Assembly (NCBI GenBank): GCA_017543335.1
Contig: JAFYGE010000064.1
Location: forward strand, 1 to 57,035
Source of the DNA: Ruminococcus sp.
GTDB lineage: Bacteria > Bacillota > Clostridia > Oscillospirales > Ruminococcaceae
DNA: 57,035 nucleotides
Reading direction: 5' to 3'
Shown: positions 1-57,035 of the stretch, piece by piece
How positions within the stretch are numbered: position 1 is the stretch's first letter
How the letters are laid out: every line of letters starts with the position of its first letter
Translations under genes and position numbers: made by a program
The notes under the pieces: generated by a model
Databases searched by the model: none
What the model was told of the DNA's origin: nothing
What the model saw: the letters and a program-made list of their open reading frames with translations, nothing else

Positions 1-15
1 TAAGCACTTATAAAT

Positions 16-24
16 TGATATAAT
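16..24 (+). promoter_or_regulatory. Possible extended -10 promoter of the Fic gene
   Basis: TGATATAAT at 16-24 reads as an extended -10 element (TGnTATAAT). The -35 position falls at the window edge. A start about 7 nt downstream would leave a very short leader beginning at the AAAGGAGG ribosome binding site (31-38), so this is tentative. Confidence 0.35.
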
Positions 25-46
25 TAGAGCAAAGGAGGCGTTCCTT

Positions 47-817
47 ATGTCAGATACAAGAGAACTACTGCCTGTTCTGCTTTCTGAGAAGAGCAGGAAG
101 ATCAAGGGCAGCATATATAACAGGATGCAGGTTGATTTTGCATACTACTCTAATCGTATCGAAGGCAACCACCTTACTCACGACCAGACCAGATACATCT
201 ATGAGACTCGAACTATCGACGGTACTGTTCCTGTCAACGATGTATTTGAGGCTGCAAATCACTTCAGATGCTTCGACTATATCCTCGATACTGTCAACGA
301 ACCTATTACTGAGGACTATATCAAACAGCTGCACCGTATGCTGAAAAACGGTGTTATGGACGATGATGAGGATTACGCCGTCGTCAGTGACTACAAAAAA
401 TACCCCAACGAAGTCGGCGAAATAGAGACGGTTCCTCCCGAGAAAGTCTCAGATCATGTCCAAGACCTTCTTGGTAGGTATAACGATAAGCCTGCCCTCG
501 ACCTGTACGACATCGCTGACTTTCATGTGAGGTTTGAGAGGATACACCCCTTCTACGACGGAAACGGTCGAATAGGCAGGCTTCTGATGTTGAAACAGTG
601 CCTTGCTAATAGCATTGTCCCTTTCTTCATCAATGAGGATGTCAAGCACTTCTACTATGTCGGACTAAAGGAATGGCAGTCGGACGAGAAAAAAGAACGG
701 TTGATAGATGTATTCCTGTCCATGCAGGACGATATGAAGGCTATCCTTGACTACTTCCGTATAGGCTATGATAAAACCGAGCTGACGGCAAGAGAAGTAA
801 TAAGTAAACATATATAA
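47..817 (+). CDS. Fic domain protein (predicted AMP-transferase)
   Basis: A 256-residue cytoplasmic protein with the complete Fic signature HPFYDGNGRIGR starting near His167. The family moves AMP (sometimes another nucleotide part) from a nucleotide onto a hydroxyl side chain of a target protein; the His acts as base. Residues 35-40 (SNRIEG) match the inhibitory helix motif [S/T]xxxE[G/N] and lie before the Fic core, which is the class II arrangement in which a Glu blocks ATP binding. So it is likely self-inhibited. There is no C-terminal winged helix. The start follows AAAGGAGG with good spacing. It is a plus-strand gene beside minus-strand housekeeping genes; no antitoxin partner is visible inside the window. 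The target is unknown. Confidence 0.9.
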   Translation: MSDTRELLPVLLSEKSRKIKGSIYNRMQVDFAYYSNRIEGNHLTHDQTRYIYETRTIDGTVPVNDVFEAANHFRCFDYILDTVNEPITEDYIKQLHRMLKNGVMDDDEDYAVVSDYKKYPNEVGEIETVPPEKVSDHVQDLLGRYNDKPALDLYDIADFHVRFERIHPFYDGNGRIGRLLMLKQCLANSIVPFFINEDVKHFYYVGLKEWQSDEKKERLIDVFLSMQDDMKAILDYFRIGYDKTELTAREVISKHI

Positions 818-833
818 AGCTTTGTCCCCGCAT

Positions 834-878
834 TGAACTGCCCCATTTTGTACGTACAGCACAAAATGGGGCAGTTCA
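834..878. repeat. Perfect 18-bp inverted repeat after the Fic gene
   Basis: Arms 834-851 and 861-878 are perfect reverse complements around a 9-nt loop; the core of the arm is CTGCCCCATTTTGT. It begins 16 nt after the Fic stop. A run of T follows only loosely (ACTTTT), so it could be the Fic terminator or a palindromic intergenic repeat. Confidence 0.75.
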
Positions 879-932
879 CATACTTTTAAGCGGCTTTTAA
901 CAGCTAAACATTTCTCAACCAGCGTTATCGCA

Positions 933-972
933 CAAAAAAACAGATACTTCCGCAACGCAGAAGTATCTGTTT
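933..972 (-). terminator. Intrinsic terminator of murA
   Basis: On the minus strand a 13-bp stem (arms 960-972 and 938-950, AAACAGATACTTC) is followed by seven T residues. It begins right after the murA stop. Confidence 0.9.
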
Positions 973-977
973 ATAGC

Positions 978-2282
978 TTATACAGCAGCTCTGTTGCTGT
1001 TTTCTTTAGAATCAGATACCTTATCAGGGATGCTCACCTTTTCGATATCCGCACCGAGAGCTCTGAGTTTGCCCTCCATGCAGTCGTAGCCTCTTTCGAT
1101 ATGGTATATATCCTCGATCTCAGTAACGCCCTGAGCAGCCAGACCAGCGATTATTAGAGCAGCACCGGCTCTGAGGTCACAAGCCTTTACAGGAGCTCCC
1201 ATGAGCTTTCCGGTACCCTCTATAAGAGCGACCTTACCATTTACAGTAATATCAGCACCCATTCTTCTTAGCTCGTCCACATAGCGGAAACGCTGCTCCC
1301 AGATATTTTCTGTGATGATGCTTGTACCCTGAGCGAGAGTAAGAAGTGTAGCTATCTGAGACTGCATATCAGTAGGGAACCCCGGATGAGGAGCAGTCTT
1401 AACATTTGTCTTTACGAGCGGACCGTCGACCCATACTCTGATGCTGTCGTCGTACTGTTCGATATTAACGCCAATTTTCTCAAGCTTCTTTGTAATGGAC
1501 TCAAGATGCTTTGGAATGACGTTCTTGATGATAGCGTCACCTTTTGTAGCGGCGATAGCGACCATAAAAGTACCGGCTTCGATCTGATCCGGAATAACCG
1601 AATAAGTAGTACCGTGGAGGTGTTCAACTCCACGAACCTTAATAACGTCTGTACCTGCACCCATGATGTTTGCACCCATAGAGTTGAGGAAATTAGCGAG
1701 GTCAACGATATGAGGTTCTTTAGCCGCATTTTCGATGACAGTAAGTCCCTCAGCTTTAACAGCTGCGAGCATAGCATTCATGGTAGCACCGACAGTTACA
1801 ACGTCAAAGAATATCTGATTACCTCTGAGCTTATCAGCAGTGAGATCGATCATTCCCTGACTGAGATTATAATTTGCACCGAGAGCTGTAAAAGCTTTAA
1901 GGTGCTGATCTATAGGACGGTCTCCGAGAGGACATCCGCCCGGCATTGAAACTCTTGCCTTATTGAATTTACCGAGAAGAGCACCGAGGAAATAATAAGA
2001 AGCTCTCATTTTTCTTGCGGTCTCATACGGTACACAGAACTTGTCTATACCGGTAGGGTCGATCCTGTAAGCGTCCTTGCCGATGTGCTCGACTTTTGCA
2101 CCCATTTCTTTAAGTATTCTAATACAAATGTTCACATCACTTATAGTTGGAACATTTTCGATAATACAAGGCTCATCTGAAAGGATCACAGCTGGCAGGA
2201 TAGCAACAGCAGCATTTTTAGCTCCGCTGATAGTTACCTCGCCTGTAAGGCGTCTTCCGCCCCTAACTACAAACTTATCCAA
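978..2282 (-). CDS. murA: UDP-N-acetylglucosamine 1-carboxyvinyltransferase
   Basis: First committed cytoplasmic step of peptidoglycan synthesis: transfers enolpyruvate from PEP to UDP-GlcNAc. The 434-residue length is normal for the family, with an extra tail of about 15 residues. The catalytic cysteine, the fosfomycin target, is Cys117 in MPGGCPLGDRP. N-terminal GGRRLTGEVTISGAKNA is the expected substrate-binding start. Translation begins at a TTG (2282) preceded by AAGGAG with 9-nt spacing; there is no closer ATG. It lies 90 bp downstream of the cyclophilin lipoprotein gene and I see no clear separate promoter, so both may share one transcript. Gram-positives often carry two MurA paralogues; which one this is cannot be told. 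Confidence 0.97.
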   Translation of the reverse strand: MDKFVVRGGRRLTGEVTISGAKNAAVAILPAVILSDEPCIIENVPTISDVNICIRILKEMGAKVEHIGKDAYRIDPTGIDKFCVPYETARKMRASYYFLGALLGKFNKARVSMPGGCPLGDRPIDQHLKAFTALGANYNLSQGMIDLTADKLRGNQIFFDVVTVGATMNAMLAAVKAEGLTVIENAAKEPHIVDLANFLNSMGANIMGAGTDVIKVRGVEHLHGTTYSVIPDQIEAGTFMVAIAATKGDAIIKNVIPKHLESITKKLEKIGVNIEQYDDSIRVWVDGPLVKTNVKTAPHPGFPTDMQSQIATLLTLAQGTSIITENIWEQRFRYVDELRRMGADITVNGKVALIEGTGKLMGAPVKACDLRAGAALIIAGLAAQGVTEIEDIYHIERGYDCMEGKLRALGADIEKVSIPDKVSDSKENSNRAAV

Positions 2283-2372
2283 ATAAATTCTCTCCTTATT
2301 TTTCAGGAATATATATTTATCTGCTCCTGAACTTCTTTCTTTTGTTATAACTTACCGCCCTGCGGTCCGGGA

Positions 2373-3230
2373 TCATTTGTAATCGGCAATGAACCATTTA
2401 AGCTCCTCACCTTCGTACTTGCCGACTTTGACATACTCTATGGCAAGTTCGTTCACAGGCTTATCCTGACTATCCGTCTTAACATCCTGTGCAGAAAAAA
2501 CAATATCCAGTCCCTGATACACCTGTCCGAAGATAGTATATCCGCCGTCGAGCCACGGAGCACCGCCGGCAGTCTGGTATACATTTTTCAGGTCAGCCGG
2601 ATAAGAAGACTCGAATTGTTCCTCAGGATATGTCTTACCGGTGACTATATAAAACTGACTTCCGTCAGTAGAAGTGCCATTACTGTTAGCATAAGCAACA
2701 GCACCTGCTGCATGAATTAATGAGTTATTTGTACCGCCGTCGAACTTTCCGCCCCACATTGATTCACCGCCGGTACCTGTACCGGTAGGGTCACCGCCCT
2801 GTATCATGAAGTCGCTTATGACTCTGTGGAAAATAAGTCCGTCGTAGTATCCTTTTTCTGCGAGACCAACGAAGTTCTGAACTCCGAGATCAGCGTATTC
2901 CGGAAAAAGTCTTATTTTTATTTCTCCGTCATAGTCTTTTAGTTTCATAGCGATGATAGTATCGCCATTTTTCGGTGTAGTAAAATTCTTTACTTCCGAA
3001 TTTTCAAGATCTATTGTCGGAGCTTTCATATCAGAGAATCTTTCGAGGTTGATAGTTCTTTCTTCCTTCAGCTCCTCACCGTTGATCTTAATGGAAACAG
3101 AACCTTCCTCAACGGTCGTATCGGGATTTTTGACATTACTGTCGTCCACTTCAAGCTGCTTTCCGCATGATACCATAGCAGAAGCCGCAGCAACAGTGCA
3201 TATAAAAGCTGCAACAGCCTTTTTTATCAT
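2373..3230 (-). CDS. Cyclophilin-type peptidyl-prolyl isomerase lipoprotein
   Basis: Predicted lipid-anchored foldase on the outer face of the membrane. Residues 1-22 form a signal peptide with lipobox SAMVSC. After an acidic linker a cyclophilin domain runs from about residue 90 to 275, with FHRVISDFMIQGGDP (catalytic Arg), GSQFYIVTG and W present, so it should be active in proline isomerisation. An upstream in-frame GTG (3239) overlaps the AAGGAG ribosome binding site; the ATG at 3230 has 8-nt spacing and is chosen, giving 285 aa. It has its own promoter at 3285-3313. The next gene upstream, also minus strand, is a related but degenerate cyclophilin. Confidence 0.92.
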   Translation of the reverse strand: MIKKAVAAFICTVAAASAMVSCGKQLEVDDSNVKNPDTTVEEGSVSIKINGEELKEERTINLERFSDMKAPTIDLENSEVKNFTTPKNGDTIIAMKLKDYDGEIKIRLFPEYADLGVQNFVGLAEKGYYDGLIFHRVISDFMIQGGDPTGTGTGGESMWGGKFDGGTNNSLIHAAGAVAYANSNGTSTDGSQFYIVTGKTYPEEQFESSYPADLKNVYQTAGGAPWLDGGYTIFGQVYQGLDIVFSAQDVKTDSQDKPVNELAIEYVKVGKYEGEELKWFIADYK

Positions 3231-3284
3231 AAATTTCACTCCTTAATGAAATATGTGAAATCAAGCTTTCCCCAGCAACTATTT

Positions 3285-3313
3285 ATTATACTACATAAAA
3301 ACATTTTTGTAAA
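3285..3313 (-). promoter_or_regulatory. Sigma-A-type promoter of the cyclophilin lipoprotein
   Basis: TTTACA (3308-3313), 17-nt spacer, TATAAT (3285-3290) on the minus strand, giving a leader of roughly 45 nt. Confidence 0.7.
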
Positions 3314-3390
3314 TAGTTTCGGGTTAAATTTGTTATAAATCAGCAAAGTATGAACAAAAAAGCCCGGATATTTCGTAAAGCGTGAATACT

Positions 3391-4191
3391 TTACTTCTTA
3401 TTTTTATTCTCCTTATCGGATGAATACTTATCTATTTTTATTGATCTTATCATCACATCATCTTTTGGAGTATTATATTTTCCGCCTTCTTCATATTCAA
3501 GCGAAGCGATAGTGTCAACAACATCGAATCCCTCATAGGTCTGACCGATAATAGTCAGCTGCTGAGAGAAATTCGGGATACCGCCTTTGGTAATGAAAGC
3601 CTCTGCGAGCTCATTGCTGACGGAATTATCTCTGAGTTCATCGGATATTTTTTCGGTAAAGGCGATAGAATTGAGGATATCGAACCGACTTCCGCAGTAG
3701 TAAGTACCGCCGCCGAGTATTTTCTGTTTAAAAGTTCTGCTGTACTCGGTGTTCACCATGCATACTGCACCTCTGAACGGCCATAAGTCCTGATGGAGTT
3801 CACGGGGGATACGCTCGTCGGTATCGTTTCCGGCAGAACCGTTCTTCTCCTTTGCACCATAGCCGGCATATGCACCGTCCTGAGCATCGAAAACGTAGGT
3901 ATTATCGTAATATCCGCTTTCTGCGAGCTTTACGAAGTTTTCAACAGCTTTCGGGGAATACTCCGGATAGAGTACGAATCTTATCTCGCCGAGAGTCGTA
4001 TCAACAATAGCGATCTGGTCGCCCTCTTTCGGAGCTTCAAGCTGTACGAGCTTCATGGTATCGACATCTATTACAATACTTTTGTTATTTTTTTCTCTCT
4101 GATCAGAAAGGATCATAAGTCCGAGGGACAAAGCTCCCATAAAGATAGTAAGAATAAGAATGATCCTTATCAGACGTCTTGCGTCTTTCAT
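3391..4191 (-). CDS. Membrane-anchored degenerate cyclophilin-like protein
   Basis: 266 residues with one N-terminal membrane helix (about 7-27) and an extracytoplasmic cyclophilin-like domain (about 60-255). The family start GEIRFVLYPEYSPKAVENF and the end TIIGQTYEGFDVVDTI are recognisable. Where active cyclophilins have FHRVI with the catalytic Arg, this has YVFDAQDG, and GSQFFI is replaced by GGTYYCGSRF. It therefore probably lacks isomerase activity and may act as a binding protein or scaffold. The ribosome binding site is GAGG about 9 nt before the ATG. A long fold-back element occupies its 5' leader and a consensus promoter lies beyond it. Confidence 0.8.
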   Translation of the reverse strand: MKDARRLIRIILILTIFMGALSLGLMILSDQREKNNKSIVIDVDTMKLVQLEAPKEGDQIAIVDTTLGEIRFVLYPEYSPKAVENFVKLAESGYYDNTYVFDAQDGAYAGYGAKEKNGSAGNDTDERIPRELHQDLWPFRGAVCMVNTEYSRTFKQKILGGGTYYCGSRFDILNSIAFTEKISDELRDNSVSNELAEAFITKGGIPNFSQQLTIIGQTYEGFDVVDTIASLEYEEGGKYNTPKDDVMIRSIKIDKYSSDKENKNKK

Positions 4192-4207
4192 TTCTCGACC
4201 TCGCTTT

Positions 4208-4369
4208 TATTGCTCCCCAAACTAAACCTTGTCAACCAATGCTCGTCATAAAGAAAATTTCTCAGCGTCAGAAAAACTTGAAATGCGTAAGCATTCCTGC
4301 GTTCTTCTTCCTTGATAAATTTTCTTTCTGCCTTCGCCTTTTTGGCAAAGTTTAATTTGGGGAGCAATA
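4208..4369. repeat. MITE-like fold-back element in a gene leader
   Basis: A 162-bp segment with terminal inverted repeats of about 22 bp and two mismatches: TATTGCTCCCCAAACTAAAC at the left end and its counterpart at the right end, 4348-4369. Inner arms (AGAAAATTT near 4252 and AAATTTTCT near 4316) and a central ATGCGTAAGCAT hairpin extend the fold. A TA may be duplicated at the ends. No coding capacity. It lies between the promoter at 4384-4412 and the start codon at 4191, so it would be transcribed as a large hairpin leader. Confidence 0.75.
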
Positions 4370-4383
4370 GTATACATAACCTA

Positions 4384-4412
4384 ATTATACATTATATCAT
4401 TTAATTTGTCAA
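4384..4412 (-). promoter_or_regulatory. Consensus promoter upstream of the fold-back element
   Basis: TTGACA (4407-4412), 17 nt, TATAAT (4384-4389), a perfect sigma-A match on the minus strand. The predicted start near 4377 puts the whole fold-back element in the leader. The rest of this 332-bp intergenic stretch (4413-4523) shows nothing I can name. Confidence 0.8.
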
Positions 4413-4523
4413 GCTGTAAAGTTTAAAATTCCGCAGTAATAAGCAGTTTTTCGATTCTCCGGAGTATAAATCCGCAAAAAAGTTCCCGTAAGTATAGTTT
4501 TTCCCGTATATCATATGATATTC

Positions 4524-6332
4524 TTAGCTGCTGAATATCATTTCGAGGATATGGAGTATTGTATCTCCGACCTTTTTGGAGTCTACTATTTCTTTTGCTT
4601 TATCCGGACGATTTGTTATGATATTATCTACTCCGAGGGCGAGCATAGAACGTATATCTTCTTCACGGTCAACGGTCCATACGAAGATCTTTTTTCCGTT
4701 CTGGTGAACAGTATTTACAACGCCCTGATTTACGAAAATATAGTTCATACTTACCGCATCTATATCCGGAAGCTCCGAATTAGCGGTAGAAGTTGCGAGA
4801 TTTGCGATAAGAGCAGTCTTTATCTTAGGCTCTATCTCTTTGACCTTGGTAAGAGCGTTATACGAAAAAGAGGTAACATAGCATGAATCAAGAATATCAT
4901 ATTCTTTTATCAGCTCAACTGTTTTTTCAGCGATAAGGTCAACGTTTCCTATATTTTTTATTTCGATATTAAGAAGCACCTTATGTCCGACAAGTTTGAG
5001 AACATCGGAAAGAAGCATTATTTTAGCGTCTTTGTACTCTTTTCCGAACCATTCTCCCGCAGAGAGCTCCTGAAGCTCAGCATAGGTATAGTTAGTGAGC
5101 TTACCGCTTCCGTCGGTAGTACGGTCAAGGACTTTATCATGGAATACAACAAGCTGGTCATCCTTTGTCAGCTGAACATCGAGTTCGATATAGTCCGCAC
5201 CGCTTGATATAGCCTTTTCAAAAGCATATTTTGTGTTTTCCGGAGCTGAATAGGATGCTCCTCTGTGAGCACTGACCTGTGTTCCGGATATAGGTGCATT
5301 AAGCTTGATATTTCCCTTGTAAACTCCGCTTATAAAGCTGATATTGAGCAAAAGTCCGCCCAAAGCAAGACCTGCTATGAGCAGAGTTTTCGGCAGAAGT
5401 TCCATCTTTTTTCTGTCACGGTCAGGGATATTTATAGTTTCGTCTTCTTTAAGGTCTCCGAGGAATCTTCCTGTCAGCCAGCACATTATCGCCGGAGCAG
5501 ATAAAAATGCCGATACAGCGGTAAATACTCTTATAGCATATCTAAGTACACGCAAAGCACCTCTCAGAGCGGTATCAGGTCTGGAAAGGCCCTTTATGAA
5601 AAATACTATTATGAAACTGATTCCGAATGTTGCCGCAGCTGTAACGAGAAGGATGAAAAGAGTCCACAATAAAAAAGTGAATGCCATTCTTATTCTTCTG
5701 CGTGAAATTTTTTCATAGCTCGCCTTTACACATTCCGAGAAATTTTTCTTGGTAAGTACAAGATAGTGCAGACTGTAGCTTCTGCAAACGATAAGGAATA
5801 TGAAAAGCATCTGCACAAAGATATACACTATGATTGCTAAGCTGCTGTTCATTTTGATGAAAATTCTTCTTAATATAGGCAAAAGCGGTGCCATGAACAT
5901 ACCTGATGACAGCGTGAAATGAGCTACCGGCATACACAGCATGAAAAGCATGAAGCGAAGTATACCGAGTCCACGGAAAGCCTTTTTGAAGCCTCTTAGT
6001 CCGGTTATCAGCATACCTCCAACGGTTATCTTCTCATTTTTGCTGTAGCAGGTGAAGCAGGCTGCAAGGGCACAAAGCTCCACAAACGCAAAAAATCCCG
6101 AAAGGAAAAGAAGTATCAGCACTATGAATATTGTTACCGGACTTTTGAGATATATAAGCATACTCTCATCGGTAAGATACTTTATATTGGCTGCTTTCAT
6201 TGTAAGTTTAAGCGAAAGGTCAAGCAGCGGAGCTCCTACTCCGGCAAGTATCAGTTTGAAAAGGAACTCAAACAGCAAAAAATGGGGGAGTGCTTTCACA
6301 AAAACTCCCATTGATTTAAAAAAATTCTTCAT
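4524..6332 (-). CDS. Membrane glycerophosphodiester phosphodiesterase
   Basis: About 600 residues in two parts. Residues 1-330 hold about seven or eight membrane helices of the GPDPase membrane-domain type. The C-terminal 250 residues form a GDPD TIM barrel with SAHRGASYSAPENT, IELDVQLTKD and VVFHD, carrying the His, Glu and Asp residues that bind the metal and attack the phosphodiester. It would release glycerol-3-phosphate from glycerophosphodiesters or lipoteichoic acid at the outer membrane face. The start is uncertain: an upstream GTG (6359) sits only 5 nt from the predicted transcription start, an ATG at 6347 has no ribosome binding site, and the ATG at 6332 follows GGGGA with 8-nt spacing. 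It appears to be a single-gene unit. Confidence 0.9.
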   Translation of the reverse strand: MKNFFKSMGVFVKALPHFLLFEFLFKLILAGVGAPLLDLSLKLTMKAANIKYLTDESMLIYLKSPVTIFIVLILLFLSGFFAFVELCALAACFTCYSKNEKITVGGMLITGLRGFKKAFRGLGILRFMLFMLCMPVAHFTLSSGMFMAPLLPILRRIFIKMNSSLAIIVYIFVQMLFIFLIVCRSYSLHYLVLTKKNFSECVKASYEKISRRRIRMAFTFLLWTLFILLVTAAATFGISFIIVFFIKGLSRPDTALRGALRVLRYAIRVFTAVSAFLSAPAIMCWLTGRFLGDLKEDETINIPDRDRKKMELLPKTLLIAGLALGGLLLNISFISGVYKGNIKLNAPISGTQVSAHRGASYSAPENTKYAFEKAISSGADYIELDVQLTKDDQLVVFHDKVLDRTTDGSGKLTNYTYAELQELSAGEWFGKEYKDAKIMLLSDVLKLVGHKVLLNIEIKNIGNVDLIAEKTVELIKEYDILDSCYVTSFSYNALTKVKEIEPKIKTALIANLATSTANSELPDIDAVSMNYIFVNQGVVNTVHQNGKKIFVWTVDREEDIRSMLALGVDNIITNRPDKAKEIVDSKKVGDTILHILEMIFSS

Positions 6333-6370
6333 ATTAACTATCCCCATAAATATTCTCACATATTATATTA

Positions 6371-6399
6371 ATTATACGACAGTACAGCCTGCTTGTCAA
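6371..6399 (-). promoter_or_regulatory. Consensus promoter of the GDPD gene
   Basis: TTGACA (6394-6399), 17 nt, TATAAT (6371-6376) on the minus strand. The start near 6364 argues against the upstream GTG as translation start. Confidence 0.8.
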
Positions 6400-6450
6400 T
6401 AAAATTATGCCTGAAAATTTATTATCTGTTTAGCGAATTATAGCTGAAAA

Positions 6451-6494
6451 TAAAACGTGCAATTTCAGGTTAAACCCTAAAACTGCACGTTTTT
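6451..6494 (-). terminator. Terminator of the first ECF sigma operon
   Basis: Stem AAACGTGCA/TGCACGTTT (6453-6461 with 6484-6492) with T-rich flanks on both strands, 45 nt after the DUF4097 stop. It may work in both directions. Confidence 0.75.
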
Positions 6495-6536
6495 GGAGAG
6501 TGTGTTATTTTTTATCTATATCACGTAATTGATTTC

Positions 6537-7412
6537 TTATTCTGCCTTTATCTCAATATCGCCTGATGAAGTGTTAAGATCCATATCGTTTGAGCCGTCG
6601 CCGTTGATATATTTGCTGCCGTCCTTTGTGAGAGCAATATCAGAATCAAAATCACCGGATGAAGTATCAACATCAGCTGTGAAATCTGAATCCTCAGGTA
6701 CATAAATAGTGATGTCACCGGATGAAGCATCAGCTTCTGTATCAGAAGGAACATTTGCGAAATGTAATTCGATGTTTCCGCTCGAAGCATCAGCTTCAAC
6801 TTTTTTTGCATTTTCTGCGGTAACTTTTATTTTTCCGGATGAGGAATCTACATCTAGCTTATCAACGGTTTCAGCAGTAACGTCTATTTTACCTGAAGAA
6901 ACGTCCACATCTATAGAGCTTGATTCGCCCTTCTGTTTAAGAGTTACATCACCGGATGAGGAATCTATATCAAATGTATCAGCTGAAATATCCTGAAAGC
7001 TGCAGTTGCCTGATGCTCCGTCATAGTGAAAGTCTTCAAGCTCCATATCCTTTGGTATCTTTATTTCAAGGTCCTTTTCTATCTTTTTGAATATGAATGA
7101 TTCACCTGATTTACAGTACTGTATGCGGAGAACATTTCCGTCAAGCCATGTGTGTACTTCCTGAGCTTCTTTAAGGTCTTTATCACTTGTTTCAGTAACT
7201 ACAACTGTATCAAGATCATGTCTGGTAACTTTAACGTTTCCGGCATTCCAGTTTATATCGAGCGATTTTACTTTGCCGCCTTCAAAATCTGCATTTCCTG
7301 CGGAGTACTTGTCTGCATTCTTGTATGTGTTGCTTGAAACTACACAACCTGTAAAGCAAATGGTAATAATTGCTAAAGTCATAAAAATAGCGTATTTAAC
7401 TGGATTTTTCAT
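6537..7412 (-). CDS. DUF4097-family beta-repeat lipoprotein
   Basis: 291 residues: signal peptide with lipobox CFTGC near residue 23, then a repeating beta-solenoid-like region in which short units of the form (D/S)(A/T)SSGD(I/V) recur about every 20 residues from 135 to the end. This is the DUF4097 (LiaG-like, putative adhesin) family, often part of envelope-stress operons; its molecular role is not established. Very acidic and Ser/Asp-rich. Its ATG overlaps the stop of the membrane anti-sigma-like gene by 4 bp, so translation is coupled. It is the last gene of the operon that starts at the ECF sigma factor, hence likely an effector of that regulon. Confidence 0.85.
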   Translation of the reverse strand: MKNPVKYAIFMTLAIITICFTGCVVSSNTYKNADKYSAGNADFEGGKVKSLDINWNAGNVKVTRHDLDTVVVTETSDKDLKEAQEVHTWLDGNVLRIQYCKSGESFIFKKIEKDLEIKIPKDMELEDFHYDGASGNCSFQDISADTFDIDSSSGDVTLKQKGESSSIDVDVSSGKIDVTAETVDKLDVDSSSGKIKVTAENAKKVEADASSGNIELHFANVPSDTEADASSGDITIYVPEDSDFTADVDTSSGDFDSDIALTKDGSKYINGDGSNDMDLNTSSGDIEIKAE

Positions 7413-8404
7413 TTTGATATCTCCTTTTTATTGTTTGATTTAGATTTTATTAAACCAGCTGTTCCGAAGATAGCTGATAACATAACGCCTGCTATCAGTA
7501 CTGACCAACAGAGAGTACCGTTTATATTTTCGTAAGTATCGAAATTAAATGCCGGTGCAGGGATATAGAGCTTGCTGTTAAATATGAGAAGCACTACTGT
7601 ATCGTTGAAGAAGAAGATAATTGCGGATACAAGTATGCATACAGCAGCCTTGATAAGACCATGCCACTTAGGAAGTCGAATAATCGCAAATAATGACCAC
7701 ATGAACAACATCGGCATTATTGAATATGCAAATGTGTACTTTACAAAATCTGATGAACCGTCTTTAATGCCTATACATATCATCATAAGAAGATATGTTA
7801 TGGTGTATGTTGATACGAGGAGAAGCAGCTTGTTATTGCCGATACGTTTTGCTACCGGCTTTGCCGTCACCACAAAGGGCATGAACGGTATCGACAATCC
7901 AAAGAGTACTGATGTGGCGGCTATTAAGAACCAGTCTCCGCCTGAATAAATACAGCATACTCCAAGGAGAAGCAAAAGACTTGCGGTAAACGAAATGATA
8001 GTCCAGAAGAATTTATCCTCGACTGCCATAAGCGGGACTACAATGAGTGAAGTCGGTATAAACATTGCTGCAAGTACTATAAAGAACCATGTAAGTCCTG
8101 CACCAGTCGCAAGGTTTACGATAAGACATATGAGTATCGGTAAAGCAAGTATAGCTCCTATTATGCATCCTGCTATCGCACTGCGTCTTTTGAAGAATTT
8201 AGCCTGTTTGGTAAGAACTTCGTCACGTTCTTTGGCGATGCTTCTGTCGATCATTATCTCGCTTTTTTTCATATCCTCGCAAAGCTTAGTACAAGCTTCA
8301 CATTCGCTGAGATGCTGCTCCACAATTTCTGCACTTGATGGACTGCAAGCATTGTCGATATAAAGTGGAAGCAGGTCCGCTATCATATCACAGTTATATT
8401 TCAT
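7409..8404 (-). CDS. Zinc-finger, multi-pass membrane anti-sigma-like protein
   Basis: 331 residues. Residues 1-45 form a zf-HC2 anti-sigma zinc module with HLSECEAC (HxxxCxxC) near residue 31, followed by about eight or nine hydrophobic segments from residue 75 on. Such proteins hold their ECF sigma factor at the membrane and release it on an envelope signal. The next gene upstream, a short protein of 81 aa, repeats the zinc module (about 27 of 46 positions identical), so one of the two probably binds the sigma factor encoded two genes upstream and the other has another job. It is coupled to the DUF4097 gene by a 4-bp overlap. Confidence 0.85.
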   Translation of the reverse strand: MKYNCDMIADLLPLYIDNACSPSSAEIVEQHLSECEACTKLCEDMKKSEIMIDRSIAKERDEVLTKQAKFFKRRSAIAGCIIGAILALPILICLIVNLATGAGLTWFFIVLAAMFIPTSLIVVPLMAVEDKFFWTIISFTASLLLLLGVCCIYSGGDWFLIAATSVLFGLSIPFMPFVVTAKPVAKRIGNNKLLLLVSTYTITYLLMMICIGIKDGSSDFVKYTFAYSIMPMLFMWSLFAIIRLPKWHGLIKAAVCILVSAIIFFFNDTVVLLIFNSKLYIPAPAFNFDTYENINGTLCWSVLIAGVMLSAIFGTAGLIKSKSNNKKEISK

Positions 8405-8431
8405 TCAACTTCATCCTTCCTTATATGTTTT

Positions 8432-8677
8432 TTAGCTTCGTGTAGGATTTGGTAGTTTCGGATGTATCATTGTATAACGTATATTATTGTGTTTTTTGGG
8501 AAATTTAATAACTACTTCACGCTCTGACGATTTATTATCTTTCAAATCCTCACAGATCATTCTGCACGATTCACATTCACAGAGATGCTGTTCAATCGCT
8601 TTTGTACTTGAATTATTACACTCCTTATTAATATAGAGTGGGAGAAGATATGTCATTACATCACAGTTATATTTCAT
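8432..8677 (-). CDS. Stand-alone zf-HC2 zinc-finger protein
   Basis: 81 residues, soluble. Residues 1-46 repeat the N-terminus of the downstream membrane protein, starting with the same MKYNCD and keeping HLCECESC, the HxxxCxxC zinc ligands. The remaining 35 residues are basic (KFPKKHNN) with no membrane helix. It overlaps the sigma factor gene by 11 bp and is therefore translationally coupled to it, as anti-sigma genes are. It could be a soluble anti-sigma factor, or a truncated copy made by duplication. A remnant seems less likely because the frame and ligands are intact. Confidence 0.75.
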   Translation of the reverse strand: MKYNCDVMTYLLPLYINKECNNSSTKAIEQHLCECESCRMICEDLKDNKSSEREVVIKFPKKHNNIRYTMIHPKLPNPTRS

Positions 8678-9161
8678 TTTTATTCATCCTTTCTTTAAGT
8701 TTCATTCTGGCACGGTGATAGGTTACTCTTGCCCATGTTTCGGTTTTCTGGAATATTGACCCTATCTGTGTGAAAGAGAGCTCACCAAAAACACGGAGTT
8801 CGAAGACTTCCTTATATGGTTCTTCCATTTCGTGCAGCAGCATATGTATCCTGAATGACGTCTCGGAATCAGTTATGCTCTGCTCGATATCGGTGTCGGT
8901 GTCTGCGAGAGTTTCGTCAGGCTCGTCCTGATATCGTGACGACTTTCTTGTTGAGTCAATGAATAAATTTTTAGCTATCGCACACAGCCAAGAGTAACAT
9001 TCGGATTCGCCTCGGAAGGTCTGCTTGGTGGTCATTGCTTTGAAGAATGTTTCCTGAGTTATCTCCTGAGCTTTATGCTGGTCTTTGGCTAAAGTCATCA
9101 CGTAGGAATATACCTGCATATAACAGGCATCATATAGCTTTTCGGCAGTCTTTTTTTCCAA
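8667..9161 (-). CDS. ECF-family RNA polymerase sigma factor
   Basis: 164 residues with the two ECF domains: region 2 (about 8-75, with DQHKAQEITQETFFKA and SWLCAIAKNLFID) and region 4 (about 108-160, PYKEVFELRVFGELSFTQIG and WARVTYHRARMKLKE). It would direct RNA polymerase to envelope-stress promoters. Translation starts at TTG (9161): AAGGAGG sits 8 nt before it, while the nearby ATG is in another frame with a short reading frame only. It heads the operon with two zinc-finger proteins and a DUF4097 lipoprotein, and its own promoter (9197-9223) has the AAC-N16-CGTC layout typical of ECF autoregulation. Confidence 0.92.
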   Translation of the reverse strand: MEKKTAEKLYDACYMQVYSYVMTLAKDQHKAQEITQETFFKAMTTKQTFRGESECYSWLCAIAKNLFIDSTRKSSRYQDEPDETLADTDTDIEQSITDSETSFRIHMLLHEMEEPYKEVFELRVFGELSFTQIGSIFQKTETWARVTYHRARMKLKERMNKNEI

Positions 9162-9196
9162 TCATCGCACCTCCTTCTTTGGCTTTCTGTCAGTTA

Positions 9197-9223
9197 GACG
9201 TATGAAGTACAGAAACGTTACAA
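9197..9223 (-). promoter_or_regulatory. ECF-type autoregulatory promoter
   Basis: Minus-strand TTGTAAC (9217-9223), 16-nt spacer, CGTC (9197-9200). This AAC/CGT pair with 16-17 nt spacing is the established ECF pattern (compare Bacillus SigM, SigW and SigX sites). It implies that the operon is driven by its own sigma factor. A-tracts lie just upstream (9228-9258). Confidence 0.75.
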
Positions 9224-9330
9224 GAAATTTTGAATTTTTTCAAAAAAATTTTTTTCTGATAAATTATAGCATATTTTCCGGCAATTTGCAAAATTATTTT
9301 ATAGTCAATACGAAGCATTAATTTTCCAAT

Positions 9331-9364
9331 AAAAAACCTCCTATGGCTTTTACACCATAGGAGG
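9331..9364 (-). terminator. Terminator of the small secreted protein gene
   Basis: Perfect 10-bp stem CCTCCTATGG/CCATAGGAGG (9337-9346, 9355-9364) followed on the minus strand by six T. It ends 25 nt after the stop. Confidence 0.9.
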
Positions 9365-9388
9365 GAATTTTGTTTTCAACAATAATAA

Positions 9389-9685
9389 TTACTTACGAAT
9401 TGTTCTATATTCGTAATATGAGCTTACTACCTTGCTGCAAGATCCGCAGTGTACTGATACCTTGCGTTTCTGCTCATAATAAACGACATTATTTGCTTTA
9501 TAAGCATAGTATGTTTGCCAATTGCCTTTAGTACTATAACGATAACCGTGGTGTGAACAAGCTGCGGAAGCTGTTATTGATGGTGTTGTTGTTTCAGGAG
9601 ATACATTCTTTGTGATAGCTGTACCTGTACCAAGCAGAGTAAATGCCATTGCGATTGCTGAAACTTTTTTTAAGATGTTCTTCAT
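9389..9685 (-). CDS. Small secreted Tyr/His/Cys-containing protein
   Basis: 98 residues with a clear signal peptide (residues 1 to about 28-42, processing probably at an Ala-rich site such as ASAA). The mature part of about 56 residues is rich in Tyr and Lys and holds three Cys (ACSHHG and HCGSCSK), which could form a disulfide or bind metal with the His residues. No family recognised. It is a self-contained unit with a perfect consensus promoter and a strong terminator, so it is probably well expressed. Possible roles such as a secreted peptide, bacteriocin-like factor or envelope component are guesses. Confidence 0.7.
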   Translation of the reverse strand: MKNILKKVSAIAMAFTLLGTGTAITKNVSPETTTPSITASAACSHHGYRYSTKGNWQTYYAYKANNVVYYEQKRKVSVHCGSCSKVVSSYYEYRTIRK

Positions 9686-9743
9686 TTTTTTATCAAATCC
9701 TTTTCATAAATATTTAAGGTTTGATCCAAACCCTATGTGCAAT

Positions 9744-9772
9744 ATTATACTATATATTTTGATATTTGTCAA
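9744..9772 (-). promoter_or_regulatory. Perfect consensus promoter of the small secreted protein
   Basis: TTGACA (9767-9772), 17 nt, TATAAT (9744-9749) on the minus strand. Confidence 0.85.
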
Positions 9773-9799
9773 GTGCTTTTGTGCTGATCCTTTTTTGAA

Positions 9800-9840
9800 A
9801 ACAAAATCCTGTATAGCATAATGTAATTACGCTATACAGG
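9800..9840 (-). terminator. Terminator of the aspartokinase gene
   Basis: Stem CCTGTATAGC/GCTATACAGG (9808-9817, 9831-9840) with ATTTTGTTTTC following on the minus strand, 8 nt after the stop. Confidence 0.85.
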
Positions 9841-9848
9841 AAAAATAC

Positions 9849-11183
9849 TTATTTCTCAGAATTTATAAACATATCATAGATGCGTCTGATTGCCTCAGGA
9901 AGGTCACTTTCGCTTACTCCGATGATAACATTGAGCTCACTTGAACCCTGATCTATGAGCTTGACATTTATACGTGCATGAGCCATAGAAGCAAAGATAC
10001 GAGCAACAGTACCTCTGGTATTTTTCATACGTCTTCCTACTACAGCAAGCATAGCAATTCCGTCCTCAATTTCGAGGTGATCCGGCTGAACAGCCTTGCG
10101 GAGTCCGGAAAGTACCTTTTCACGTACCGGAGCAAGTTTCTCTGTGCTGAGGGTGATGCTCATTGTATCGATACCGGAAGGCATATGCTCAAATGAAAGG
10201 CCGTTCTCATAGAGCACCTGAAGTACCTTCATACCGAAACCGGTCTCGTTATTCATCATAGCCTTTTCGATGTTGATAGTGCTGAATCCCTTTTTGCCGG
10301 CTATACCGGTAATTGTATGGTTGAGACTTTCTTTAGTGAAATTGAAATCATCAGAAACGATCATAGTACCTGCATCTTCCGGTCTGTTTGTATTTCTGAT
10401 ATTTATCGGTATACCAGCAGAGCGAACAGGGAAGATAGCGTCCTCGTGAAGAACAGAAGCTCCCATATAAGCAAGCTCACGGAGCTCACGGTAAGTAATT
10501 ACCTCGATAACGTCCGGATTCTCAACTATTCTTGGGTCAGCAACGAGGAAACCGGAAACGTCAGTCCAGTTCTCATAGATATCTGCTCTTACAGCGTTTG
10601 CTATTATAGAACCTGTAACATCAGAACCGCCTCTGGAGAATGTCTTTATATAGCCTTCTGTAGTCTTTCCGTAGAATCCCGGGATAACTGCGTTATCAAG
10701 ACCGTCGAGCTTAGCTCTTACAGCCTTGACTGTATCGTCAAGAAGAAGAACTCCCTTTGTATCGAAAACAATAACGTCAGCAGCGTCAACGAAGTTGAAG
10801 CCGAGGTACTTTGCGAGCACCTTACCGTTGAGGAACTCTCCACGGCTTGCAGCGTAGTCTCTTGAAGGACGTGCTTTGAGCTCTTTAATAATAGTATCGA
10901 ACTCCTCGTCAAGGGACATATCTATGCCGAGCTCTGAGATTATACCGTTATAGCGGTCTTTTATGAGCTGAAAATCGTCTGTGAAGTCAACGCCGCTGCC
11001 TGCAAGCTCGCAGCACTTATAGAGCATATCTGTTACCTTAATATCCTCTGAGAATCTCTTTCCCGGAGCAGACGGTACAACGTACTTTCTCTTAGCGTCG
11101 CCCTTGATTATAGCAGCTACTTTTCTGAACTGCTCTGCGGATGCGAGACTGCTTCCGCCAAATTTTACAACTTTATCTGCCAT
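9849..11183 (-). CDS. lysC: Aspartate kinase, monofunctional (AK III type)
   Basis: Phosphorylates aspartate in the first step to lysine, threonine, methionine and diaminopimelate for the cell wall. 444 residues: N-terminal amino acid kinase domain (KFGGSSLAS at 7-15; SAPGKRFSEDIKVTD; FSRGGSDVTG) and two C-terminal ACT domains (from about 300 and 375) for feedback control. The SAPGK version and length resemble Bacillus YclM/ThrD rather than the shorter LysC with an internal start, so the symbol is generic. The promoter leaves a leader of only about 58 nt, too short for a lysine riboswitch, so control is probably allosteric. It is a single-gene unit. Confidence 0.95.
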   Translation of the reverse strand: MADKVVKFGGSSLASAEQFRKVAAIIKGDAKRKYVVPSAPGKRFSEDIKVTDMLYKCCELAGSGVDFTDDFQLIKDRYNGIISELGIDMSLDEEFDTIIKELKARPSRDYAASRGEFLNGKVLAKYLGFNFVDAADVIVFDTKGVLLLDDTVKAVRAKLDGLDNAVIPGFYGKTTEGYIKTFSRGGSDVTGSIIANAVRADIYENWTDVSGFLVADPRIVENPDVIEVITYRELRELAYMGASVLHEDAIFPVRSAGIPINIRNTNRPEDAGTMIVSDDFNFTKESLNHTITGIAGKKGFSTINIEKAMMNNETGFGMKVLQVLYENGLSFEHMPSGIDTMSITLSTEKLAPVREKVLSGLRKAVQPDHLEIEDGIAMLAVVGRRMKNTRGTVARIFASMAHARINVKLIDQGSSELNVIIGVSESDLPEAIRRIYDMFINSEK

Positions 11184-11248
11184 TCTATATCATTCCTTCT
11201 GAAATATTTTTATAGTAGTATCACATTGATAAATTAGTCACAATATAA

Positions 11249-11277
11249 ATTATATTCCAAATCAGTCATAAAATCAA
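11249..11277 (-). promoter_or_regulatory. Promoter of the aspartokinase gene
   Basis: TTGATT (11272-11277), 17 nt, TATAAT (11249-11254) on the minus strand. Between this and the divergent promoter at 11436 (about 160 bp) I see no further feature. Confidence 0.7.
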
Positions 11278-11435
11278 TTGACAGAAAGCCAAAATTAAAG
11301 AAAAAGTCAACTGTTTTTTTGGTGAATACGCTTGTACGCCGGTGGCGGACAGTCAAAAATGCATCCTGTAAAATACTCAAGATGTGCATTGTATGATATT
11401 GCCATAATAAAAAATGTTTATTTAACACATTATTA

Positions 11436-11464
11436 TTGACAGACCTGCGGCATTAATGTATAAT
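11436..11464 (+). promoter_or_regulatory. Consensus promoter of the GT2 gene pair
   Basis: TTGACA (11436-11441), 17 nt, TATAAT (11459-11464) on the plus strand; leader about 60 nt ending in the CAGGAGG ribosome binding site. Confidence 0.85.
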
Positions 11465-11531
11465 GTAACTGTAGCAAAATAGTCCTGATTATAATTTAAT
11501 AACATAAAATCTGCGTTTCAGGAGGTCGATA

Positions 11532-12263
11532 ATGGAAACTCTCTTTTCAGTTGTGATCCCGGCACATAATGAAGAAAAATACATCGGCAAATGCCTGCGT
11601 TCTATCAGATATGCAGCAAAGCAAGTACCGGACAAAGTCGAAATAGTCGTTGCTGCCAACAGGTGCACTGACAGTACTGCCGATATTGCAAAACGATACG
11701 GTGCAAAGGTAGTATATAATGACGATAAGTGCATAAGCAGCATCCGAAACGCTGCAATAAGAGCTTCAAGCGGAAAAATAATAGTCACAATAGATGCCGA
11801 CAGCACTATGACTAAAAGCTCACTTTCAGAGATAAAAGAGCTCCTGCTCTCCGGAGAATACATTGGCGGCGGTACTATGCCGAAATTCGACCGTGCATCG
11901 CTTGGTATCGCAGTATCTTCCATTTATATCGCTATCAACCTCATACCTGTTATGATAAAAAGCGGCGGTATGCTCTCCGGAGCTATGTTCTGGTTCATGA
12001 GAAGCGATTTCGATAAAATAGGCGGTTTTGATGAGGACCTCATTAGTCTCGAAGATATGGATTTCGCAAAAAAACTTAAAGCTCTCGGCAAGACCTGCGG
12101 CAAGAAGTACGGCACTCTGAAAAAAGCTCACATAGTCACTTCAAGCCGAAAATTCGACGAATTCGGCGACTGGTACCTTATTAAGAACCGCAAGCTCACA
12201 AAAGCTATTTTCACCGGCAAGAACAGAGATGCCGCTGATAAATTCTATTACGATGTGAGATGA
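11532..12263 (+). CDS. Family 2 glycosyltransferase
   Basis: 243 residues with a GT-A fold: SVVIPAHNEEKYIGKCL at the start, VVAANRCTDST, and the metal-binding VTIDADST near residue 96. GFDEDLISLEDMDFAKKLK near 160-180 carries the acceptor-side ED motif. It would transfer a sugar from a nucleotide donor at the cytoplasmic face; donor and acceptor are unknown. A hydrophobic stretch near 125-150 may touch the membrane. The start follows CAGGAGG. The next gene begins 4 nt after its stop, so the two form an operon. Confidence 0.85.
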   Translation: METLFSVVIPAHNEEKYIGKCLRSIRYAAKQVPDKVEIVVAANRCTDSTADIAKRYGAKVVYNDDKCISSIRNAAIRASSGKIIVTIDADSTMTKSSLSEIKELLLSGEYIGGGTMPKFDRASLGIAVSSIYIAINLIPVMIKSGGMLSGAMFWFMRSDFDKIGGFDEDLISLEDMDFAKKLKALGKTCGKKYGTLKKAHIVTSSRKFDEFGDWYLIKNRKLTKAIFTGKNRDAADKFYYDVR

Positions 12264-12267
12264 TGCT

Positions 12268-12753
12268 ATGATAATAGAAAGCGAAAAATTCAAACTCTGC
12301 ACACCCGAAGAAAAATCAGAAATAATTGAATCCTTTACAAACGAGATGATGCAGAAAAAGCCTCAGCTCATAGACATTTTTCCGGAAAAAGTCCCACAAA
12401 AAGCCGATAACAGGTATTTTGACGCTGAAAAAATCTTTCAGCAGAATCGCTCCGAACTCGACCGTAAATTCACGGATATTATCCTGAAAATCTTCTGCTA
12501 TTATGATATGATATTGGTCGGTCAGGACATTGTGAACGACTCCCCAACAGCCAAAGAGCTGATAAAATTACTGGATAGCTTTTTCAATAACGATACTGCG
12601 TATATCAATATCATACTCCCTGAGTGCGACACCCTGCTTACTCTCAACCGTGACGACCTTTATATAACTGTATACAATGCTTGTGGAAAGGTTGAGAAAA
12701 TAATATCAAAACTTTCCGACGCCGAAGGTCTTTTCTTCTATGAAGCTGTCTGA
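12268..12753 (+). CDS. Hypothetical protein co-transcribed with GT2
   Basis: 161 residues, soluble, acidic, helical in appearance, without signal peptide, membrane helix or a motif I recognise. It begins 4 nt after the glycosyltransferase stop without a good ribosome binding site of its own, which suggests coupled translation. A strong terminator follows at 12788. Its role may relate to the glycosyltransferase, but the sequence does not show how. Confidence 0.65.
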   Translation: MIIESEKFKLCTPEEKSEIIESFTNEMMQKKPQLIDIFPEKVPQKADNRYFDAEKIFQQNRSELDRKFTDIILKIFCYYDMILVGQDIVNDSPTAKELIKLLDSFFNNDTAYINIILPECDTLLTLNRDDLYITVYNACGKVEKIISKLSDAEGLFFYEAV

Positions 12754-12787
12754 TATATTCAAATATTACCGCTTTGATAATTAACAA

Positions 12788-12820
12788 AACCGCAAGGGAC
12801 TTTTTGTCTCTTGCGGTTGT
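12788..12820 (+). terminator. Terminator of the GT2 pair
   Basis: Stem arms 12788-12800 and 12806-12818 (AACCGCAAG core, one mismatch) followed by GTTTC on the plus strand. Confidence 0.85.
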
Positions 12821-12845
12821 TTCATAAGCAAACATTTCACGACTA

Positions 12846-12928
12846 TAAAAAAATCAGCCGATAAAATTACCGGCTGAAAAATACTTTTTGTAAATAAAGT
12901 CCATCCTTTATTTACGACGTCCTCTCAT
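12846..12928 (-). ncRNA. Candidate small RNA of about 82 nt
   Basis: A complete transcription unit without a substantial reading frame. The promoter at 12935-12963 predicts a start at A12928 (minus strand). The RNA would fold into a 10-bp hairpin (GTAAATAAAG/CTTTATTTAC, 12890-12915) and end in a terminator, stem TCAGCCG/CGGCTGA (12854-12877), with seven T at 12847-12853. It holds only a 6-codon frame (MRGRRK) right at the predicted 5' end and a 16-codon frame overlapping the terminator. It does not match any RNA family I know. Two dyads lie upstream of the promoter. Alternatively the terminator serves the lipoprotein gene ending at 13126. Confidence 0.5.
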
Positions 12929-12934
12929 GTAATT

Positions 12935-12963
12935 ATTATACCATTAACGCAGAAATAATTCAA
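12935..12963 (-). promoter_or_regulatory. Promoter of the candidate small RNA
   Basis: TTGAAT (12958-12963), 17 nt, TATAAT (12935-12940) on the minus strand, in the gap between convergent genes where no mRNA promoter is expected. Confidence 0.6.
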
Positions 12964-12992
12964 TACGCATTATCTCCAAAACACAATAATGT

Positions 12993-13037
12993 AATTTGTG
13001 GCATATTACAAATTGTAAACAAACATTGTACACAATG
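12993..13037. promoter_or_regulatory. Two dyads upstream of the candidate small RNA
   Basis: AATTTGT (12993-12999) pairs with ACAAATT (13008-13014), and CATTGT with ACAATG (13024-13037, 2-nt centre). They resemble operator half-sites. The rest of the 372-bp intergenic stretch to 13125 is AT-rich without other visible features. Confidence 0.35.
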
Positions 13038-13125
13038 ATAAAATTCTAAGAATAAAAAGGTAAATATTAACATTTGCACCAAGGACTTTAACATTATGTA
13101 TTTTTGTATTTGCTAAATATTATGC

Positions 13126-14037
13126 TTAAAAATCGGTAGTCTGTTTGAAAACCATACCTGCTCCGCTGTTTTCGCTGAGGTCGTCCCATACGATGCCAGC
13201 ACCTTCAATTCTGAATTCCGCACTACCATTTGTATATTCAACAGTTTTTGACGGTTCAGACTCAGCATCAGCATATTCCACATACGTCTTAGTACCGGTG
13301 CCTTCGCAGACAAGCTTCTCGCCGTCGAAGATAAGCGGATAGTCCCACTCAACATGGGAAGAAGCACTGCTGCCCCACTTTATTGTAGCGTGGAAAATTC
13401 CCTCGCCGTTATTCTCTATGGTAAGATTAGCTCTTTCGCAGTTCCATTTTCCTTCAAAGACTTCATCGGGAGCACGTCCGTCGTCGCCAAGACCGCCCTC
13501 ACCGAACAGTTTTACAAAGTGAACGAGGTCGGTATCTCCGGTCGCACCGCAGATATATATATCAGTTTTCTCATTTTCACCGTCGTCCGCAAACTTACTG
13601 TACACCTCGCCGGAATCAAGGTACATATAGTAAACGTAATTATTTATCGCAGTATCAAGTTCACGTTTTATATATCCCTTTGCCTCCTCATAGCCGGAAG
13701 CATAATAAGCTGTGAACTTTCCGTCACTTGTGATATGGAATGACGCTGTATCGGGATCGCCGTTTATGTACCAATAACCTGCAAATCCGGTGTAATCCTC
13801 ATCAGCAGGAGTCGGATCAACAGTTGTGCTTACTGCTTCTGTAGGCTTTTCAGTAGTTGCAGGGACTGTTGAAGCTTCTGTTTCTGTTATGGCTTCTGTC
13901 TCTGTTTCAGTGACCTCGACAGCAGTATCTTTTTTTGAGATAGCCGAACTGCTCGACGAGTCAGATTCATCATGTCCGCATCCGGATAAAAGTGCAGTTA
14001 CAGAAAGCAGTAATGCTATGATAGTTGTCTTTTTCAT
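13126..14037 (-). CDS. Lipoprotein of unknown function with Thr/Glu linker
   Basis: 303 residues: signal peptide with lipobox LLSGC near residue 20, then a low-complexity Ser/Thr/Glu linker to about residue 80 (repeats such as TETEAIT) typical of Ruminococcus surface lipoproteins, then a folded domain. The folded part has two related sections, each with W and short beta-strand patterns (GYWYINGDP near 87 and GKWNCERAN near 197), which suggests two beta-barrel-like modules similar to lipocalin-like surface proteins. No catalytic motif recognised. It has its own promoter and a GAGGTGAC ribosome binding site. Confidence 0.75.
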   Translation of the reverse strand: MKKTTIIALLLSVTALLSGCGHDESDSSSSSAISKKDTAVEVTETETEAITETEASTVPATTEKPTEAVSTTVDPTPADEDYTGFAGYWYINGDPDTASFHITSDGKFTAYYASGYEEAKGYIKRELDTAINNYVYYMYLDSGEVYSKFADDGENEKTDIYICGATGDTDLVHFVKLFGEGGLGDDGRAPDEVFEGKWNCERANLTIENNGEGIFHATIKWGSSASSHVEWDYPLIFDGEKLVCEGTGTKTYVEYADAESEPSKTVEYTNGSAEFRIEGAGIVWDDLSENSGAGMVFKQTTDF

Positions 14038-14092
14038 ATTGTCACCTCATCAATAATTGCCTTAAATTATTTATAACGAATTCTTTGTACTC

Positions 14093-14121
14093 ATTATAGC
14101 ATATAAATTTTTTGATTTCAA
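14093..14121 (-). promoter_or_regulatory. Promoter of the Thr/Glu-linker lipoprotein
   Basis: TTGAAA (14116-14121), 17 nt, TATAAT (14093-14098) on the minus strand. Confidence 0.7.
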
Positions 14122-14146
14122 TATTTGTCTTTGTTTTGTATACATA

Positions 14147-14175
14147 TTGACATTAATTCTTTAATCTGATAAAAT
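14147..14175 (+). promoter_or_regulatory. Promoter of the DUF805 gene
   Basis: TTGACA (14147-14152), 17 nt, TAAAAT (14170-14175) on the plus strand; divergent from the lipoprotein promoter only 26 bp away. Confidence 0.75.
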
Positions 14176-14203
14176 AAATTTATAAAAACAAGGAGTTGAT
14201 AAC

Positions 14204-15091
14204 ATGAAATGTTCTATTTGCGGTAATGAGATATCACCTACAGATAAATTTTGCAATAATTGCGGTGCTAAACTGACACCAGCGGCGAATACTGCTGATT
14301 CTTCGGCAAGTCCCAGTCCGCAGCCCAACGGAAATCCATATAATAATCAGCCATATAGTAATCCTCAGGGACAGCAGTACGGAAACGCTCAGTATAATGG
14401 TCAGCAGTATGGCTCCCCTCAGGGACAACAGTATGGAAATGCTCAGTATAACGGTCAGCAGTACGGCTATCCGCAGTATAACAATGAACCGATATCGCCT
14501 GAATTACAAGAAAGGGTAAACAGAGGTGAGGTCGTAAGTCCGGCTCACGTAGACTTCTCTGATGCTGTAAAGCTGTTCTTCAAGAATTTTAAGAACTTCA
14601 AGGGACGCTCTACTGCCAGTGAATATTGGTATTCTGCTTTATTTACGATAACAATATCTTTTATAATAGCAGTTACACAAATAGCTTTGTCCTTAGGCAA
14701 TGTTATTTCAGGTATTTTTGGATTAATCCTCATAATTCCAAATACTTCCCTTGCAGTAAGAAGACTTCACGATGTAGGCAAAAGCGGCTGGTGGTTCGCT
14801 CCATTTGTCCTTTACAGTATTTATTCCGATATAACATTGTTTACTGTATCAGATACCGATGAATTAATAGAAAATCCTTTATTTGGATTGTTCGGATTGG
14901 TAATTTTTGTATTTGCAATAATGCTTTTTATATGGTCTATAAAGCCAAGTCAGCCATTTACCAATAAATGGGGACCTTCTGCTCAGCACCTTTATAGGAA
15001 TCAGGGATATGGCTTCAGTTACAAAAACCCGCCATATATCAATGGAAACGCTAACTACAATTATAATAACAACTACAACCAACGCAGATAA
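14204..15091 (+). CDS. Zinc-ribbon DUF805 membrane protein
   Basis: 295 residues in four parts. Residues 1-24 form a zinc ribbon with two CxxC knuckles (CSICG and CNNCG). Residues 30-100 are a Gln/Tyr/Asn/Gly/Pro-rich low-complexity stretch with a tandem repeat built on GQQYGNAQYNGQQYG. Residues 115-255 are a DUF805 domain with four hydrophobic segments and the family motif RRLHDVGKSGWW. The tail is again Asn/Tyr-rich. DUF805 proteins are membrane proteins of unknown function. It forms a single-gene unit with strong signals on both sides. Confidence 0.85.
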   Translation: MKCSICGNEISPTDKFCNNCGAKLTPAANTADSSASPSPQPNGNPYNNQPYSNPQGQQYGNAQYNGQQYGSPQGQQYGNAQYNGQQYGYPQYNNEPISPELQERVNRGEVVSPAHVDFSDAVKLFFKNFKNFKGRSTASEYWYSALFTITISFIIAVTQIALSLGNVISGIFGLILIIPNTSLAVRRLHDVGKSGWWFAPFVLYSIYSDITLFTVSDTDELIENPLFGLFGLVIFVFAIMLFIWSIKPSQPFTNKWGPSAQHLYRNQGYGFSYKNPPYINGNANYNYNNNYNQRR

Positions 15092-15094
15092 ATC

Positions 15095-15127
15095 AAAGGC
15101 GGATGAAAATATTTCATCCGCCTTTTT
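15095..15127 (+). terminator. Bidirectional terminator between DUF805 and flavin reductase genes
   Basis: Stem AAGGCGGATGAAA (15096-15108) with its complement (15112-15124), then TTTT on the plus strand; A residues on the other side allow minus-strand use for the convergent gene. Confidence 0.9.
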
Positions 15128-15130
15128 TAC

Positions 15131-15640
15131 TCACTCTTTTACATAAACTCCGATTATCTCTGCAATAAATGCCTTGTGATAAGGGTCCTTGCTGTAGTAC
15201 TGCTGAACAAGACCTTCATCTGTTACAAATCCGCTCTCCTGCATATCGTATGTATAGAGTTTACGGCACACCAGAACCATATTTGCTTCTTCAAAGCCCA
15301 TTGCTCCCTCAAATTCTGCCGGAGTAAGTCCTGCTTCTTTTACCTTATCACAGTCTTTTCCGGAATGTGTTCCGCAGTAGCTGAGGGCACTGCGATACTT
15401 CTCATCAAAGAAAGAAGCTGTGAAGAACTCTCCCTCTTCAACATAACCTATGGTATATCTGTTTGTGCGGATATAGCAGGTGAGCACGTTCTTGTTCCAG
15501 AGCACTCCGAGCTGTCCCCATGAAGCGGTCATAGTATTGAAATTATCCTTGTTACCGCCTGTTATGAGCATCCACTCCTTACCTATCTTGTCGAAAGGAT
15601 TGAAGCTCAGTTTACTGATGTCTGTTTTTACAAATGCCAT
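15131..15640 (-). CDS. Flavin reductase-like FMN-binding protein
   Basis: 169 residues of the flavin reductase-like split-barrel family. Residues 25-60 (MLITGGNKDNFNTMTASWGQ) and GVLWNKNVLTCYIRTNRYT match the FMN-binding strands; SALSYCGTHSGKDCDK follows. In anaerobes such proteins bind FMN and may transfer electrons to small substrates, but the substrate cannot be told. The start follows AAGGAGG. A palindromic AT-rich repeat sits just upstream (15664-15714) and probably lies in its leader or promoter region; no consensus promoter is clear. Confidence 0.8.
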   Translation of the reverse strand: MAFVKTDISKLSFNPFDKIGKEWMLITGGNKDNFNTMTASWGQLGVLWNKNVLTCYIRTNRYTIGYVEEGEFFTASFFDEKYRSALSYCGTHSGKDCDKVKEAGLTPAEFEGAMGFEEANMVLVCRKLYTYDMQESGFVTDEGLVQQYYSKDPYHKAFIAEIIGVYVKE

Positions 15641-15663
15641 GATAAAGACCTCCTTATTAATAC

Positions 15664-15714
15664 GGCAATAATATATTTATAAGATTTACGTCGATTTATA
15701 AATATTTAATTGCC
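15664..15714. repeat. AT-rich palindrome related to the dispersed intergenic repeats
   Basis: GGCAAT at 15664-15669 and ATTGCC at 15709-15714 border an AT-rich inverted repeat (TATTTATAA on both arms). The right half from 15690 matches 46707-46732 at about 23 of 26 positions (CGTCG, then TTTATAnATATTTAATTG). Confidence 0.5.
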
Positions 15715-15758
15715 AGAGTAATAAAATATTATATGCTGCTCTTTATCACAGCTTTTGT

Positions 15759-16514
15759 TCACACTTTGTTGAGTGCCGCCTTGTAACGCAGGCGGAGCTT
15801 ATCTGTGATAAGAGCTATAAATTCTGAATTAGTTGGTTTGCCCTTTCCGGTATCTACAGTATATCCGAAAAAGGAATTAAGAGTGTCAACATCACCTCTG
15901 TCCCAAGCTATTTCTATAGCGTGACGGATAGCTCTTTCGACTCTTGATGACGTTGTGGAATGAACTCCGGCAACAGTAGGATAGAGCAGTTTCGTAACGC
16001 TGTCGAGCAGCGTTGAATCCTTTACTGAATAGAGTATCGCAGTCCTTAAATAATGATAACCCTTTATATGTGCCGGAACTCCAAGCTGGTGTATCATATC
16101 GGTAACGACGATCTCCATATCACTGCTGAGACTGTTTGCCCTGTCTCCGAGTGCAGAGCTTATAGCCTCGCAGAGATCATCAGCACTGTAAGGTCTTAGA
16201 AGGAACTTTGCAGCTCCGTTTTCCATTACCTGACGTTCTATGAACTCGTTATCGTGGTCTGATGTTACTATAAATATCGGATGCTTGCCTCCAAGCTCTT
16301 TTACTCTTTTCATTATCATGACCACGTCACCGTTACGAGCGGTTATATCAAGTACAGCGACATCGGGCGAATCGTTCTTTATGGATTCGTATATTACACT
16401 ACAGTCCTTTCTGCGTGTATAAGCATACATTCCTCTCTCCCTGAGTTTGTTTGCGATACTTACACCAGTTTCGGCAGAATCATCACCGATAAGTACTTTT
16501 ACCTTGTCGTTCAT
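15759..16514 (-). CDS. spo0A: Spo0A-family response regulator with degenerate receiver
   Basis: 251 residues. The C-terminal DNA-binding domain (about 145-251) is highly conserved: LGVPAHIKGYHYLRTAI, TTSSRVERAIRHAIEIAW, KPTNSEFIALITDKLRL. The N-terminal receiver keeps the acidic pair Asp11-Asp12 and the phosphorylatable Asp56. However the usual D-x-x-M-P after it is DITARNGD, and the conserved Lys before Pro is Arg (FLLRPYS near 105). Phosphorylation may therefore be weak or altered. Spo0A is the master regulator of sporulation and of stationary-phase change in Clostridia. No sporulation gene neighbours appear here (spoIVB or recN often do). The ribosome binding site is GGGAGG. Confidence 0.92.
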   Translation of the reverse strand: MNDKVKVLIGDDSAETGVSIANKLRERGMYAYTRRKDCSVIYESIKNDSPDVAVLDITARNGDVVMIMKRVKELGGKHPIFIVTSDHDNEFIERQVMENGAAKFLLRPYSADDLCEAISSALGDRANSLSSDMEIVVTDMIHQLGVPAHIKGYHYLRTAILYSVKDSTLLDSVTKLLYPTVAGVHSTTSSRVERAIRHAIEIAWDRGDVDTLNSFFGYTVDTGKGKPTNSEFIALITDKLRLRYKAALNKV

Positions 16515-16581
16515 TGTTTTATACCTCCCTTTATTCTTGCGGCATCCGCCAGAATAATGTATATTCTGCGGCTACAATCAA

Positions 16582-16610
16582 TATGATACCACATATGACA
16601 ATAAGGGGCA
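16582..16610 (-). promoter_or_regulatory. Possible spo0A promoter
   Basis: TTGCCC (16605-16610), 17 nt, TATCAT (16582-16587) on the minus strand. The leader can form a hairpin with arms ATTCT and AGAAT around GCGG/CCGC (about 16537-16559), just before the GGGAGG site. Confidence 0.45.
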
Positions 16611-16694
16611 ACGATTTATTTCAATGAATTATGTAAATATCAGCTGTAAAATGGCGAGGCAATGCAGGAGATATTATAAATGTCGGAAAAAACG

Positions 16695-18008
16695 TTATCT
16701 TTTCTTTTTTCGTCCTTTCGCAAGTATGCCTTCAGTAATATTGCGGACTTTTGTTCCCGGCGGGAACATTTTGTCGGCGAGCTTATAAAGCGAGTTTCTC
16801 TCATCAGCTCCGGAGGAATACGGAACAAGCTCCGGTTCTTTTACGGAAGCTCCCCACTTTTTCAATGCATCAGCCGACATATATGGACGGAACAGCTCAC
16901 GGTCTGAGGCACTGCAATATCCCTCAAGGAATTTCAGCGGCAGCTCACAGCCTTTAGTTCCGAATTTTTTAAGTGTTTCTCCGAAATGCTCATCAAGGAG
17001 CATTTCGAGGTCATCAGCACCTTCAAGAGCCTTTTTATCGGAATTCAAGGCTTCTATAATGAGTCTGGCTCTTGGTGAAAGCTCAGGCTTATCGCTGCAA
17101 AGCCTGTAAGCTCCGAGGACGAGGAATCCCAAAGCTTTTCCGTCGCCGCATATATCGCTAAGCGGAGTTTTATTCTGAGGAATATCGAAGCAGTATGCGG
17201 AGTAAAGACCGAGTATGCACTGTATAGCAAGGTACTCGGACGAATCAGAATTGTAGAGTATCTTTTCCTTTATGAATCCGGCTATACGTCCTGAACGCTC
17301 CATCAGCTGGATCGCAGGAGCTATAAGAAGTGCCTTTGAGCCTTTCATTATTGAAAGCTCTACATCAAACGCAACATCGCTTCCGCAGTTTATGAGCTTA
17401 TTTGCCGAAGCTCCGGACTTTTCCAGCACCGGTGCATACCAGCTTCGTGCATCTGCATCTTTCAGCTCAGACAGTATTACAAGACCGTCATAGGTGCTGT
17501 AACCGCAGTTTTCAAGTATCGCCTGTATGGTTTCACGGGGATAAACACTCTCGGAGTATATTATAACTCGCTTTTTATTTCTCTTAGCCTCACGGAAAAG
17601 AGTTTTTCCGCATTCTCTCGGGAAAGAAAAATGCTCTATAAGCTCACATTCACGCTCCATGAGACGTTTTTTGCCCTCCGGACTTATCTTGCTGAGCTTT
17701 GCGAAAATATCATATATCTTTTCAAGAGTTACCTTTGTGCGGACTCCGTATTTCTTCTCAGCAGCTTCTTCGGCAGCAGTACGAAGCTCGGTAAACGACT
17801 TCTTTCCGCTCACATCGAACATGGAGTAATCTTCCTCCATAAACATGAAAAGGCAGTTCTTCTGAAGAAACGGAGTCATTATAAGAACGTCCTCCAACCT
17901 GAAGCTCACAGCCTTGAAATTGCTGTCGGAAACGCTTCCGATAAGCTTTGACATAAGCTGCTCCTGAGTTTCAGAAGGCTTGCGGCTGAGCTTTTTTTCA
18001 CCGAACAT
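16695..18008 (-). CDS. HAD-like protein lacking the catalytic aspartate
   Basis: 437 residues. The N-terminal 240 resemble large HAD hydrolases: AVSFRLEDVLI near 33-43 stands where the family has FDVFDTL, RVIIYSESVYP near 150 replaces the SD motif, and KLINCGSDVAFDVE near 212 replaces GDxxxxD. The nucleophile Asp is Arg and other acidic residues are missing or shifted, so it is probably not a phosphatase. The C-terminal 200 residues are helical without a motif I know; the end is Lys/Arg-rich. It starts 21 nt after the GH26 stop with AGGAGG, and is the last gene of the GH95-GH26 operon. The role is unknown. Confidence 0.65.
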   Translation of the reverse strand: MFGEKKLSRKPSETQEQLMSKLIGSVSDSNFKAVSFRLEDVLIMTPFLQKNCLFMFMEEDYSMFDVSGKKSFTELRTAAEEAAEKKYGVRTKVTLEKIYDIFAKLSKISPEGKKRLMERECELIEHFSFPRECGKTLFREAKRNKKRVIIYSESVYPRETIQAILENCGYSTYDGLVILSELKDADARSWYAPVLEKSGASANKLINCGSDVAFDVELSIMKGSKALLIAPAIQLMERSGRIAGFIKEKILYNSDSSEYLAIQCILGLYSAYCFDIPQNKTPLSDICGDGKALGFLVLGAYRLCSDKPELSPRARLIIEALNSDKKALEGADDLEMLLDEHFGETLKKFGTKGCELPLKFLEGYCSASDRELFRPYMSADALKKWGASVKEPELVPYSSGADERNSLYKLADKMFPPGTKVRNITEGILAKGRKKKR

Positions 18009-18029
18009 AATCGTCCTCCTTTCCCGATA

Positions 18030-19742
18030 TCATCCTGCTTTTGTTGTAACAGCTTCTGTAGCGGAAGCAGCCTGAGTGCTCTCAGCAGCTGCTGCTTCGG
18101 TTACGGTTTCAGTATTCACAGACAGTTTTCCGCCGCTGCAAAGCTTCTTGTACTCATCGAGAGTTAAAGCACCGTCTGAGTTATATGTGCGGACGAGAGT
18201 TTCTTTGCTCGTATATTTTTCGGAATAAGAACCCTTTTCGTCCTCGATATACTCACCAAACCAGAGTCCGAAGAACGACCATATAGCATTGTCACGGAAG
18301 GAGCTGTCAACATCCGGTACACTTCCGCACTCGCTTATAGCAACGAGCTTGCCCTTTCCGGCAAATTTCTGTACAGCAGCAAAGCTCTCGTAGAACTTGT
18401 CGCCGTAGTCACAGGAATCGGACATATATATGTCAACAGCTGCAATATCGTATCTGCTCTTATCCACAAGAGTACTTTCGCTCTGACCATTCCATATCCA
18501 TATGAGATTATCAAGCTCGAAATACTCGGTCAGACGAACATAAATAAGGTCCCAGAGCCATTTGTAGGCATCAGCTCCGGAAGCTCCCCACCAATACCAG
18601 TTTCCGTAGCCTTCCGGAAGCGGTCTCCAGAGCACAGGAACACCTTTATTTTTCAGTGAAGTCAGCTGTCCTGCCATATTATCGATGTCGAGTATGAGGT
18701 CATAGCACTCCTCGGAAATATCTCCCTCGCCGTAAAGACCTCTTATCTCCTCCTGCGTGAGCTTTGCTATATCCTTTTTGGTAACTGCCTTTGCAAGACT
18801 GAAGTCAGTCTCCTCAGTCCTTACTGAACGTTTATCAGAAGGTGAGTTCCAATACCAGCTTGCACACACTATACCGCCGTTTCTGTACCAGTCTGCACAC
18901 GCATCAACGTCCTTGAAGCTCTCATCGTAAGAACCTCCGGGCACTGTCAGGTTGCAGAATCGGATAACAGGGTATTTACCGGTAGTTTTATATATCAGGT
19001 CAAGTTCGGAATTATCATCGTCAGCGGCATACTGTCCGGTTATCATAAATTTTCCGTAATTTTCCGTAAGGAAGCTCATAAGCTCCTTTGCAGACTCGCC
19101 GGCTTTTTTATTTACAGGCTTACCGTCTGCCTCATATTTTATCTCACTGAGAGTCTTGTTATCGGTCAGTTTGAGGTAATCAAGGCAAATATCTCCGTCC
19201 TTTGGACAAACAGTTATCTCAGAACCTCCCTTTGTGAGGAATACTCCGTGAATGGTTATCTGAGTAAATTTTCGTTCTGATGCTGTTGAAAAGTCGGTGA
19301 GCTGAGCTCCGTTAAGAAGCAGCTGACACTGTGTAACTTTGTCCGATTCGATATTGAAAGAAAGGTCGTAATGCTGATTGCTCGGCACATTTATCTTGAA
19401 TGTCAGCGACTGTTTGCCATTTGGTACAAAGCCTGTAACATAGCCCTTACCGCTGAAATTCTCCTTTTCCGCAGCAACTTTCAGACCCTCTTTCAGCTCG
19501 CAGTCCTCAGCCTCATAGAAATCTCCGGTAGCCTGTTTCTGTATCTCAGGTATAGTTACCGGATAATCCGGATACTCTTTATCCGGCACAACCGGCTGTG
19601 TAGTTGTGGGGACAGTCTCAGTCTCCTCGACTATCGGCACAGGTGCATTGTCATCTGATTTTTTCGACTTGCTGCAAGCTGCGACCGATGTAGTGCCCAG
19701 AGCAGCTGCGGCAGCAAGGGATAATATTCTTTTAATGTCCAT
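18030..19742 (-). CDS. GH26 beta-mannanase-like lipoprotein with CBM35-like module
   Basis: 570 residues: lipobox SVAAC near residue 23, Thr/Pro/Glu linker, a CBM35-like beta-sandwich (about 75-190, FYEAEDCEL start and DICLDYLKL end), then a GH26 catalytic domain (about 205-540) and a Thr/Ala tail. GH26 enzymes cleave beta-mannans by a retaining mechanism. The general acid Glu is in LWRPLPEGYGNWYWWG near residue 378 and the nucleophile Glu in ISECGS near 470. The residue usually His just before the acid (RPLHE) is Pro here, an unusual change. It is cell-surface anchored, so it would cut polymer outside while the upstream cytoplasmic GH95 acts on imported pieces. It begins 16 nt after GH95. 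Confidence 0.88.
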   Translation of the reverse strand: MDIKRILSLAAAAALGTTSVAACSKSKKSDDNAPVPIVEETETVPTTTQPVVPDKEYPDYPVTIPEIQKQATGDFYEAEDCELKEGLKVAAEKENFSGKGYVTGFVPNGKQSLTFKINVPSNQHYDLSFNIESDKVTQCQLLLNGAQLTDFSTASERKFTQITIHGVFLTKGGSEITVCPKDGDICLDYLKLTDNKTLSEIKYEADGKPVNKKAGESAKELMSFLTENYGKFMITGQYAADDDNSELDLIYKTTGKYPVIRFCNLTVPGGSYDESFKDVDACADWYRNGGIVCASWYWNSPSDKRSVRTEETDFSLAKAVTKKDIAKLTQEEIRGLYGEGDISEECYDLILDIDNMAGQLTSLKNKGVPVLWRPLPEGYGNWYWWGASGADAYKWLWDLIYVRLTEYFELDNLIWIWNGQSESTLVDKSRYDIAAVDIYMSDSCDYGDKFYESFAAVQKFAGKGKLVAISECGSVPDVDSSFRDNAIWSFFGLWFGEYIEDEKGSYSEKYTSKETLVRTYNSDGALTLDEYKKLCSGGKLSVNTETVTEAAAAESTQAASATEAVTTKAG

Positions 19743-19758
19743 TTATGCTCCTTATAGC

Positions 19759-22077
19759 TTACGCTTTGACTGTATATCTGCTTCCGGCATTTGTATTGAA
19801 TATCACAACGCCGTCCTCGATGCGTGAGCCAACGCTCTCACCGTCGCAGATTATACTTACTACGCAGTTAGCTCTGAGGCGGCATTCTCCGCCCTTATCA
19901 GAAGTTATAACTGCTGTTTTCAACTTGCCCTCTGTCCATTCTATGTCAACACCAAAACCGCCTTTTGCACGAAGTCCGGTGATATGACCGTTCTCCCATT
20001 CGTGAGGAAGAGCCGGCAGAAGATTTATCTCTCCGCAGCTGCATTGCAGAAGTGCCTCAGCTATTGCGGATATACCGCCGAAATTTCCGTCTATCTGGAA
20101 TGGCGGATGAGAATCGAGCATATTCGGATTAGTTGAGTACGCAAGGAGCTTTTTGAGATTTTCGTATACCATGCGGCTGTCGAAAAGTCTTGCCCACATA
20201 TTAGTTATCCACGCACAGCTCCAGCCTGTGTGAGTATCCTCGTGGATGAGTCGGCGTACAAGAGTAGCTCTTGCCGCATCAGCAAGCTTAGGAGTCTTAT
20301 AAGGTGAGATAATGTCAGCAGGATGAAGTCCGAAAAGCTGGGAGACGTGTCTGTGACCGGCTTCTGTTTCGTCATAGTCCTCTGACCACTCCATTATCTG
20401 TCCGTACTTTCCTACTTCCGGCTGAGGTATCTTCTTTAGCATTTTTTTGAGCTTATTTGCGAATTTTTCGTCCTTACCGAGTATAGCAGCTGACTTGATA
20501 ACGTCATTGAAAAGTACTGTGATTATCTGTGAGTCCATAGAAGGTCCGGCACAGATACAGCCCTTAACTCCGTTGGCGGTGATGTAGGTATTCTCCGGAG
20601 ACACAGAAGGACAGGTCACCAGATGTCCCTTACCGTCGTCTATGAGGAACTGCACAAAGAATTCGGCAGCCTCTTTCATAAGGTGGTACTTCTCTGCAAG
20701 GAATTCCTCATCGAGAGTGTACTCGTAGTGTTCAAAAACATGAAGAGCGAGCCATGCTCCGCCCATAGGCCATAAAGTCGCAGGCTTCCACTCGTCCTGA
20801 GGAGCTGTATCTCCCCATATATCGGTATTATGGTGACATACGAACCCCTTGTCTATGCCGTACATCTCTTTAGCTGTGATACGTCCGTTTTCGCAGACTC
20901 TCTCCAGCAGATCAAAAAGCGGCAGGTGGCACTCGGAGAGATTACAGCTCTCTGCCGGCCAGTAGTTCATTTCCGTATTTATATTTACAGTGTACTTGCT
21001 TCCCCATGCAGGCCACATTTCCTCGTTCCAGATGCCCTGAAGGTTCATAGGCTGAGTACCTGTACGGCTCGCAGAGATCATAAGATAGCGTCCATAGTTA
21101 AAATACAGCTCGATGAGCTTGTTATCGTGGATAAGACGTATACACTCTCTGTTATCGAGCTCGTCACCTTTAAGGCGGTCGATACGTTCATCAGTGGTCA
21201 TCGAAGCTATATCAGCATCACTGTTGTCTTCAAGGGAAAGCTCCACACGGTCAAAAAGAGCTTTATAGTCATTGATATGGCGGTAGAGCAGCTCGTCGTA
21301 TTCGCAGCCCAGAGCCATTTCAACGTCCACCTCAGCGGACTCCTCATAGTGTTCGCTGTAAAAGCTTGTTCTTACTGAGAGTACTATGGTCACTTCGTCA
21401 GCATTTTCAGCACGGAGCTTGCCTCCGACAGTTCTCAGTGTACCGCCCTTTGCCTTTGCTCCGACTATCACAGCAAAGAATATACCGTCACGGCTGCCCG
21501 TACCGCCTGTATATGCGAGCATATTTTTAGCACATGGACGATTATCGTCATAATAGTCATCTCTGCCGTCGATAGAGCAGTCGAGTGTTACCATGCCCTT
21601 GTGGTCAGAGCTGATGTGTATCACCATTACCTCGTCCGGAGCTGATACGAACACCTCACGGGTATAGTTAACGTCATTGCAGTTAAACGATACTCTTGCG
21701 ACAGCCTCAGATATATCAAGACTTCTTGAATAGTCCTTAGCTCTGCCGTTTAGCTCCATATTTATCTTGAGGTTACCGAGAGGCATATAGTGTCTCATAT
21801 TAGGAGTTACGCCCTGCATTTTCTCGAAAGCGACTTTCTCAGCAGCGGCAACATCTCCGGCAGCAAGCAAGCTGCGGACTTCTGCGAGTCCCTCTTTAGC
21901 GTCCGGATTTACTCTGTGACGCAGTCCGCCCGACCATATAGAGTCCTCATTTAGCTTTATCACTTCCTCGGCAGTTCCGCCGAATATCATTCCGCCTATT
22001 CTGCCGTTTCCGACCGGTAATGCCCAGTTGAAATCTTCGGCAGGCTTGTTGTAATTAAGTAGTGTTTCTTTTGACAT
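19759..22077 (-). CDS. GH95 glycoside hydrolase (alpha-L-fucosidase family)
   Basis: 772 residues without a signal peptide, hence cytoplasmic. Family landmarks: LPVGNGRIGGMIFG at the N-terminus, NTEMNYWPAESCNL in the (alpha/alpha)6 barrel, AGHRHVSQLFGLHP, EDTHTGWSCAWITNMWARL and DGNFGGISAIAEALLQ. GH95 enzymes are inverting alpha-1,2-L-fucosidases or alpha-L-galactosidases that remove terminal residues from oligosaccharides such as xyloglucan or host glycans. It is the first gene of the operon; with the GH26 lipoprotein it suggests use of fucose- or galactose-decorated plant polysaccharide. No transporter is encoded here. Confidence 0.93.
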   Translation of the reverse strand: MSKETLLNYNKPAEDFNWALPVGNGRIGGMIFGGTAEEVIKLNEDSIWSGGLRHRVNPDAKEGLAEVRSLLAAGDVAAAEKVAFEKMQGVTPNMRHYMPLGNLKINMELNGRAKDYSRSLDISEAVARVSFNCNDVNYTREVFVSAPDEVMVIHISSDHKGMVTLDCSIDGRDDYYDDNRPCAKNMLAYTGGTGSRDGIFFAVIVGAKAKGGTLRTVGGKLRAENADEVTIVLSVRTSFYSEHYEESAEVDVEMALGCEYDELLYRHINDYKALFDRVELSLEDNSDADIASMTTDERIDRLKGDELDNRECIRLIHDNKLIELYFNYGRYLMISASRTGTQPMNLQGIWNEEMWPAWGSKYTVNINTEMNYWPAESCNLSECHLPLFDLLERVCENGRITAKEMYGIDKGFVCHHNTDIWGDTAPQDEWKPATLWPMGGAWLALHVFEHYEYTLDEEFLAEKYHLMKEAAEFFVQFLIDDGKGHLVTCPSVSPENTYITANGVKGCICAGPSMDSQIITVLFNDVIKSAAILGKDEKFANKLKKMLKKIPQPEVGKYGQIMEWSEDYDETEAGHRHVSQLFGLHPADIISPYKTPKLADAARATLVRRLIHEDTHTGWSCAWITNMWARLFDSRMVYENLKKLLAYSTNPNMLDSHPPFQIDGNFGGISAIAEALLQCSCGEINLLPALPHEWENGHITGLRAKGGFGVDIEWTEGKLKTAVITSDKGGECRLRANCVVSIICDGESVGSRIEDGVVIFNTNAGSRYTVKA

Positions 22078-22125
22078 ATATGATACTCCTTTTCAGGGAA
22101 ATTAACAAAATATTAATATCACTAT

Positions 22126-22154
22126 ATTATATCATAATTATCATGCTTTTGCAA
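22126..22154 (-). promoter_or_regulatory. Promoter of the GH95-GH26 operon
   Basis: TTGCAA (22149-22154), 17 nt, TATAAT (22126-22131) on the minus strand. Confidence 0.7.
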
Positions 22155-22229
22155 ATCTACAGACCGGCATCCGCATGAATTCCGGCATTATAATAAATAA
22201 AACCGCCCTATGTCGGCGACTTTTGGACA

Positions 22230-22266
22230 ATACAACAAAAGGCTGCCGTACCTTAGTACAGCAGCC
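22230..22266 (-). terminator. Terminator of secDF
   Basis: Stem GGCTGC..GTAC / GTAC..GCAGCC (22241-22266) followed on the minus strand by TTTTGTTGT, 12 nt after the secF stop. Confidence 0.85.
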
Positions 22267-22278
22267 ATGATCTTGTTA

Positions 22279-23388
22279 TTACTTCTTGTTATTTTTCTTT
22301 GATGAGCCGTTCTTCTTGCCGGAAGTATTCTTCTTAGCAGCAGGAGCATCCTTCTTTTCAACCGGCTTTTCTTCCTTTGGAGCTTCCTCCTTCTTAACAG
22401 GAGCAGCTTTCTTTTCCGAACCGCCGTTTTCCTTTGCTGCCTCTCTTGCCTTCCACCATGACCATGTTGCAGGTGCAACATAGAGTGATGAGTATGTACC
22501 GGAGATAAGACCGAACATAAGCGGTACAGAGAAGCTGAGAAGTGAATGATAACCGGTTATAAGAACAACGATAGTGATGATAAGCATTGTGCTTATAGTT
22601 GTTATAGAAGTTCTGATAGAACGTGTAAGTGACTGAGTGCAGCTTACATTGATAAGCTCATTAAGAGAAGCCTTTGGCATGAGCTTGCGGTTTTCTCTGA
22701 TTCTGTCGTAGATAACGATAGTATTGTTGATAGAGTAACCGAGAATTGTAAGAAGTACTGCAACGGTATTTGAGTTGAATTCAAATCCGAAGAGAATATT
22801 GATAGTTATTGCAACGAGGAGGTCGTGGCAGAGAGCGAATATTGAGCATACACCTGCTGACCAACCACCTATTCTGCGGAATCTTATAGCGATGTAGATG
22901 ATAACTATAAGAGCTGCGAAAGCAATAGCTACGAGACACTTGATGAAGAACTCACGGCCTGTTGACGGGTTAACGTCGTTTGAGTCAAAGAGTTCGATCT
23001 CATTGTTCGGGAACTTCTCCTGAAGCTTGTTAGTAAGCTCAGACTGCCTGTCGCCTGTGAAGCCTTCCTTTGTGCTGAATGAGATAGTTATCTGCTTGTC
23101 GCCTGTTGAGATACTCTCACCCTTGCGGACGTTAACGGAAGTATCAACGAGTTCCTTAACTGCCTTTTCGACCTCAGCAGTGTCAACATCGCCGCTGTAG
23201 GTATAAGTCATCATAGTACCGCCCTTGAACTCGATAGCGATATTCACGCCTCTGATGATAAGTCCGACGATAAGAGCGATAACAACACCGATAACGATGC
23301 TGAGTATCATTTTTTTCTTTCCGGTGATGTTATAAACCTTTTCAGGCATGAGTGCCTCTATATCCTTTTTAGTCTTTTTAGTACTCAT
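22279..23388 (-). CDS. secF: Protein translocase subunit SecF
   Basis: Partner of SecD in the SecYEG-associated complex that uses the ion gradient to pull secreted proteins across the membrane. 369 residues: first membrane helix (about 28-48), EFKGGTMMTYTY and a small periplasmic-side domain, then five helices from about 160 with FALCHDLLVAITINILFG, SINNTIVIYDRIREN and TSITTISTML. The last 55 residues form a long Lys/Glu/Ala/Pro tail (repeated KKxxAPxxEKPVEKK) that is much longer than in standard SecF and is positively charged, perhaps binding ribosomes or lipids. The ATG overlaps the secD stop by 4 bp. Confidence 0.95.
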   Translation of the reverse strand: MSTKKTKKDIEALMPEKVYNITGKKKMILSIVIGVVIALIVGLIIRGVNIAIEFKGGTMMTYTYSGDVDTAEVEKAVKELVDTSVNVRKGESISTGDKQITISFSTKEGFTGDRQSELTNKLQEKFPNNEIELFDSNDVNPSTGREFFIKCLVAIAFAALIVIIYIAIRFRRIGGWSAGVCSIFALCHDLLVAITINILFGFEFNSNTVAVLLTILGYSINNTIVIYDRIRENRKLMPKASLNELINVSCTQSLTRSIRTSITTISTMLIITIVVLITGYHSLLSFSVPLMFGLISGTYSSLYVAPATWSWWKAREAAKENGGSEKKAAPVKKEEAPKEEKPVEKKDAPAAKKNTSGKKNGSSKKNNKK

Positions 23389-24797
23389 TCTGCATCACCT
23401 CCGTAAAGCTTTTTACTTTTAAAGCATTTGAACTTTGAAAGTGATGTAACCATAAGTCTTGAAGCGAACACACCCATTACGAAGTTGAGTATAACACCTG
23501 CGAGGAGTGTGAAGCCGAATGAGTAAACGAAACCTTCAGCAGTTGCTCCGAACATGAAGAATATAGTCTTGTTGAGTATCTTTGAGAAGAAGCTTGAAGG
23601 AACACCGAATGCACCCATAAGGATAACAGCGATGATAACGTTTGTTATGTTACCGTCAAGGATAGCAGAGAAAGCTCTCTTGTAAGCGACCTTGATAGCA
23701 CCATCGAGGCTCTTGCCTGATTTGAGCTCTTCCTTGATACGCTCACCTGTGATGATATTAGCGTCAACGCCCATACCAACAGCGAGGATGATACCTGCGA
23801 TACCGGGGATAGTAAGAGTTGAACCCGGCATGAATCCGAACCAGCCTGTTACGAATGCGATAGAACCTGTGATCTGTCCCATAAGAGCGAGAACTGCAAC
23901 GAATCCCGGAAGTCTGTAAAGGAATACCATATATACTGCGATAAATGCAAAAGCAATACCGGCAGCAAGAAGTATAGCATCGAGTGAACCCTCACCCATT
24001 GTAGGTGAGATAGTATTTGTGCTCTTTGTCTCCATTTTGAAAGGAAGAGCACCGCCGTTGATCTGGTCAGCGAGCTTCTTAGCTGAATCGTAAGTAAAGT
24101 CACCGGTGATAACAGCACTTCCGTCTGTGATAACTGCATTTACGGAAGGAGCAGAGATCTGCTCATCATCCATCCAGATAGCGATCGGAACGCCTGAGCT
24201 CATAGCCTGACTTGTAGCGTTTGCGAATTTTTCTTTACCTGTATCTTTAAGTTCAAGCTCAACAACATATTCCATCTGCTTGGATTCTTCGTTGTTCTGA
24301 TGACGTACTGAAGCTGACTCTACATCTCCGCCCTTTAAAACCACTTCACCGGTGTAAGCGTTCTTACCTGTTACGTCGGTAGTAGTCTCAGTACCCATAC
24401 GGAAAGTGAGCTCAGCCATTTCGCCGAGTTCCTTTACGGATGACTCAGGGTCGAAGTCTTCTTCGCCTGCCTGCCAAGGGAAACGAACAATAATTCTGTT
24501 ACTTTTGCTGTCGCTGTAGACCTCACTGTCTGTGATACCCAGAGATGAAAGTCTGGTCTTGATGATCTCTGTAGCAGCATCGAGCTGAGCAGAAGATGCA
24601 TCATAGTCATCTGCTGGCTCAAAAGTAGCGTCAACACCGCCCTTGATATCGATACCAAGACGGATGTCGTCAACACCCTTGATTATAGTTTTCGGTATAT
24701 CACCATATCTGTAGTCTACACCGAAAATAGCAGAGCATGAAAACAGTGCGATAATAGCAACGACAATGAAGAAAGTTGATTTGCCGATCTTTTTCAC
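23385..24797 (-). CDS. secD: Protein translocase subunit SecD
   Basis: 470 residues: N-terminal helix, DIRLGIDIKGGVDATFEP (the SecD D-x-G-G motif), a large extracytoplasmic P1 domain to about 265, and six helices. Conserved IPGIAGIILAVGMGVDANIITGERIKEEL lies in two blocks near 330-360. The start is taken as GTG (24797): AGGAGG is 8 nt before it, while the TTG two codons upstream is only 2 nt from it. It is cotranscribed with secF. It acts at the membrane late in protein export. Confidence 0.95.
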   Translation of the reverse strand: MKKIGKSTFFIVVAIIALFSCSAIFGVDYRYGDIPKTIIKGVDDIRLGIDIKGGVDATFEPADDYDASSAQLDAATEIIKTRLSSLGITDSEVYSDSKSNRIIVRFPWQAGEEDFDPESSVKELGEMAELTFRMGTETTTDVTGKNAYTGEVVLKGGDVESASVRHQNNEESKQMEYVVELELKDTGKEKFANATSQAMSSGVPIAIWMDDEQISAPSVNAVITDGSAVITGDFTYDSAKKLADQINGGALPFKMETKSTNTISPTMGEGSLDAILLAAGIAFAFIAVYMVFLYRLPGFVAVLALMGQITGSIAFVTGWFGFMPGSTLTIPGIAGIILAVGMGVDANIITGERIKEELKSGKSLDGAIKVAYKRAFSAILDGNITNVIIAVILMGAFGVPSSFFSKILNKTIFFMFGATAEGFVYSFGFTLLAGVILNFVMGVFASRLMVTSLSKFKCFKSKKLYGGDAE

Positions 24798-24896
24798 GGT
24801 CAATGCCTCCTAATTATTTCGGACTTTTTCTCCGGCATGACAGATACGCTGCCGGCAGTACGTCCTTTTATTTCTGTCTCTGTGACAATTACAATT

Positions 24897-24925
24897 ATTG
24901 TACTATATTTTTGCATAAAAGTCAA
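24897..24925 (-). promoter_or_regulatory. Promoter of secDF
   Basis: TTGACT (24920-24925), 17 nt, TACAAT (24897-24902) on the minus strand. Confidence 0.7.
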
Positions 24926-24996
24926 GTATATAAGGAATAAATATTAATAATTCAAAATTATGCACAATTGTATCTGCGATTAATTTTGCATAATGC

Positions 24997-25024
24997 ATAA
25001 ATCCCCCATTCACTGGAATGGGGG
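24997..25024 (-). terminator. Terminator of the ATP synthase operon
   Basis: Stem CCCCCATTC/GAATGGGGG (25003-25011, 25016-25024), 7 nt after the atpC stop. The T run after it is weak (ATTTATG), so termination may be partial or the hairpin may serve to end processing. Confidence 0.65.
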
Positions 25025-25031
25025 ACACATC

Positions 25032-25442
25032 TCACTTGAAATGCTTTTGTGATACTTTAAGGCGATTCATAGCACGGTTCAGGGCAGCCTGAGTCTGATA
25101 ATACTCTTTGATGCTCTGTTTTTGTCTGAGCTTTTCTTCAGCTCTTTCTCTTGCCTCTTCAGCACGCTTTATATCTATTTCCTCCGGAAGTTCGCAGGAA
25201 TCCGCAAGGATGACCGACTTATCAGGCATTACCTGTATAAATCCGTCTGATATAGCGGCATATCGCCATTTTCCGTCCACCATGTATTTCAGCTCTCCGG
25301 CAGGAAGGGCAGTTACGAGCGGTTCATGACCGGCAAGTATTCCCAGAAGTCCGTCTATAGCAGTTATAACAAGGTGTTCACAGTCGCCCTTATAGAATAT
25401 ACGGTCAGTAGTGACTATCTCAAGGTGAAAGGTCTTAGCCAT
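25032..25442 (-). CDS. atpC: F1Fo ATP synthase epsilon subunit
   Basis: 136 residues: N-terminal beta-sandwich (FHLEIVTTDRIFYKGDCEHLV, GLLGILAGHEPLVTAL) and a C-terminal helical hairpin from about 88 (ELPEEIDIKRAEEARERAEEKL in part). It couples the gamma stalk to the c-ring and can inhibit ATP hydrolysis. It starts 12 nt after atpD with GGAGG in the gap. The last gene of the operon. Confidence 0.95.
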   Translation of the reverse strand: MAKTFHLEIVTTDRIFYKGDCEHLVITAIDGLLGILAGHEPLVTALPAGELKYMVDGKWRYAAISDGFIQVMPDKSVILADSCELPEEIDIKRAEEARERAEEKLRQKQSIKEYYQTQAALNRAMNRLKVSQKHFK

Positions 25443-25454
25443 AATGCTCCTCCC

Positions 25455-26861
<1,407 letters not shown>

Positions 26862-26892
26862 TCATACCCCTTTCATAAAGAGTATCTGCTTA

Positions 26893-27810
26893 TCATTCAT
26901 TATTTTCATCAAGGCTTGCTGCACCGCCGCAGACCTCTGTGATCTCCTGAGTGATAGCTGCCTGTCTTGCACGGTTATAGAGAAGTGACAGGTCTTTTAT
27001 CATATCTTTTGCACTTGTAGTAGCAGCGTCCATAGCGGTCATTCTTGACTGCTGTTCACAGCAGAAAGCCTCGACCATAGCACCGTAGATTATACCCTTG
27101 GCATAATTTGGTATCAGATGCGACATAACTTCCTCCGGTGAAGGCAGGAATGAAGCTTTAGGCAGCTTTCTCATAGTACCGTCCGGAGATTTTCCGAAAT
27201 GTCTGCGTTCAAAAGGCAGAAGCTGGACAGTTCTTGTCTCCTGAAGATTAGAGTTAACCATATCCGTATACAATACATATACTTCATCGAGCTCGCCGTT
27301 CTCGAACTTATCAAGAATGAGCTGAGCTATCTCCATAGCCCTGTACAGGGTAGGGTTCTGGGTAGTATACAGGAATTCGCCGTCTACCGAAGCTTTCGAG
27401 CTGTTCCTGTTGCGGTTCGTGAAATACTGTCTTCCCACCTGACCTATTACGAAAAGGTAGCAGTTGCTTATATCCGCAGACTTTGCAAGCTCCTGTTCGG
27501 TATATTTCAGGATATTATGGTTATAGCTTCCGCACAGACCCTTATCGGCAGTAACGACGATATATCCTTTTTTACGCTTTTCCGGCGGAATATCGCTTCT
27601 GCGGTCGAAATACATCTGGCGGGTATGGGGAGTATGTTCAAGAACGCTCTCGATAGTCTCCTGAAGCTTATAGAAATACGGCTCTGTAGCTTCCAGCGAC
27701 TTCCTTGCCTTTTTTAATTTAGATGAGGACATAAGGTACATGGCGTTAGTGATCTTCAATATCTGCTGGATACTGGCGATACGCTCTCTGATCTCTCTCA
27801 TGTTAGCCAT
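26893..27810 (-). CDS. atpG: F1Fo ATP synthase gamma subunit
   Basis: 305 residues: N-terminal helix (MREIRERIASIQQILKIT, then NAMYLMSSSKLKKA) and C-terminal helix (ESRMTAMDAATTSAKDMI, LYNRARQAAITQEITE) that form the rotating coiled coil, with the central Rossmann-like part (VVTADKGLCGSYN). It is slightly longer than the usual 285-290 residues because of a central insertion. A GAGGTGAC site precedes the ATG. It lies 11 nt after the delta-alpha gene. Confidence 0.95.
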   Translation of the reverse strand: MANMREIRERIASIQQILKITNAMYLMSSSKLKKARKSLEATEPYFYKLQETIESVLEHTPHTRQMYFDRRSDIPPEKRKKGYIVVTADKGLCGSYNHNILKYTEQELAKSADISNCYLFVIGQVGRQYFTNRNRNSSKASVDGEFLYTTQNPTLYRAMEIAQLILDKFENGELDEVYVLYTDMVNSNLQETRTVQLLPFERRHFGKSPDGTMRKLPKASFLPSPEEVMSHLIPNYAKGIIYGAMVEAFCCEQQSRMTAMDAATTSAKDMIKDLSLLYNRARQAAITQEITEVCGGAASLDENNE

Positions 27811-27821
27811 AATGTCACCTC

Positions 27822-29858
27822 TTATTCTTCAAAAGCAGTAACTATACGCTCGATACGCTCCATGAGGTCATCTGTAAGGACTTTATTTTCCTCGATCTCA
27901 TTGATTATATCCTGACCATAGGTATTGATATAGCTCATAAGGTCGCTGCAGTATTCTTTGAGTTCCTTTATAGGGATACCTTTGAAAAGATCATGCTGAG
28001 CCGCATAGAGAAGTATTACCTGTTCATAGTGCGGATGAGGATTATAGAGCGGCTGTTTCAGCAGCTCTGTAAGCATATGACCGTGATCCAGAAGGTCGGT
28101 TGTAGCCTGATCCAGTTCTGACGAGAACTGTGTGAATATTTCCATTTCCTTGAACTGAGCAAGGTCGATACGAAGATTTCCGGCAGCTTTTTTCATAGCC
28201 TTTGTCTGAGCAGCACCGCCTACACGGGATACAGAAAGTCCGTAGTTTACAGCCGGTCGCAGACCAGAGTTGAAAAGTTCGCTTTCAAGGAATATCTGTC
28301 CGTCAGTGATAGAGATAACGTTTGTAGGGATATAAGCTGAAATATCACCTGCAAGAGTCTCTATTATCGGCAGAGCTGTAAGTGAACCGCCGCCGTGTTC
28401 GTCATCCAGACGGCTTGAACGCTCAAGGAGTCTTGAATGGAGGTAGAATACGTCACCGGGGTAAGCTTCACGTCCCGGAGGTCTGTGGAGCAGAAGTGAC
28501 ATAGCTCTGTATGCAACGGCATGTTTTGAAAGATCATCATATACTATAAGTACATCCTTGCCCTTTGACATGAAGTATTCAGCGATAGCAGTACCTGAAT
28601 AAGGCGAGATATACTGGAATGGTGCAGGGTCGCTGGCAGATGCACAAACAACTACAGAGTAGTCCATAGCACCGTATTTTTTAAGTGTGCTTACGACCTG
28701 TGCAACAGTAGAGGATTTCTGTCCTATAGCAACATAAACGCAGATAACGTCCTGACCCTTCTGATTTATGATAGTATCGATAGCGATAGAGGTCTTACCG
28801 GTCTGTCTGTCGCCGATAATAAGTTCACGCTGACCTCTTCCTATAGGGAACATGGAGTCGATAGCGAGTATACCGGTCTGGAGCGGTACATTTACAGGCT
28901 TACGCTCGATAACTCCCGGAGCTTCACGCTCGATAGGGAAGTAGTCCTCAGCATTTATAGCTCCGAGTCCGTCTATAGGTGAACCGAGAGCATCCACAAC
29001 TCTGCCGAGAAGAGCATCACTTACACCGATACCGGCTCTTTTGCCTGTTCTTATAACAGATGAGCCCTCAGTAAGTCCGTGATCGTCACCGAGCAAAACT
29101 ACGCCGACGGTCTTTTCTTCAAGGTTCTGAACTATACCACGGATACCGGTCTCAAATTCAACAAGCTCGCCGTACATTACAGAATTCATTCCACGCACTC
29201 TTGCAATACCGTCACCAAGACGTGTAATGAAGCCTGTCTCAGTAGCACCGGCTTTTACATCGAAGTCCTTGACTTCGGTTTTAAGTATGGAGATTATGTC
29301 TCCGGTTTTACCGGAAGAGATCTTTTTACCGTCTGCCTGATCCACAAACTCAGCAGCCTTATTATGAAGGCTTTCCTTCATAAGGCGGAGACTTGTACGA
29401 TAGCTCTTATCGTACTCAACATCGCCTGCATTGAGGATGAAACCGCCTATAATATCCGGATCGTGGCGATATTCGATGATAACATCGTTCTTGACAAATT
29501 TCTCCATGATATATTTGCGGAGATCAGCCTGCTGTGACTCTGTTAAAGGAGTAACATAGCGGACTACAGCACGGATGCTTCCGTCCTTTTCGATGAGATA
29601 GTCCATATACTCATCGAGTATAGCAGTTATCCTGTCAGCAGAACCGCCTTTTACGGCATTGAAAACGAATTTATGTACACTTTCCGGAAAGAGCTTTTTA
29701 ATGATATTCTTCTTCTCATCCTGTGTTACCAGAGGATTTCCGAGAGTATCGACTGCATCAGGGCATGAAGAGAGTATATTTTTTGTTTCCTCAGCATCTT
29801 CCTGAGGCACTTCTAAGCGGATAAGTTCATTCAGAAGGTCTTTTTCAAAATCGTTCAT
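27822..29858 (-). CDS. atpHA: Fused ATP synthase delta-alpha protein
   Basis: One reading frame of 678 residues with two subunits. Residues 1-171 are the delta (OSCP) subunit: helical bundle with [17 protein letters not shown] at 41-57, then the C-terminal part [16 protein letters not shown] and [19 protein letters not shown] short linker (about 172-184, polar, with KKISSGK) joins it to a complete alpha subunit: [11 protein letters not shown] near 186, [10 protein letters not shown] at 214-223, P-loop GDRQTGKTS near 345-352, and the [15 protein letters not shown] segment. In most bacteria atpH and atpA are separate. No ATG with a ribosome binding site is visible at the junction; the only inner candidates are Met160 and a GTG at 172. 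Its start overlaps the atpF stop by 1 nt (TAATG). Three alpha copies per F1 would bring three delta domains, whereas one is normal. Confidence 0.95.
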
Positions 29859-30346
29859 TACTTTCCGCCCTCCTCTTCAGAGAGGAATTTATCTACGAGA
29901 CGGCGGTTCTTCTCGTCATCGACATTTTCACCGATGATCTTTGAAGCGGCTTCTATAGCGAGATCTGCGATCTCTGTCTGAGCCTGAGCGAGAACTCTCT
30001 TACGCTCTGTCTCTATAGCCTTATTAGCGTCAGCAACGATCTGATCTGCTTCCTCCTGAGATCTGCGGATCATAGCAGCCTTTTCTGATTCAGCTTCCTC
30101 ATGAGCCTTCATGAGTATCTTCTGAGCCTCTGCCTTAGCGTCGCCTATATCGTCGGCATACTGCTGTTTGAGAGCCTCTGCCTCCTCACGGGACTTCTTT
30201 GCGTTATCAATATCATCCTGAATAGAGCGTGTACGCTCATCCATCATTTTTCTGATAGGTTTGAAAAGGAATATTTTCATAAGTATAAACAGCAATACAA
30301 GGTTTATCGCTGCCCATATAAAGTTCCAGATGTCTATATCCAGCAT
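29858..30346 (-). CDS. atpF: F1Fo ATP synthase b subunit
   Basis: 162 residues: one N-terminal membrane helix (about 6-26, [18 protein letters not shown]) and a long charged coiled coil (about 35-140) that forms the peripheral stalk with delta, ending in [19 protein letters not shown]. The ATG follows AAAGGAGGGAAGG. It binds the delta part of the fused protein encoded next, with a 1-nt overlap. Confidence 0.95.
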
Positions 30347-30385
30347 AATATCCTTCCCTCCTTTATATATTTAAGTAATAGTACA

Positions 30386-30607
30386 TCATTTAAGGAAAAG
30401 TATGATGAGCAGAGCGATTACGAAACCGTAAATAGCTGTAGCCTCTGCGAGAGCACATCCGAGAAGGAGTGCTTTATTTATATCGCCCTTTGCTTCCGGC
30501 TGACGTGCGATAGCGTCAGCAGCCTTTGATGTTGCGATACCGATACCGATACCTGCTCCTGCACCTGTAAGTACAGCAAGACCTGCACCTATTGCGATCA
30601 TTCCCAT
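30386..30607 (-). CDS. atpE: ATP synthase c subunit, second tandem copy
   Basis: 73 residues, two membrane helices around the polar loop ARQPEAKGD. The ion-carrying Glu is in CALAEATAIYGF. By comparison with Na+-type c subunits the Gln on helix 1 is Ile (GAGIGIGIA) and the Ser after the Glu is Ala, so protons are the likely coupling ion. It differs from the first copy only at residue 35: Arg here, the usual residue of the loop that contacts the stalk, versus Lys there. Transcribed second, 22 bp after the first copy. Confidence 0.95.
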   Translation of the reverse strand: MGMIAIGAGLAVLTGAGAGIGIGIATSKAADAIARQPEAKGDINKALLLGCALAEATAIYGFVIALLIILFLK

Positions 30608-30629
30608 ATCTTTTTACCTCCGTTAGCGA

Positions 30630-30851
30630 TCATTTAAGGAAAAGTATGATGAGCAGAGCGATTACGAAGCCGTAAATAGCAGTAGCTTCTGCAAGAGCAC
30701 ATCCGAGAAGGAGTGCCTTGTTTATATCACCTTTTGCCTCCGGCTGCTTTGCGATAGCATCAGCAGCTTTAGAAGTAGCGATACCGATACCGATACCTGC
30801 TCCTGCACCTGTAAGTACAGCAAGACCTGCACCTATTGCGATCATTCCCAT
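30630..30851 (-). CDS. atpE: ATP synthase c subunit, first tandem copy
   Basis: 73 residues, 72 identical to the next gene. Loop ALOOP position 35 is Lys (AKQPEAKGD). At the DNA level the first 70 bp and the last 40 bp or so of the two genes are identical while the middle carries about 20 silent differences, which looks like gene conversion at both ends. Both copies have good ribosome binding sites (GGAGG). Two copies would raise c supply for the ring or allow rings of mixed composition. Confidence 0.95.
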   Translation of the reverse strand: MGMIAIGAGLAVLTGAGAGIGIGIATSKAADAIAKQPEAKGDINKALLLGCALAEATAIYGFVIALLIILFLK

Positions 30852-30886
30852 AAAAGTTTACCTCCAGTTGAACGATTGATTATAGA

Positions 30887-31576
30887 TTATTCTTCTTCCA
30901 TTGCCTCTGACATGAACAAAGATGTCAGGAATACAAATACATATGCCTGTATGCAGCCGTCGAAAACGTCGAAATAGAAGCTGAAGACCAGCGGCAGACC
31001 TACAGGGATGATGAGCTTGATAAGCTCCATGATAACGAAAGCACCAAGAACGTTACCGAAAAGTCGCATACAAAGTGAAAGCGGCTTTATGACAAGTTCG
31101 AGGATATTCAGCGGAAGCATGAATGCCATAGGCTCTTTAAAGCCTTTCATCCAGCCTTTTATACCTTTTTCACGTATACCGCTGAACTGTATGAGCAGTA
31201 TAGCGAATATCGCAAGTGTAGCTGTAACACCGAGGTCTTTCGTAGGCGGACGTAGTCCGACAAGTCCTATCACATTGGATATACCTATGTAAAGCAGCAG
31301 GGTCTCAAGTACAGGAAGGTACTTTTTTCCCTTCGGACCAAGTATTTCAAGGAAGAAATTGTCCATCCAGCATATAAAGCCTTCAACAAGGCACTGGAAG
31401 CCCTTTGGCACCACCTTCATTGTTCTTGTGAATATAATAGAACCTATTACCAGAACAGCCATGATGATCCATGTCATAACACAGGATTCCGGCACAGGTA
31501 TACCTCCGAATATAGGGATCGTAAAAGAAGTACGGCATTCAAGCTCTTCCATAAGCTTATCTGCAAGATCGCCCAT
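30887..31576 (-). CDS. atpB: F1Fo ATP synthase a subunit
   Basis: 229 residues, about five or six membrane helices. The essential Arg is in LSLCMRLFGNVLGAFVIM near residue 170. It forms the proton half-channels next to the c-ring. An in-frame ATG 24 codons upstream (31648) has no ribosome binding site and would run through a terminator hairpin; the ATG at 31576 follows AGAAGG and is chosen. First structural gene of the operon; no atpI is seen upstream. Confidence 0.95.
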   Translation of the reverse strand: MGDLADKLMEELECRTSFTIPIFGGIPVPESCVMTWIIMAVLVIGSIIFTRTMKVVPKGFQCLVEGFICWMDNFFLEILGPKGKKYLPVLETLLLYIGISNVIGLVGLRPPTKDLGVTATLAIFAILLIQFSGIREKGIKGWMKGFKEPMAFMLPLNILELVIKPLSLCMRLFGNVLGAFVIMELIKLIIPVGLPLVFSFYFDVFDGCIQAYVFVFLTSLFMSEAMEEE

Positions 31577-31604
31577 AATAACACCTTCTTTCAAAATAGA
31601 ATAA

Positions 31605-31641
31605 GAAAAACGGAGATCGCCGTTAAGCAAACGTCTCCGTT
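31605..31641 (-). terminator. Intrinsic terminator in the leader of the ATP synthase operon
   Basis: Minus-strand stem AACGGAGA/TCTCCGTT (31634-31641, 31609-31616) with inner stem CGTT-TGCTT-AACG and a bulge, followed by TTTTTCTTATT. It lies between the promoter (31725-31753) and the atpB start, 30 nt before the ATG, so it can act only as an attenuator of this operon or as a block to read-through from upstream. Confidence 0.75.
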
Positions 31642-31724
31642 GATTCATCTTAGAACTGCGGAAAAATATCAGTCCGGAAGGACTTTATTTCAAGCTTGAG
31701 AACAGCTGTGCGTTCATATAACTA

Positions 31725-31753
31725 ATAATATAACAAAATTTACTTAAAGTCAA
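31725..31753 (-). promoter_or_regulatory. Promoter of the ATP synthase operon
   Basis: TTGACT (31748-31753), 17 nt, TATTAT (31725-31730) on the minus strand. Start near 31718 gives a leader of about 140 nt that also holds a small AGTCC/GGACT hairpin (about 31671-31684). Confidence 0.7.
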
Positions 31754-31794
31754 GAGTTTGCTGAAATTTTCACAATATAATTATGGATATATTC

Positions 31795-32139
31795 TCATGC
31801 ATTGTCAAGTCCGTCGCCCTCGGCAAGTCTTACTGCACGATCAAGCCTTTCTATAGCACCGGAATTGAGTTTTTCCGTTAGCCTTACTCTGTCGAGTTCT
31901 TTCTTGAAAGATGAAAGCTCGGCAGCTATACGGCTCATTATCTCTTTATTTTTTACTTCCTGATCTTCAAGAGCACAGACCCTTTTTATAAGATCATTGA
32001 CATTTGCCGCAAGTGCCTCATTTGCTTCATTTTGTCTCTCACCGAATTCAGTGAGCTTTGCCGGAGCTTTTAGTGCACTAAGCTTTTCATGTCCGTTGAA
32101 GGTCAGCATTTTTTCTTTTGTAAGCTTCATGTCTGACAT
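31795..32139 (-). CDS. Hypothetical coiled-coil protein
   Basis: 114 residues, soluble, highly charged. Residues 40-105 have heptad-like spacing of Leu/Ile (VNDLIKRVCALEDQ, LSSFKKELDRVRLTEKL) and should form a coiled coil. No family recognised. It sits alone between the rhamnose cluster and the ATP operon; AAGGA lies 10 nt before the ATG. No terminator is visible before the ATP operon promoter, so its transcript may run into the operon's leader terminator. Confidence 0.65.
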   Translation of the reverse strand: MSDMKLTKEKMLTFNGHEKLSALKAPAKLTEFGERQNEANEALAANVNDLIKRVCALEDQEVKNKEIMSRIAAELSSFKKELDRVRLTEKLNSGAIERLDRAVRLAEGDGLDNA

Positions 32140-32231
32140 TACTTTAAGTTCCTTTCATAATGTTATATCTATATTGCTTCCCCAATTAATGCCACCAGCA
32201 TAATGATATATACTTTTTCATAATATTTCTC

Positions 32232-33167
32232 TTACAAACTATTTCTCCAATAGTCCAGAGTATCCTTTATAGTCTGCTCCATAGAAATTTCAGCTTTCCA
32301 GCCGGTGTCTGCGAATATCTTCGACACATCCGGTTCGATTATCGGAATATCGGAAGCTCTCATTCTCGCAGGGTCCTGTTTTACCTCTATGGAGCTTTCA
32401 GAGAAGCTGAGGGCGGTATCGAGTATGAACTGTACCGGTACAGCCTTGCCTCTGCCGACATTATAAGTCTCGCCGCTTCTGCCGTTTTCAGCAAGCAGGC
32501 GGTAAGCTCTTACAACGTCCCTCACATCAGTAAAATCTCTCATGGCACTGAGATTTCCTACGGACATAACAGGTTCACGCTCACCTTTTTCTATCTCAGC
32601 TATCTGCTTGCAGAAGTCAGAGATGACGAACATCGGAGCCTGCTGAGGTCCGGAATGATTGAAAGCTCTTATCATGATAATGTCCATTTTGAAAGCTCTT
32701 GCGTAGATCTCGCCTATCATTCCCTGACAGGCTTTAGTTGCCGCATAAATATTTCCCGGACGAAGTATCTCCTCCTCATTTATCGGACAGGCTCCCTCAC
32801 GGATAAAACCGTATTCCTCACCAGAACCTATGAGAAGTATTCTTATATCCTTCTTTTCAGCATTTTTCAACGCTTCGAGGACATTTATGCTTCCTATAAC
32901 GTTTATATTTGCTGTGAGCTGCGGACGTTTCCATGATAACGCAACAGAGCTCTGTGCGGCAAGGTGGAAAATTACGTCCGGAGCTATCTCATTTATAATA
33001 TCCTCTACAGCTTTCTGGTCCAATATATCAAGCACATGGACAGAACAGCTCTGAGTTATAGTTTCGTTTTCAAGACAGGTAGCGTGTACCTCTGCACCTG
33101 CGGAAGACAGTTCGTTTATGAGATAGCCTCCCACAAAGCCTGCACCGCCAATTATAAGAGCCTTCAT
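32232..33167 (-). CDS. rmd: GDP-4-dehydro-6-deoxy-D-mannose reductase
   Basis: 311 residues, extended short-chain dehydrogenase: GGAGFVGGYL nucleotide-binding motif at 8-17, DVIFHLAAQSSV, catalytic YAATKA near 140 and RAFNHSGPQQ near 167, a hallmark of RMD enzymes. It reduces the product of Gmd to GDP-D-rhamnose. GDP-L-fucose synthase is less likely because that family differs in this region. It is the last gene of the cluster with manC and gmd and overlaps the preceding GT4 gene by 4 bp. The product probably feeds the two glycosyltransferases of the operon. Confidence 0.85.
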   Translation of the reverse strand: MKALIIGGAGFVGGYLINELSSAGAEVHATCLENETITQSCSVHVLDILDQKAVEDIINEIAPDVIFHLAAQSSVALSWKRPQLTANINVIGSINVLEALKNAEKKDIRILLIGSGEEYGFIREGACPINEEEILRPGNIYAATKACQGMIGEIYARAFKMDIIMIRAFNHSGPQQAPMFVISDFCKQIAEIEKGEREPVMSVGNLSAMRDFTDVRDVVRAYRLLAENGRSGETYNVGRGKAVPVQFILDTALSFSESSIEVKQDPARMRASDIPIIEPDVSKIFADTGWKAEISMEQTIKDTLDYWRNSL

Positions 33168-34303
33168 TTATCAGCTCTCCTTTCAGATAATACCTTATAA
33201 AGTTTATTGATGACATTTTTTTCACTGAACCCGCTGTTTACACGTTCAGCGGCAGCTTTTCCGAATCTTTCACGGAGCTCACTGTCGGCTGCAAGCCTTT
33301 CTATAGCCTTTGCCAGTGCATCGGCATCCGACGGCAGAACGGTTATACCGGTCTTTTCGTCAAGGCTTACATAGGGGACTCCGGAAGGAAGGTCGGTATT
33401 TATGACAGGCTTCCCATAGACCATTGCTTCAAGCTGTACTATTCCGAATGCCTCGCTTCTTGCAACTGAGGGGAGCACGAATATATCGCAGTCCGCATAA
33501 GCCTGACGCAGCTCCTTTTCCGGAAGAAATCCGAGAAAATGCACCTTATCTGCAATACCCATATCCTGTGCAGTCTCTTTCAGCTGAGCATCGAGGTCAC
33601 CCTCGCCGGCAATAAACAGCTCGCAGTCGCTGACCTTGCTGAAAGCTTCAAGGAGCACATCAACGCCCTTATAGTAGACAAGCCTGCCTGTGAAAAATAT
33701 CTTAACGCTGTTCTTATCGATACATTTTTCTGTGAGAAGCGGTCTGCGTTCAACAGAGAGATACTCCTCCGGAGAGATACCATACGGCACTACAACGCAT
33801 TTTTCCCTGAATTCCGGCAGATACTCTGAACCGTTGATATGTCCCTCTGTAGCTACGATTATCGCATCCGCTCTTTTCAGCAGCCACCTCATGAAAGGTT
33901 TGTATACCAGCATCAGCTTCTTCTGCTTTACTACGTCACTGTGCCAGCTTATGATTATTCGTCCCTTATAGCCCGAAAGAAGTGCCGCCGCATCAGACAG
34001 CGGAAACGGCAGATGCATATGGACTACATCAGCTTTCTTCGACATTTTTCTGAAAAAACGTATGAATGAAAGTGATATAGGACATTTGAAATATGTTCCG
34101 AAGCTTCCGGCTTTTGTGACCTTAACTCCGTTTATCTTCTGACGGACAGTCTTCCCTCTGTCATCACGGCACACAAGAGTTCTTACTTCAGCTCCGCAGA
34201 CAGACTGGAGCTCCTCGGAGTACTGCTTGACGAGAGTTTCAATACCGCCGATATGCGGATAATAAGCCTTGTTCACCTCTAAAACTCTGAGCGGACGGCT
34301 CAT
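33164..34303 (-). CDS. Family 4 glycosyltransferase
   Basis: 379 residues, GT-B fold: LEVNKAYYPHIGGIETLVKQ at the N-terminus (acceptor side), FTGRLVYYKGVDVLLEAF at about 209, LPSVARSEAFGIVQLEAMVYGKPV near 285 with the E-x7-E motif. Such enzymes add mannose, glucose or rhamnose to a lipid-linked glycan on the cytoplasmic face. An upstream GTG (34306) is only 5 nt from AAGGAG; the ATG at 34303 has 8-nt spacing and shares one base with the preceding stop. Donor not determinable; GDP-D-rhamnose or GDP-mannose fits the neighbours. Confidence 0.88.
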   Translation of the reverse strand: MSRPLRVLEVNKAYYPHIGGIETLVKQYSEELQSVCGAEVRTLVCRDDRGKTVRQKINGVKVTKAGSFGTYFKCPISLSFIRFFRKMSKKADVVHMHLPFPLSDAAALLSGYKGRIIISWHSDVVKQKKLMLVYKPFMRWLLKRADAIIVATEGHINGSEYLPEFREKCVVVPYGISPEEYLSVERRPLLTEKCIDKNSVKIFFTGRLVYYKGVDVLLEAFSKVSDCELFIAGEGDLDAQLKETAQDMGIADKVHFLGFLPEKELRQAYADCDIFVLPSVARSEAFGIVQLEAMVYGKPVINTDLPSGVPYVSLDEKTGITVLPSDADALAKAIERLAADSELRERFGKAAAERVNSGFSEKNVINKLYKVLSERRADK

Positions 34304-35448
34304 CACATCAGCTCCTTATAAACATCGTAAAGTTTTTCAGCTGACTTCTCCCACGAAAAGAGCTTAGCTCTTTCAATGCCCTTTGCACTCAGCTCGGCAC
34401 GCAGTCCGGCATCTGAATAAAGTCTTCTAAGTCCGCTTGTAATGCTGTTTATTGAATACGCATCGCAAATCACAGCACAATCGCCTGTGACCTCCGGCAG
34501 AGAAGCTTCTCCGGAGCAAAGCACGGGCACTCCGCAAGCCATAGCCTCAAGCGGCGGCATACCGAATCCCTCGTATATAGAGGGGAACACGAATGCCAGT
34601 GCTCCGCACATAAGGGGAGTCATATCCTCTGAGGGGACGTATTTTGTGAAGAGCACCTTGTCTTCAAGTCCCATTGACTGCACTCTGCTGAAAATGCCGT
34701 CATAGAGCCAGCCTTTGCCTCCGGCAAGCACGAGCTTCGGAGCGTTCTCCCCGACCTCATCGGAAAAATGTCCGTAAGCCTTTATAAGTCTTTCAAGATT
34801 TTTTCTTGGTTCAATAGTTCCGAGGTAAAGGAAATACTCACCGTCTATATCCAGCGACTTCTTGACCTGCTCTATACGCTCTTTGTCCGTACACGGAGCA
34901 AATCTCTCCATATCCACGCCGCACGGAACAACTCTTAATTTTTCCTCATGCTCAGGAAAATACTTGATTATCTCGTTCTTTGAAAACTCTGAATCAGTAA
35001 CAACAAGGTCAGCTCTCTGCATCGAGCTTTTAAGCCCCATATTGAGCATAAGTTTAGTTCTTCCACGAACAGTCTCAGGAAAAGCCTTGTAGACCATATC
35101 GTGTACGGTAACTACAGTTTTCCCCTTTACTCCGGGCGGAACAATGTAATTAAAGAAATGGGTTATATCAGAGCGGCTGCCGAAAAACTGCGAGTACGGA
35201 ACAGGCAGCATCGCTGACATACCACGATATATTTTTTTCGGGAAGCGTGAAGCATTAACGCCTATACCGCCAACGGTAAATTGCTTTATCCGCTCCTTTG
35301 CCGCACCGGATGCGTCTGTAAAGAAGCTGTACTCATAATCATTCTCCGGATGCAGCTTTACGAGGGCAGTAGTTTGTCCAGCCTCGCACCAGCCTATGCC
35401 GGTCATTTTGTCCGCAACGAGCGGTATGGCATCAAATGTTATCTTCAA
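34303..35448 (-). CDS. Family 4 glycosyltransferase
   Basis: 381 residues, GT-B fold with [18 protein letters not shown] near 215 and [22 protein letters not shown] near 297 (E-x7-E). The N-terminal [15 protein letters not shown] resembles mannosyl/rhamnosyltransferases of the WbaZ-like type. Translation starts at TTG (35448) with AAGGA about 9 nt upstream. It precedes the second GT4 gene with a shared base, so the pair is coupled. It likely adds an early sugar after the phosphosugar transferase has begun the chain. Confidence 0.87.
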
Positions 35449-35495
35449 TCTTCATCGTCCTTCCGTTCACGGATAATACCGCTATAAACCGCAAT

Positions 35496-35517
35496 AGGCG
35501 GATATGAAAGTCCGCCT
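35496..35517. terminator. Hairpin inside the polysaccharide operon
   Basis: Stem AGGCGGA/TCCGCCT (35496-35502, 35511-35517). The T run (TTTTG) is on the plus strand; on the minus strand only ATTGCGGTTT follows. It could lower expression of the three downstream genes or be a processing site. A second stem TCAGGAAT/ATTCCTGA overlaps the stop of the gene at 35540. Confidence 0.4.
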
Positions 35518-35539
35518 TTTGCCTGATCTTTCAGGAATA

Positions 35540-35920
35540 TCATTCCTGAGTTCCATTGATCTTATTTTCTATTTTTTTCTGCAGCTTAGCAAAATATGAA
35601 TTAACGTCCTCGATATTGAAGCCGCTGCCGCTGCGAGCCATGCTTATGGGTCTGTATTTTTCTGACATATATTGATCATTTGCATCGGAATTTGAAATTC
35701 CACCGTTCTCCAAACAAGTAAGAAGATTCACATAGAAGTCGAGCTTCGTTAAAACATCTTCTTTTGAATATCCGCCCCTGAATTGTTCTCTCAAAATAAC
35801 TTTTGATTCGCCCGACGAACTTACCGATTTTCCAGACATACTGCTGCCGCCGGACTGCTTAGATTTAATTGCCAGTGTTACAATAACAAATGCTAATACA
35901 ATTACCAATATCACCCACAT
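35540..35920 (-). CDS. Small single-pass membrane protein in the polysaccharide cluster
   Basis: 126 residues: an N-terminal membrane helix (about 2-19) without cleavage site, a Ser/Gly-rich linker (SKQSGGSSMSGKSVSSSG) and a C-terminal helical part of about 80 residues. No family recognised. It lies 21 nt after gmd with AGAGG before the ATG, so it is part of the operon. It might help anchor or regulate the glycan machinery; this is a guess from position only. Confidence 0.65.
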   Translation of the reverse strand: MWVILVIVLAFVIVTLAIKSKQSGGSSMSGKSVSSSGESKVILREQFRGGYSKEDVLTKLDFYVNLLTCLENGGISNSDANDQYMSEKYRPISMARSGSGFNIEDVNSYFAKLQKKIENKINGTQE

Positions 35921-35941
35921 AATCTTTACCTCTTAGAAATA

Positions 35942-37051
<1,110 letters not shown>

Positions 37052-38116
37052 TTAAACAAGTTCGTTTCTGCCGTGTTCTTTAAGCTGAGCGATGACTTTC
37101 TTTACGTCCTGAGTATTGTTCTTTGAGCATACCAGAAGTACGTCGTCAGTATCAACTATGATGATGTCTCTTGTACCGATAGCAGCGATAAGTCTCTTTC
37201 CTCCGCATACAGTAGTACGCTTTGAGTCAACAGTGATAACATCGCCGTTGATGTAGTTCTTATCATCATCGGTCTCATTTATACGCTCAACAGCGAGCCA
37301 GCTTCCGACATCGTCCCAGCCGAAGCTTCCCGGAAGAGTATAAATATCGCTTGCTTTTTCCATTATACCGAAGTCGATGGACTCGGAAGTGAAGGCTGTG
37401 AATTCCTTAACAAGAGTCTCCTCGAAATCAGGAGTGCCGAAGCTGTCTCCTATGCGGAGAGCACCTTCATATATATCAGGCATGAACTCTTTGAGGTTAG
37501 CCATTATTGAAGATATTTTCCATACGAACATACCGCTGTTCCAGAGATATTTTCCGGAAGCGAGGTACTTCTTTGCTGTAGCAAGGTCAGGTTTTTCAAC
37601 GAATCTTTCTACTTCGTAAGCTTCTCCGGACTCTGCACCGAAATTGATATAGCCATAGCCTGTCTCAGGGTATGTCGGAGTTATACCTATAGTAACGAGG
37701 TTCTTGCCCTGTTCTGCGACAGAAACTGCTTTTTTCAGAGTCTTTACATAGATATTCTCATAACCGATAAGGTGGTCCGAAGGGAGTACGAGCATAACAG
37801 CATCGTCATACTTCTTTCCGATAACAGCTGCTGCAAAAGCGATACACGGAGCTGTATTTCTTGCACATGGCTCAGCGAGGATATTCTCCTCCGGCACATC
37901 CGGAAGCTGATCCTTTACAAGACCCTTGTAAGCGGCATTAGTAACGATAAAAATGTCCTCTGCCTCCACGATAGGTCTGAGACGGTTGATAGTTTTCTGT
38001 ATCATAGTTTCCCCGTCGGAAGTAAGTGACAGGAACTGCTTTGGGCAGGAATTACGGCTCTTGGGCCAGAAACGCTCTCCACGTCCGCCAGCCATTATTA
38101 CTGCTGTTATTTTCAT
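37052..38116 (-). CDS. manC: Mannose-1-phosphate guanylyltransferase
   Basis: 354 residues, short form without the C-terminal isomerase domain. IMAGGRGERFWPKSRNSCPKQF near 7 is the nucleotidyltransferase signature; ILAEPCARNTAPCIAFAA and LPSDHLI, then FVEKPD and WNSGMFVW follow. It makes GDP-mannose from mannose-1-phosphate and GTP, the precursor for Gmd. Its ATG shares one base with the preceding stop (TAATG) and its GAGGAG site is inside that gene, so translation is coupled. Confidence 0.96.
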   Translation of the reverse strand: MKITAVIMAGGRGERFWPKSRNSCPKQFLSLTSDGETMIQKTINRLRPIVEAEDIFIVTNAAYKGLVKDQLPDVPEENILAEPCARNTAPCIAFAAAVIGKKYDDAVMLVLPSDHLIGYENIYVKTLKKAVSVAEQGKNLVTIGITPTYPETGYGYINFGAESGEAYEVERFVEKPDLATAKKYLASGKYLWNSGMFVWKISSIMANLKEFMPDIYEGALRIGDSFGTPDFEETLVKEFTAFTSESIDFGIMEKASDIYTLPGSFGWDDVGSWLAVERINETDDDKNYINGDVITVDSKRTTVCGGKRLIAAIGTRDIIIVDTDDVLLVCSKNNTQDVKKVIAQLKEHGRNELV

Positions 38117-39501
38117 TATTTATTCTCCTCTTTTCCTTTGCTGTGCTTTGGTGCAAGCACGCCTTCCTCTGTCTCCGCATTATTTTTTCCCGGAAACAGC
38201 ATTGTTTTAAGGGTCATAAGTATTATCTGGATGTCCATTCTCAGAGAGAAGTTCTCGATATACATAAGATCCATTTTCAACTTATCATATGGGGATGTAT
38301 CATATACACCCGTAACCTGTGCATAGCCTGTAAGACCAGCCTTTACTTTAAGGCGGAACTCAAATTCAGGCATCTGCTTCTTATATTCCTCGGCAAGTTC
38401 AGGTCTTTCCGGACGTGGTCCTACTACGGACATTTCGCCTTTCAGGATGTTGAACAGCTGTGGGAATTCATCTATACGGAATTTTCTCAGTATCTTTCCG
38501 ACAGGAGTGATACGGTCATCCTCCTCTGAGGCAAGACGGGCTTTTCCGTCTTTTTCCGCATCGACTATCATGCTTCTGAATTTATATACATAAAATTCCT
38601 TATCATCTATAGTGAGTCTTTTCTGCTTATAAAGCACCGGACCGCCGTCATACAGCTTTACAGCGAGTGCAGATATTATCATGAACGGAGCAGCCGGTAT
38701 TATTGCGATAAGCGAGAATACTATATCAAATACTCTCTTTATGAATCTCTGCTCGAAGTCGAGTCCGTAATTGCGGCAGAGAAGCAGGGGAGTATCGAAA
38801 AGTCTGATATCGTCCGCACCTCTTATTATAATATCTGATATTTTCGGAGCTATATATGCTCTTATCGATCTTTCAAAGCAGAATTTAAGATAATCGTTTC
38901 TTAGCTCAGCCGGTATATCGCAGATTATTACGCCCTCATATTTGAGTATCTGCTCTTTTATAACGGAGCTTTCCTCATTTATGCTTACCGACTCACATAT
39001 CATATATTTATCCACACGCTGGCTCATTTTCATTACAAGAGCCGCCGCCTGATGACTTCCATATAATATTATAAGCCGTCTTGGCGGATATATCATAAAG
39101 TATATCCTGCCCGAAAGAGCTGTCCAGACTGTGATAAAACCGAAATCTACAAAGGTCAGCAGTAGTATCGGTATGCCTTCCATAAAATGACGTCCGATAA
39201 GGCTTATCAGGAAATATGTCACGACATTCACACACGCCATTGAGATAAGCTGTGAAAACAGCATATCCGTTTTTTTAAGGTAACCGAGTTTGAATCCGCC
39301 GTACGCTTTGAAAAATAAGAAAATAAGCAGGCAGTAGATACTTATAAGCACCCAGTTTCCTCGCCGGTAAAACGGCAGGACAATGGCTGAACTGTAATAT
39401 TTATACCAGACATATGCAAAAAATCCCGTAAGCACTGCCATCAGTACCAATGCGGCACCGAGAGTTATAATTCTTTTATAACGGTCTCTTTTACTATTCA
39501 T
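38116..39501 (-). CDS. Polyprenyl-phosphate sugar phosphotransferase
   Basis: 461 residues: five membrane helices in the N-terminal half (about 11-150), a CoA-binding-like middle domain, and a C-terminal bacterial sugar transferase domain from about 265 (KRVFDIVFSLIAIIPAAPF, KFRSMIVDAEKDGK, RKFRIDEFPQLFNILKGEMS, VGPRPERPEL). WbaP/WcaJ-type enzymes move a sugar-1-phosphate from a nucleotide to undecaprenyl phosphate and so start each polysaccharide repeat unit. First gene of the cluster, under a perfect promoter. No flippase or polymerase is in the window, so these must be elsewhere. Confidence 0.92.
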   Translation of the reverse strand: MNSKRDRYKRIITLGAALVLMAVLTGFFAYVWYKYYSSAIVLPFYRRGNWVLISIYCLLIFLFFKAYGGFKLGYLKKTDMLFSQLISMACVNVVTYFLISLIGRHFMEGIPILLLTFVDFGFITVWTALSGRIYFMIYPPRRLIILYGSHQAAALVMKMSQRVDKYMICESVSINEESSVIKEQILKYEGVIICDIPAELRNDYLKFCFERSIRAYIAPKISDIIIRGADDIRLFDTPLLLCRNYGLDFEQRFIKRVFDIVFSLIAIIPAAPFMIISALAVKLYDGGPVLYKQKRLTIDDKEFYVYKFRSMIVDAEKDGKARLASEEDDRITPVGKILRKFRIDEFPQLFNILKGEMSVVGPRPERPELAEEYKKQMPEFEFRLKVKAGLTGYAQVTGVYDTSPYDKLKMDLMYIENFSLRMDIQIILMTLKTMLFPGKNNAETEEGVLAPKHSKGKEENK

Positions 39502-39595
39502 ATTGTTCCTGCGGCTGATGATGTCCCGTGCCGCAGCGTCTCCTTTTAACGAATTTTCTCTATATCAGCGGTTCTGCAAATGCAGTCTCAAAGTT

Positions 39596-39624
39596 ATTAT
39601 AGCAAATCGTATTTACTCTGTCAA
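39596..39624 (-). promoter_or_regulatory. Perfect consensus promoter of the polysaccharide cluster
   Basis: TTGACA (39619-39624), 17 nt, TATAAT (39596-39601) on the minus strand; leader of about 85 nt. The rest of this 307-bp intergenic stretch (39625-39766) shows nothing I can name. Confidence 0.85.
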
Positions 39625-39766
39625 TAGGAGTTATCAATTTTTACAAATACAACCTGAGCTTTTCGTTATTTTGCACAAAGGCTTAATCCCTATGACTTAT
39701 TATCGGGTAAACATTATGTCGATAACAGTATTTACTTTATAAATAGTATAGAGCTACAAATACTAA

Positions 39767-39795
39767 GACGATGCCTGTATTCAACAGTCATCGTC
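39767..39795 (-). terminator. Possible xthA terminator
   Basis: Stem GACGATG/CATCGTC plus CTG/CAG (39767-39795) 14 nt after the xthA stop; the following T run is poor (TTAGTATTTG). Confidence 0.55.
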
Positions 39796-39808
39796 ATAAG
39801 CATAAATA

Positions 39809-40555
39809 TTATTCCACAATAAGTTCCACCGGGCAATGGTCGCTGCCCATAACGTCAGTAAGTATAACGGAGTCCTTTACACGCTCCATAAATCTTTCAG
39901 AGACCACAAAATAGTCTATACGCCAGCCTGCGTTTTTTTCTCTTGCTCTGAATCTGTAAGACCACCATGAATAGGTAACGGTGTCGGGGTAGAGGGTACG
40001 GAAGGTATCCTTAAAGCCTGCACCGAGGAGCTCCGTAAATTTTCCACGTTCTTCGTCTGAGAATCCGGCATTTCCCCTATTGGTCTTAGGATTTTTCAGG
40101 TCTATCTCCTCATGAGCGACATTGAGGTCGCCGCAATAGACTACAGGCTTTTTCTTATCGAGCTCACTGAGGTAGGCACGCATAGCGTCCTCGAACTCCA
40201 TACGGTAGTCTATTCGTTTAAGACCGTCCTGAGCATTCGGCACGTAGCAGCAAACGAAGTAAAAGTCTTCGTATTCGCAGGTAATGACTCTGCCCTCGTC
40301 CATATGTTCGCCGTTAAGACCGTAAGTAACCGAGAGCGGTTCTTTTTTGGTAAAGACTGCTGTACCTGAATAGCCTTTTTTTATTGCACTATGGAAATAT
40401 TTATGGTAGCCCTCCGGAGCAAAATCCGCCTGATCCGGCTGCATTTTAGTTTCCTGCAAGCAGAAAATATCAGCGTCCACGCTGTTAAAGAAGTCCTCAA
40501 AGCCTTTTTGCAGGCAGGCACGGAATCCGTTTACGTTCCAAGAGATGAATTTCAT
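39809..40555 (-). CDS. xthA: Exodeoxyribonuclease III
   Basis: 248 residues of the exonuclease-endonuclease-phosphatase fold: [15 protein letters not shown] at 4-18, [41 protein letters not shown] and [11 protein letters not shown] near the end with the catalytic Asp-His. It cuts DNA at abasic sites in base excision repair and trims 3' ends. The start at 40555 has GGAGG at good spacing and matches the family N-terminus; the longer frame upstream has no such site. Confidence 0.95.
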
Positions 40556-40586
40556 AAAAAAATCCTCCGATCTGTAGTATGTCAAT

Positions 40587-40615
40587 ATTATACCACAGAC
40601 CGGAGTTTTTTACAA
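40587..40615 (-). promoter_or_regulatory. xthA promoter flanked by an inverted repeat
   Basis: TTGTAA (40610-40615), 17 nt, TATAAT (40587-40592) on the minus strand. An 11-bp inverted repeat (CTCCGATCTGT at 40564-40574 and ACAGACCGGAG at 40595-40605, one wobble) brackets the -10 element and reaches the ribosome binding site. Confidence 0.6.
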
Positions 40616-40632
40616 TATCACAATTTCAATTA

Positions 40633-42111
40633 TCAGCCGCAGGCATCAAGACCTTTAGTTATATCTGTGATCTTAAATTCGCAGATAAGCTGATCGTCAC
40701 GATATTCAGTGTATTCTTTTATTACAAAGTCCTTATCTACAACGAACCTCATTGAAACATTATATCCGTTATCATTGTTATTATATGTTACCTGAACATC
40801 TTCACTTTCATCAGGTAGCTGAATGATCCAGTCATCTGTGCTGGCATAAATATAGTTATTTAAACGGTTTGTTATTCTCTTTAATATAGGGTAATACTTA
40901 GCCGGAGGAGCTATCTCCCAATCCGAAGAAAGATCATACTGAGCTGTTTTAAGTTCGTGATTCAACTCGTCAAGATTTATATCATCACCATATATTGTTT
41001 TTAAAGTAGTACCTGAACCGCTTAACATCTCACAATAATTATAAGTATCATCAAATACTGAACCTGCTAACATCAGTTCAACGTTCTTGCCTTCCGGAAG
41101 TTCTACTTTAGTTTCAGCACCTTCTTTTAAATGCATAAAATCATTAACAAAGTATACTTTATTATTTTCATCAACAGAACCATGCTCACAAGCATCTGCA
41201 TCAATATAAAACGGTTCAAATCCTGACATTACGCTATCAGGCTCACGCAGATACCTTACATGATAATTCCATATCGAGTTCTCATTACAAAGCTTTCTTA
41301 CAGCATTATCAAGATCCTGCCTCAAAAGTGAAGGATCAACACGCAGCTCTTTGTCTCTGCTAAGCTTGCTGAGATATGATGCAAATTCGTCTCCTTTAAT
41401 GTTCTTTGCATTGAATACAAGATAATCTCCGTCCCATATCTGACCTTTTTCATTAACAAAGAGTCTATGAGAAGTGCTGAAGAAACGGTATACATTCTCA
41501 AATACGAACGGACCGCTGCCTGTCTGGAATTCATATGCATCGCCCTCAACCTGTTCCCACTCAAAACCGTGGAGGAATTCGCTTATATCTGTTGGTATAG
41601 GGGTGATGCCATAGATAAAGCTGACATCAGAATATGGGAGATATGCAGCATCATCACAAGTCTCAACGCTGAAAACGTTGTCAATTATCTGATCTGCTAT
41701 ACGCTGCTGTTTATCGTTATCATGACCGCTTGAAGCAGCTGTTGTTGTTACTGTTGTAGTTGTTACTGCGTTTGTTGCAGTCACAATGGTAGTTTCTGTG
41801 GCAGTTGCAGCTATACCTGTAGTAATGTCTGTTGACGGCTCATCTGAAACTTCATGGAGATTATCCGAATGTTTGTCCTTGCTTGTTTTGTACCATACTG
41901 TACCTACTGAACCGCATATTATCGCAAAAGCTGCGGCTGCTGCGGCATATCTTCTCAATGTAAACTTAGGGGCTCTCTCAACGCTGCTAACGCTGTCTGT
42001 ATATTCCTGATCCTTCTCAGGTGAATTTTTCAACATATTTTCCATTTTATTTTTAAACTCCTCACTGCACTTTATTTTACCGAGCATCTCGTTATATTCC
42101 TTCTGTTTCAT
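40633..42111 (-). CDS. Single-pass membrane protein, probable partner of the second ECF sigma factor
   Basis: 492 residues. A cytoplasmic N-terminus of about 50 residues (EMLGKIKCSEEFKNKMENML), one membrane helix (about 53-73), a Thr-rich linker (TTTTVTTTAASS type) and a large extracytoplasmic domain of about 350 residues with no recognised family. The layout (short inner part, helix, outer sensor) is that of anti-sigma factors, though the inner part has no zinc motif. It overlaps the sigma gene by 20 bp and its start at 42111 follows GGAGGG. It probably binds the sigma factor until a signal arrives outside; this is inferred from context. Confidence 0.75.
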   Translation of the reverse strand: MKQKEYNEMLGKIKCSEEFKNKMENMLKNSPEKDQEYTDSVSSVERAPKFTLRRYAAAAAAFAIICGSVGTVWYKTSKDKHSDNLHEVSDEPSTDITTGIAATATETTIVTATNAVTTTTVTTTAASSGHDNDKQQRIADQIIDNVFSVETCDDAAYLPYSDVSFIYGITPIPTDISEFLHGFEWEQVEGDAYEFQTGSGPFVFENVYRFFSTSHRLFVNEKGQIWDGDYLVFNAKNIKGDEFASYLSKLSRDKELRVDPSLLRQDLDNAVRKLCNENSIWNYHVRYLREPDSVMSGFEPFYIDADACEHGSVDENNKVYFVNDFMHLKEGAETKVELPEGKNVELMLAGSVFDDTYNYCEMLSGSGTTLKTIYGDDINLDELNHELKTAQYDLSSDWEIAPPAKYYPILKRITNRLNNYIYASTDDWIIQLPDESEDVQVTYNNNDNGYNVSMRFVVDKDFVIKEYTEYRDDQLICEFKITDITKGLDACG

Positions 42112-42598
42112 AGTATCCCTCCTTTTCAAGCTCAAGACGCAGTTTTTTTCTGCCTCTCTGCAACCATGAACTTATGGTATTTTCGCTTGCATCGAGCATT
42201 TCAGCTATTTCTCTTACTTTATATCCTTCGTAGTAATACAGGAATATGACCGAACTGTATTTCTTGGGAAGCGATGCTATTATTTCCCTTATCTCATTTT
42301 CTCCGGAAGTAAACTCGCACTTCATATCGTTCTCGTTTACTTCATCTATAGAAGAAGTCCGGCTGAAACGGAAACTCTTTCTGAAATTTCTTCCGCTGTT
42401 TATCGCCACTCTCAGAAGCCACGCTTTAAGATGCTCATCATCGTTGAATTCGTTCTTTGAAGAATGGAGTTTCAGGAAGACTTCCTGAGTTATATCCTCT
42501 GCTTCTGCCATATTTCCGGTGCAGGCATATGCCGCACGTAATACTGTATCTCCGAATTTTCTGAAAGCATAGAGTGCTAAATTTTCTTTGTCGATCAT
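42092..42598 (-). CDS. ECF-family RNA polymerase sigma factor
   Basis: 168 residues with region 2 (about 10-75, NMAEAEDITQEVFLKLH, LKAWLLRVAINSGRN) and region 4 (about 105-160, LPKKYSSVIFLYYYEGYK, EIAEMLDASENTISSWLQRG). The start at 42598 follows GGGAGGGG; the longer frame upstream lacks such a site. A perfect 10-bp palindrome ATACCGGTAT (42624-42633) lies just upstream, perhaps an operator. I see no AAC-N16-CGT promoter, so unlike the first sigma operon this one does not look self-driven. Confidence 0.9.
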   Translation of the reverse strand: MIDKENLALYAFRKFGDTVLRAAYACTGNMAEAEDITQEVFLKLHSSKNEFNDDEHLKAWLLRVAINSGRNFRKSFRFSRTSSIDEVNENDMKCEFTSGENEIREIIASLPKKYSSVIFLYYYEGYKVREIAEMLDASENTISSWLQRGRKKLRLELEKEGYYETEGI

Positions 42599-42704
42599 AT
42601 GATCCCCTCCCTTCAACATTGCTATACCGGTATCGGAGCTTTGTGCCCCTTCATAAATACACACAACTGAGGATTCTTTTTCCGTGCAGTGAGGAAAAAT
42701 TTTT

Positions 42705-42740
42705 TTGAAAAAATTTCAGGGACGGATGTGCTCCGTCCCT
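42705..42740 (-). terminator. Probable terminator of the AraC-type gene
   Basis: Stem AGGGACGGA/TCCGTCCCT (42718-42726, 42732-42740) then TGAAATTTTTTC on the minus strand, 95 nt after the AraC stop. Confidence 0.65.
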
Positions 42741-42778
42741 CAGTATGTTGAAAAAAGAAAAAAGCTAACCACAATAAA

Positions 42779-42824
42779 GGGATTCCAAAGAGTGACTCCC
42801 ATTTTTGCCGACTTCGTCGTTTTA
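42779..42824. repeat. Dispersed intergenic repeat, copy 1
   Basis: GGGATTCCAAAG (42779-42790) and GCCGACTTCGTCGTTTTA (42807-42824). The 18-bp part recurs exactly at 46698-46715 and the first part recurs near 46685 and at 54669-54680. Confidence 0.6.
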
Positions 42825-42834
42825 TTATTTATCT

Positions 42835-43590
42835 TTAATTCTTCTTCTCAGTTTCAAAAACCGGTATCTTATAGCGTTTTTTATATTCCTTTGGAGTCAT
42901 ACCGAAAAATTTCCGGAATATCTTGATAAAATAGCTCTGCGAACTGAATGCGAGCAGATTGCTTATCTCAGTATCAGTACGCTCTGTGTAGAGAAGCAGT
43001 GCAGAAGCTTCTTCTGTTTTAAGCTTGTTTACGTACTCACTGAAAGTTATCCCCGTTTCTTTACGGAAAAGTCTTGAAAGATAAGCCGTACTCAGACCAA
43101 GCTCCTCAGCAGCATCGTCAAGCAGCACTCTGCTGTGAAGATGATTAGTTATATAGTCGATAGCACTTACTACCTGCTTTGAGCATATACCTCCAAGCTT
43201 TATCTTACGCATTTTCTCGGTATAGCCCTCTATCATCTCTATATGAGCAGCTCTTACACCTTTTTCGTCCTTGCATTTATCAACTTTCATTATATAATAG
43301 TCACTAAGACTGTAGGCTTCTTCCGGAGTCATGCCCTTATTTATACAAGTACGGGCAATGATAGCCGCAAGAACTACAAAATGATATTTCAGATTCCGCA
43401 GCGGGTCTTCACTGAGTATTCCGCATCCTTCGCAGCATAACGGCTGCATAAAAACTCTTACAAGTTCCAGATTACCGGCACAGATACTGTCATAGAAAGC
43501 TATCTCACGGTCAAGCGAAGCGTGTTCAAAGTCCTCTTCACGTTTTTCAAAAAGATGAGAGGCAATGTATTTTTCAACCTCGTCATTCAT
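42835..43590 (-). CDS. AraC-family transcriptional regulator
   Basis: 251 residues. The C-terminal 100 hold two helix-turn-helix motifs: LLDDAAEELGLSTAYLSRLF near 155 and the second with SYFIKIFRKFFGMTPKEYKK near 220, the AraC signature. The N-terminal 140 residues are helical with Cys-rich LCCEGCG near 52, not a cupin, so the ligand or signal is unknown; the Cys residues could bind metal or sense redox state. The ATG follows AGGAGG. It has its own promoter (43695-43723) with a leader of about 98 nt that holds a 20-bp motif repeated before the LRR gene. Confidence 0.88.
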   Translation of the reverse strand: MNDEVEKYIASHLFEKREEDFEHASLDREIAFYDSICAGNLELVRVFMQPLCCEGCGILSEDPLRNLKYHFVVLAAIIARTCINKGMTPEEAYSLSDYYIMKVDKCKDEKGVRAAHIEMIEGYTEKMRKIKLGGICSKQVVSAIDYITNHLHSRVLLDDAAEELGLSTAYLSRLFRKETGITFSEYVNKLKTEEASALLLYTERTDTEISNLLAFSSQSYFIKIFRKFFGMTPKEYKKRYKIPVFETEKKN

Positions 43591-43646
43591 ATGCCCACCT
43601 CCTGTATTGATTGTTTTTCCATACTATTGATTCAGCAATAATATAC

Positions 43647-43666
43647 TTACGTCGGTCAAGCCGAGG
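43647..43666. repeat. 20-bp motif, copy 1, in the AraC gene leader
   Basis: TTACGTCGGTCAAGCCGAGG, identical to 46555-46574. Contains the inverted repeat TCGG-N5-CCGA. It lies about 22 nt downstream of the predicted transcription start near 43688. Confidence 0.6.
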
Positions 43667-43694
43667 GGAGCATATTATTTACTGTATCAATACT

Positions 43695-43723
43695 ATTATA
43701 ACATATCCTCAGAGTATTTTCAA
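43695..43723 (-). promoter_or_regulatory. Promoter of the AraC-type gene
   Basis: TTGAAA (43718-43723), 17 nt, TATAAT (43695-43700) on the minus strand. Confidence 0.65.
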
Positions 43724-43756
43724 ATAAAATTGCTATTTTTTGTGTAAGTTTTCAAA

Positions 43757-46378
43757 TTATTTACAAATTCCGCTTATAATGGGAACTGCGGCACTCAGTC
43801 CAAAGGCTATAAGAAGCTGTTCACGGCTCAGCATGACTGTCTCAAACACGACCTGAAGCTGAGGAAAAGCCACCGCTGCTGCAAGAGCTCCGATCGAAAT
43901 ACCGGCTGCAATAAGCAGCTTAATATTACTCAGAGGATTAATTCTGAACAGAGACTTTGTCTCGGACTTACATTCAAATACGTGTATCAACTGCGACATA
44001 ACAAGAGTAATTAGTGCGGAGGTGCGAGCTGCTTCAATACTTCCGCCGTTATGCATGGTCAGTGCGAATGATGCAAGGGTGCAAAGTCCGATGAATATTC
44101 CTCTGAAAACTATTTTACTCATAAGTCCGCCGGCAAAGAATCCCTCATCAGATTTTCTGGGCGGACGGTTCATTATGTCCTTTTCAGGAGGCTCCATGCC
44201 AAGTGCGATAGCGGGCAGTCCGTCGGTAACCAGATTCACGAGCAGTATCTGCACAGGCAGCAGTACTATCGGCATCCCCATGATTATTCCCAGAAACATT
44301 GTAAGCACCTCGCCTATATTGCACGACAGCAGATAACGTACAAATTTGCGGATATTTGCATAAACGCAGCGTCCCTGCTCGACCGCATTTACAAGTGTAG
44401 CAAGATTGTCGTCGAGAAGTATCACATCGGCTGCCTGCTTTGTGACATCTGTTCCTGTAACTCCCATAGCAACTCCGACATCAGCTTCCTTGATAGCCGG
44501 TGCATCATTTACGCCGTCGCCGGTCATAGTAACTATCTCTCCACGGCGTTTGAAGCTCCTCACTATCCTCAGCTTGTGAACAGGCTCGACTCTCGCAAAG
44601 ACGGTATATTTCCCTATTTCACGGTCAAGTTCTTCATCCGACATTCTGTCCAGCTCTGCACCCGTTACCGCCTTTCCGCCTTTGAGCAGTCCTGCTTTCT
44701 TTGCAACTGCTACTGCCGTATTCTTGTGGTCACCTGTTATCATTACTGTCCTTACCGATGCATTTGCACATTTCCTTATAGCTGTCTTAGCTTCTTCACG
44801 GGGAGGGTCTATCATTCCGGTGAGTCCGAGAAATATCAGGTTTCCACGACGAGGGTCAAAGCTGTCGGAAACGCAGTAAGCCATTGCAAGCACTCTCAAA
44901 GCCTTATCCGACATCTCAACTGTCTTTGCCGCTATTTTCTTCCTGACCGACAATGTAAGCGGCAGTATCTCTCCGGAGCGGCTCATGTACTGTGAACAGC
45001 GTGGGAGTACAGCTTCCTCAGCTCCCTTGAAATATATTCTCTTTTCGCTCCGGCAGGCACAGTGTACCGCCATAAACCGATACTCACTGTCAAAAGGAAG
45101 GTCGTTTATCCTCCGCATATCCTTTTCAAGTTCATTTTTGGTGATACCGGCTTTTGCTGCTGCAACGAGTATAGCTATTTCAGTCGGGTCGCCGGTGACT
45201 TTCCACTCGCCCTTACCGGAAACAGCTCCACGGTCACGGTTTTTTGTGCCGGAGGGAGCTGTTATTGCCGCATCAGAACAAATTGTTCCGCAGGTAAGAA
45301 CTGCGGTCAGCACCTTTTCATTTATCGGATTGACCGCTGTCTCATCTTTACCCTTAGTAACTCTGCCGCTTATCCTGTAGCCCATACCGCTGAAATAATA
45401 CTCTTCATCAGCAGAAACAAGCTCAGTAAGGGTCATTTTGTTTTCGGTTATAGTACCGGTCTTATCTGAACATATCACAGAGGTACATCCTAAAGTCTCA
45501 ACGCTGTGGAGTTTGTTCACAAGTGCTTTCTGTTTCAGCATACGATTGACTGCAAGTGCAAGAGCTATAGTCACAGTAGCCGGAAGTCCCTCCGGAATCG
45601 CAGCGATAGCTATGGTTATACCTGTCATGAGCATGGTGAATATCTCTTCCCCACGGATAACTCCGGCAGCAAAAACTGCCGCACACACTATAAGGCATAT
45701 CACAGCCACTGCCTTTCCAAGCTCCGCAAGCCGCTTTTGCAGGGGAGTAAGCTCTCTTTCTATATCGGACAGCATTTCTGAGATACGTCCCATTTGAGTC
45801 TTCTTTCCTGTAGCTATGACCTTCGCCGTACAAGTCCCCTTTGTAACGGAAGTTCCGCAATAGGCTATATTCTGTTTGTTGAGACTGTTGTCCCTGTCGC
45901 TCGGCTGACCGGCAGTCTTAGCGACTGCCTCGGATTCTCCGGTGAGCATAGATTCGTCCGCATACATTCCTGACGCTTTTATCAATGCACAGTCAGCAGG
46001 TACACGGTCACCTGCTTCAAGCTCGATAATATCCTCACATACGAGCTTTGCCGCATCTATGACCTTTATTTCTCCGTCCCTGTAGCATTTTGCGGTAGGT
46101 GCTGTCATAGAGCGGAGTGCTTCAAGCGTGTGCTCGGTGCGGTACTCCTGAATGAAGCCGAGTATGGCATTCAGCAGCACTATGAGTATTATCGTTACCG
46201 CATCGGATATTTCTCCGAGAAGCACTGATACTCCCGTGGCTATGAGCAGTATCATCACCATAACATCCTTGAATTGTCCTATGAATATCCCTGCTGCACT
46301 CGATTTTCTGCCCTCTTCAAGTACATTTTCACCGTCAGCCTTCAGTCTTTCCGCTGCTTCTTTTTCAGTAAGTCCCAT
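43757..46378 (-). CDS. Calcium-transporting P-type ATPase
   Basis: 873 residues, P2-type pump. TGES actuator motif (SMLTGESEAVAK near 155), IPEGLPATVTIALALAVNRM in helix 4, phosphorylation site CSDKTGTITENKMTL near 305, TGDGVNDAPAIKEADVG near 600 and about ten membrane helices. Calcium ligands of the SERCA type are present: Glu of PEGLP, Asn and Glu of SCNIGEV in helix 5, and Asn, Thr and Asp of NLVTDGLPAIALG in helix 6. It should export Ca2+ from the cytoplasm. The ATG follows GGGAG. It is divergent from the LRR genes. Confidence 0.93.
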   Translation of the reverse strand: MGLTEKEAAERLKADGENVLEEGRKSSAAGIFIGQFKDVMVMILLIATGVSVLLGEISDAVTIILIVLLNAILGFIQEYRTEHTLEALRSMTAPTAKCYRDGEIKVIDAAKLVCEDIIELEAGDRVPADCALIKASGMYADESMLTGESEAVAKTAGQPSDRDNSLNKQNIAYCGTSVTKGTCTAKVIATGKKTQMGRISEMLSDIERELTPLQKRLAELGKAVAVICLIVCAAVFAAGVIRGEEIFTMLMTGITIAIAAIPEGLPATVTIALALAVNRMLKQKALVNKLHSVETLGCTSVICSDKTGTITENKMTLTELVSADEEYYFSGMGYRISGRVTKGKDETAVNPINEKVLTAVLTCGTICSDAAITAPSGTKNRDRGAVSGKGEWKVTGDPTEIAILVAAAKAGITKNELEKDMRRINDLPFDSEYRFMAVHCACRSEKRIYFKGAEEAVLPRCSQYMSRSGEILPLTLSVRKKIAAKTVEMSDKALRVLAMAYCVSDSFDPRRGNLIFLGLTGMIDPPREEAKTAIRKCANASVRTVMITGDHKNTAVAVAKKAGLLKGGKAVTGAELDRMSDEELDREIGKYTVFARVEPVHKLRIVRSFKRRGEIVTMTGDGVNDAPAIKEADVGVAMGVTGTDVTKQAADVILLDDNLATLVNAVEQGRCVYANIRKFVRYLLSCNIGEVLTMFLGIIMGMPIVLLPVQILLVNLVTDGLPAIALGMEPPEKDIMNRPPRKSDEGFFAGGLMSKIVFRGIFIGLCTLASFALTMHNGGSIEAARTSALITLVMSQLIHVFECKSETKSLFRINPLSNIKLLIAAGISIGALAAAVAFPQLQVVFETVMLSREQLLIAFGLSAAVPIISGICK

Positions 46379-46485
46379 AAATTCAGCTCCCTAAACGTAG
46401 ATTTGTCCATAAATCATATGCTTGATGCGGACAGGATATGACCTGAAAACTTTGTATAAGAAATACGAAAAGTGAGTGAAATCCG

Positions 46486-46514
46486 TTGCAATATCCATGC
46501 TCTTATGATATAAT
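46486..46514 (+). promoter_or_regulatory. Promoter of the LRR gene pair
   Basis: TTGCAA (46486-46491), 17 nt, TATAAT (46509-46514) on the plus strand. It leaves a structured leader of about 250 nt. Confidence 0.65.
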
Positions 46515-46554
46515 GTATAAAGCGTATTGTTGTTTATTAGTCCGGCAAAAAAAT

Positions 46555-46733
46555 TTACGTCGGTCAAGCCGAGGAAAGGAATGCGGACGGTCCGTACAGC
46601 GTAGCTTTGCTCGCTGCACTATTTCTTAGGGAAGGCTCTGCCTTCCCTCGTACACCTTTCCGCCAAAGGGTTGTGAACCCTTTGGAATCCCTTTTTCGCC
46701 GACTTCGTCGTTTTATAGATATTTAATTGTCGT
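46555..46733. repeat. Multi-hairpin intergenic repeat in the LRR gene leader
   Basis: This part of the 394-bp intergenic stretch holds the 20-bp motif (46555-46574, copy 2), a hairpin AGGGAAGGC/GCCTTCCCT (46628-46648), a hairpin CCAAAGGGTT/AACCCTTTGG (46663-46685) followed by AATCCCTTTTTC, the 18-bp GCCGACTTCGTCGTTTTA (46698-46715) and an AT-rich tail shared with 15690-15714. As RNA it would be a strongly folded leader; the second hairpin could terminate transcription in part. Confidence 0.65.
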
Positions 46734-46772
46734 ATTAATAAAGCATGAAAAAATACAGAGAGGGTTAGAAAA

Positions 46773-49016
46773 ATGTTAAATAAAAATAAAGCTGCTGCAT
46801 TTCTCATGAGCCTGCTCATTTGTGCATCAGCTTCTATACCGCTTTATTCCTTTGCTGATAACGAAACTTCAACATCTGCTGCTGCGGAAGCTGCTGAGGA
46901 AGCTGATGAGGATATCGCCGCAGAGGAAGAAAACTTTATAGAATCCGGAGATTTCTCATACAGCCTTACAGAAGAAGACACCGTTTGTTTGCAGCATTGC
47001 AGGATAGTCGGAAGTGAAGCTGTCATTCCCGATACTATAGACGGAAAAAAAGTAACGGAATTAGGTCCGTGGGTATTCGGAAACGACGGAAAATCAACAT
47101 ATTCAAAAATAGCTCTGCCGGCTTCTCTTGAGTACATATCCTCAAATAATCCATTCAAGGTTTGTATGCAGCTTAAAGAGATAACCATTGATGCTAAAAG
47201 CGAGAACTTTGCTGCTGCTGACGGAGTGCTCTATTCCAAAGACATGACAAAGCTCATTTGCTATCCTTCAAGAAAAGAGGGTACAAGCTTCAAGATACCT
47301 GATACAGTATCTCAGCTCGGAAAAGCAAGTATCTATTCAACTGCTCTAAGCGAAATAACTTTCCCTGAAAAACTCAGGATACTTGACGATTTCGCTGTAG
47401 GAAGCAATGAAGCACTGAAAGTCGCTGACCTAAGCAAAACAGAAGTAAGTGAAGTCGGTGATTACGGCTTTGCAGGATGCACTTCACTTGAAAAAGTACT
47501 GCTGCCGGAAAACCTCTATTCTATCGGCGGTGCTGCTTTTTACGGCTGCAAGAAGCTCGAAGAGATAGAGCTGCCTGATAAGCTCGGTATGATCGGACAG
47601 TATGCTTTCATGGATACCGGTCTTACTAAGATACTCGTACCGGATTCAGTTGATACTATCGGCTATTGTGCTCTGGGTTACCAGTCTTCAGTTAGCGGTG
47701 AGGAAGTTCCTGTAAACGGATTTATAATACTCGGTTCATACGGCTCTGCCGCTCAGACATATGCCAAAGATAAAGACTCTGAATACGGATATGCCAACGA
47801 TTTCGACTTCCGCTCTCCTGAGGAAAACGAGGATATACAGGAGATCGAAAACCTCGATATAAACAATCTCGGCGACTATGACTACGCTGTTGAAAACGGT
47901 GAAGCGTATATCATCAACTGCAATTCATTCGATGACGTTATAGAAGTGCCGGCTGATATAACAGGTATACCGGTAACAAAAATATATACTGTTGCTTTCA
48001 GCAATACTTCCGCTTCAAAAATAATCATACCTGAAAATGTAAAATTAATAAAGAAAATGGCTTTCCAGAACTGCACATACCTCAAAGAAGTTGTTCTGCC
48101 GCAGAGCCTTGAAACTATTGAGGACAACGTATTTGAAGGCTGCTATGCACTCGAAAAAGCTGACCTCGGCGGTGCAAAAACCATAGGTACAAACGTATTC
48201 AGCGGATGTCAGTCTCTCAAAGAAGTGACTTTCTCAGGCGACTGCACTTCCTTCGGAAACGAAAATGAACATCCTTTTATACAGTGTCCGGCTCTTGAAT
48301 CAATAAGCGTTTCTTCCGGTGATGGAGCGTATACGTCCAAAAACGGAGTTCTCTACGACCACGATATGACTAAACTCAAAGCATATCCGTCAGCAAGAGA
48401 CGAAAAGAACTTCGATGTTCCTCAGTCCGTCAAAGAGATAGGGGACTACGCTTTCTATAACGCAAGCATTATTGAAGAAGTTGACCTTTCTCATGTCGAG
48501 AAAATAGGTGTCGCTTCTTTCGGAGGCTGTAAGAAGCTTAAAAAAGCTAAGCTTTCAAAAGACCTTAAAACAGTAGGAAATGACGCTTTCTTCGACTGCA
48601 AAGAGCTTGAAAGTCTTCGTTTCTATGATTCTCTTGAATCTATGGGAGAATTCGCCTGCGGATTCTACTACGACGAGGAAGCTGACCCGAATGACGAAAA
48701 TGCAAAAGTCGAAAAACTTGTATCAGGCTTCAAAATATATGCCGATAAGGATACCTGTGCTTACAAATATGCAAAGGACAACGATATTGAAGTTATCACG
48801 GATACAGCAGATGTATTCGGACTTAATATCGATAAGCGTCTGCTCGGTATAGGAGGCGGCGTAATAGGTGCAGGTCTGCTTGCCGGAATACTCAGTATCT
48901 TCTTTAAAAAGAAAAAAGCTAAAAAAGCCGCTAAGGAACACTCTGAAATGATAAAGAAGGCTGCTGAGGCAAGAAAAGCTAAGTCCGAGGGAAAGGATGA
49001 AGAGGATGAGAAATAA
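46773..49016 (+). CDS. BspA-like leucine-rich repeat protein, membrane-anchored
   Basis: 747 residues: signal peptide (about 1-29), an acidic Ala/Glu linker, then two blocks of LRR_5 (BspA/TpLRR) units with the pattern of I..YAF..C..L..I.LP, for example EVGDYGFAGCTSLEKVLLP and IGGAAFYGCKKLEEIELP. A C-terminal membrane helix (about 690-710, GGGVIGAGLLAGILSIFF) is followed by a Lys-rich inner tail, so it is exposed on the outer face. BspA-type proteins mediate adhesion or protein binding at surfaces. The ATG follows GAGGG. The next gene overlaps by 20 bp and encodes a similar protein. Confidence 0.9.
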   Translation: MLNKNKAAAFLMSLLICASASIPLYSFADNETSTSAAAEAAEEADEDIAAEEENFIESGDFSYSLTEEDTVCLQHCRIVGSEAVIPDTIDGKKVTELGPWVFGNDGKSTYSKIALPASLEYISSNNPFKVCMQLKEITIDAKSENFAAADGVLYSKDMTKLICYPSRKEGTSFKIPDTVSQLGKASIYSTALSEITFPEKLRILDDFAVGSNEALKVADLSKTEVSEVGDYGFAGCTSLEKVLLPENLYSIGGAAFYGCKKLEEIELPDKLGMIGQYAFMDTGLTKILVPDSVDTIGYCALGYQSSVSGEEVPVNGFIILGSYGSAAQTYAKDKDSEYGYANDFDFRSPEENEDIQEIENLDINNLGDYDYAVENGEAYIINCNSFDDVIEVPADITGIPVTKIYTVAFSNTSASKIIIPENVKLIKKMAFQNCTYLKEVVLPQSLETIEDNVFEGCYALEKADLGGAKTIGTNVFSGCQSLKEVTFSGDCTSFGNENEHPFIQCPALESISVSSGDGAYTSKNGVLYDHDMTKLKAYPSARDEKNFDVPQSVKEIGDYAFYNASIIEEVDLSHVEKIGVASFGGCKKLKKAKLSKDLKTVGNDAFFDCKELESLRFYDSLESMGEFACGFYYDEEADPNDENAKVEKLVSGFKIYADKDTCAYKYAKDNDIEVITDTADVFGLNIDKRLLGIGGGVIGAGLLAGILSIFFKKKKAKKAAKEHSEMIKKAAEARKAKSEGKDEEDEK

Positions 49017-50385
49017 ATTAAAGAAACTGACTGCTGCTGCCGTTACCGCAATGATGTCTTTTTCATTAAGCTCTATCTTTCCCATGACTTCATATGCTGC
49101 TTCAACTCAGGCAAAGGATATCCTACAGGACGGCTCTTTCATATATGAAAATGTAGACGGCGGATACGCTATAAGAAAATGCACCGCTTCTATCATTAAA
49201 AAAATACCGGATGTACTTGACGGTGTTCCTGTAGTTGAAATAGGCGAAAGTGCTTTCTTCAACTGTGAGGGACTTAGTGAACTTACTATCCCGAAAACTG
49301 TTAAGAAAATAGGTAACGGTGCTTTCAGCTATTGTACATCTCTGAAAAAAGTAACTATAGAATCAAGACTTACAGAGATACCGGATGAAGCATTCTATTG
49401 CTGTCCTGCTCTTACATCCGTTACTCTTCCGGATACCATAACTTCTATCGGAGATTCTGCTTTTGCTCAGTGTTACAGCCTTTCCGAAATGGCTATACCA
49501 GATTCTCTTCAGGATATGGGAGATTCTGTATTTACCTGCACTCCTATAAAGAATTTCGATACAGAGGGATGTGCAAACTTTGTATATGAAGACAAGATTC
49601 TTACAAATAAGGAAAAAACAGCTATTTATAAGGCTTCAATAGACTACTCCGGAGAGCTTCGTGTAGACGAAAAAGTAACTTCTATAAGCGGCGGAGCTTT
49701 CTCTCAGTGCCAGAATATAACAGAAGCATATATCTCAGGAAATGTCACCGAGATAAAAGACAGTGCTTTCAGAGAATGTATCGGTATCAAAAAACTCGAT
49801 CTTGCTGAGGGTATTGCTACAATAGGTGCAGGAGCTTTTTCGTATAATGAATCCCTCGAAATGCTCGAACTACCGACAACTATCGTATCTGTCGGAGATC
49901 AGGCTTTCATAGGCTGTGTGTCGCTTAACAAGCTCATTCTACAGAACGGATTGAAAACTATCGGTGAGGACTCATTCTACGGATGTGAAAAGCTGTCTCA
50001 GGTAAGCGTCCCGAAAAGTGTTACCGAAATAGGTGATAAGGCTTTCGGATATACTGTCAACGATAAAAGCGAGGACGTAAAGGTAAGCGATTTCAAAATG
50101 ACTGTTTCATCCGGAACTGCCGGCGAAAAATACGCTAAAAGCAATGATATAAGCTACAATGCATCTGATAAGGATATAAAGCATATCGCCTTCATAGTAG
50201 TTGCTGTAGCACTCATTATCACGGTAATAGTATTTGCAATAGTACTTATGGCAAGAGGTAAAAAAGGAGCTTCATCTGCTGCGAAAAAAGCTATGAAAGA
50301 AGCTAAAGAAAAAGAAGAGGAAGCCAACTATAAAAAAATTATAGATGACGAACCTGAAAACGATAATAAAAAATCCGAGAAATAA
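48997..50385 (+). CDS. BspA-like leucine-rich repeat protein, membrane-anchored
   Basis: 462 residues: signal peptide (about 1-35, ending SYAAS), about 12 LRR_5 units (VKKIGNGAFSYCTSLKKVTI, ITSIGDSAFAQCYSLSEMAI), a membrane helix near 395-418 and a Lys/Glu-rich cytoplasmic tail. It is a shorter relative of the protein encoded just before, with which it shares architecture, so the pair probably arose by duplication and may bind the same or each other's ligands. The start may be 48997 or the ATG three codons on (49006); GGGAAAGG precedes both. Terminator follows. Confidence 0.9.
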   Translation: MKRMRNKLKKLTAAAVTAMMSFSLSSIFPMTSYAASTQAKDILQDGSFIYENVDGGYAIRKCTASIIKKIPDVLDGVPVVEIGESAFFNCEGLSELTIPKTVKKIGNGAFSYCTSLKKVTIESRLTEIPDEAFYCCPALTSVTLPDTITSIGDSAFAQCYSLSEMAIPDSLQDMGDSVFTCTPIKNFDTEGCANFVYEDKILTNKEKTAIYKASIDYSGELRVDEKVTSISGGAFSQCQNITEAYISGNVTEIKDSAFRECIGIKKLDLAEGIATIGAGAFSYNESLEMLELPTTIVSVGDQAFIGCVSLNKLILQNGLKTIGEDSFYGCEKLSQVSVPKSVTEIGDKAFGYTVNDKSEDVKVSDFKMTVSSGTAGEKYAKSNDISYNASDKDIKHIAFIVVAVALIITVIVFAIVLMARGKKGASSAAKKAMKEAKEKEEEANYKKIIDDEPENDNKKSEK

Positions 50386-50389
50386 AAAA

Positions 50390-50422
50390 TGCCGTTATCG
50401 GAGATTTTTTCCGATAACGGCA
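50390..50422 (+). terminator. Terminator of the LRR gene pair
   Basis: Stem TGCCGTTATCGGA/TCCGATAACGGCA (50390-50402, 50410-50422) with A/T-rich tail AAATTTTA, 4 nt after the stop. Confidence 0.85.
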
Positions 50423-50484
50423 AAATTTTAGCAATTTCTTAACTAATTATATACAAAATATATATTGGGATAAAAAATAAATAT

Positions 50485-50513
50485 TTGATATTTTTCTTGC
50501 ATGGTGATATAAT
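50485..50513 (+). promoter_or_regulatory. Orphan promoter facing a terminator
   Basis: TTGATA (50485-50490), 17 nt, TATAAT (50508-50513) on the plus strand, with no gene on that strand downstream. The region is very AT-rich, so chance is possible. Confidence 0.5.
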
Positions 50514-50519
50514 ATAATC

Positions 50520-50592
50520 AAGCCAATAAGAACAAGAAATTTTCTATCCATCCTTAAAAAGAGTGAGAGACTTCAAAGTTTCTCATTCTTTT
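50520..50592 (+). ncRNA. Candidate small RNA of about 70 nt
   Basis: From the predicted start near 50520 to a terminator hairpin (arms about 50558-50568 and 50581-50590, AAAGAGTGAGA core) followed by seven T. No reading frame of note. The terminator also serves the convergent LysR gene on the minus strand (AGTCTCTCACTCTTTTT), which weakens the case for a separate RNA. Confidence 0.35.
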
Positions 50593-50593
50593 T

Positions 50594-51541
50594 TTATTTC
50601 TCAACACTTGGTGTTGACATCAGAGACTCTGCTGATTTAGTGATATACTCGATGCTTCTCTTTATAAGCGGATTATTCTCGCTCTTCTTTCTATATATGA
50701 TTATATCACGGTTAAAACAAGTTGCAAAAGAACACGGACGAACTGTGAGTTTGCCTGCGGCTATACCAGGCTGGTGCAGCGGACCTACCCAGAAAAATGC
50801 ATTCTTTACCATATTGAGCATACTCATCTGAGTCCCTCTGTCACATACAAATATCTTTTTGCCTTCCTTGATCGTATCGTATTCCGGATTGATAGTTGCT
50901 TTACGCATAATATCATCTTCAAGATCCTTGTTGATTATCTCAGGATAATCTTTGAGAAGCTCATATGGGATCGTGTCATACTTAGCAAGCGGATGATCTG
51001 AAGAAAGTATGATATTCATACGGTATTCAAGAATCGTTTTGCTGCAAAGCTTCTTTGATTCAAGACGCTCCTGAAGTATATCGAGCTGAAGTGTAGGTAT
51101 ACGAAGAACTCCTACATCGGCTACACCGTTGCATATATCTTCAATAACTCGGTTTGTAGATGACTCCATTATAGATACGCTGAAATTCTGTTCGGTAGTT
51201 TCAAGCTCGTTTATCATTCTTCCCATAGCAGCAGCTACATAAGGAGACTTAGTAGCAGAAATGCTTATCTGAGATACATCTGATTCCTTGCGAGAATACA
51301 TTGCTTCAAGACTATGGAACTCTTCAACGATATTCTTGGCACGGTCGATAAATTCTTCTCCTTCAGGAGTAGTTATCATACCGCTCTGTGTACGCTGGAA
51401 TATCTGTATGCCGAGACTTTCCTCAAGCTCTTTGAGTGCGATACTGATATTAGGCTGAGCCTGATAGAGCTTCTTAGCAGCCTTGGTGATACTTCCTTCC
51501 TGTGCGATAGCCAGAACATATTCAAGATGCTGTATTTTCAT
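50594..51541 (-). CDS. LysR-family transcriptional regulator
   Basis: 315 residues: N-terminal winged helix (LEYVLAIAQEGSITKAAKKL, AQPNISIALKELEESLG, FQRTQSGM) and a substrate-binding-like effector domain from about 92 (ISISATKSPYVAAAMGRMI). LysR proteins usually activate a neighbouring divergent gene in response to a small molecule. Here the next gene upstream (rnhA) is on the same strand and 175 bp away with its own terminator, so the target is not obvious; it may be elsewhere or be the gene itself. The ATG follows AAGGAGG. Confidence 0.92.
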   Translation of the reverse strand: MKIQHLEYVLAIAQEGSITKAAKKLYQAQPNISIALKELEESLGIQIFQRTQSGMITTPEGEEFIDRAKNIVEEFHSLEAMYSRKESDVSQISISATKSPYVAAAMGRMINELETTEQNFSVSIMESSTNRVIEDICNGVADVGVLRIPTLQLDILQERLESKKLCSKTILEYRMNIILSSDHPLAKYDTIPYELLKDYPEIINKDLEDDIMRKATINPEYDTIKEGKKIFVCDRGTQMSMLNMVKNAFFWVGPLHQPGIAAGKLTVRPCSFATCFNRDIIIYRKKSENNPLIKRSIEYITKSAESLMSTPSVEK

Positions 51542-51574
51542 TGGATTTCACCTCCTTATATAATTATCCTATAT

Positions 51575-51603
51575 ATTATAACACGATTTTAAATCAATTT
51601 CAA
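51575..51603 (-). promoter_or_regulatory. Promoter of the LysR-type gene
   Basis: TTGAAA (51598-51603), 17 nt, TATAAT (51575-51580) on the minus strand. Confidence 0.65.
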
Positions 51604-51669
51604 GTGTTAATATAAATTTCAAAAATATTACACAATTTATTAACATTTAAGCTGCATTAAAGTATCAAT

Positions 51670-51708
51670 AAAGTCCTGAAGCTGTTTTTCTGACAGTTTC
51701 AGGACTTT
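51670..51708 (-). terminator. Terminator of rnhA
   Basis: Stem AAGTCCTGAA.CTG / CAG.TTCAGGACTT (arms 51670-51684 and 51694-51708, one mismatch) with T/A runs on both sides; works for the minus strand after rnhA. Confidence 0.85.
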
Positions 51709-51716
51709 TTTCATTA

Positions 51717-52160
51717 TTATTTTAAGGAATAAAGGTCACGCTGTTCAACAGCAAGTCTGTCGCAGCGTTCATTTTCGGGATGTCCTGCGTGACCCTTGAC
51801 CCACTTAAATGTAACTTTGTGTTTTTCGAGCAAAGGCAATAGCTGTTCCCACAAATCAACGTTCAAAGCTGGTTTTTTATCAGACTTTATCCAGTTATTT
51901 TTCTTCCAGTTGTACACCCAGCCTTTGGTGATACTATCAACAACGTATTTGCTGTCGGTAGTCAAAGTGACCTGACATGGTTCTTTCAGAGCAGCAAGTC
52001 CGGTTATAACTCCAAGCAGCTCCATGCGGTTATTGGTAGTACTGCTGTCGCCGCCTGAGAGCTCTTTTTCTTTTGTTCCATACCTCAGCACAACTCCGTA
52101 TCCTCCCGGACCGGGATTTCCGCTGCAAGCACCGTCTGTAAATATCTCAACAAATTTTAT
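51717..52160 (-). CDS. rnhA: Ribonuclease HI, apparent AUA start
   Basis: 147 residues. Removes RNA from RNA-DNA hybrids such as R-loops and primers. Catalytic residues are all present: Asp in [16 protein letters not shown], Glu in NNRMELLGV, Asp in LTTDSKYVV and Asp in NERCDRLAV. The family usually begins M-K-x-V-E-I-F; here this codon is ATA (52160). A full ribosome binding site AAAGGAGG (52169-52176) stands exactly 8 nt before it. The only standard in-frame starts are two GTGs at 52185-52190, upstream of that site, without a site of their own, and inside the end of the preceding gene. Start codon identity needs experiment; the enzyme call is firm. Confidence 0.93.
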
Positions 52161-52168
52161 GATGTCCG

Positions 52169-52176
52169 CCTCCTTT
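52169..52176 (-). promoter_or_regulatory. Ribosome binding site that decides the rnhA start
   Basis: AAAGGAGG on the minus strand, 8 nt before an ATA codon (52158-52160) and 5 nt before ATC (52161-52163). No ATG, GTG or TTG in frame lies within 20 nt downstream. Confidence 0.75.
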
Positions 52177-52183
52177 GAATTTA

Positions 52184-52924
52184 TCACCACATAAAGTCAA
52201 CATCCGGAGCTTTTACCATTTTTATCTCAGGCTCGTCTGCTGACTTTTCATTTTTCTCCAGAGCTTTGGAAAGCTCCTCTATCTCCACAAGCTCGTGAAA
52301 ATAGTCATTTATCGGTATAAGAGTTCTGAACACATCTGAAATATGCTCAGATAGCTTATGGCTTGAAAGCTCACTCATATCCGACACCGTAGTATACACG
52401 CTAAGTCCCTTTTTAAGGAAAAAACGCTCAGCCTCCGGGACTGTACACTTCTTTTTTCGCTTGTACTCAACTCCGCCGATAGTGTAGCCGTACTTATTCT
52501 CATATTCATCTATCATACTTAGAAAATCCGCAGCATTCTCGGTAAGGTCGCTTCTGAAACGCTCCATAACAGCGGCTTCCGGCTGAGCTATCCTGAATCC
52601 GAACTCTGCACCCTCCGGAGAAAGCTCAAAGTATAACGTGGGAGTTCTGTTCCAATAATAAGCATCATACCTGACGTATATCCACATAACGTCACGGTAA
52701 TGCAGATACGGCGGAAAATGCTCGTCACGATATATCCTGCCGACCTTTTTCATCATTCCCTCTGTCTCTGAAAACGGAGCAAAGAGCTCATCTCCGAGAG
52801 CTTTCATCGGCTCATAAATTTTTTCAACATATATCTGTTTACGTGGTTCAAACCACTCCTTGTTGTTATTAAGCCTTATACCGAGAAGAAATTCCAGTGC
52901 TTCTCTCGAAAAACCTTCAAACAT
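52184..52924 (-). CDS. DUF2461 family protein
   Basis: 246 residues, soluble. [21 protein letters not shown] near 9-28 and the [10 protein letters not shown] and [11 protein letters not shown] segments match DUF2461, a family of unknown function with a rather uniform size of 215-230 residues; this one has an extra acidic/Lys tail of about 25 residues. It is the first gene of a two-gene unit with rnhA. The ATG follows GGAGG. The promoter is at 52954-52982. Confidence 0.88.
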
Positions 52925-52953
52925 AGATCAGCCTCCGTTCGATTACTTCTCCT

Positions 52954-52982
52954 ATTATATCACAGGTTGACGTTATATTCAA
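52954..52982 (-). promoter_or_regulatory. Promoter of DUF2461-rnhA
   Basis: TTGAAT (52977-52982), 17 nt, TATAAT (52954-52959) on the minus strand, divergent from the DnaA-box region. Confidence 0.7.
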
Positions 52983-53040
52983 GAAGAAACAAGATTTAAC
53001 TAAATATTAACAGCAATATCGTCCTGTTTTTTTGTAATTC

Positions 53041-53242
53041 TTTTCCACATGGCACTGGATAAGTTTTCCACACTGTGTTGAATAGGCTGTGCAAACATCT
53101 GCCGTTCGGTGGAAAACTATGTTGAAATAGTGGAAAGCAACGTAAAATGTAGTTTTTTACAGGGTGCAAAAGTTGAAAACAATGTGGATAATCGGGGAAA
53201 ATGTGTAAACAATAAAATCACGCTGTGGAAAAGCTGTCCACA
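53041..53242. promoter_or_regulatory. Cluster of DnaA boxes
   Basis: Within 200 bp: TTTTCCACA at 53041-53049 and 53064-53072 (plus), TGTGGATAA at 53183-53191 (perfect TTATCCACA on the minus strand), TGTGGAAAA at 53224-53232 (TTTTCCACA on the minus strand). Weaker matches: GGTGGAAAA 53108-53116, AGTGGAAAG 53129-53137, CTGTCCACA 53234-53242, CTGGATAA 53055-53062. It fills the 346-bp gap between divergent genes, upstream of the small lipoprotein. No dnaA or dnaN lies in the window, so regulation or DnaA titration is as likely as an origin. Confidence 0.7.
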
Positions 53243-53270
53243 ACGAAAAAATGCAAAGGATATGATTAGT

Positions 53271-53564
53271 ATGAAAAAGCATTTAGCAATATGCTCCATA
53301 ATATTTACCATTTGTGCAACCTTCACAGCCTGCGGCTCTGATGATACCACTTATAACTCCAATAGTGACAGCAGCTATGTGAATGAGGACAGGGACGACT
53401 CTGTAAAAGATCACGTAGATGACGCTATCGACGGAGTTGGTGATGCCGGCGGCGACCTCATAGAAGGTGTGACCGATGCCGCTGGTAACATCATCGACGG
53501 TCTTGACGGCAAAAAAGATAACCATAACTCAAATTCACGGACTACTTCAAGAAACAGAAGATAA
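53271..53564 (+). CDS. Small acidic lipoprotein
   Basis: 97 residues: signal peptide with lipobox FTACG near residue 22, then an Asn/Ser/Asp-rich stretch and a segment with repeated DAIDGVGDAGGDLIEGVTDAAG-like pattern (about 55-80, positions spaced for an amphipathic helix), ending in Asn/Ser/Arg. No family recognised. The ATG at 53271 follows AAAGGA with 10-nt spacing; a longer frame from 53109 would run through the DnaA-box region and is rejected. Its promoter is not clear, but the upstream DNA is the DnaA-box cluster, so DnaA may control it. Confidence 0.7.
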   Translation: MKKHLAICSIIFTICATFTACGSDDTTYNSNSDSSYVNEDRDDSVKDHVDDAIDGVGDAGGDLIEGVTDAAGNIIDGLDGKKDNHNSNSRTTSRNRR

Positions 53565-53568
53565 CACT

Positions 53569-53591
53569 AAAGGCGGCACAAAGCCGCCTTT
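53569..53591 (+). terminator. Terminator of the small lipoprotein gene
   Basis: Stem AAAGGCGGC/GCCGCCTTT (53569-53577, 53583-53591) then TAATATT. On the minus strand it may also serve ppk2, whose stop is 6 nt away. Confidence 0.85.
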
Positions 53592-53596
53592 TAATA

Positions 53597-54523
53597 TTAA
53601 TCCTTCTTAGACTTTTTCTTAGACTTCTTTTTTGGTTCTTCTTCGGATTCTCCGAGAGCTGCTCGGAGTTCTTTTCTGCAAGCGTCCATTTGCTCTCTGT
53701 CGCTTTCCGGCAGCGGAGGATACTCCGACTTACATTCCTTTAAGGCATCAAGGAGTATTTCAGTGATGAGGTATCTTACATACCAACGCTGGTCACCCGG
53801 AAGCACATACCACGGACAATTCTTTGTTGAAGTCTTGTTTATTACCTCATTGAAGCAATCGATATAATCATCGAATTTACCTCTTACTTTCAGGTCATCT
53901 GCACGGAACTTCCAGTTTTTCTCCGGAACTTCTATACGCTCCAGAAGCTGTCTTGCCTGTTCCTCTTTGGATATATGCAGGAATATTTTTATAACACGGT
54001 AGCTGTTCTCATAGAGATACTGCTCGAAATTATTTACCTGTTTATAGCGTTCTTCAAAGAACTTCTTATCACTTTTGTCGATATTGCGGTCAGCCATATG
54101 GTAGTGAGGTTTAATATTCTCGACCTGAACTGTAACGAGGTCCTCATAGTGACTGCGGTTGAAGATAGCTATTTCGCCTCTTCTTGGGACATTCTGATGA
54201 ATCCTCCAGAGGTAATCGTGGGCGAGCTCCTCGGAAGTTGGAGCTTTATAGGAGTGGACGTTCACTCCCTGAGGATTGATGCCGCTGAAGATATTCTTTA
54301 CAGCTGAGTCCTTACCGGAAGCGTCCAGAGCCTGCATAACGATAATGATACCCTCTCTGCCGTCCGCATAGAATTTATCCTGCAACAGGGCGAGCTCCTG
54401 TTTATTTGCCTCGTACTTAGCGATAATTTCGTCCTTATCCACATTGTCGTCCTTGCTGCTGACCGGTAATTTTCTTATGTCTATTTTTTTGTCTCCGTTA
54501 ATAATGTATTTATCTGCTTTCAT
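53597..54523 (-). CDS. ppk2: Polyphosphate kinase 2 (class III-like)
   Basis: 308 residues. P-loop with MQALDASGKDSAVK near 63-76, lid and Walker B with IFNRSHYEDLVTVQV near 120, LHISKEEQARQLLERI, and YVLPGDQRWYVR. The FNRSHYED form resembles class III PPK2 proteins, which can phosphorylate both AMP and ADP from polyphosphate, but assignment by eye is tentative. Such enzymes regenerate nucleotides or handle polyphosphate under stress. The tail has eight or more Lys in SKKKSKKD style. The ATG at 54523 follows AAGGAGG. It lies downstream of dnaJ as a separate unit. Confidence 0.9.
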   Translation of the reverse strand: MKADKYIINGDKKIDIRKLPVSSKDDNVDKDEIIAKYEANKQELALLQDKFYADGREGIIIVMQALDASGKDSAVKNIFSGINPQGVNVHSYKAPTSEELAHDYLWRIHQNVPRRGEIAIFNRSHYEDLVTVQVENIKPHYHMADRNIDKSDKKFFEERYKQVNNFEQYLYENSYRVIKIFLHISKEEQARQLLERIEVPEKNWKFRADDLKVRGKFDDYIDCFNEVINKTSTKNCPWYVLPGDQRWYVRYLITEILLDALKECKSEYPPLPESDREQMDACRKELRAALGESEEEPKKKSKKKSKKD

Positions 54524-54562
54524 TGAAATACCTCCTTGCAGTATAAAATATATAACAATGTT

Positions 54563-54591
54563 ATTATAGCATAAAAAATTCATATAGTAAA
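54563..54591 (-). promoter_or_regulatory. Possible ppk2 promoter
   Basis: TTTACT (54586-54591), 17 nt, TATAAT (54563-54568) on the minus strand. Confidence 0.5.
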
Positions 54592-54673
54592 GAGCTTTTT
54601 TGTATTTATTGCCGTAAAATTAAAAAGCTGCCATAAAACTATAAAATAAAATGATACCCATAATAATGGGATT

Positions 54674-54839
54674 CCAAAGGGATTATTATCCCTTTGGTCA
54701 GGTCAAGGGCTGAAAGCCATTGTAGGGCGTGGGGCAAAGCCCCACATATAGCCGCAAAACGCTCCGCAAGGGGTGAATTCAAAAACAGTCCGGTGGACTG
54801 TTTTTGAAAAGGGGACGCCCTGCACGAGAGGGCGTCCCC
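54674..54839. repeat. Array of four long hairpins between ppk2 and dnaJ
   Basis: Perfect arms: CCAAAGGG/CCCTTTGG (54674-54697), GTGGGGC/GCCCCAC (54729-54745), CAAAAACAGTCC/GGACTGTTTTTG (54780-54806), GGGGACGCCCT/AGGGCGTCCCC (54811-54839). The first shares GGGATTCCAAAG with 42779 and 46685. No supported gene. This occupies most of the 375-bp gap. Confidence 0.8.
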
Positions 54840-54859
54840 TAAAGGAATCAATAATTTTT

Positions 54860-54893
54860 CGACAATAAAAGCTGCCGTAAAAACGACAGCTTT
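54860..54893 (-). terminator. Terminator of the dnaK-dnaJ operon
   Basis: Stem AAAGCTG.CGT / ACG.CAGCTTT (54868-54893) followed by TTTTATTG on the minus strand, 6 nt after the dnaJ stop. Confidence 0.8.
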
Positions 54894-54898
54894 CGCCA

Positions 54899-56047
54899 TT
54901 AAAGGTCAAATTTGGATTTAAGCTTTTCAAAGAAGCTCTGACGCTTAGCGTAGTTCTTCTCGCTGAGAGAATCCTCAAAAGATTTGAGAAGCTCTTTCTG
55001 CTTTTTAGTGAGGTTCTTAGGAACTTCAACATATATCTTAACGTACTGATTTCCTCTTTCAGTGCGGTGGAGCTTTCTTACGCCCTTTCCTTTAAGACGG
55101 AATACAGTACCGGTCTGAGTTCCCTCACTTATAGTGTACTTTACATCGCCGTCTATAGTAGGAACAGTTATTTCCGCACCCATAACAGCCTCGGCATATG
55201 TAACAGGTATATCGCAGTGTATATCATAGCCCTCACGCTTGAACAATGGGTGAGATTTTACAACGATATTGAGGAGAAGGTCACCTGAAGGACCGCCGTT
55301 TACACCGCAGTCTCCCTGACCGCTGAGACGGATAGTCTGTCCGTCATCGATACCTGCCGGGATGTCGATAGATACAGTTTTCTGGAGTCTGACTCTGCCT
55401 ATTCCACGGCACTTAGGACAAGGATTTGTTATTATCTTACCCTTTCCGCCGCAGTGCGGACAAGCCTTTGTTGAAGATATAGCACCGAATGGAGTACGCT
55501 GAGTAGTCTTTACAGAACCACGTCCCTGACAATCCGGACATATCTCAGCAGAAGTACCGCCGTCAGCACCTGTGCCCTTACAAGCTTCGCAGGTACACAT
55601 ACGATTTATCTTGACCTCATGCTTTTTGCCGTTGCAAGCGTCCATGAAGTTGATAGTCACATTCTCATGTATATCAGAGCCTCTTCTTGGAGCATTTGCA
55701 GAATTTGCACGGCTTGAAGAACCTCCGAAGCCGAATCCGCCGAAGATGCTTCCGAGTATATCGTCCATATCGAATCCGCCGAAGCCGCCCATGCCGCCTT
55801 CACCGCCGCCGTAGTTAGGGTCAACACCGGCATGACCGAACTGGTCATAACGTGCACGCTTTTCAGGGTCTGAGAGGACCTCATTAGCTTCGTTTATCTC
55901 CTGAAACTTTTCAACATAAGAAGGGTCATCCGGATGAAGGTCAGGGTGATTTTCTCTTGCTTTTTTACGGAAAGCCTTTTTTATCTCATCCTCAGTAGCA
56001 CCCTTCTGGAGTCCAAGGACTTCATAATAATCTCTTTTTTCAGCCAT
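54899..56047 (-). CDS. dnaJ: Chaperone DnaJ (Hsp40)
   Basis: 382 residues, full-length type I: J domain (1-70, HPDLHPDDP with the HPD triad), Gly/Phe-rich region (about 75-120), zinc domain with four CxxCxGxG repeats (CEACKGTG, CPDCQGRG, CPHCGGKG, CPKCRGIG) and a C-terminal client-binding domain. It stimulates DnaK ATPase and delivers clients. The ATG at 56047 follows GGAGAAAAAA; the upstream extension lacks a site. It is preceded in the operon by a 53-aa membrane protein and dnaK. Confidence 0.97.
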   Translation of the reverse strand: MAEKRDYYEVLGLQKGATEDEIKKAFRKKARENHPDLHPDDPSYVEKFQEINEANEVLSDPEKRARYDQFGHAGVDPNYGGGEGGMGGFGGFDMDDILGSIFGGFGFGGSSSRANSANAPRRGSDIHENVTINFMDACNGKKHEVKINRMCTCEACKGTGADGGTSAEICPDCQGRGSVKTTQRTPFGAISSTKACPHCGGKGKIITNPCPKCRGIGRVRLQKTVSIDIPAGIDDGQTIRLSGQGDCGVNGGPSGDLLLNIVVKSHPLFKREGYDIHCDIPVTYAEAVMGAEITVPTIDGDVKYTISEGTQTGTVFRLKGKGVRKLHRTERGNQYVKIYVEVPKNLTKKQKELLKSFEDSLSEKNYAKRQSFFEKLKSKFDL

Positions 56048-56105
56048 ATTTTTTCTCCTGTTATACACCATTAGGGCGAAACGAATTTCGCCCTAAAAAG
56101 TATCG

Positions 56106-56267
56106 TTAATTTTGAACCTGATCCTCGTATTTGCTTACTCCTTCATAGGTACTTCCGGCGTTATCATCTGCAACGCCGCCGAACCATTTAAGTCCGTACC
56201 ATATCAGTAAGCCCAGACCGATCAGTATAACTACAGTCATTAATTTCTTTTTGAAATTATTTCCCAT
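56106..56267 (-). CDS. 53-residue membrane protein between dnaK and dnaJ
   Basis: Reads MGNNFKKKLMTVV at the start, then one membrane helix (about 10-27, with LLIWYGLKW) after a Lys-rich N-terminus, then an acidic tail ending DQVQN before TAA. It begins 5 nt after the dnaK stop, so it is translated by coupling; its own ribosome binding site is weak (AGAAG inside the dnaK end). The gap to dnaJ is 58 nt. In most Clostridia dnaJ follows dnaK directly. Codon use looks like that of the neighbours. It is too short for most gene callers. Function unknown; a link to chaperones is positional only. Confidence 0.75.
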   Translation of the reverse strand: MGNNFKKKLMTVVILIGLGLLIWYGLKWFGGVADDNAGSTYEGVSKYEDQVQN

Positions 56268-56272
56268 AGCGA

Positions 56273-57035
56273 TCAAACTTCTGTGAAGTCAGCGTCAACA
56301 ACTCCGTCGTCATTTGAAGAGCCGTTATCTGCTGCACCAGCCCCGGCAGCTCCAGCCATATTAGCGAACTGTGAAGGATCGATACCGCCTGCACCGCCGT
56401 TAGGGTTAGCCTGCTGATAGATCTTAGCAGAGAGGTCGTAGAATGCCTTCTGGAGGTCTTCTTTGAGAGTCTTTATCTCGTCATCGTTATTTGCTTCGAT
56501 AGCGGACTTGAGAGCTGTGCACTTAGCTTCGATGTTGGACTTCTCATCAGCTGATACCTTATCACCGAGGTCTGTGAGAGCCTTCTCGCACTGGAATACG
56601 AGGTTCTCAGCTTCGTTCTTGTTGTCAACAGCTTCACGACGCTTCTTATCCTCAGCAGCATACTGCTCAGCTTCCTTTACAGCCTTATCGATGTCGTCCT
56701 TGGACATATTTGTAGAAGAAGTGATAGTGATGTTCTGCTCCTTACCTGTACCGAGGTCCTTAGCGGAAACATGAACGATACCGTTCTGGTCGATATCGAA
56801 AGTAACTTCGATCTGTGGGATTCCTCTTGGTGCAGGAGCGATACCGTCGAGACGGAAAGTACCGAGCTGCTTGTTATCTCTTGCGAATTCACGCTCACCC
56901 TGGAGTACGTTGATATCAACTGCAGGCTGATTGTCAGCGTAAGTTGAGAATATCTGTGACTTCTTTGTATGGATAGTTGTGTTTCTCTCGATCATTTTTG
57001 TGCAAACGCCGCCTGCTGTCTCGATACCGAGTGAA
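56273..57035 (-). CDS. dnaK: Chaperone DnaK (Hsp70), C-terminal part
   Basis: The frame is open to the window edge, so the ATPase domain is missing. The visible 254 residues begin [18 protein letters not shown], the start of the substrate-binding domain (beta sandwich to about residue 120 of this part, with [16 protein letters not shown]) and continue into the helical lid, ending in a Gly/Ala/Asn-rich stretch and [12 protein letters not shown], the usual conserved C-terminal EEVD-like end of bacterial DnaK. Downstream lie the 53-aa protein and dnaJ. hrcA and grpE, usually upstream, are outside the window. Confidence 0.97.

Follow-up and report, generated by a model that had tools for sequence, protein, structure and literature searches.

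The ATP synthase operon of a Ruminococcus genome encodes the delta (OSCP) and alpha subunits as one polypeptide, in a gene confirmed here to be a real delta/OSCP-alpha fusion, and we consider it likely that this polypeptide would place three delta domains in each F1. In its textbook form the F-type ATP synthase contains a single delta, a single stalk and a single a subunit, and its c-ring determines how many protons an ATP costs. A delta:alpha ratio locked at 1:1 in principle lifts the one-stalk limit; that this is feasible has been shown with an engineered version. Related bacteria hold many natural candidates, full-length, N-domain-less and membrane-anchored, some of them alongside an ordinary enzyme that provides an internal control; the existence of natural multi-stalk ATP synthases is therefore directly testable.

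A delta-alpha fusion gene in a complete atp operon

The fusion gene (atpHA) is a single uninterrupted frame of 678 codons that starts with ATG and occupies positions 27822-29858 on the minus strand of the window (the whole 57,035-nucleotide stretch of DNA that was analysed). Pfam places an OSCP/delta match at fusion residues 18-164 (86.2 bits against a cut-off of 22.3; profile positions 22-172 of 172), which covers both the N- and the C-domain of delta, and the alpha domains ATP-synt_ab_N, ATP-synt_ab and ATP-synt_ab_C at residues 208-272, 329-544 and 551-676. The NCBIfam atpA model TIGR00962 matches residues 185-677 with 760.5 bits (cut-off 484.45), and this match, together with the P-loop GDRQTGKT at residues 349-356 (28791-28814, minus strand), marks the second part as an F-type alpha subunit. 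A previous reading of this DNA, made from its letters and open reading frames (hereafter the sequence-only reading), had described delta and alpha in one frame of 678 residues with an intact P-loop, and the ORF list and family matches bear this out. Its division into delta, linker and full alpha also stands, whereas the borders that it had drawn by eye, with delta ending at residue 171 and alpha starting at 184, give way to family matches that end at 164 and begin at 185.

Along the minus strand, the protein comprises a delta N-terminal domain (residues 1-94; 29577-29858), a stalk-binding delta C-terminal domain that in fusions is conserved far above the N-domain (95-165; 29364-29576), a variable linker (166-184; 29307-29363) and the alpha subunit (185-678; 27825-29306), which opens with a conserved N-terminal helix region (185-200). 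Across the Ruminococcus loci the linker varies in length and has a mean pairwise identity of 33%; the stretch from YDKSY to DIIS, two motifs that were both found in 57 of 58 loci, ranges from 26 to 41 residues.

By the ORF list, Pfam and NCBIfam the operon is complete and has the order a-c-c-b-[delta-alpha]-gamma-beta-epsilon. On the minus strand, the fusion is preceded by atpB for the a subunit (30887-31648; Pfam and NCBIfam, with the best NCBIfam match beginning at ORF residue 30), two atpE genes for the c subunit (copy 1, 30630-30851, assigned by its translation; copy 2, 30386-30607, by Pfam) and atpF for the b subunit (29858-30346; PF00430, 98 bits), and it is followed by atpG (gamma, 26893-27810), atpD (beta, 25455-26852) and atpC (epsilon, with both domains present, 25032-25442), all three matched by Pfam and NCBIfam. 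The stop codon of b overlaps the fusion ATG as TAATG, with GGAGG upstream. The tandem c-subunit products differ by one residue (R/K), and the c copy number is one or two among relatives; by its motifs, the window c subunit looks to be of the proton type (no Na+ glutamine). Two ORFs near the operon (22279-24803) presumably correspond to SecF and SecD, which they resemble, and a 114-aa ORF upstream of atpB (31795-32139) has no Pfam match.

The window genome (2.45 Mb in 95 contigs, 85.9% complete) yielded neither a free delta nor a free alpha: the single OSCP match and the single alpha match at E <= 1e-120 are both the fusion. The same genome (G000) encodes a V-type ATPase A subunit (contig C24, 16196-17923; 930 bits, under the archaeal model cut-off of 972) and RnfC (contig C8, 47057-48307; 436 bits, over cut-off), consistent with a fermenter that has several ion-coupled machines.

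Conservation of the fusion in Ruminococcus

The window genome is a draft in 95 contigs, a circumstance that would favour an assembly or frameshift artefact; we regard such an artefact as practically negligible and reject assembly error, because 54 of 59 same-genus genomes carry delta within the same long frame and the frame is also intact on megabase contigs, namely a 3.6 Mb contig (G035, L051) and a 1.45 Mb Ruminococcus flavefaciens scaffold (L058). The 54 genomes include one in which the fusion is cut by the contig end (G036) and one in which the frame is broken inside alpha (G033, locus L018). Among the remaining five, G017, G022 and G037 (82, 64 and 73% complete) gave no OSCP match, and G016 and G054 hold a separate delta only. 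The sequence-only reading had asked for related genomes to be checked for assembly error, and these independent assemblies speak against an interruption of the frame, by stop codon or frameshift, between its two parts.

A scan of named genomes returned eight fusion loci, seven labelled Ruminococcus (R. flavefaciens MAGs among them) and one labelled 'Clostridiales bacterium Firm_05'. Four Ruminococcus genomes with the fusion also hold a second, unfused F-type operon (L004, L007, L009, L013), and in another, G045, the fusion is found on two contigs (L070, L071).

Four architectures across Clostridia and beyond

A profile of the deltaC-alpha junction (A1) was run over 394 genomes of the order, 391 of the class and 398 of the phylum, three samples that overlap (the window genome is in each). 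Uninterrupted delta plus alpha frames, a few of them cut short (G201, G916, G643), were found in at least 70 of 394 order, 35 of 391 class and 13 of 398 phylum genomes, all three counts being lower bounds, for the order among the matches listed and for class and phylum with a cut at E 1e-30; any match to the profile was found in at least 205 of the 394 order genomes. The survey of atpH-atpA junctions that the sequence-only reading had proposed thus shows the fusion to be recurrent across Clostridia and beyond.

The 152 fused loci fall into four architectures, assigned by the length of the N-terminal extension and, for class D, by eye. Class A, the full-length delta-alpha form, comprises 72 loci, 63 from Ruminococcus (58 unique) and 9 from other groups. 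Class B (64 loci) joins the C-domain only to alpha. Class C (15 loci, 736-784 codons) places a b-like membrane segment before deltaC and alpha (L032, L033, L153, L154, L156, L160, L162, L164-L169, L171, L173), and class D, deltaC-deltaC-alpha, is a single locus (L157). The N-domain is absent in classes B, C and D, that is, in 80 of the 152 fused loci. Pfam backs class D (two OSCP stretches), class B in three loci and class A in two outside Ruminococcus, and the N-termini of three class C proteins tested match ATP-synt_B (29-41 bits, cut-off 28) together with OSCP. N-terminal hydrophobicity is at least 2.11 in all 15 class C loci and at most 1.26 in classes A and B, so that none of the 72 class A loci, the window included, has a b-like membrane anchor ahead of delta; separate b genes have a median of 2.38 and a lowest value of 1.17. 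In the fetched stretches, 13 of the 15 class C loci also hold a separate, shorter b gene (median 141 aa).

Unfused forms were seen as well. Free-standing deltaC genes of 72-74 aa lie between b and alpha, without an N-domain, at L034, L035, L221 and L222. F-type operons L217 and L224 have no delta between b and alpha, and a canonical separate delta lies elsewhere in each genome; the short N-terminal extension of alpha at these two loci may be a delta remnant. Genome G300 carries two similar atp operons (L222, L223) on a single contig, one with a broken alpha frame. The fusion is not required, because unfused sister lineages and free-standing deltaC genes exist.

Evolutionary history

In a tree of 150 alpha rows, the Ruminococcus fusions form one clade (100/99), as do the class C fusions (100/100). 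The full-length fusion L046 groups with 11 unfused rows (100/99) and is therefore separate from the Ruminococcus fusion. Ten changes between fused and unfused states and six between presence and absence of the N-domain are placed on this tree, which is unrooted, so that some of the changes may be fissions. As reconstructed from these alpha sequences, fusions arise and/or split repeatedly. A single origin of the fusion was rejected by the AU test, with groups set by architecture under LG+G4 (p = 1.6e-75 for 97 fused rows and 3.7e-67 for 21 full-length rows).

The tree keeps 12 of the 63 Ruminococcus fusion loci; L018, with its broken alpha frame, is among the 51 left out. Also left out were 15 unfused loci from the phylum set, L008 (with a truncated alpha), L021 (from the genome that also holds L209), L050 (not fused), L037 (nearly a duplicate), L175, L174 and L155 (because of their long branches), L223 (the broken alpha copy), and L001 and L100-L104, which repeat loci that had been included.

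Selection on the delta domains

Among 201 Ruminococcus pairs, dN/dS falls from 0.19 in the delta N-domain, where synonymous sites approach saturation (dS 1.4), to 0.07 in the C-domain and 0.04 in alpha, and both halves of the fusion are therefore under purifying selection. Mean pairwise identity runs in the same order, at 0.53, 0.79 and 0.89 (57 of 58 Ruminococcus loci). When compared at matched alpha identity, the C-domain exceeds the N-domain by 0.25 to 0.27 in the Ruminococcus fusions vs 0.03 to 0.05 in unfused deltas (63 loci, one genome being represented twice). What is specific to the fusion, as far as these alignments indicate, is a tightened stalk-holding C-domain, the N-domain being about as conserved as in unfused deltas, although clade-specific rates could be an alternative cause of the contrast. 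The idea that the N-domain is a decaying relic in Ruminococcus is not borne out by its dN/dS of 0.19, and the contrast is one of a tightened C-domain, not a relaxed N-domain.

In some bins the other subunits b, gamma, a and c also show higher or lower conservation in the fused than in the unfused set. For the 30 C-terminal residues of b, identity is 0.67 in fused vs 0.41 in unfused loci at alpha identity 0.80-0.85, and 0.73 vs 0.60 at 0.85-0.90. In the 0.80-0.85 bin the rest of b is also more conserved in the fused set, by 0.12-0.14, and in some higher bins it is the unfused set in which whole b, a and c are better conserved. The better-conserved C-terminal end of b is suggestive only, because the rest of b, a and c also shift between the sets.

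Little signal for an internal start

Free alpha could be made from the fusion gene if translation also began near the junction, where in-frame ATG and GTG codons occur. Shine-Dalgarno pairing was scored, as anti-Shine-Dalgarno energy, at each in-frame ATG, GTG or TTG near the junction. Over the 152 fused loci, duplicates included, -6 kcal/mol or below is reached by 12% of 448 junction codons and 8% of 3058 alpha-body codons, vs 74% of 506 real starts, a set that is somewhat favoured because each was chosen as the best candidate around the homologous start. The small excess at the junction is in the direction that internal initiation would predict; for ATG alone the figures are 7% of 182 junction codons vs 8% of 1492 in the alpha body, and by the best candidate per 70-codon stretch, 26% of junctions vs 21% of alpha-body stretches reach the threshold. 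In the 58 unique Ruminococcus loci the median energy is -11.8 kcal/mol for the strongest start among codons 1-20 vs -2.6 for the best internal one, which is also the value of the window's own best internal candidate; the linker there lacks a good internal ribosome-binding signal, as the sequence-only reading had remarked.

An internal candidate at or below -6 kcal/mol is present in 6 of the 58 Ruminococcus loci, and in five of these it is one aligned GTG, corresponding to Val201 of the window. This moderate signal counts in favour of an internal start, but Val201 lies past the conserved alpha N-terminal stretch 185-200, only 5 of the 58 loci have the signal, and the window is not among them. 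The Ruminococcus loci also show no dip in synonymous divergence at the junction. With so little ribosome-binding signal above background and no synonymous dip, internal translation of free alpha appears unlikely, and it is very improbable that the fusion is a minor form beside free alpha made in this way. Since the fusion is conserved and no good internal start is apparent, three delta domains per complex, as the sequence-only reading had suggested, would be the default expectation.

Proposed mechanism and alternatives

We propose that F1 would be built from three delta-alpha chains, each alpha bringing its own delta, with the covalent link taking the place of the docking that a free delta needs. 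There would be one stalk-binding delta C-domain per alpha, not one per enzyme, and the number of stalks would therefore no longer be limited by the supply of delta. By analogy with the engineered deltaN-less fusion, a natural multi-stalk enzyme is plausible, and the Ruminococcus enzyme itself may have more than one b2 stalk, and hence more than one a subunit, although we hold this as a possibility somewhat short of probable. The retained N-domains of Ruminococcus would have to share one central seat, and stalk occupancy may therefore be lower (one to three, or mixed). That the N-domain is often absent in fused lineages could be because the link makes its docking less necessary. A class C enzyme would have a membrane anchor on each of its alpha chains, and short of cleavage it could hardly keep to a single stalk.

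Two published points stand against multiple stalks in the window enzyme. The N-domain, which is retained there, is said in PMC12229609 to restrict stalks to one, and in the same paper most particles of an engineered delta-alpha enzyme on grids have no stalk (15%) or one (51%), with three in 8%. It is quite possible, if on balance doubtful, that three delta-alpha chains enter each F1 and one N-domain docks on the three-fold axis, giving one stalk and two idle deltas. This would agree with the role given to the N-domain in that paper and with its purifying selection in Ruminococcus; however, it is the C-domain and not the N-domain that shows the extra conservation, and related fusions have no N-domain at all. 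We think it rather unlikely that a post-translational cut yields free delta and alpha, and thereby an ordinary single-stalk F1 with the surplus delta discarded. The linker is polar and variable in sequence and length, properties expected of a tolerated cleavage site, but the Ruminococcus consensus shows no conserved linker motif, two deltas would be wasted per F1, and in the b-deltaC-alpha class a cut would presumably release membrane-anchored b-delta in a 3:3 ratio.

Our preferred reading remains that of three delta-alpha chains able to hold more than one stalk. Extended to the whole family, it would mean that multi-stalk ATP synthases are common in Clostridia, a suggestion we make tentatively: delta-alpha would provide three seats, the N-domain would be dispensable and repeatedly lost, b-deltaC-alpha would make three stalks obligatory, and the full-length fusion of the window would be the state that keeps the N-domain. 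Up to three a subunits would raise H+/ATP and could allow fermenters to make ATP, or to pump, at very low proton-motive force, to which the fusion may thus be tied.

Comparison with known systems

The sequence-only reading knew of no experimental study of this arrangement, a statement overtaken by a published engineered fusion with cryo-EM structures, in which the Bacillus PS3 delta C-domain (residues 105-178) was joined to alpha (PMC12229609, Nat Commun 2025). According to that paper, gels of the deltaN-less enzyme show about twice the wild-type amount of a and b, cryo-EM shows up to three stalks and three a subunits, and H+/ATP is 5.8 vs 3.0. From its place on the three-fold axis, its authors argue, the delta N-domain restricts natural enzymes to one stalk. 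The engineered deltaDeltaN-alpha FoF1 (PDB 9jc1) resembles the window protein in the joining of the delta C-domain to the alpha N-terminus, and its chain 9jc1_I, from the paper's own deposition, aligns to window residues 95-672; it differs in having 580 aa without a delta N-domain, whereas the window protein has 678 aa and keeps the N-domain under purifying selection.

The paper also points to a natural fusion without the N-domain in Acidaminococcus fermentans and to two more UniProt entries. Like the window gene, that of A. fermentans is a natural delta-alpha fusion in an atp operon, but by the paper's description it lacks the delta N-domain and so belongs to class B, which is therefore already in print (PMC12229609). 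Ruminococcus and Clostridia are not mentioned in the main text of that paper, and our literature search turned up none of full-length class A, class C and class D. New here are the full-length fusion, with its delta N-domain kept under purifying selection, the spread of fusions, which arise and/or split repeatedly, over 70 or more of the 394 order genomes, and the b-deltaC-alpha triple fusion together with one deltaC-deltaC-alpha protein.

Delta-b fusion proteins, and no delta-alpha one, are reported in the available sections of PMC5709465. The mycobacterial b-delta protein (PDB 7jg5_d; PMC5709465) is like the window protein in that delta is fused to a neighbouring operon product; there, however, delta sits on b and alpha is separate, whereas class C joins b, deltaC and alpha. 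N-ATPase operons, as described in PMC5709465, have the order beta-epsilon-...-a-c-b-alpha-gamma without delta, unlike the a-c-c-b-deltaalpha-gamma-beta-epsilon order of the window, which is not of the N-ATPase type. The canonical F-type enzyme of Bacillus PS3 (6n2y) has the same subunits, and its delta and alpha match the window protein by sequence, but they are separate, with one delta per three alpha.
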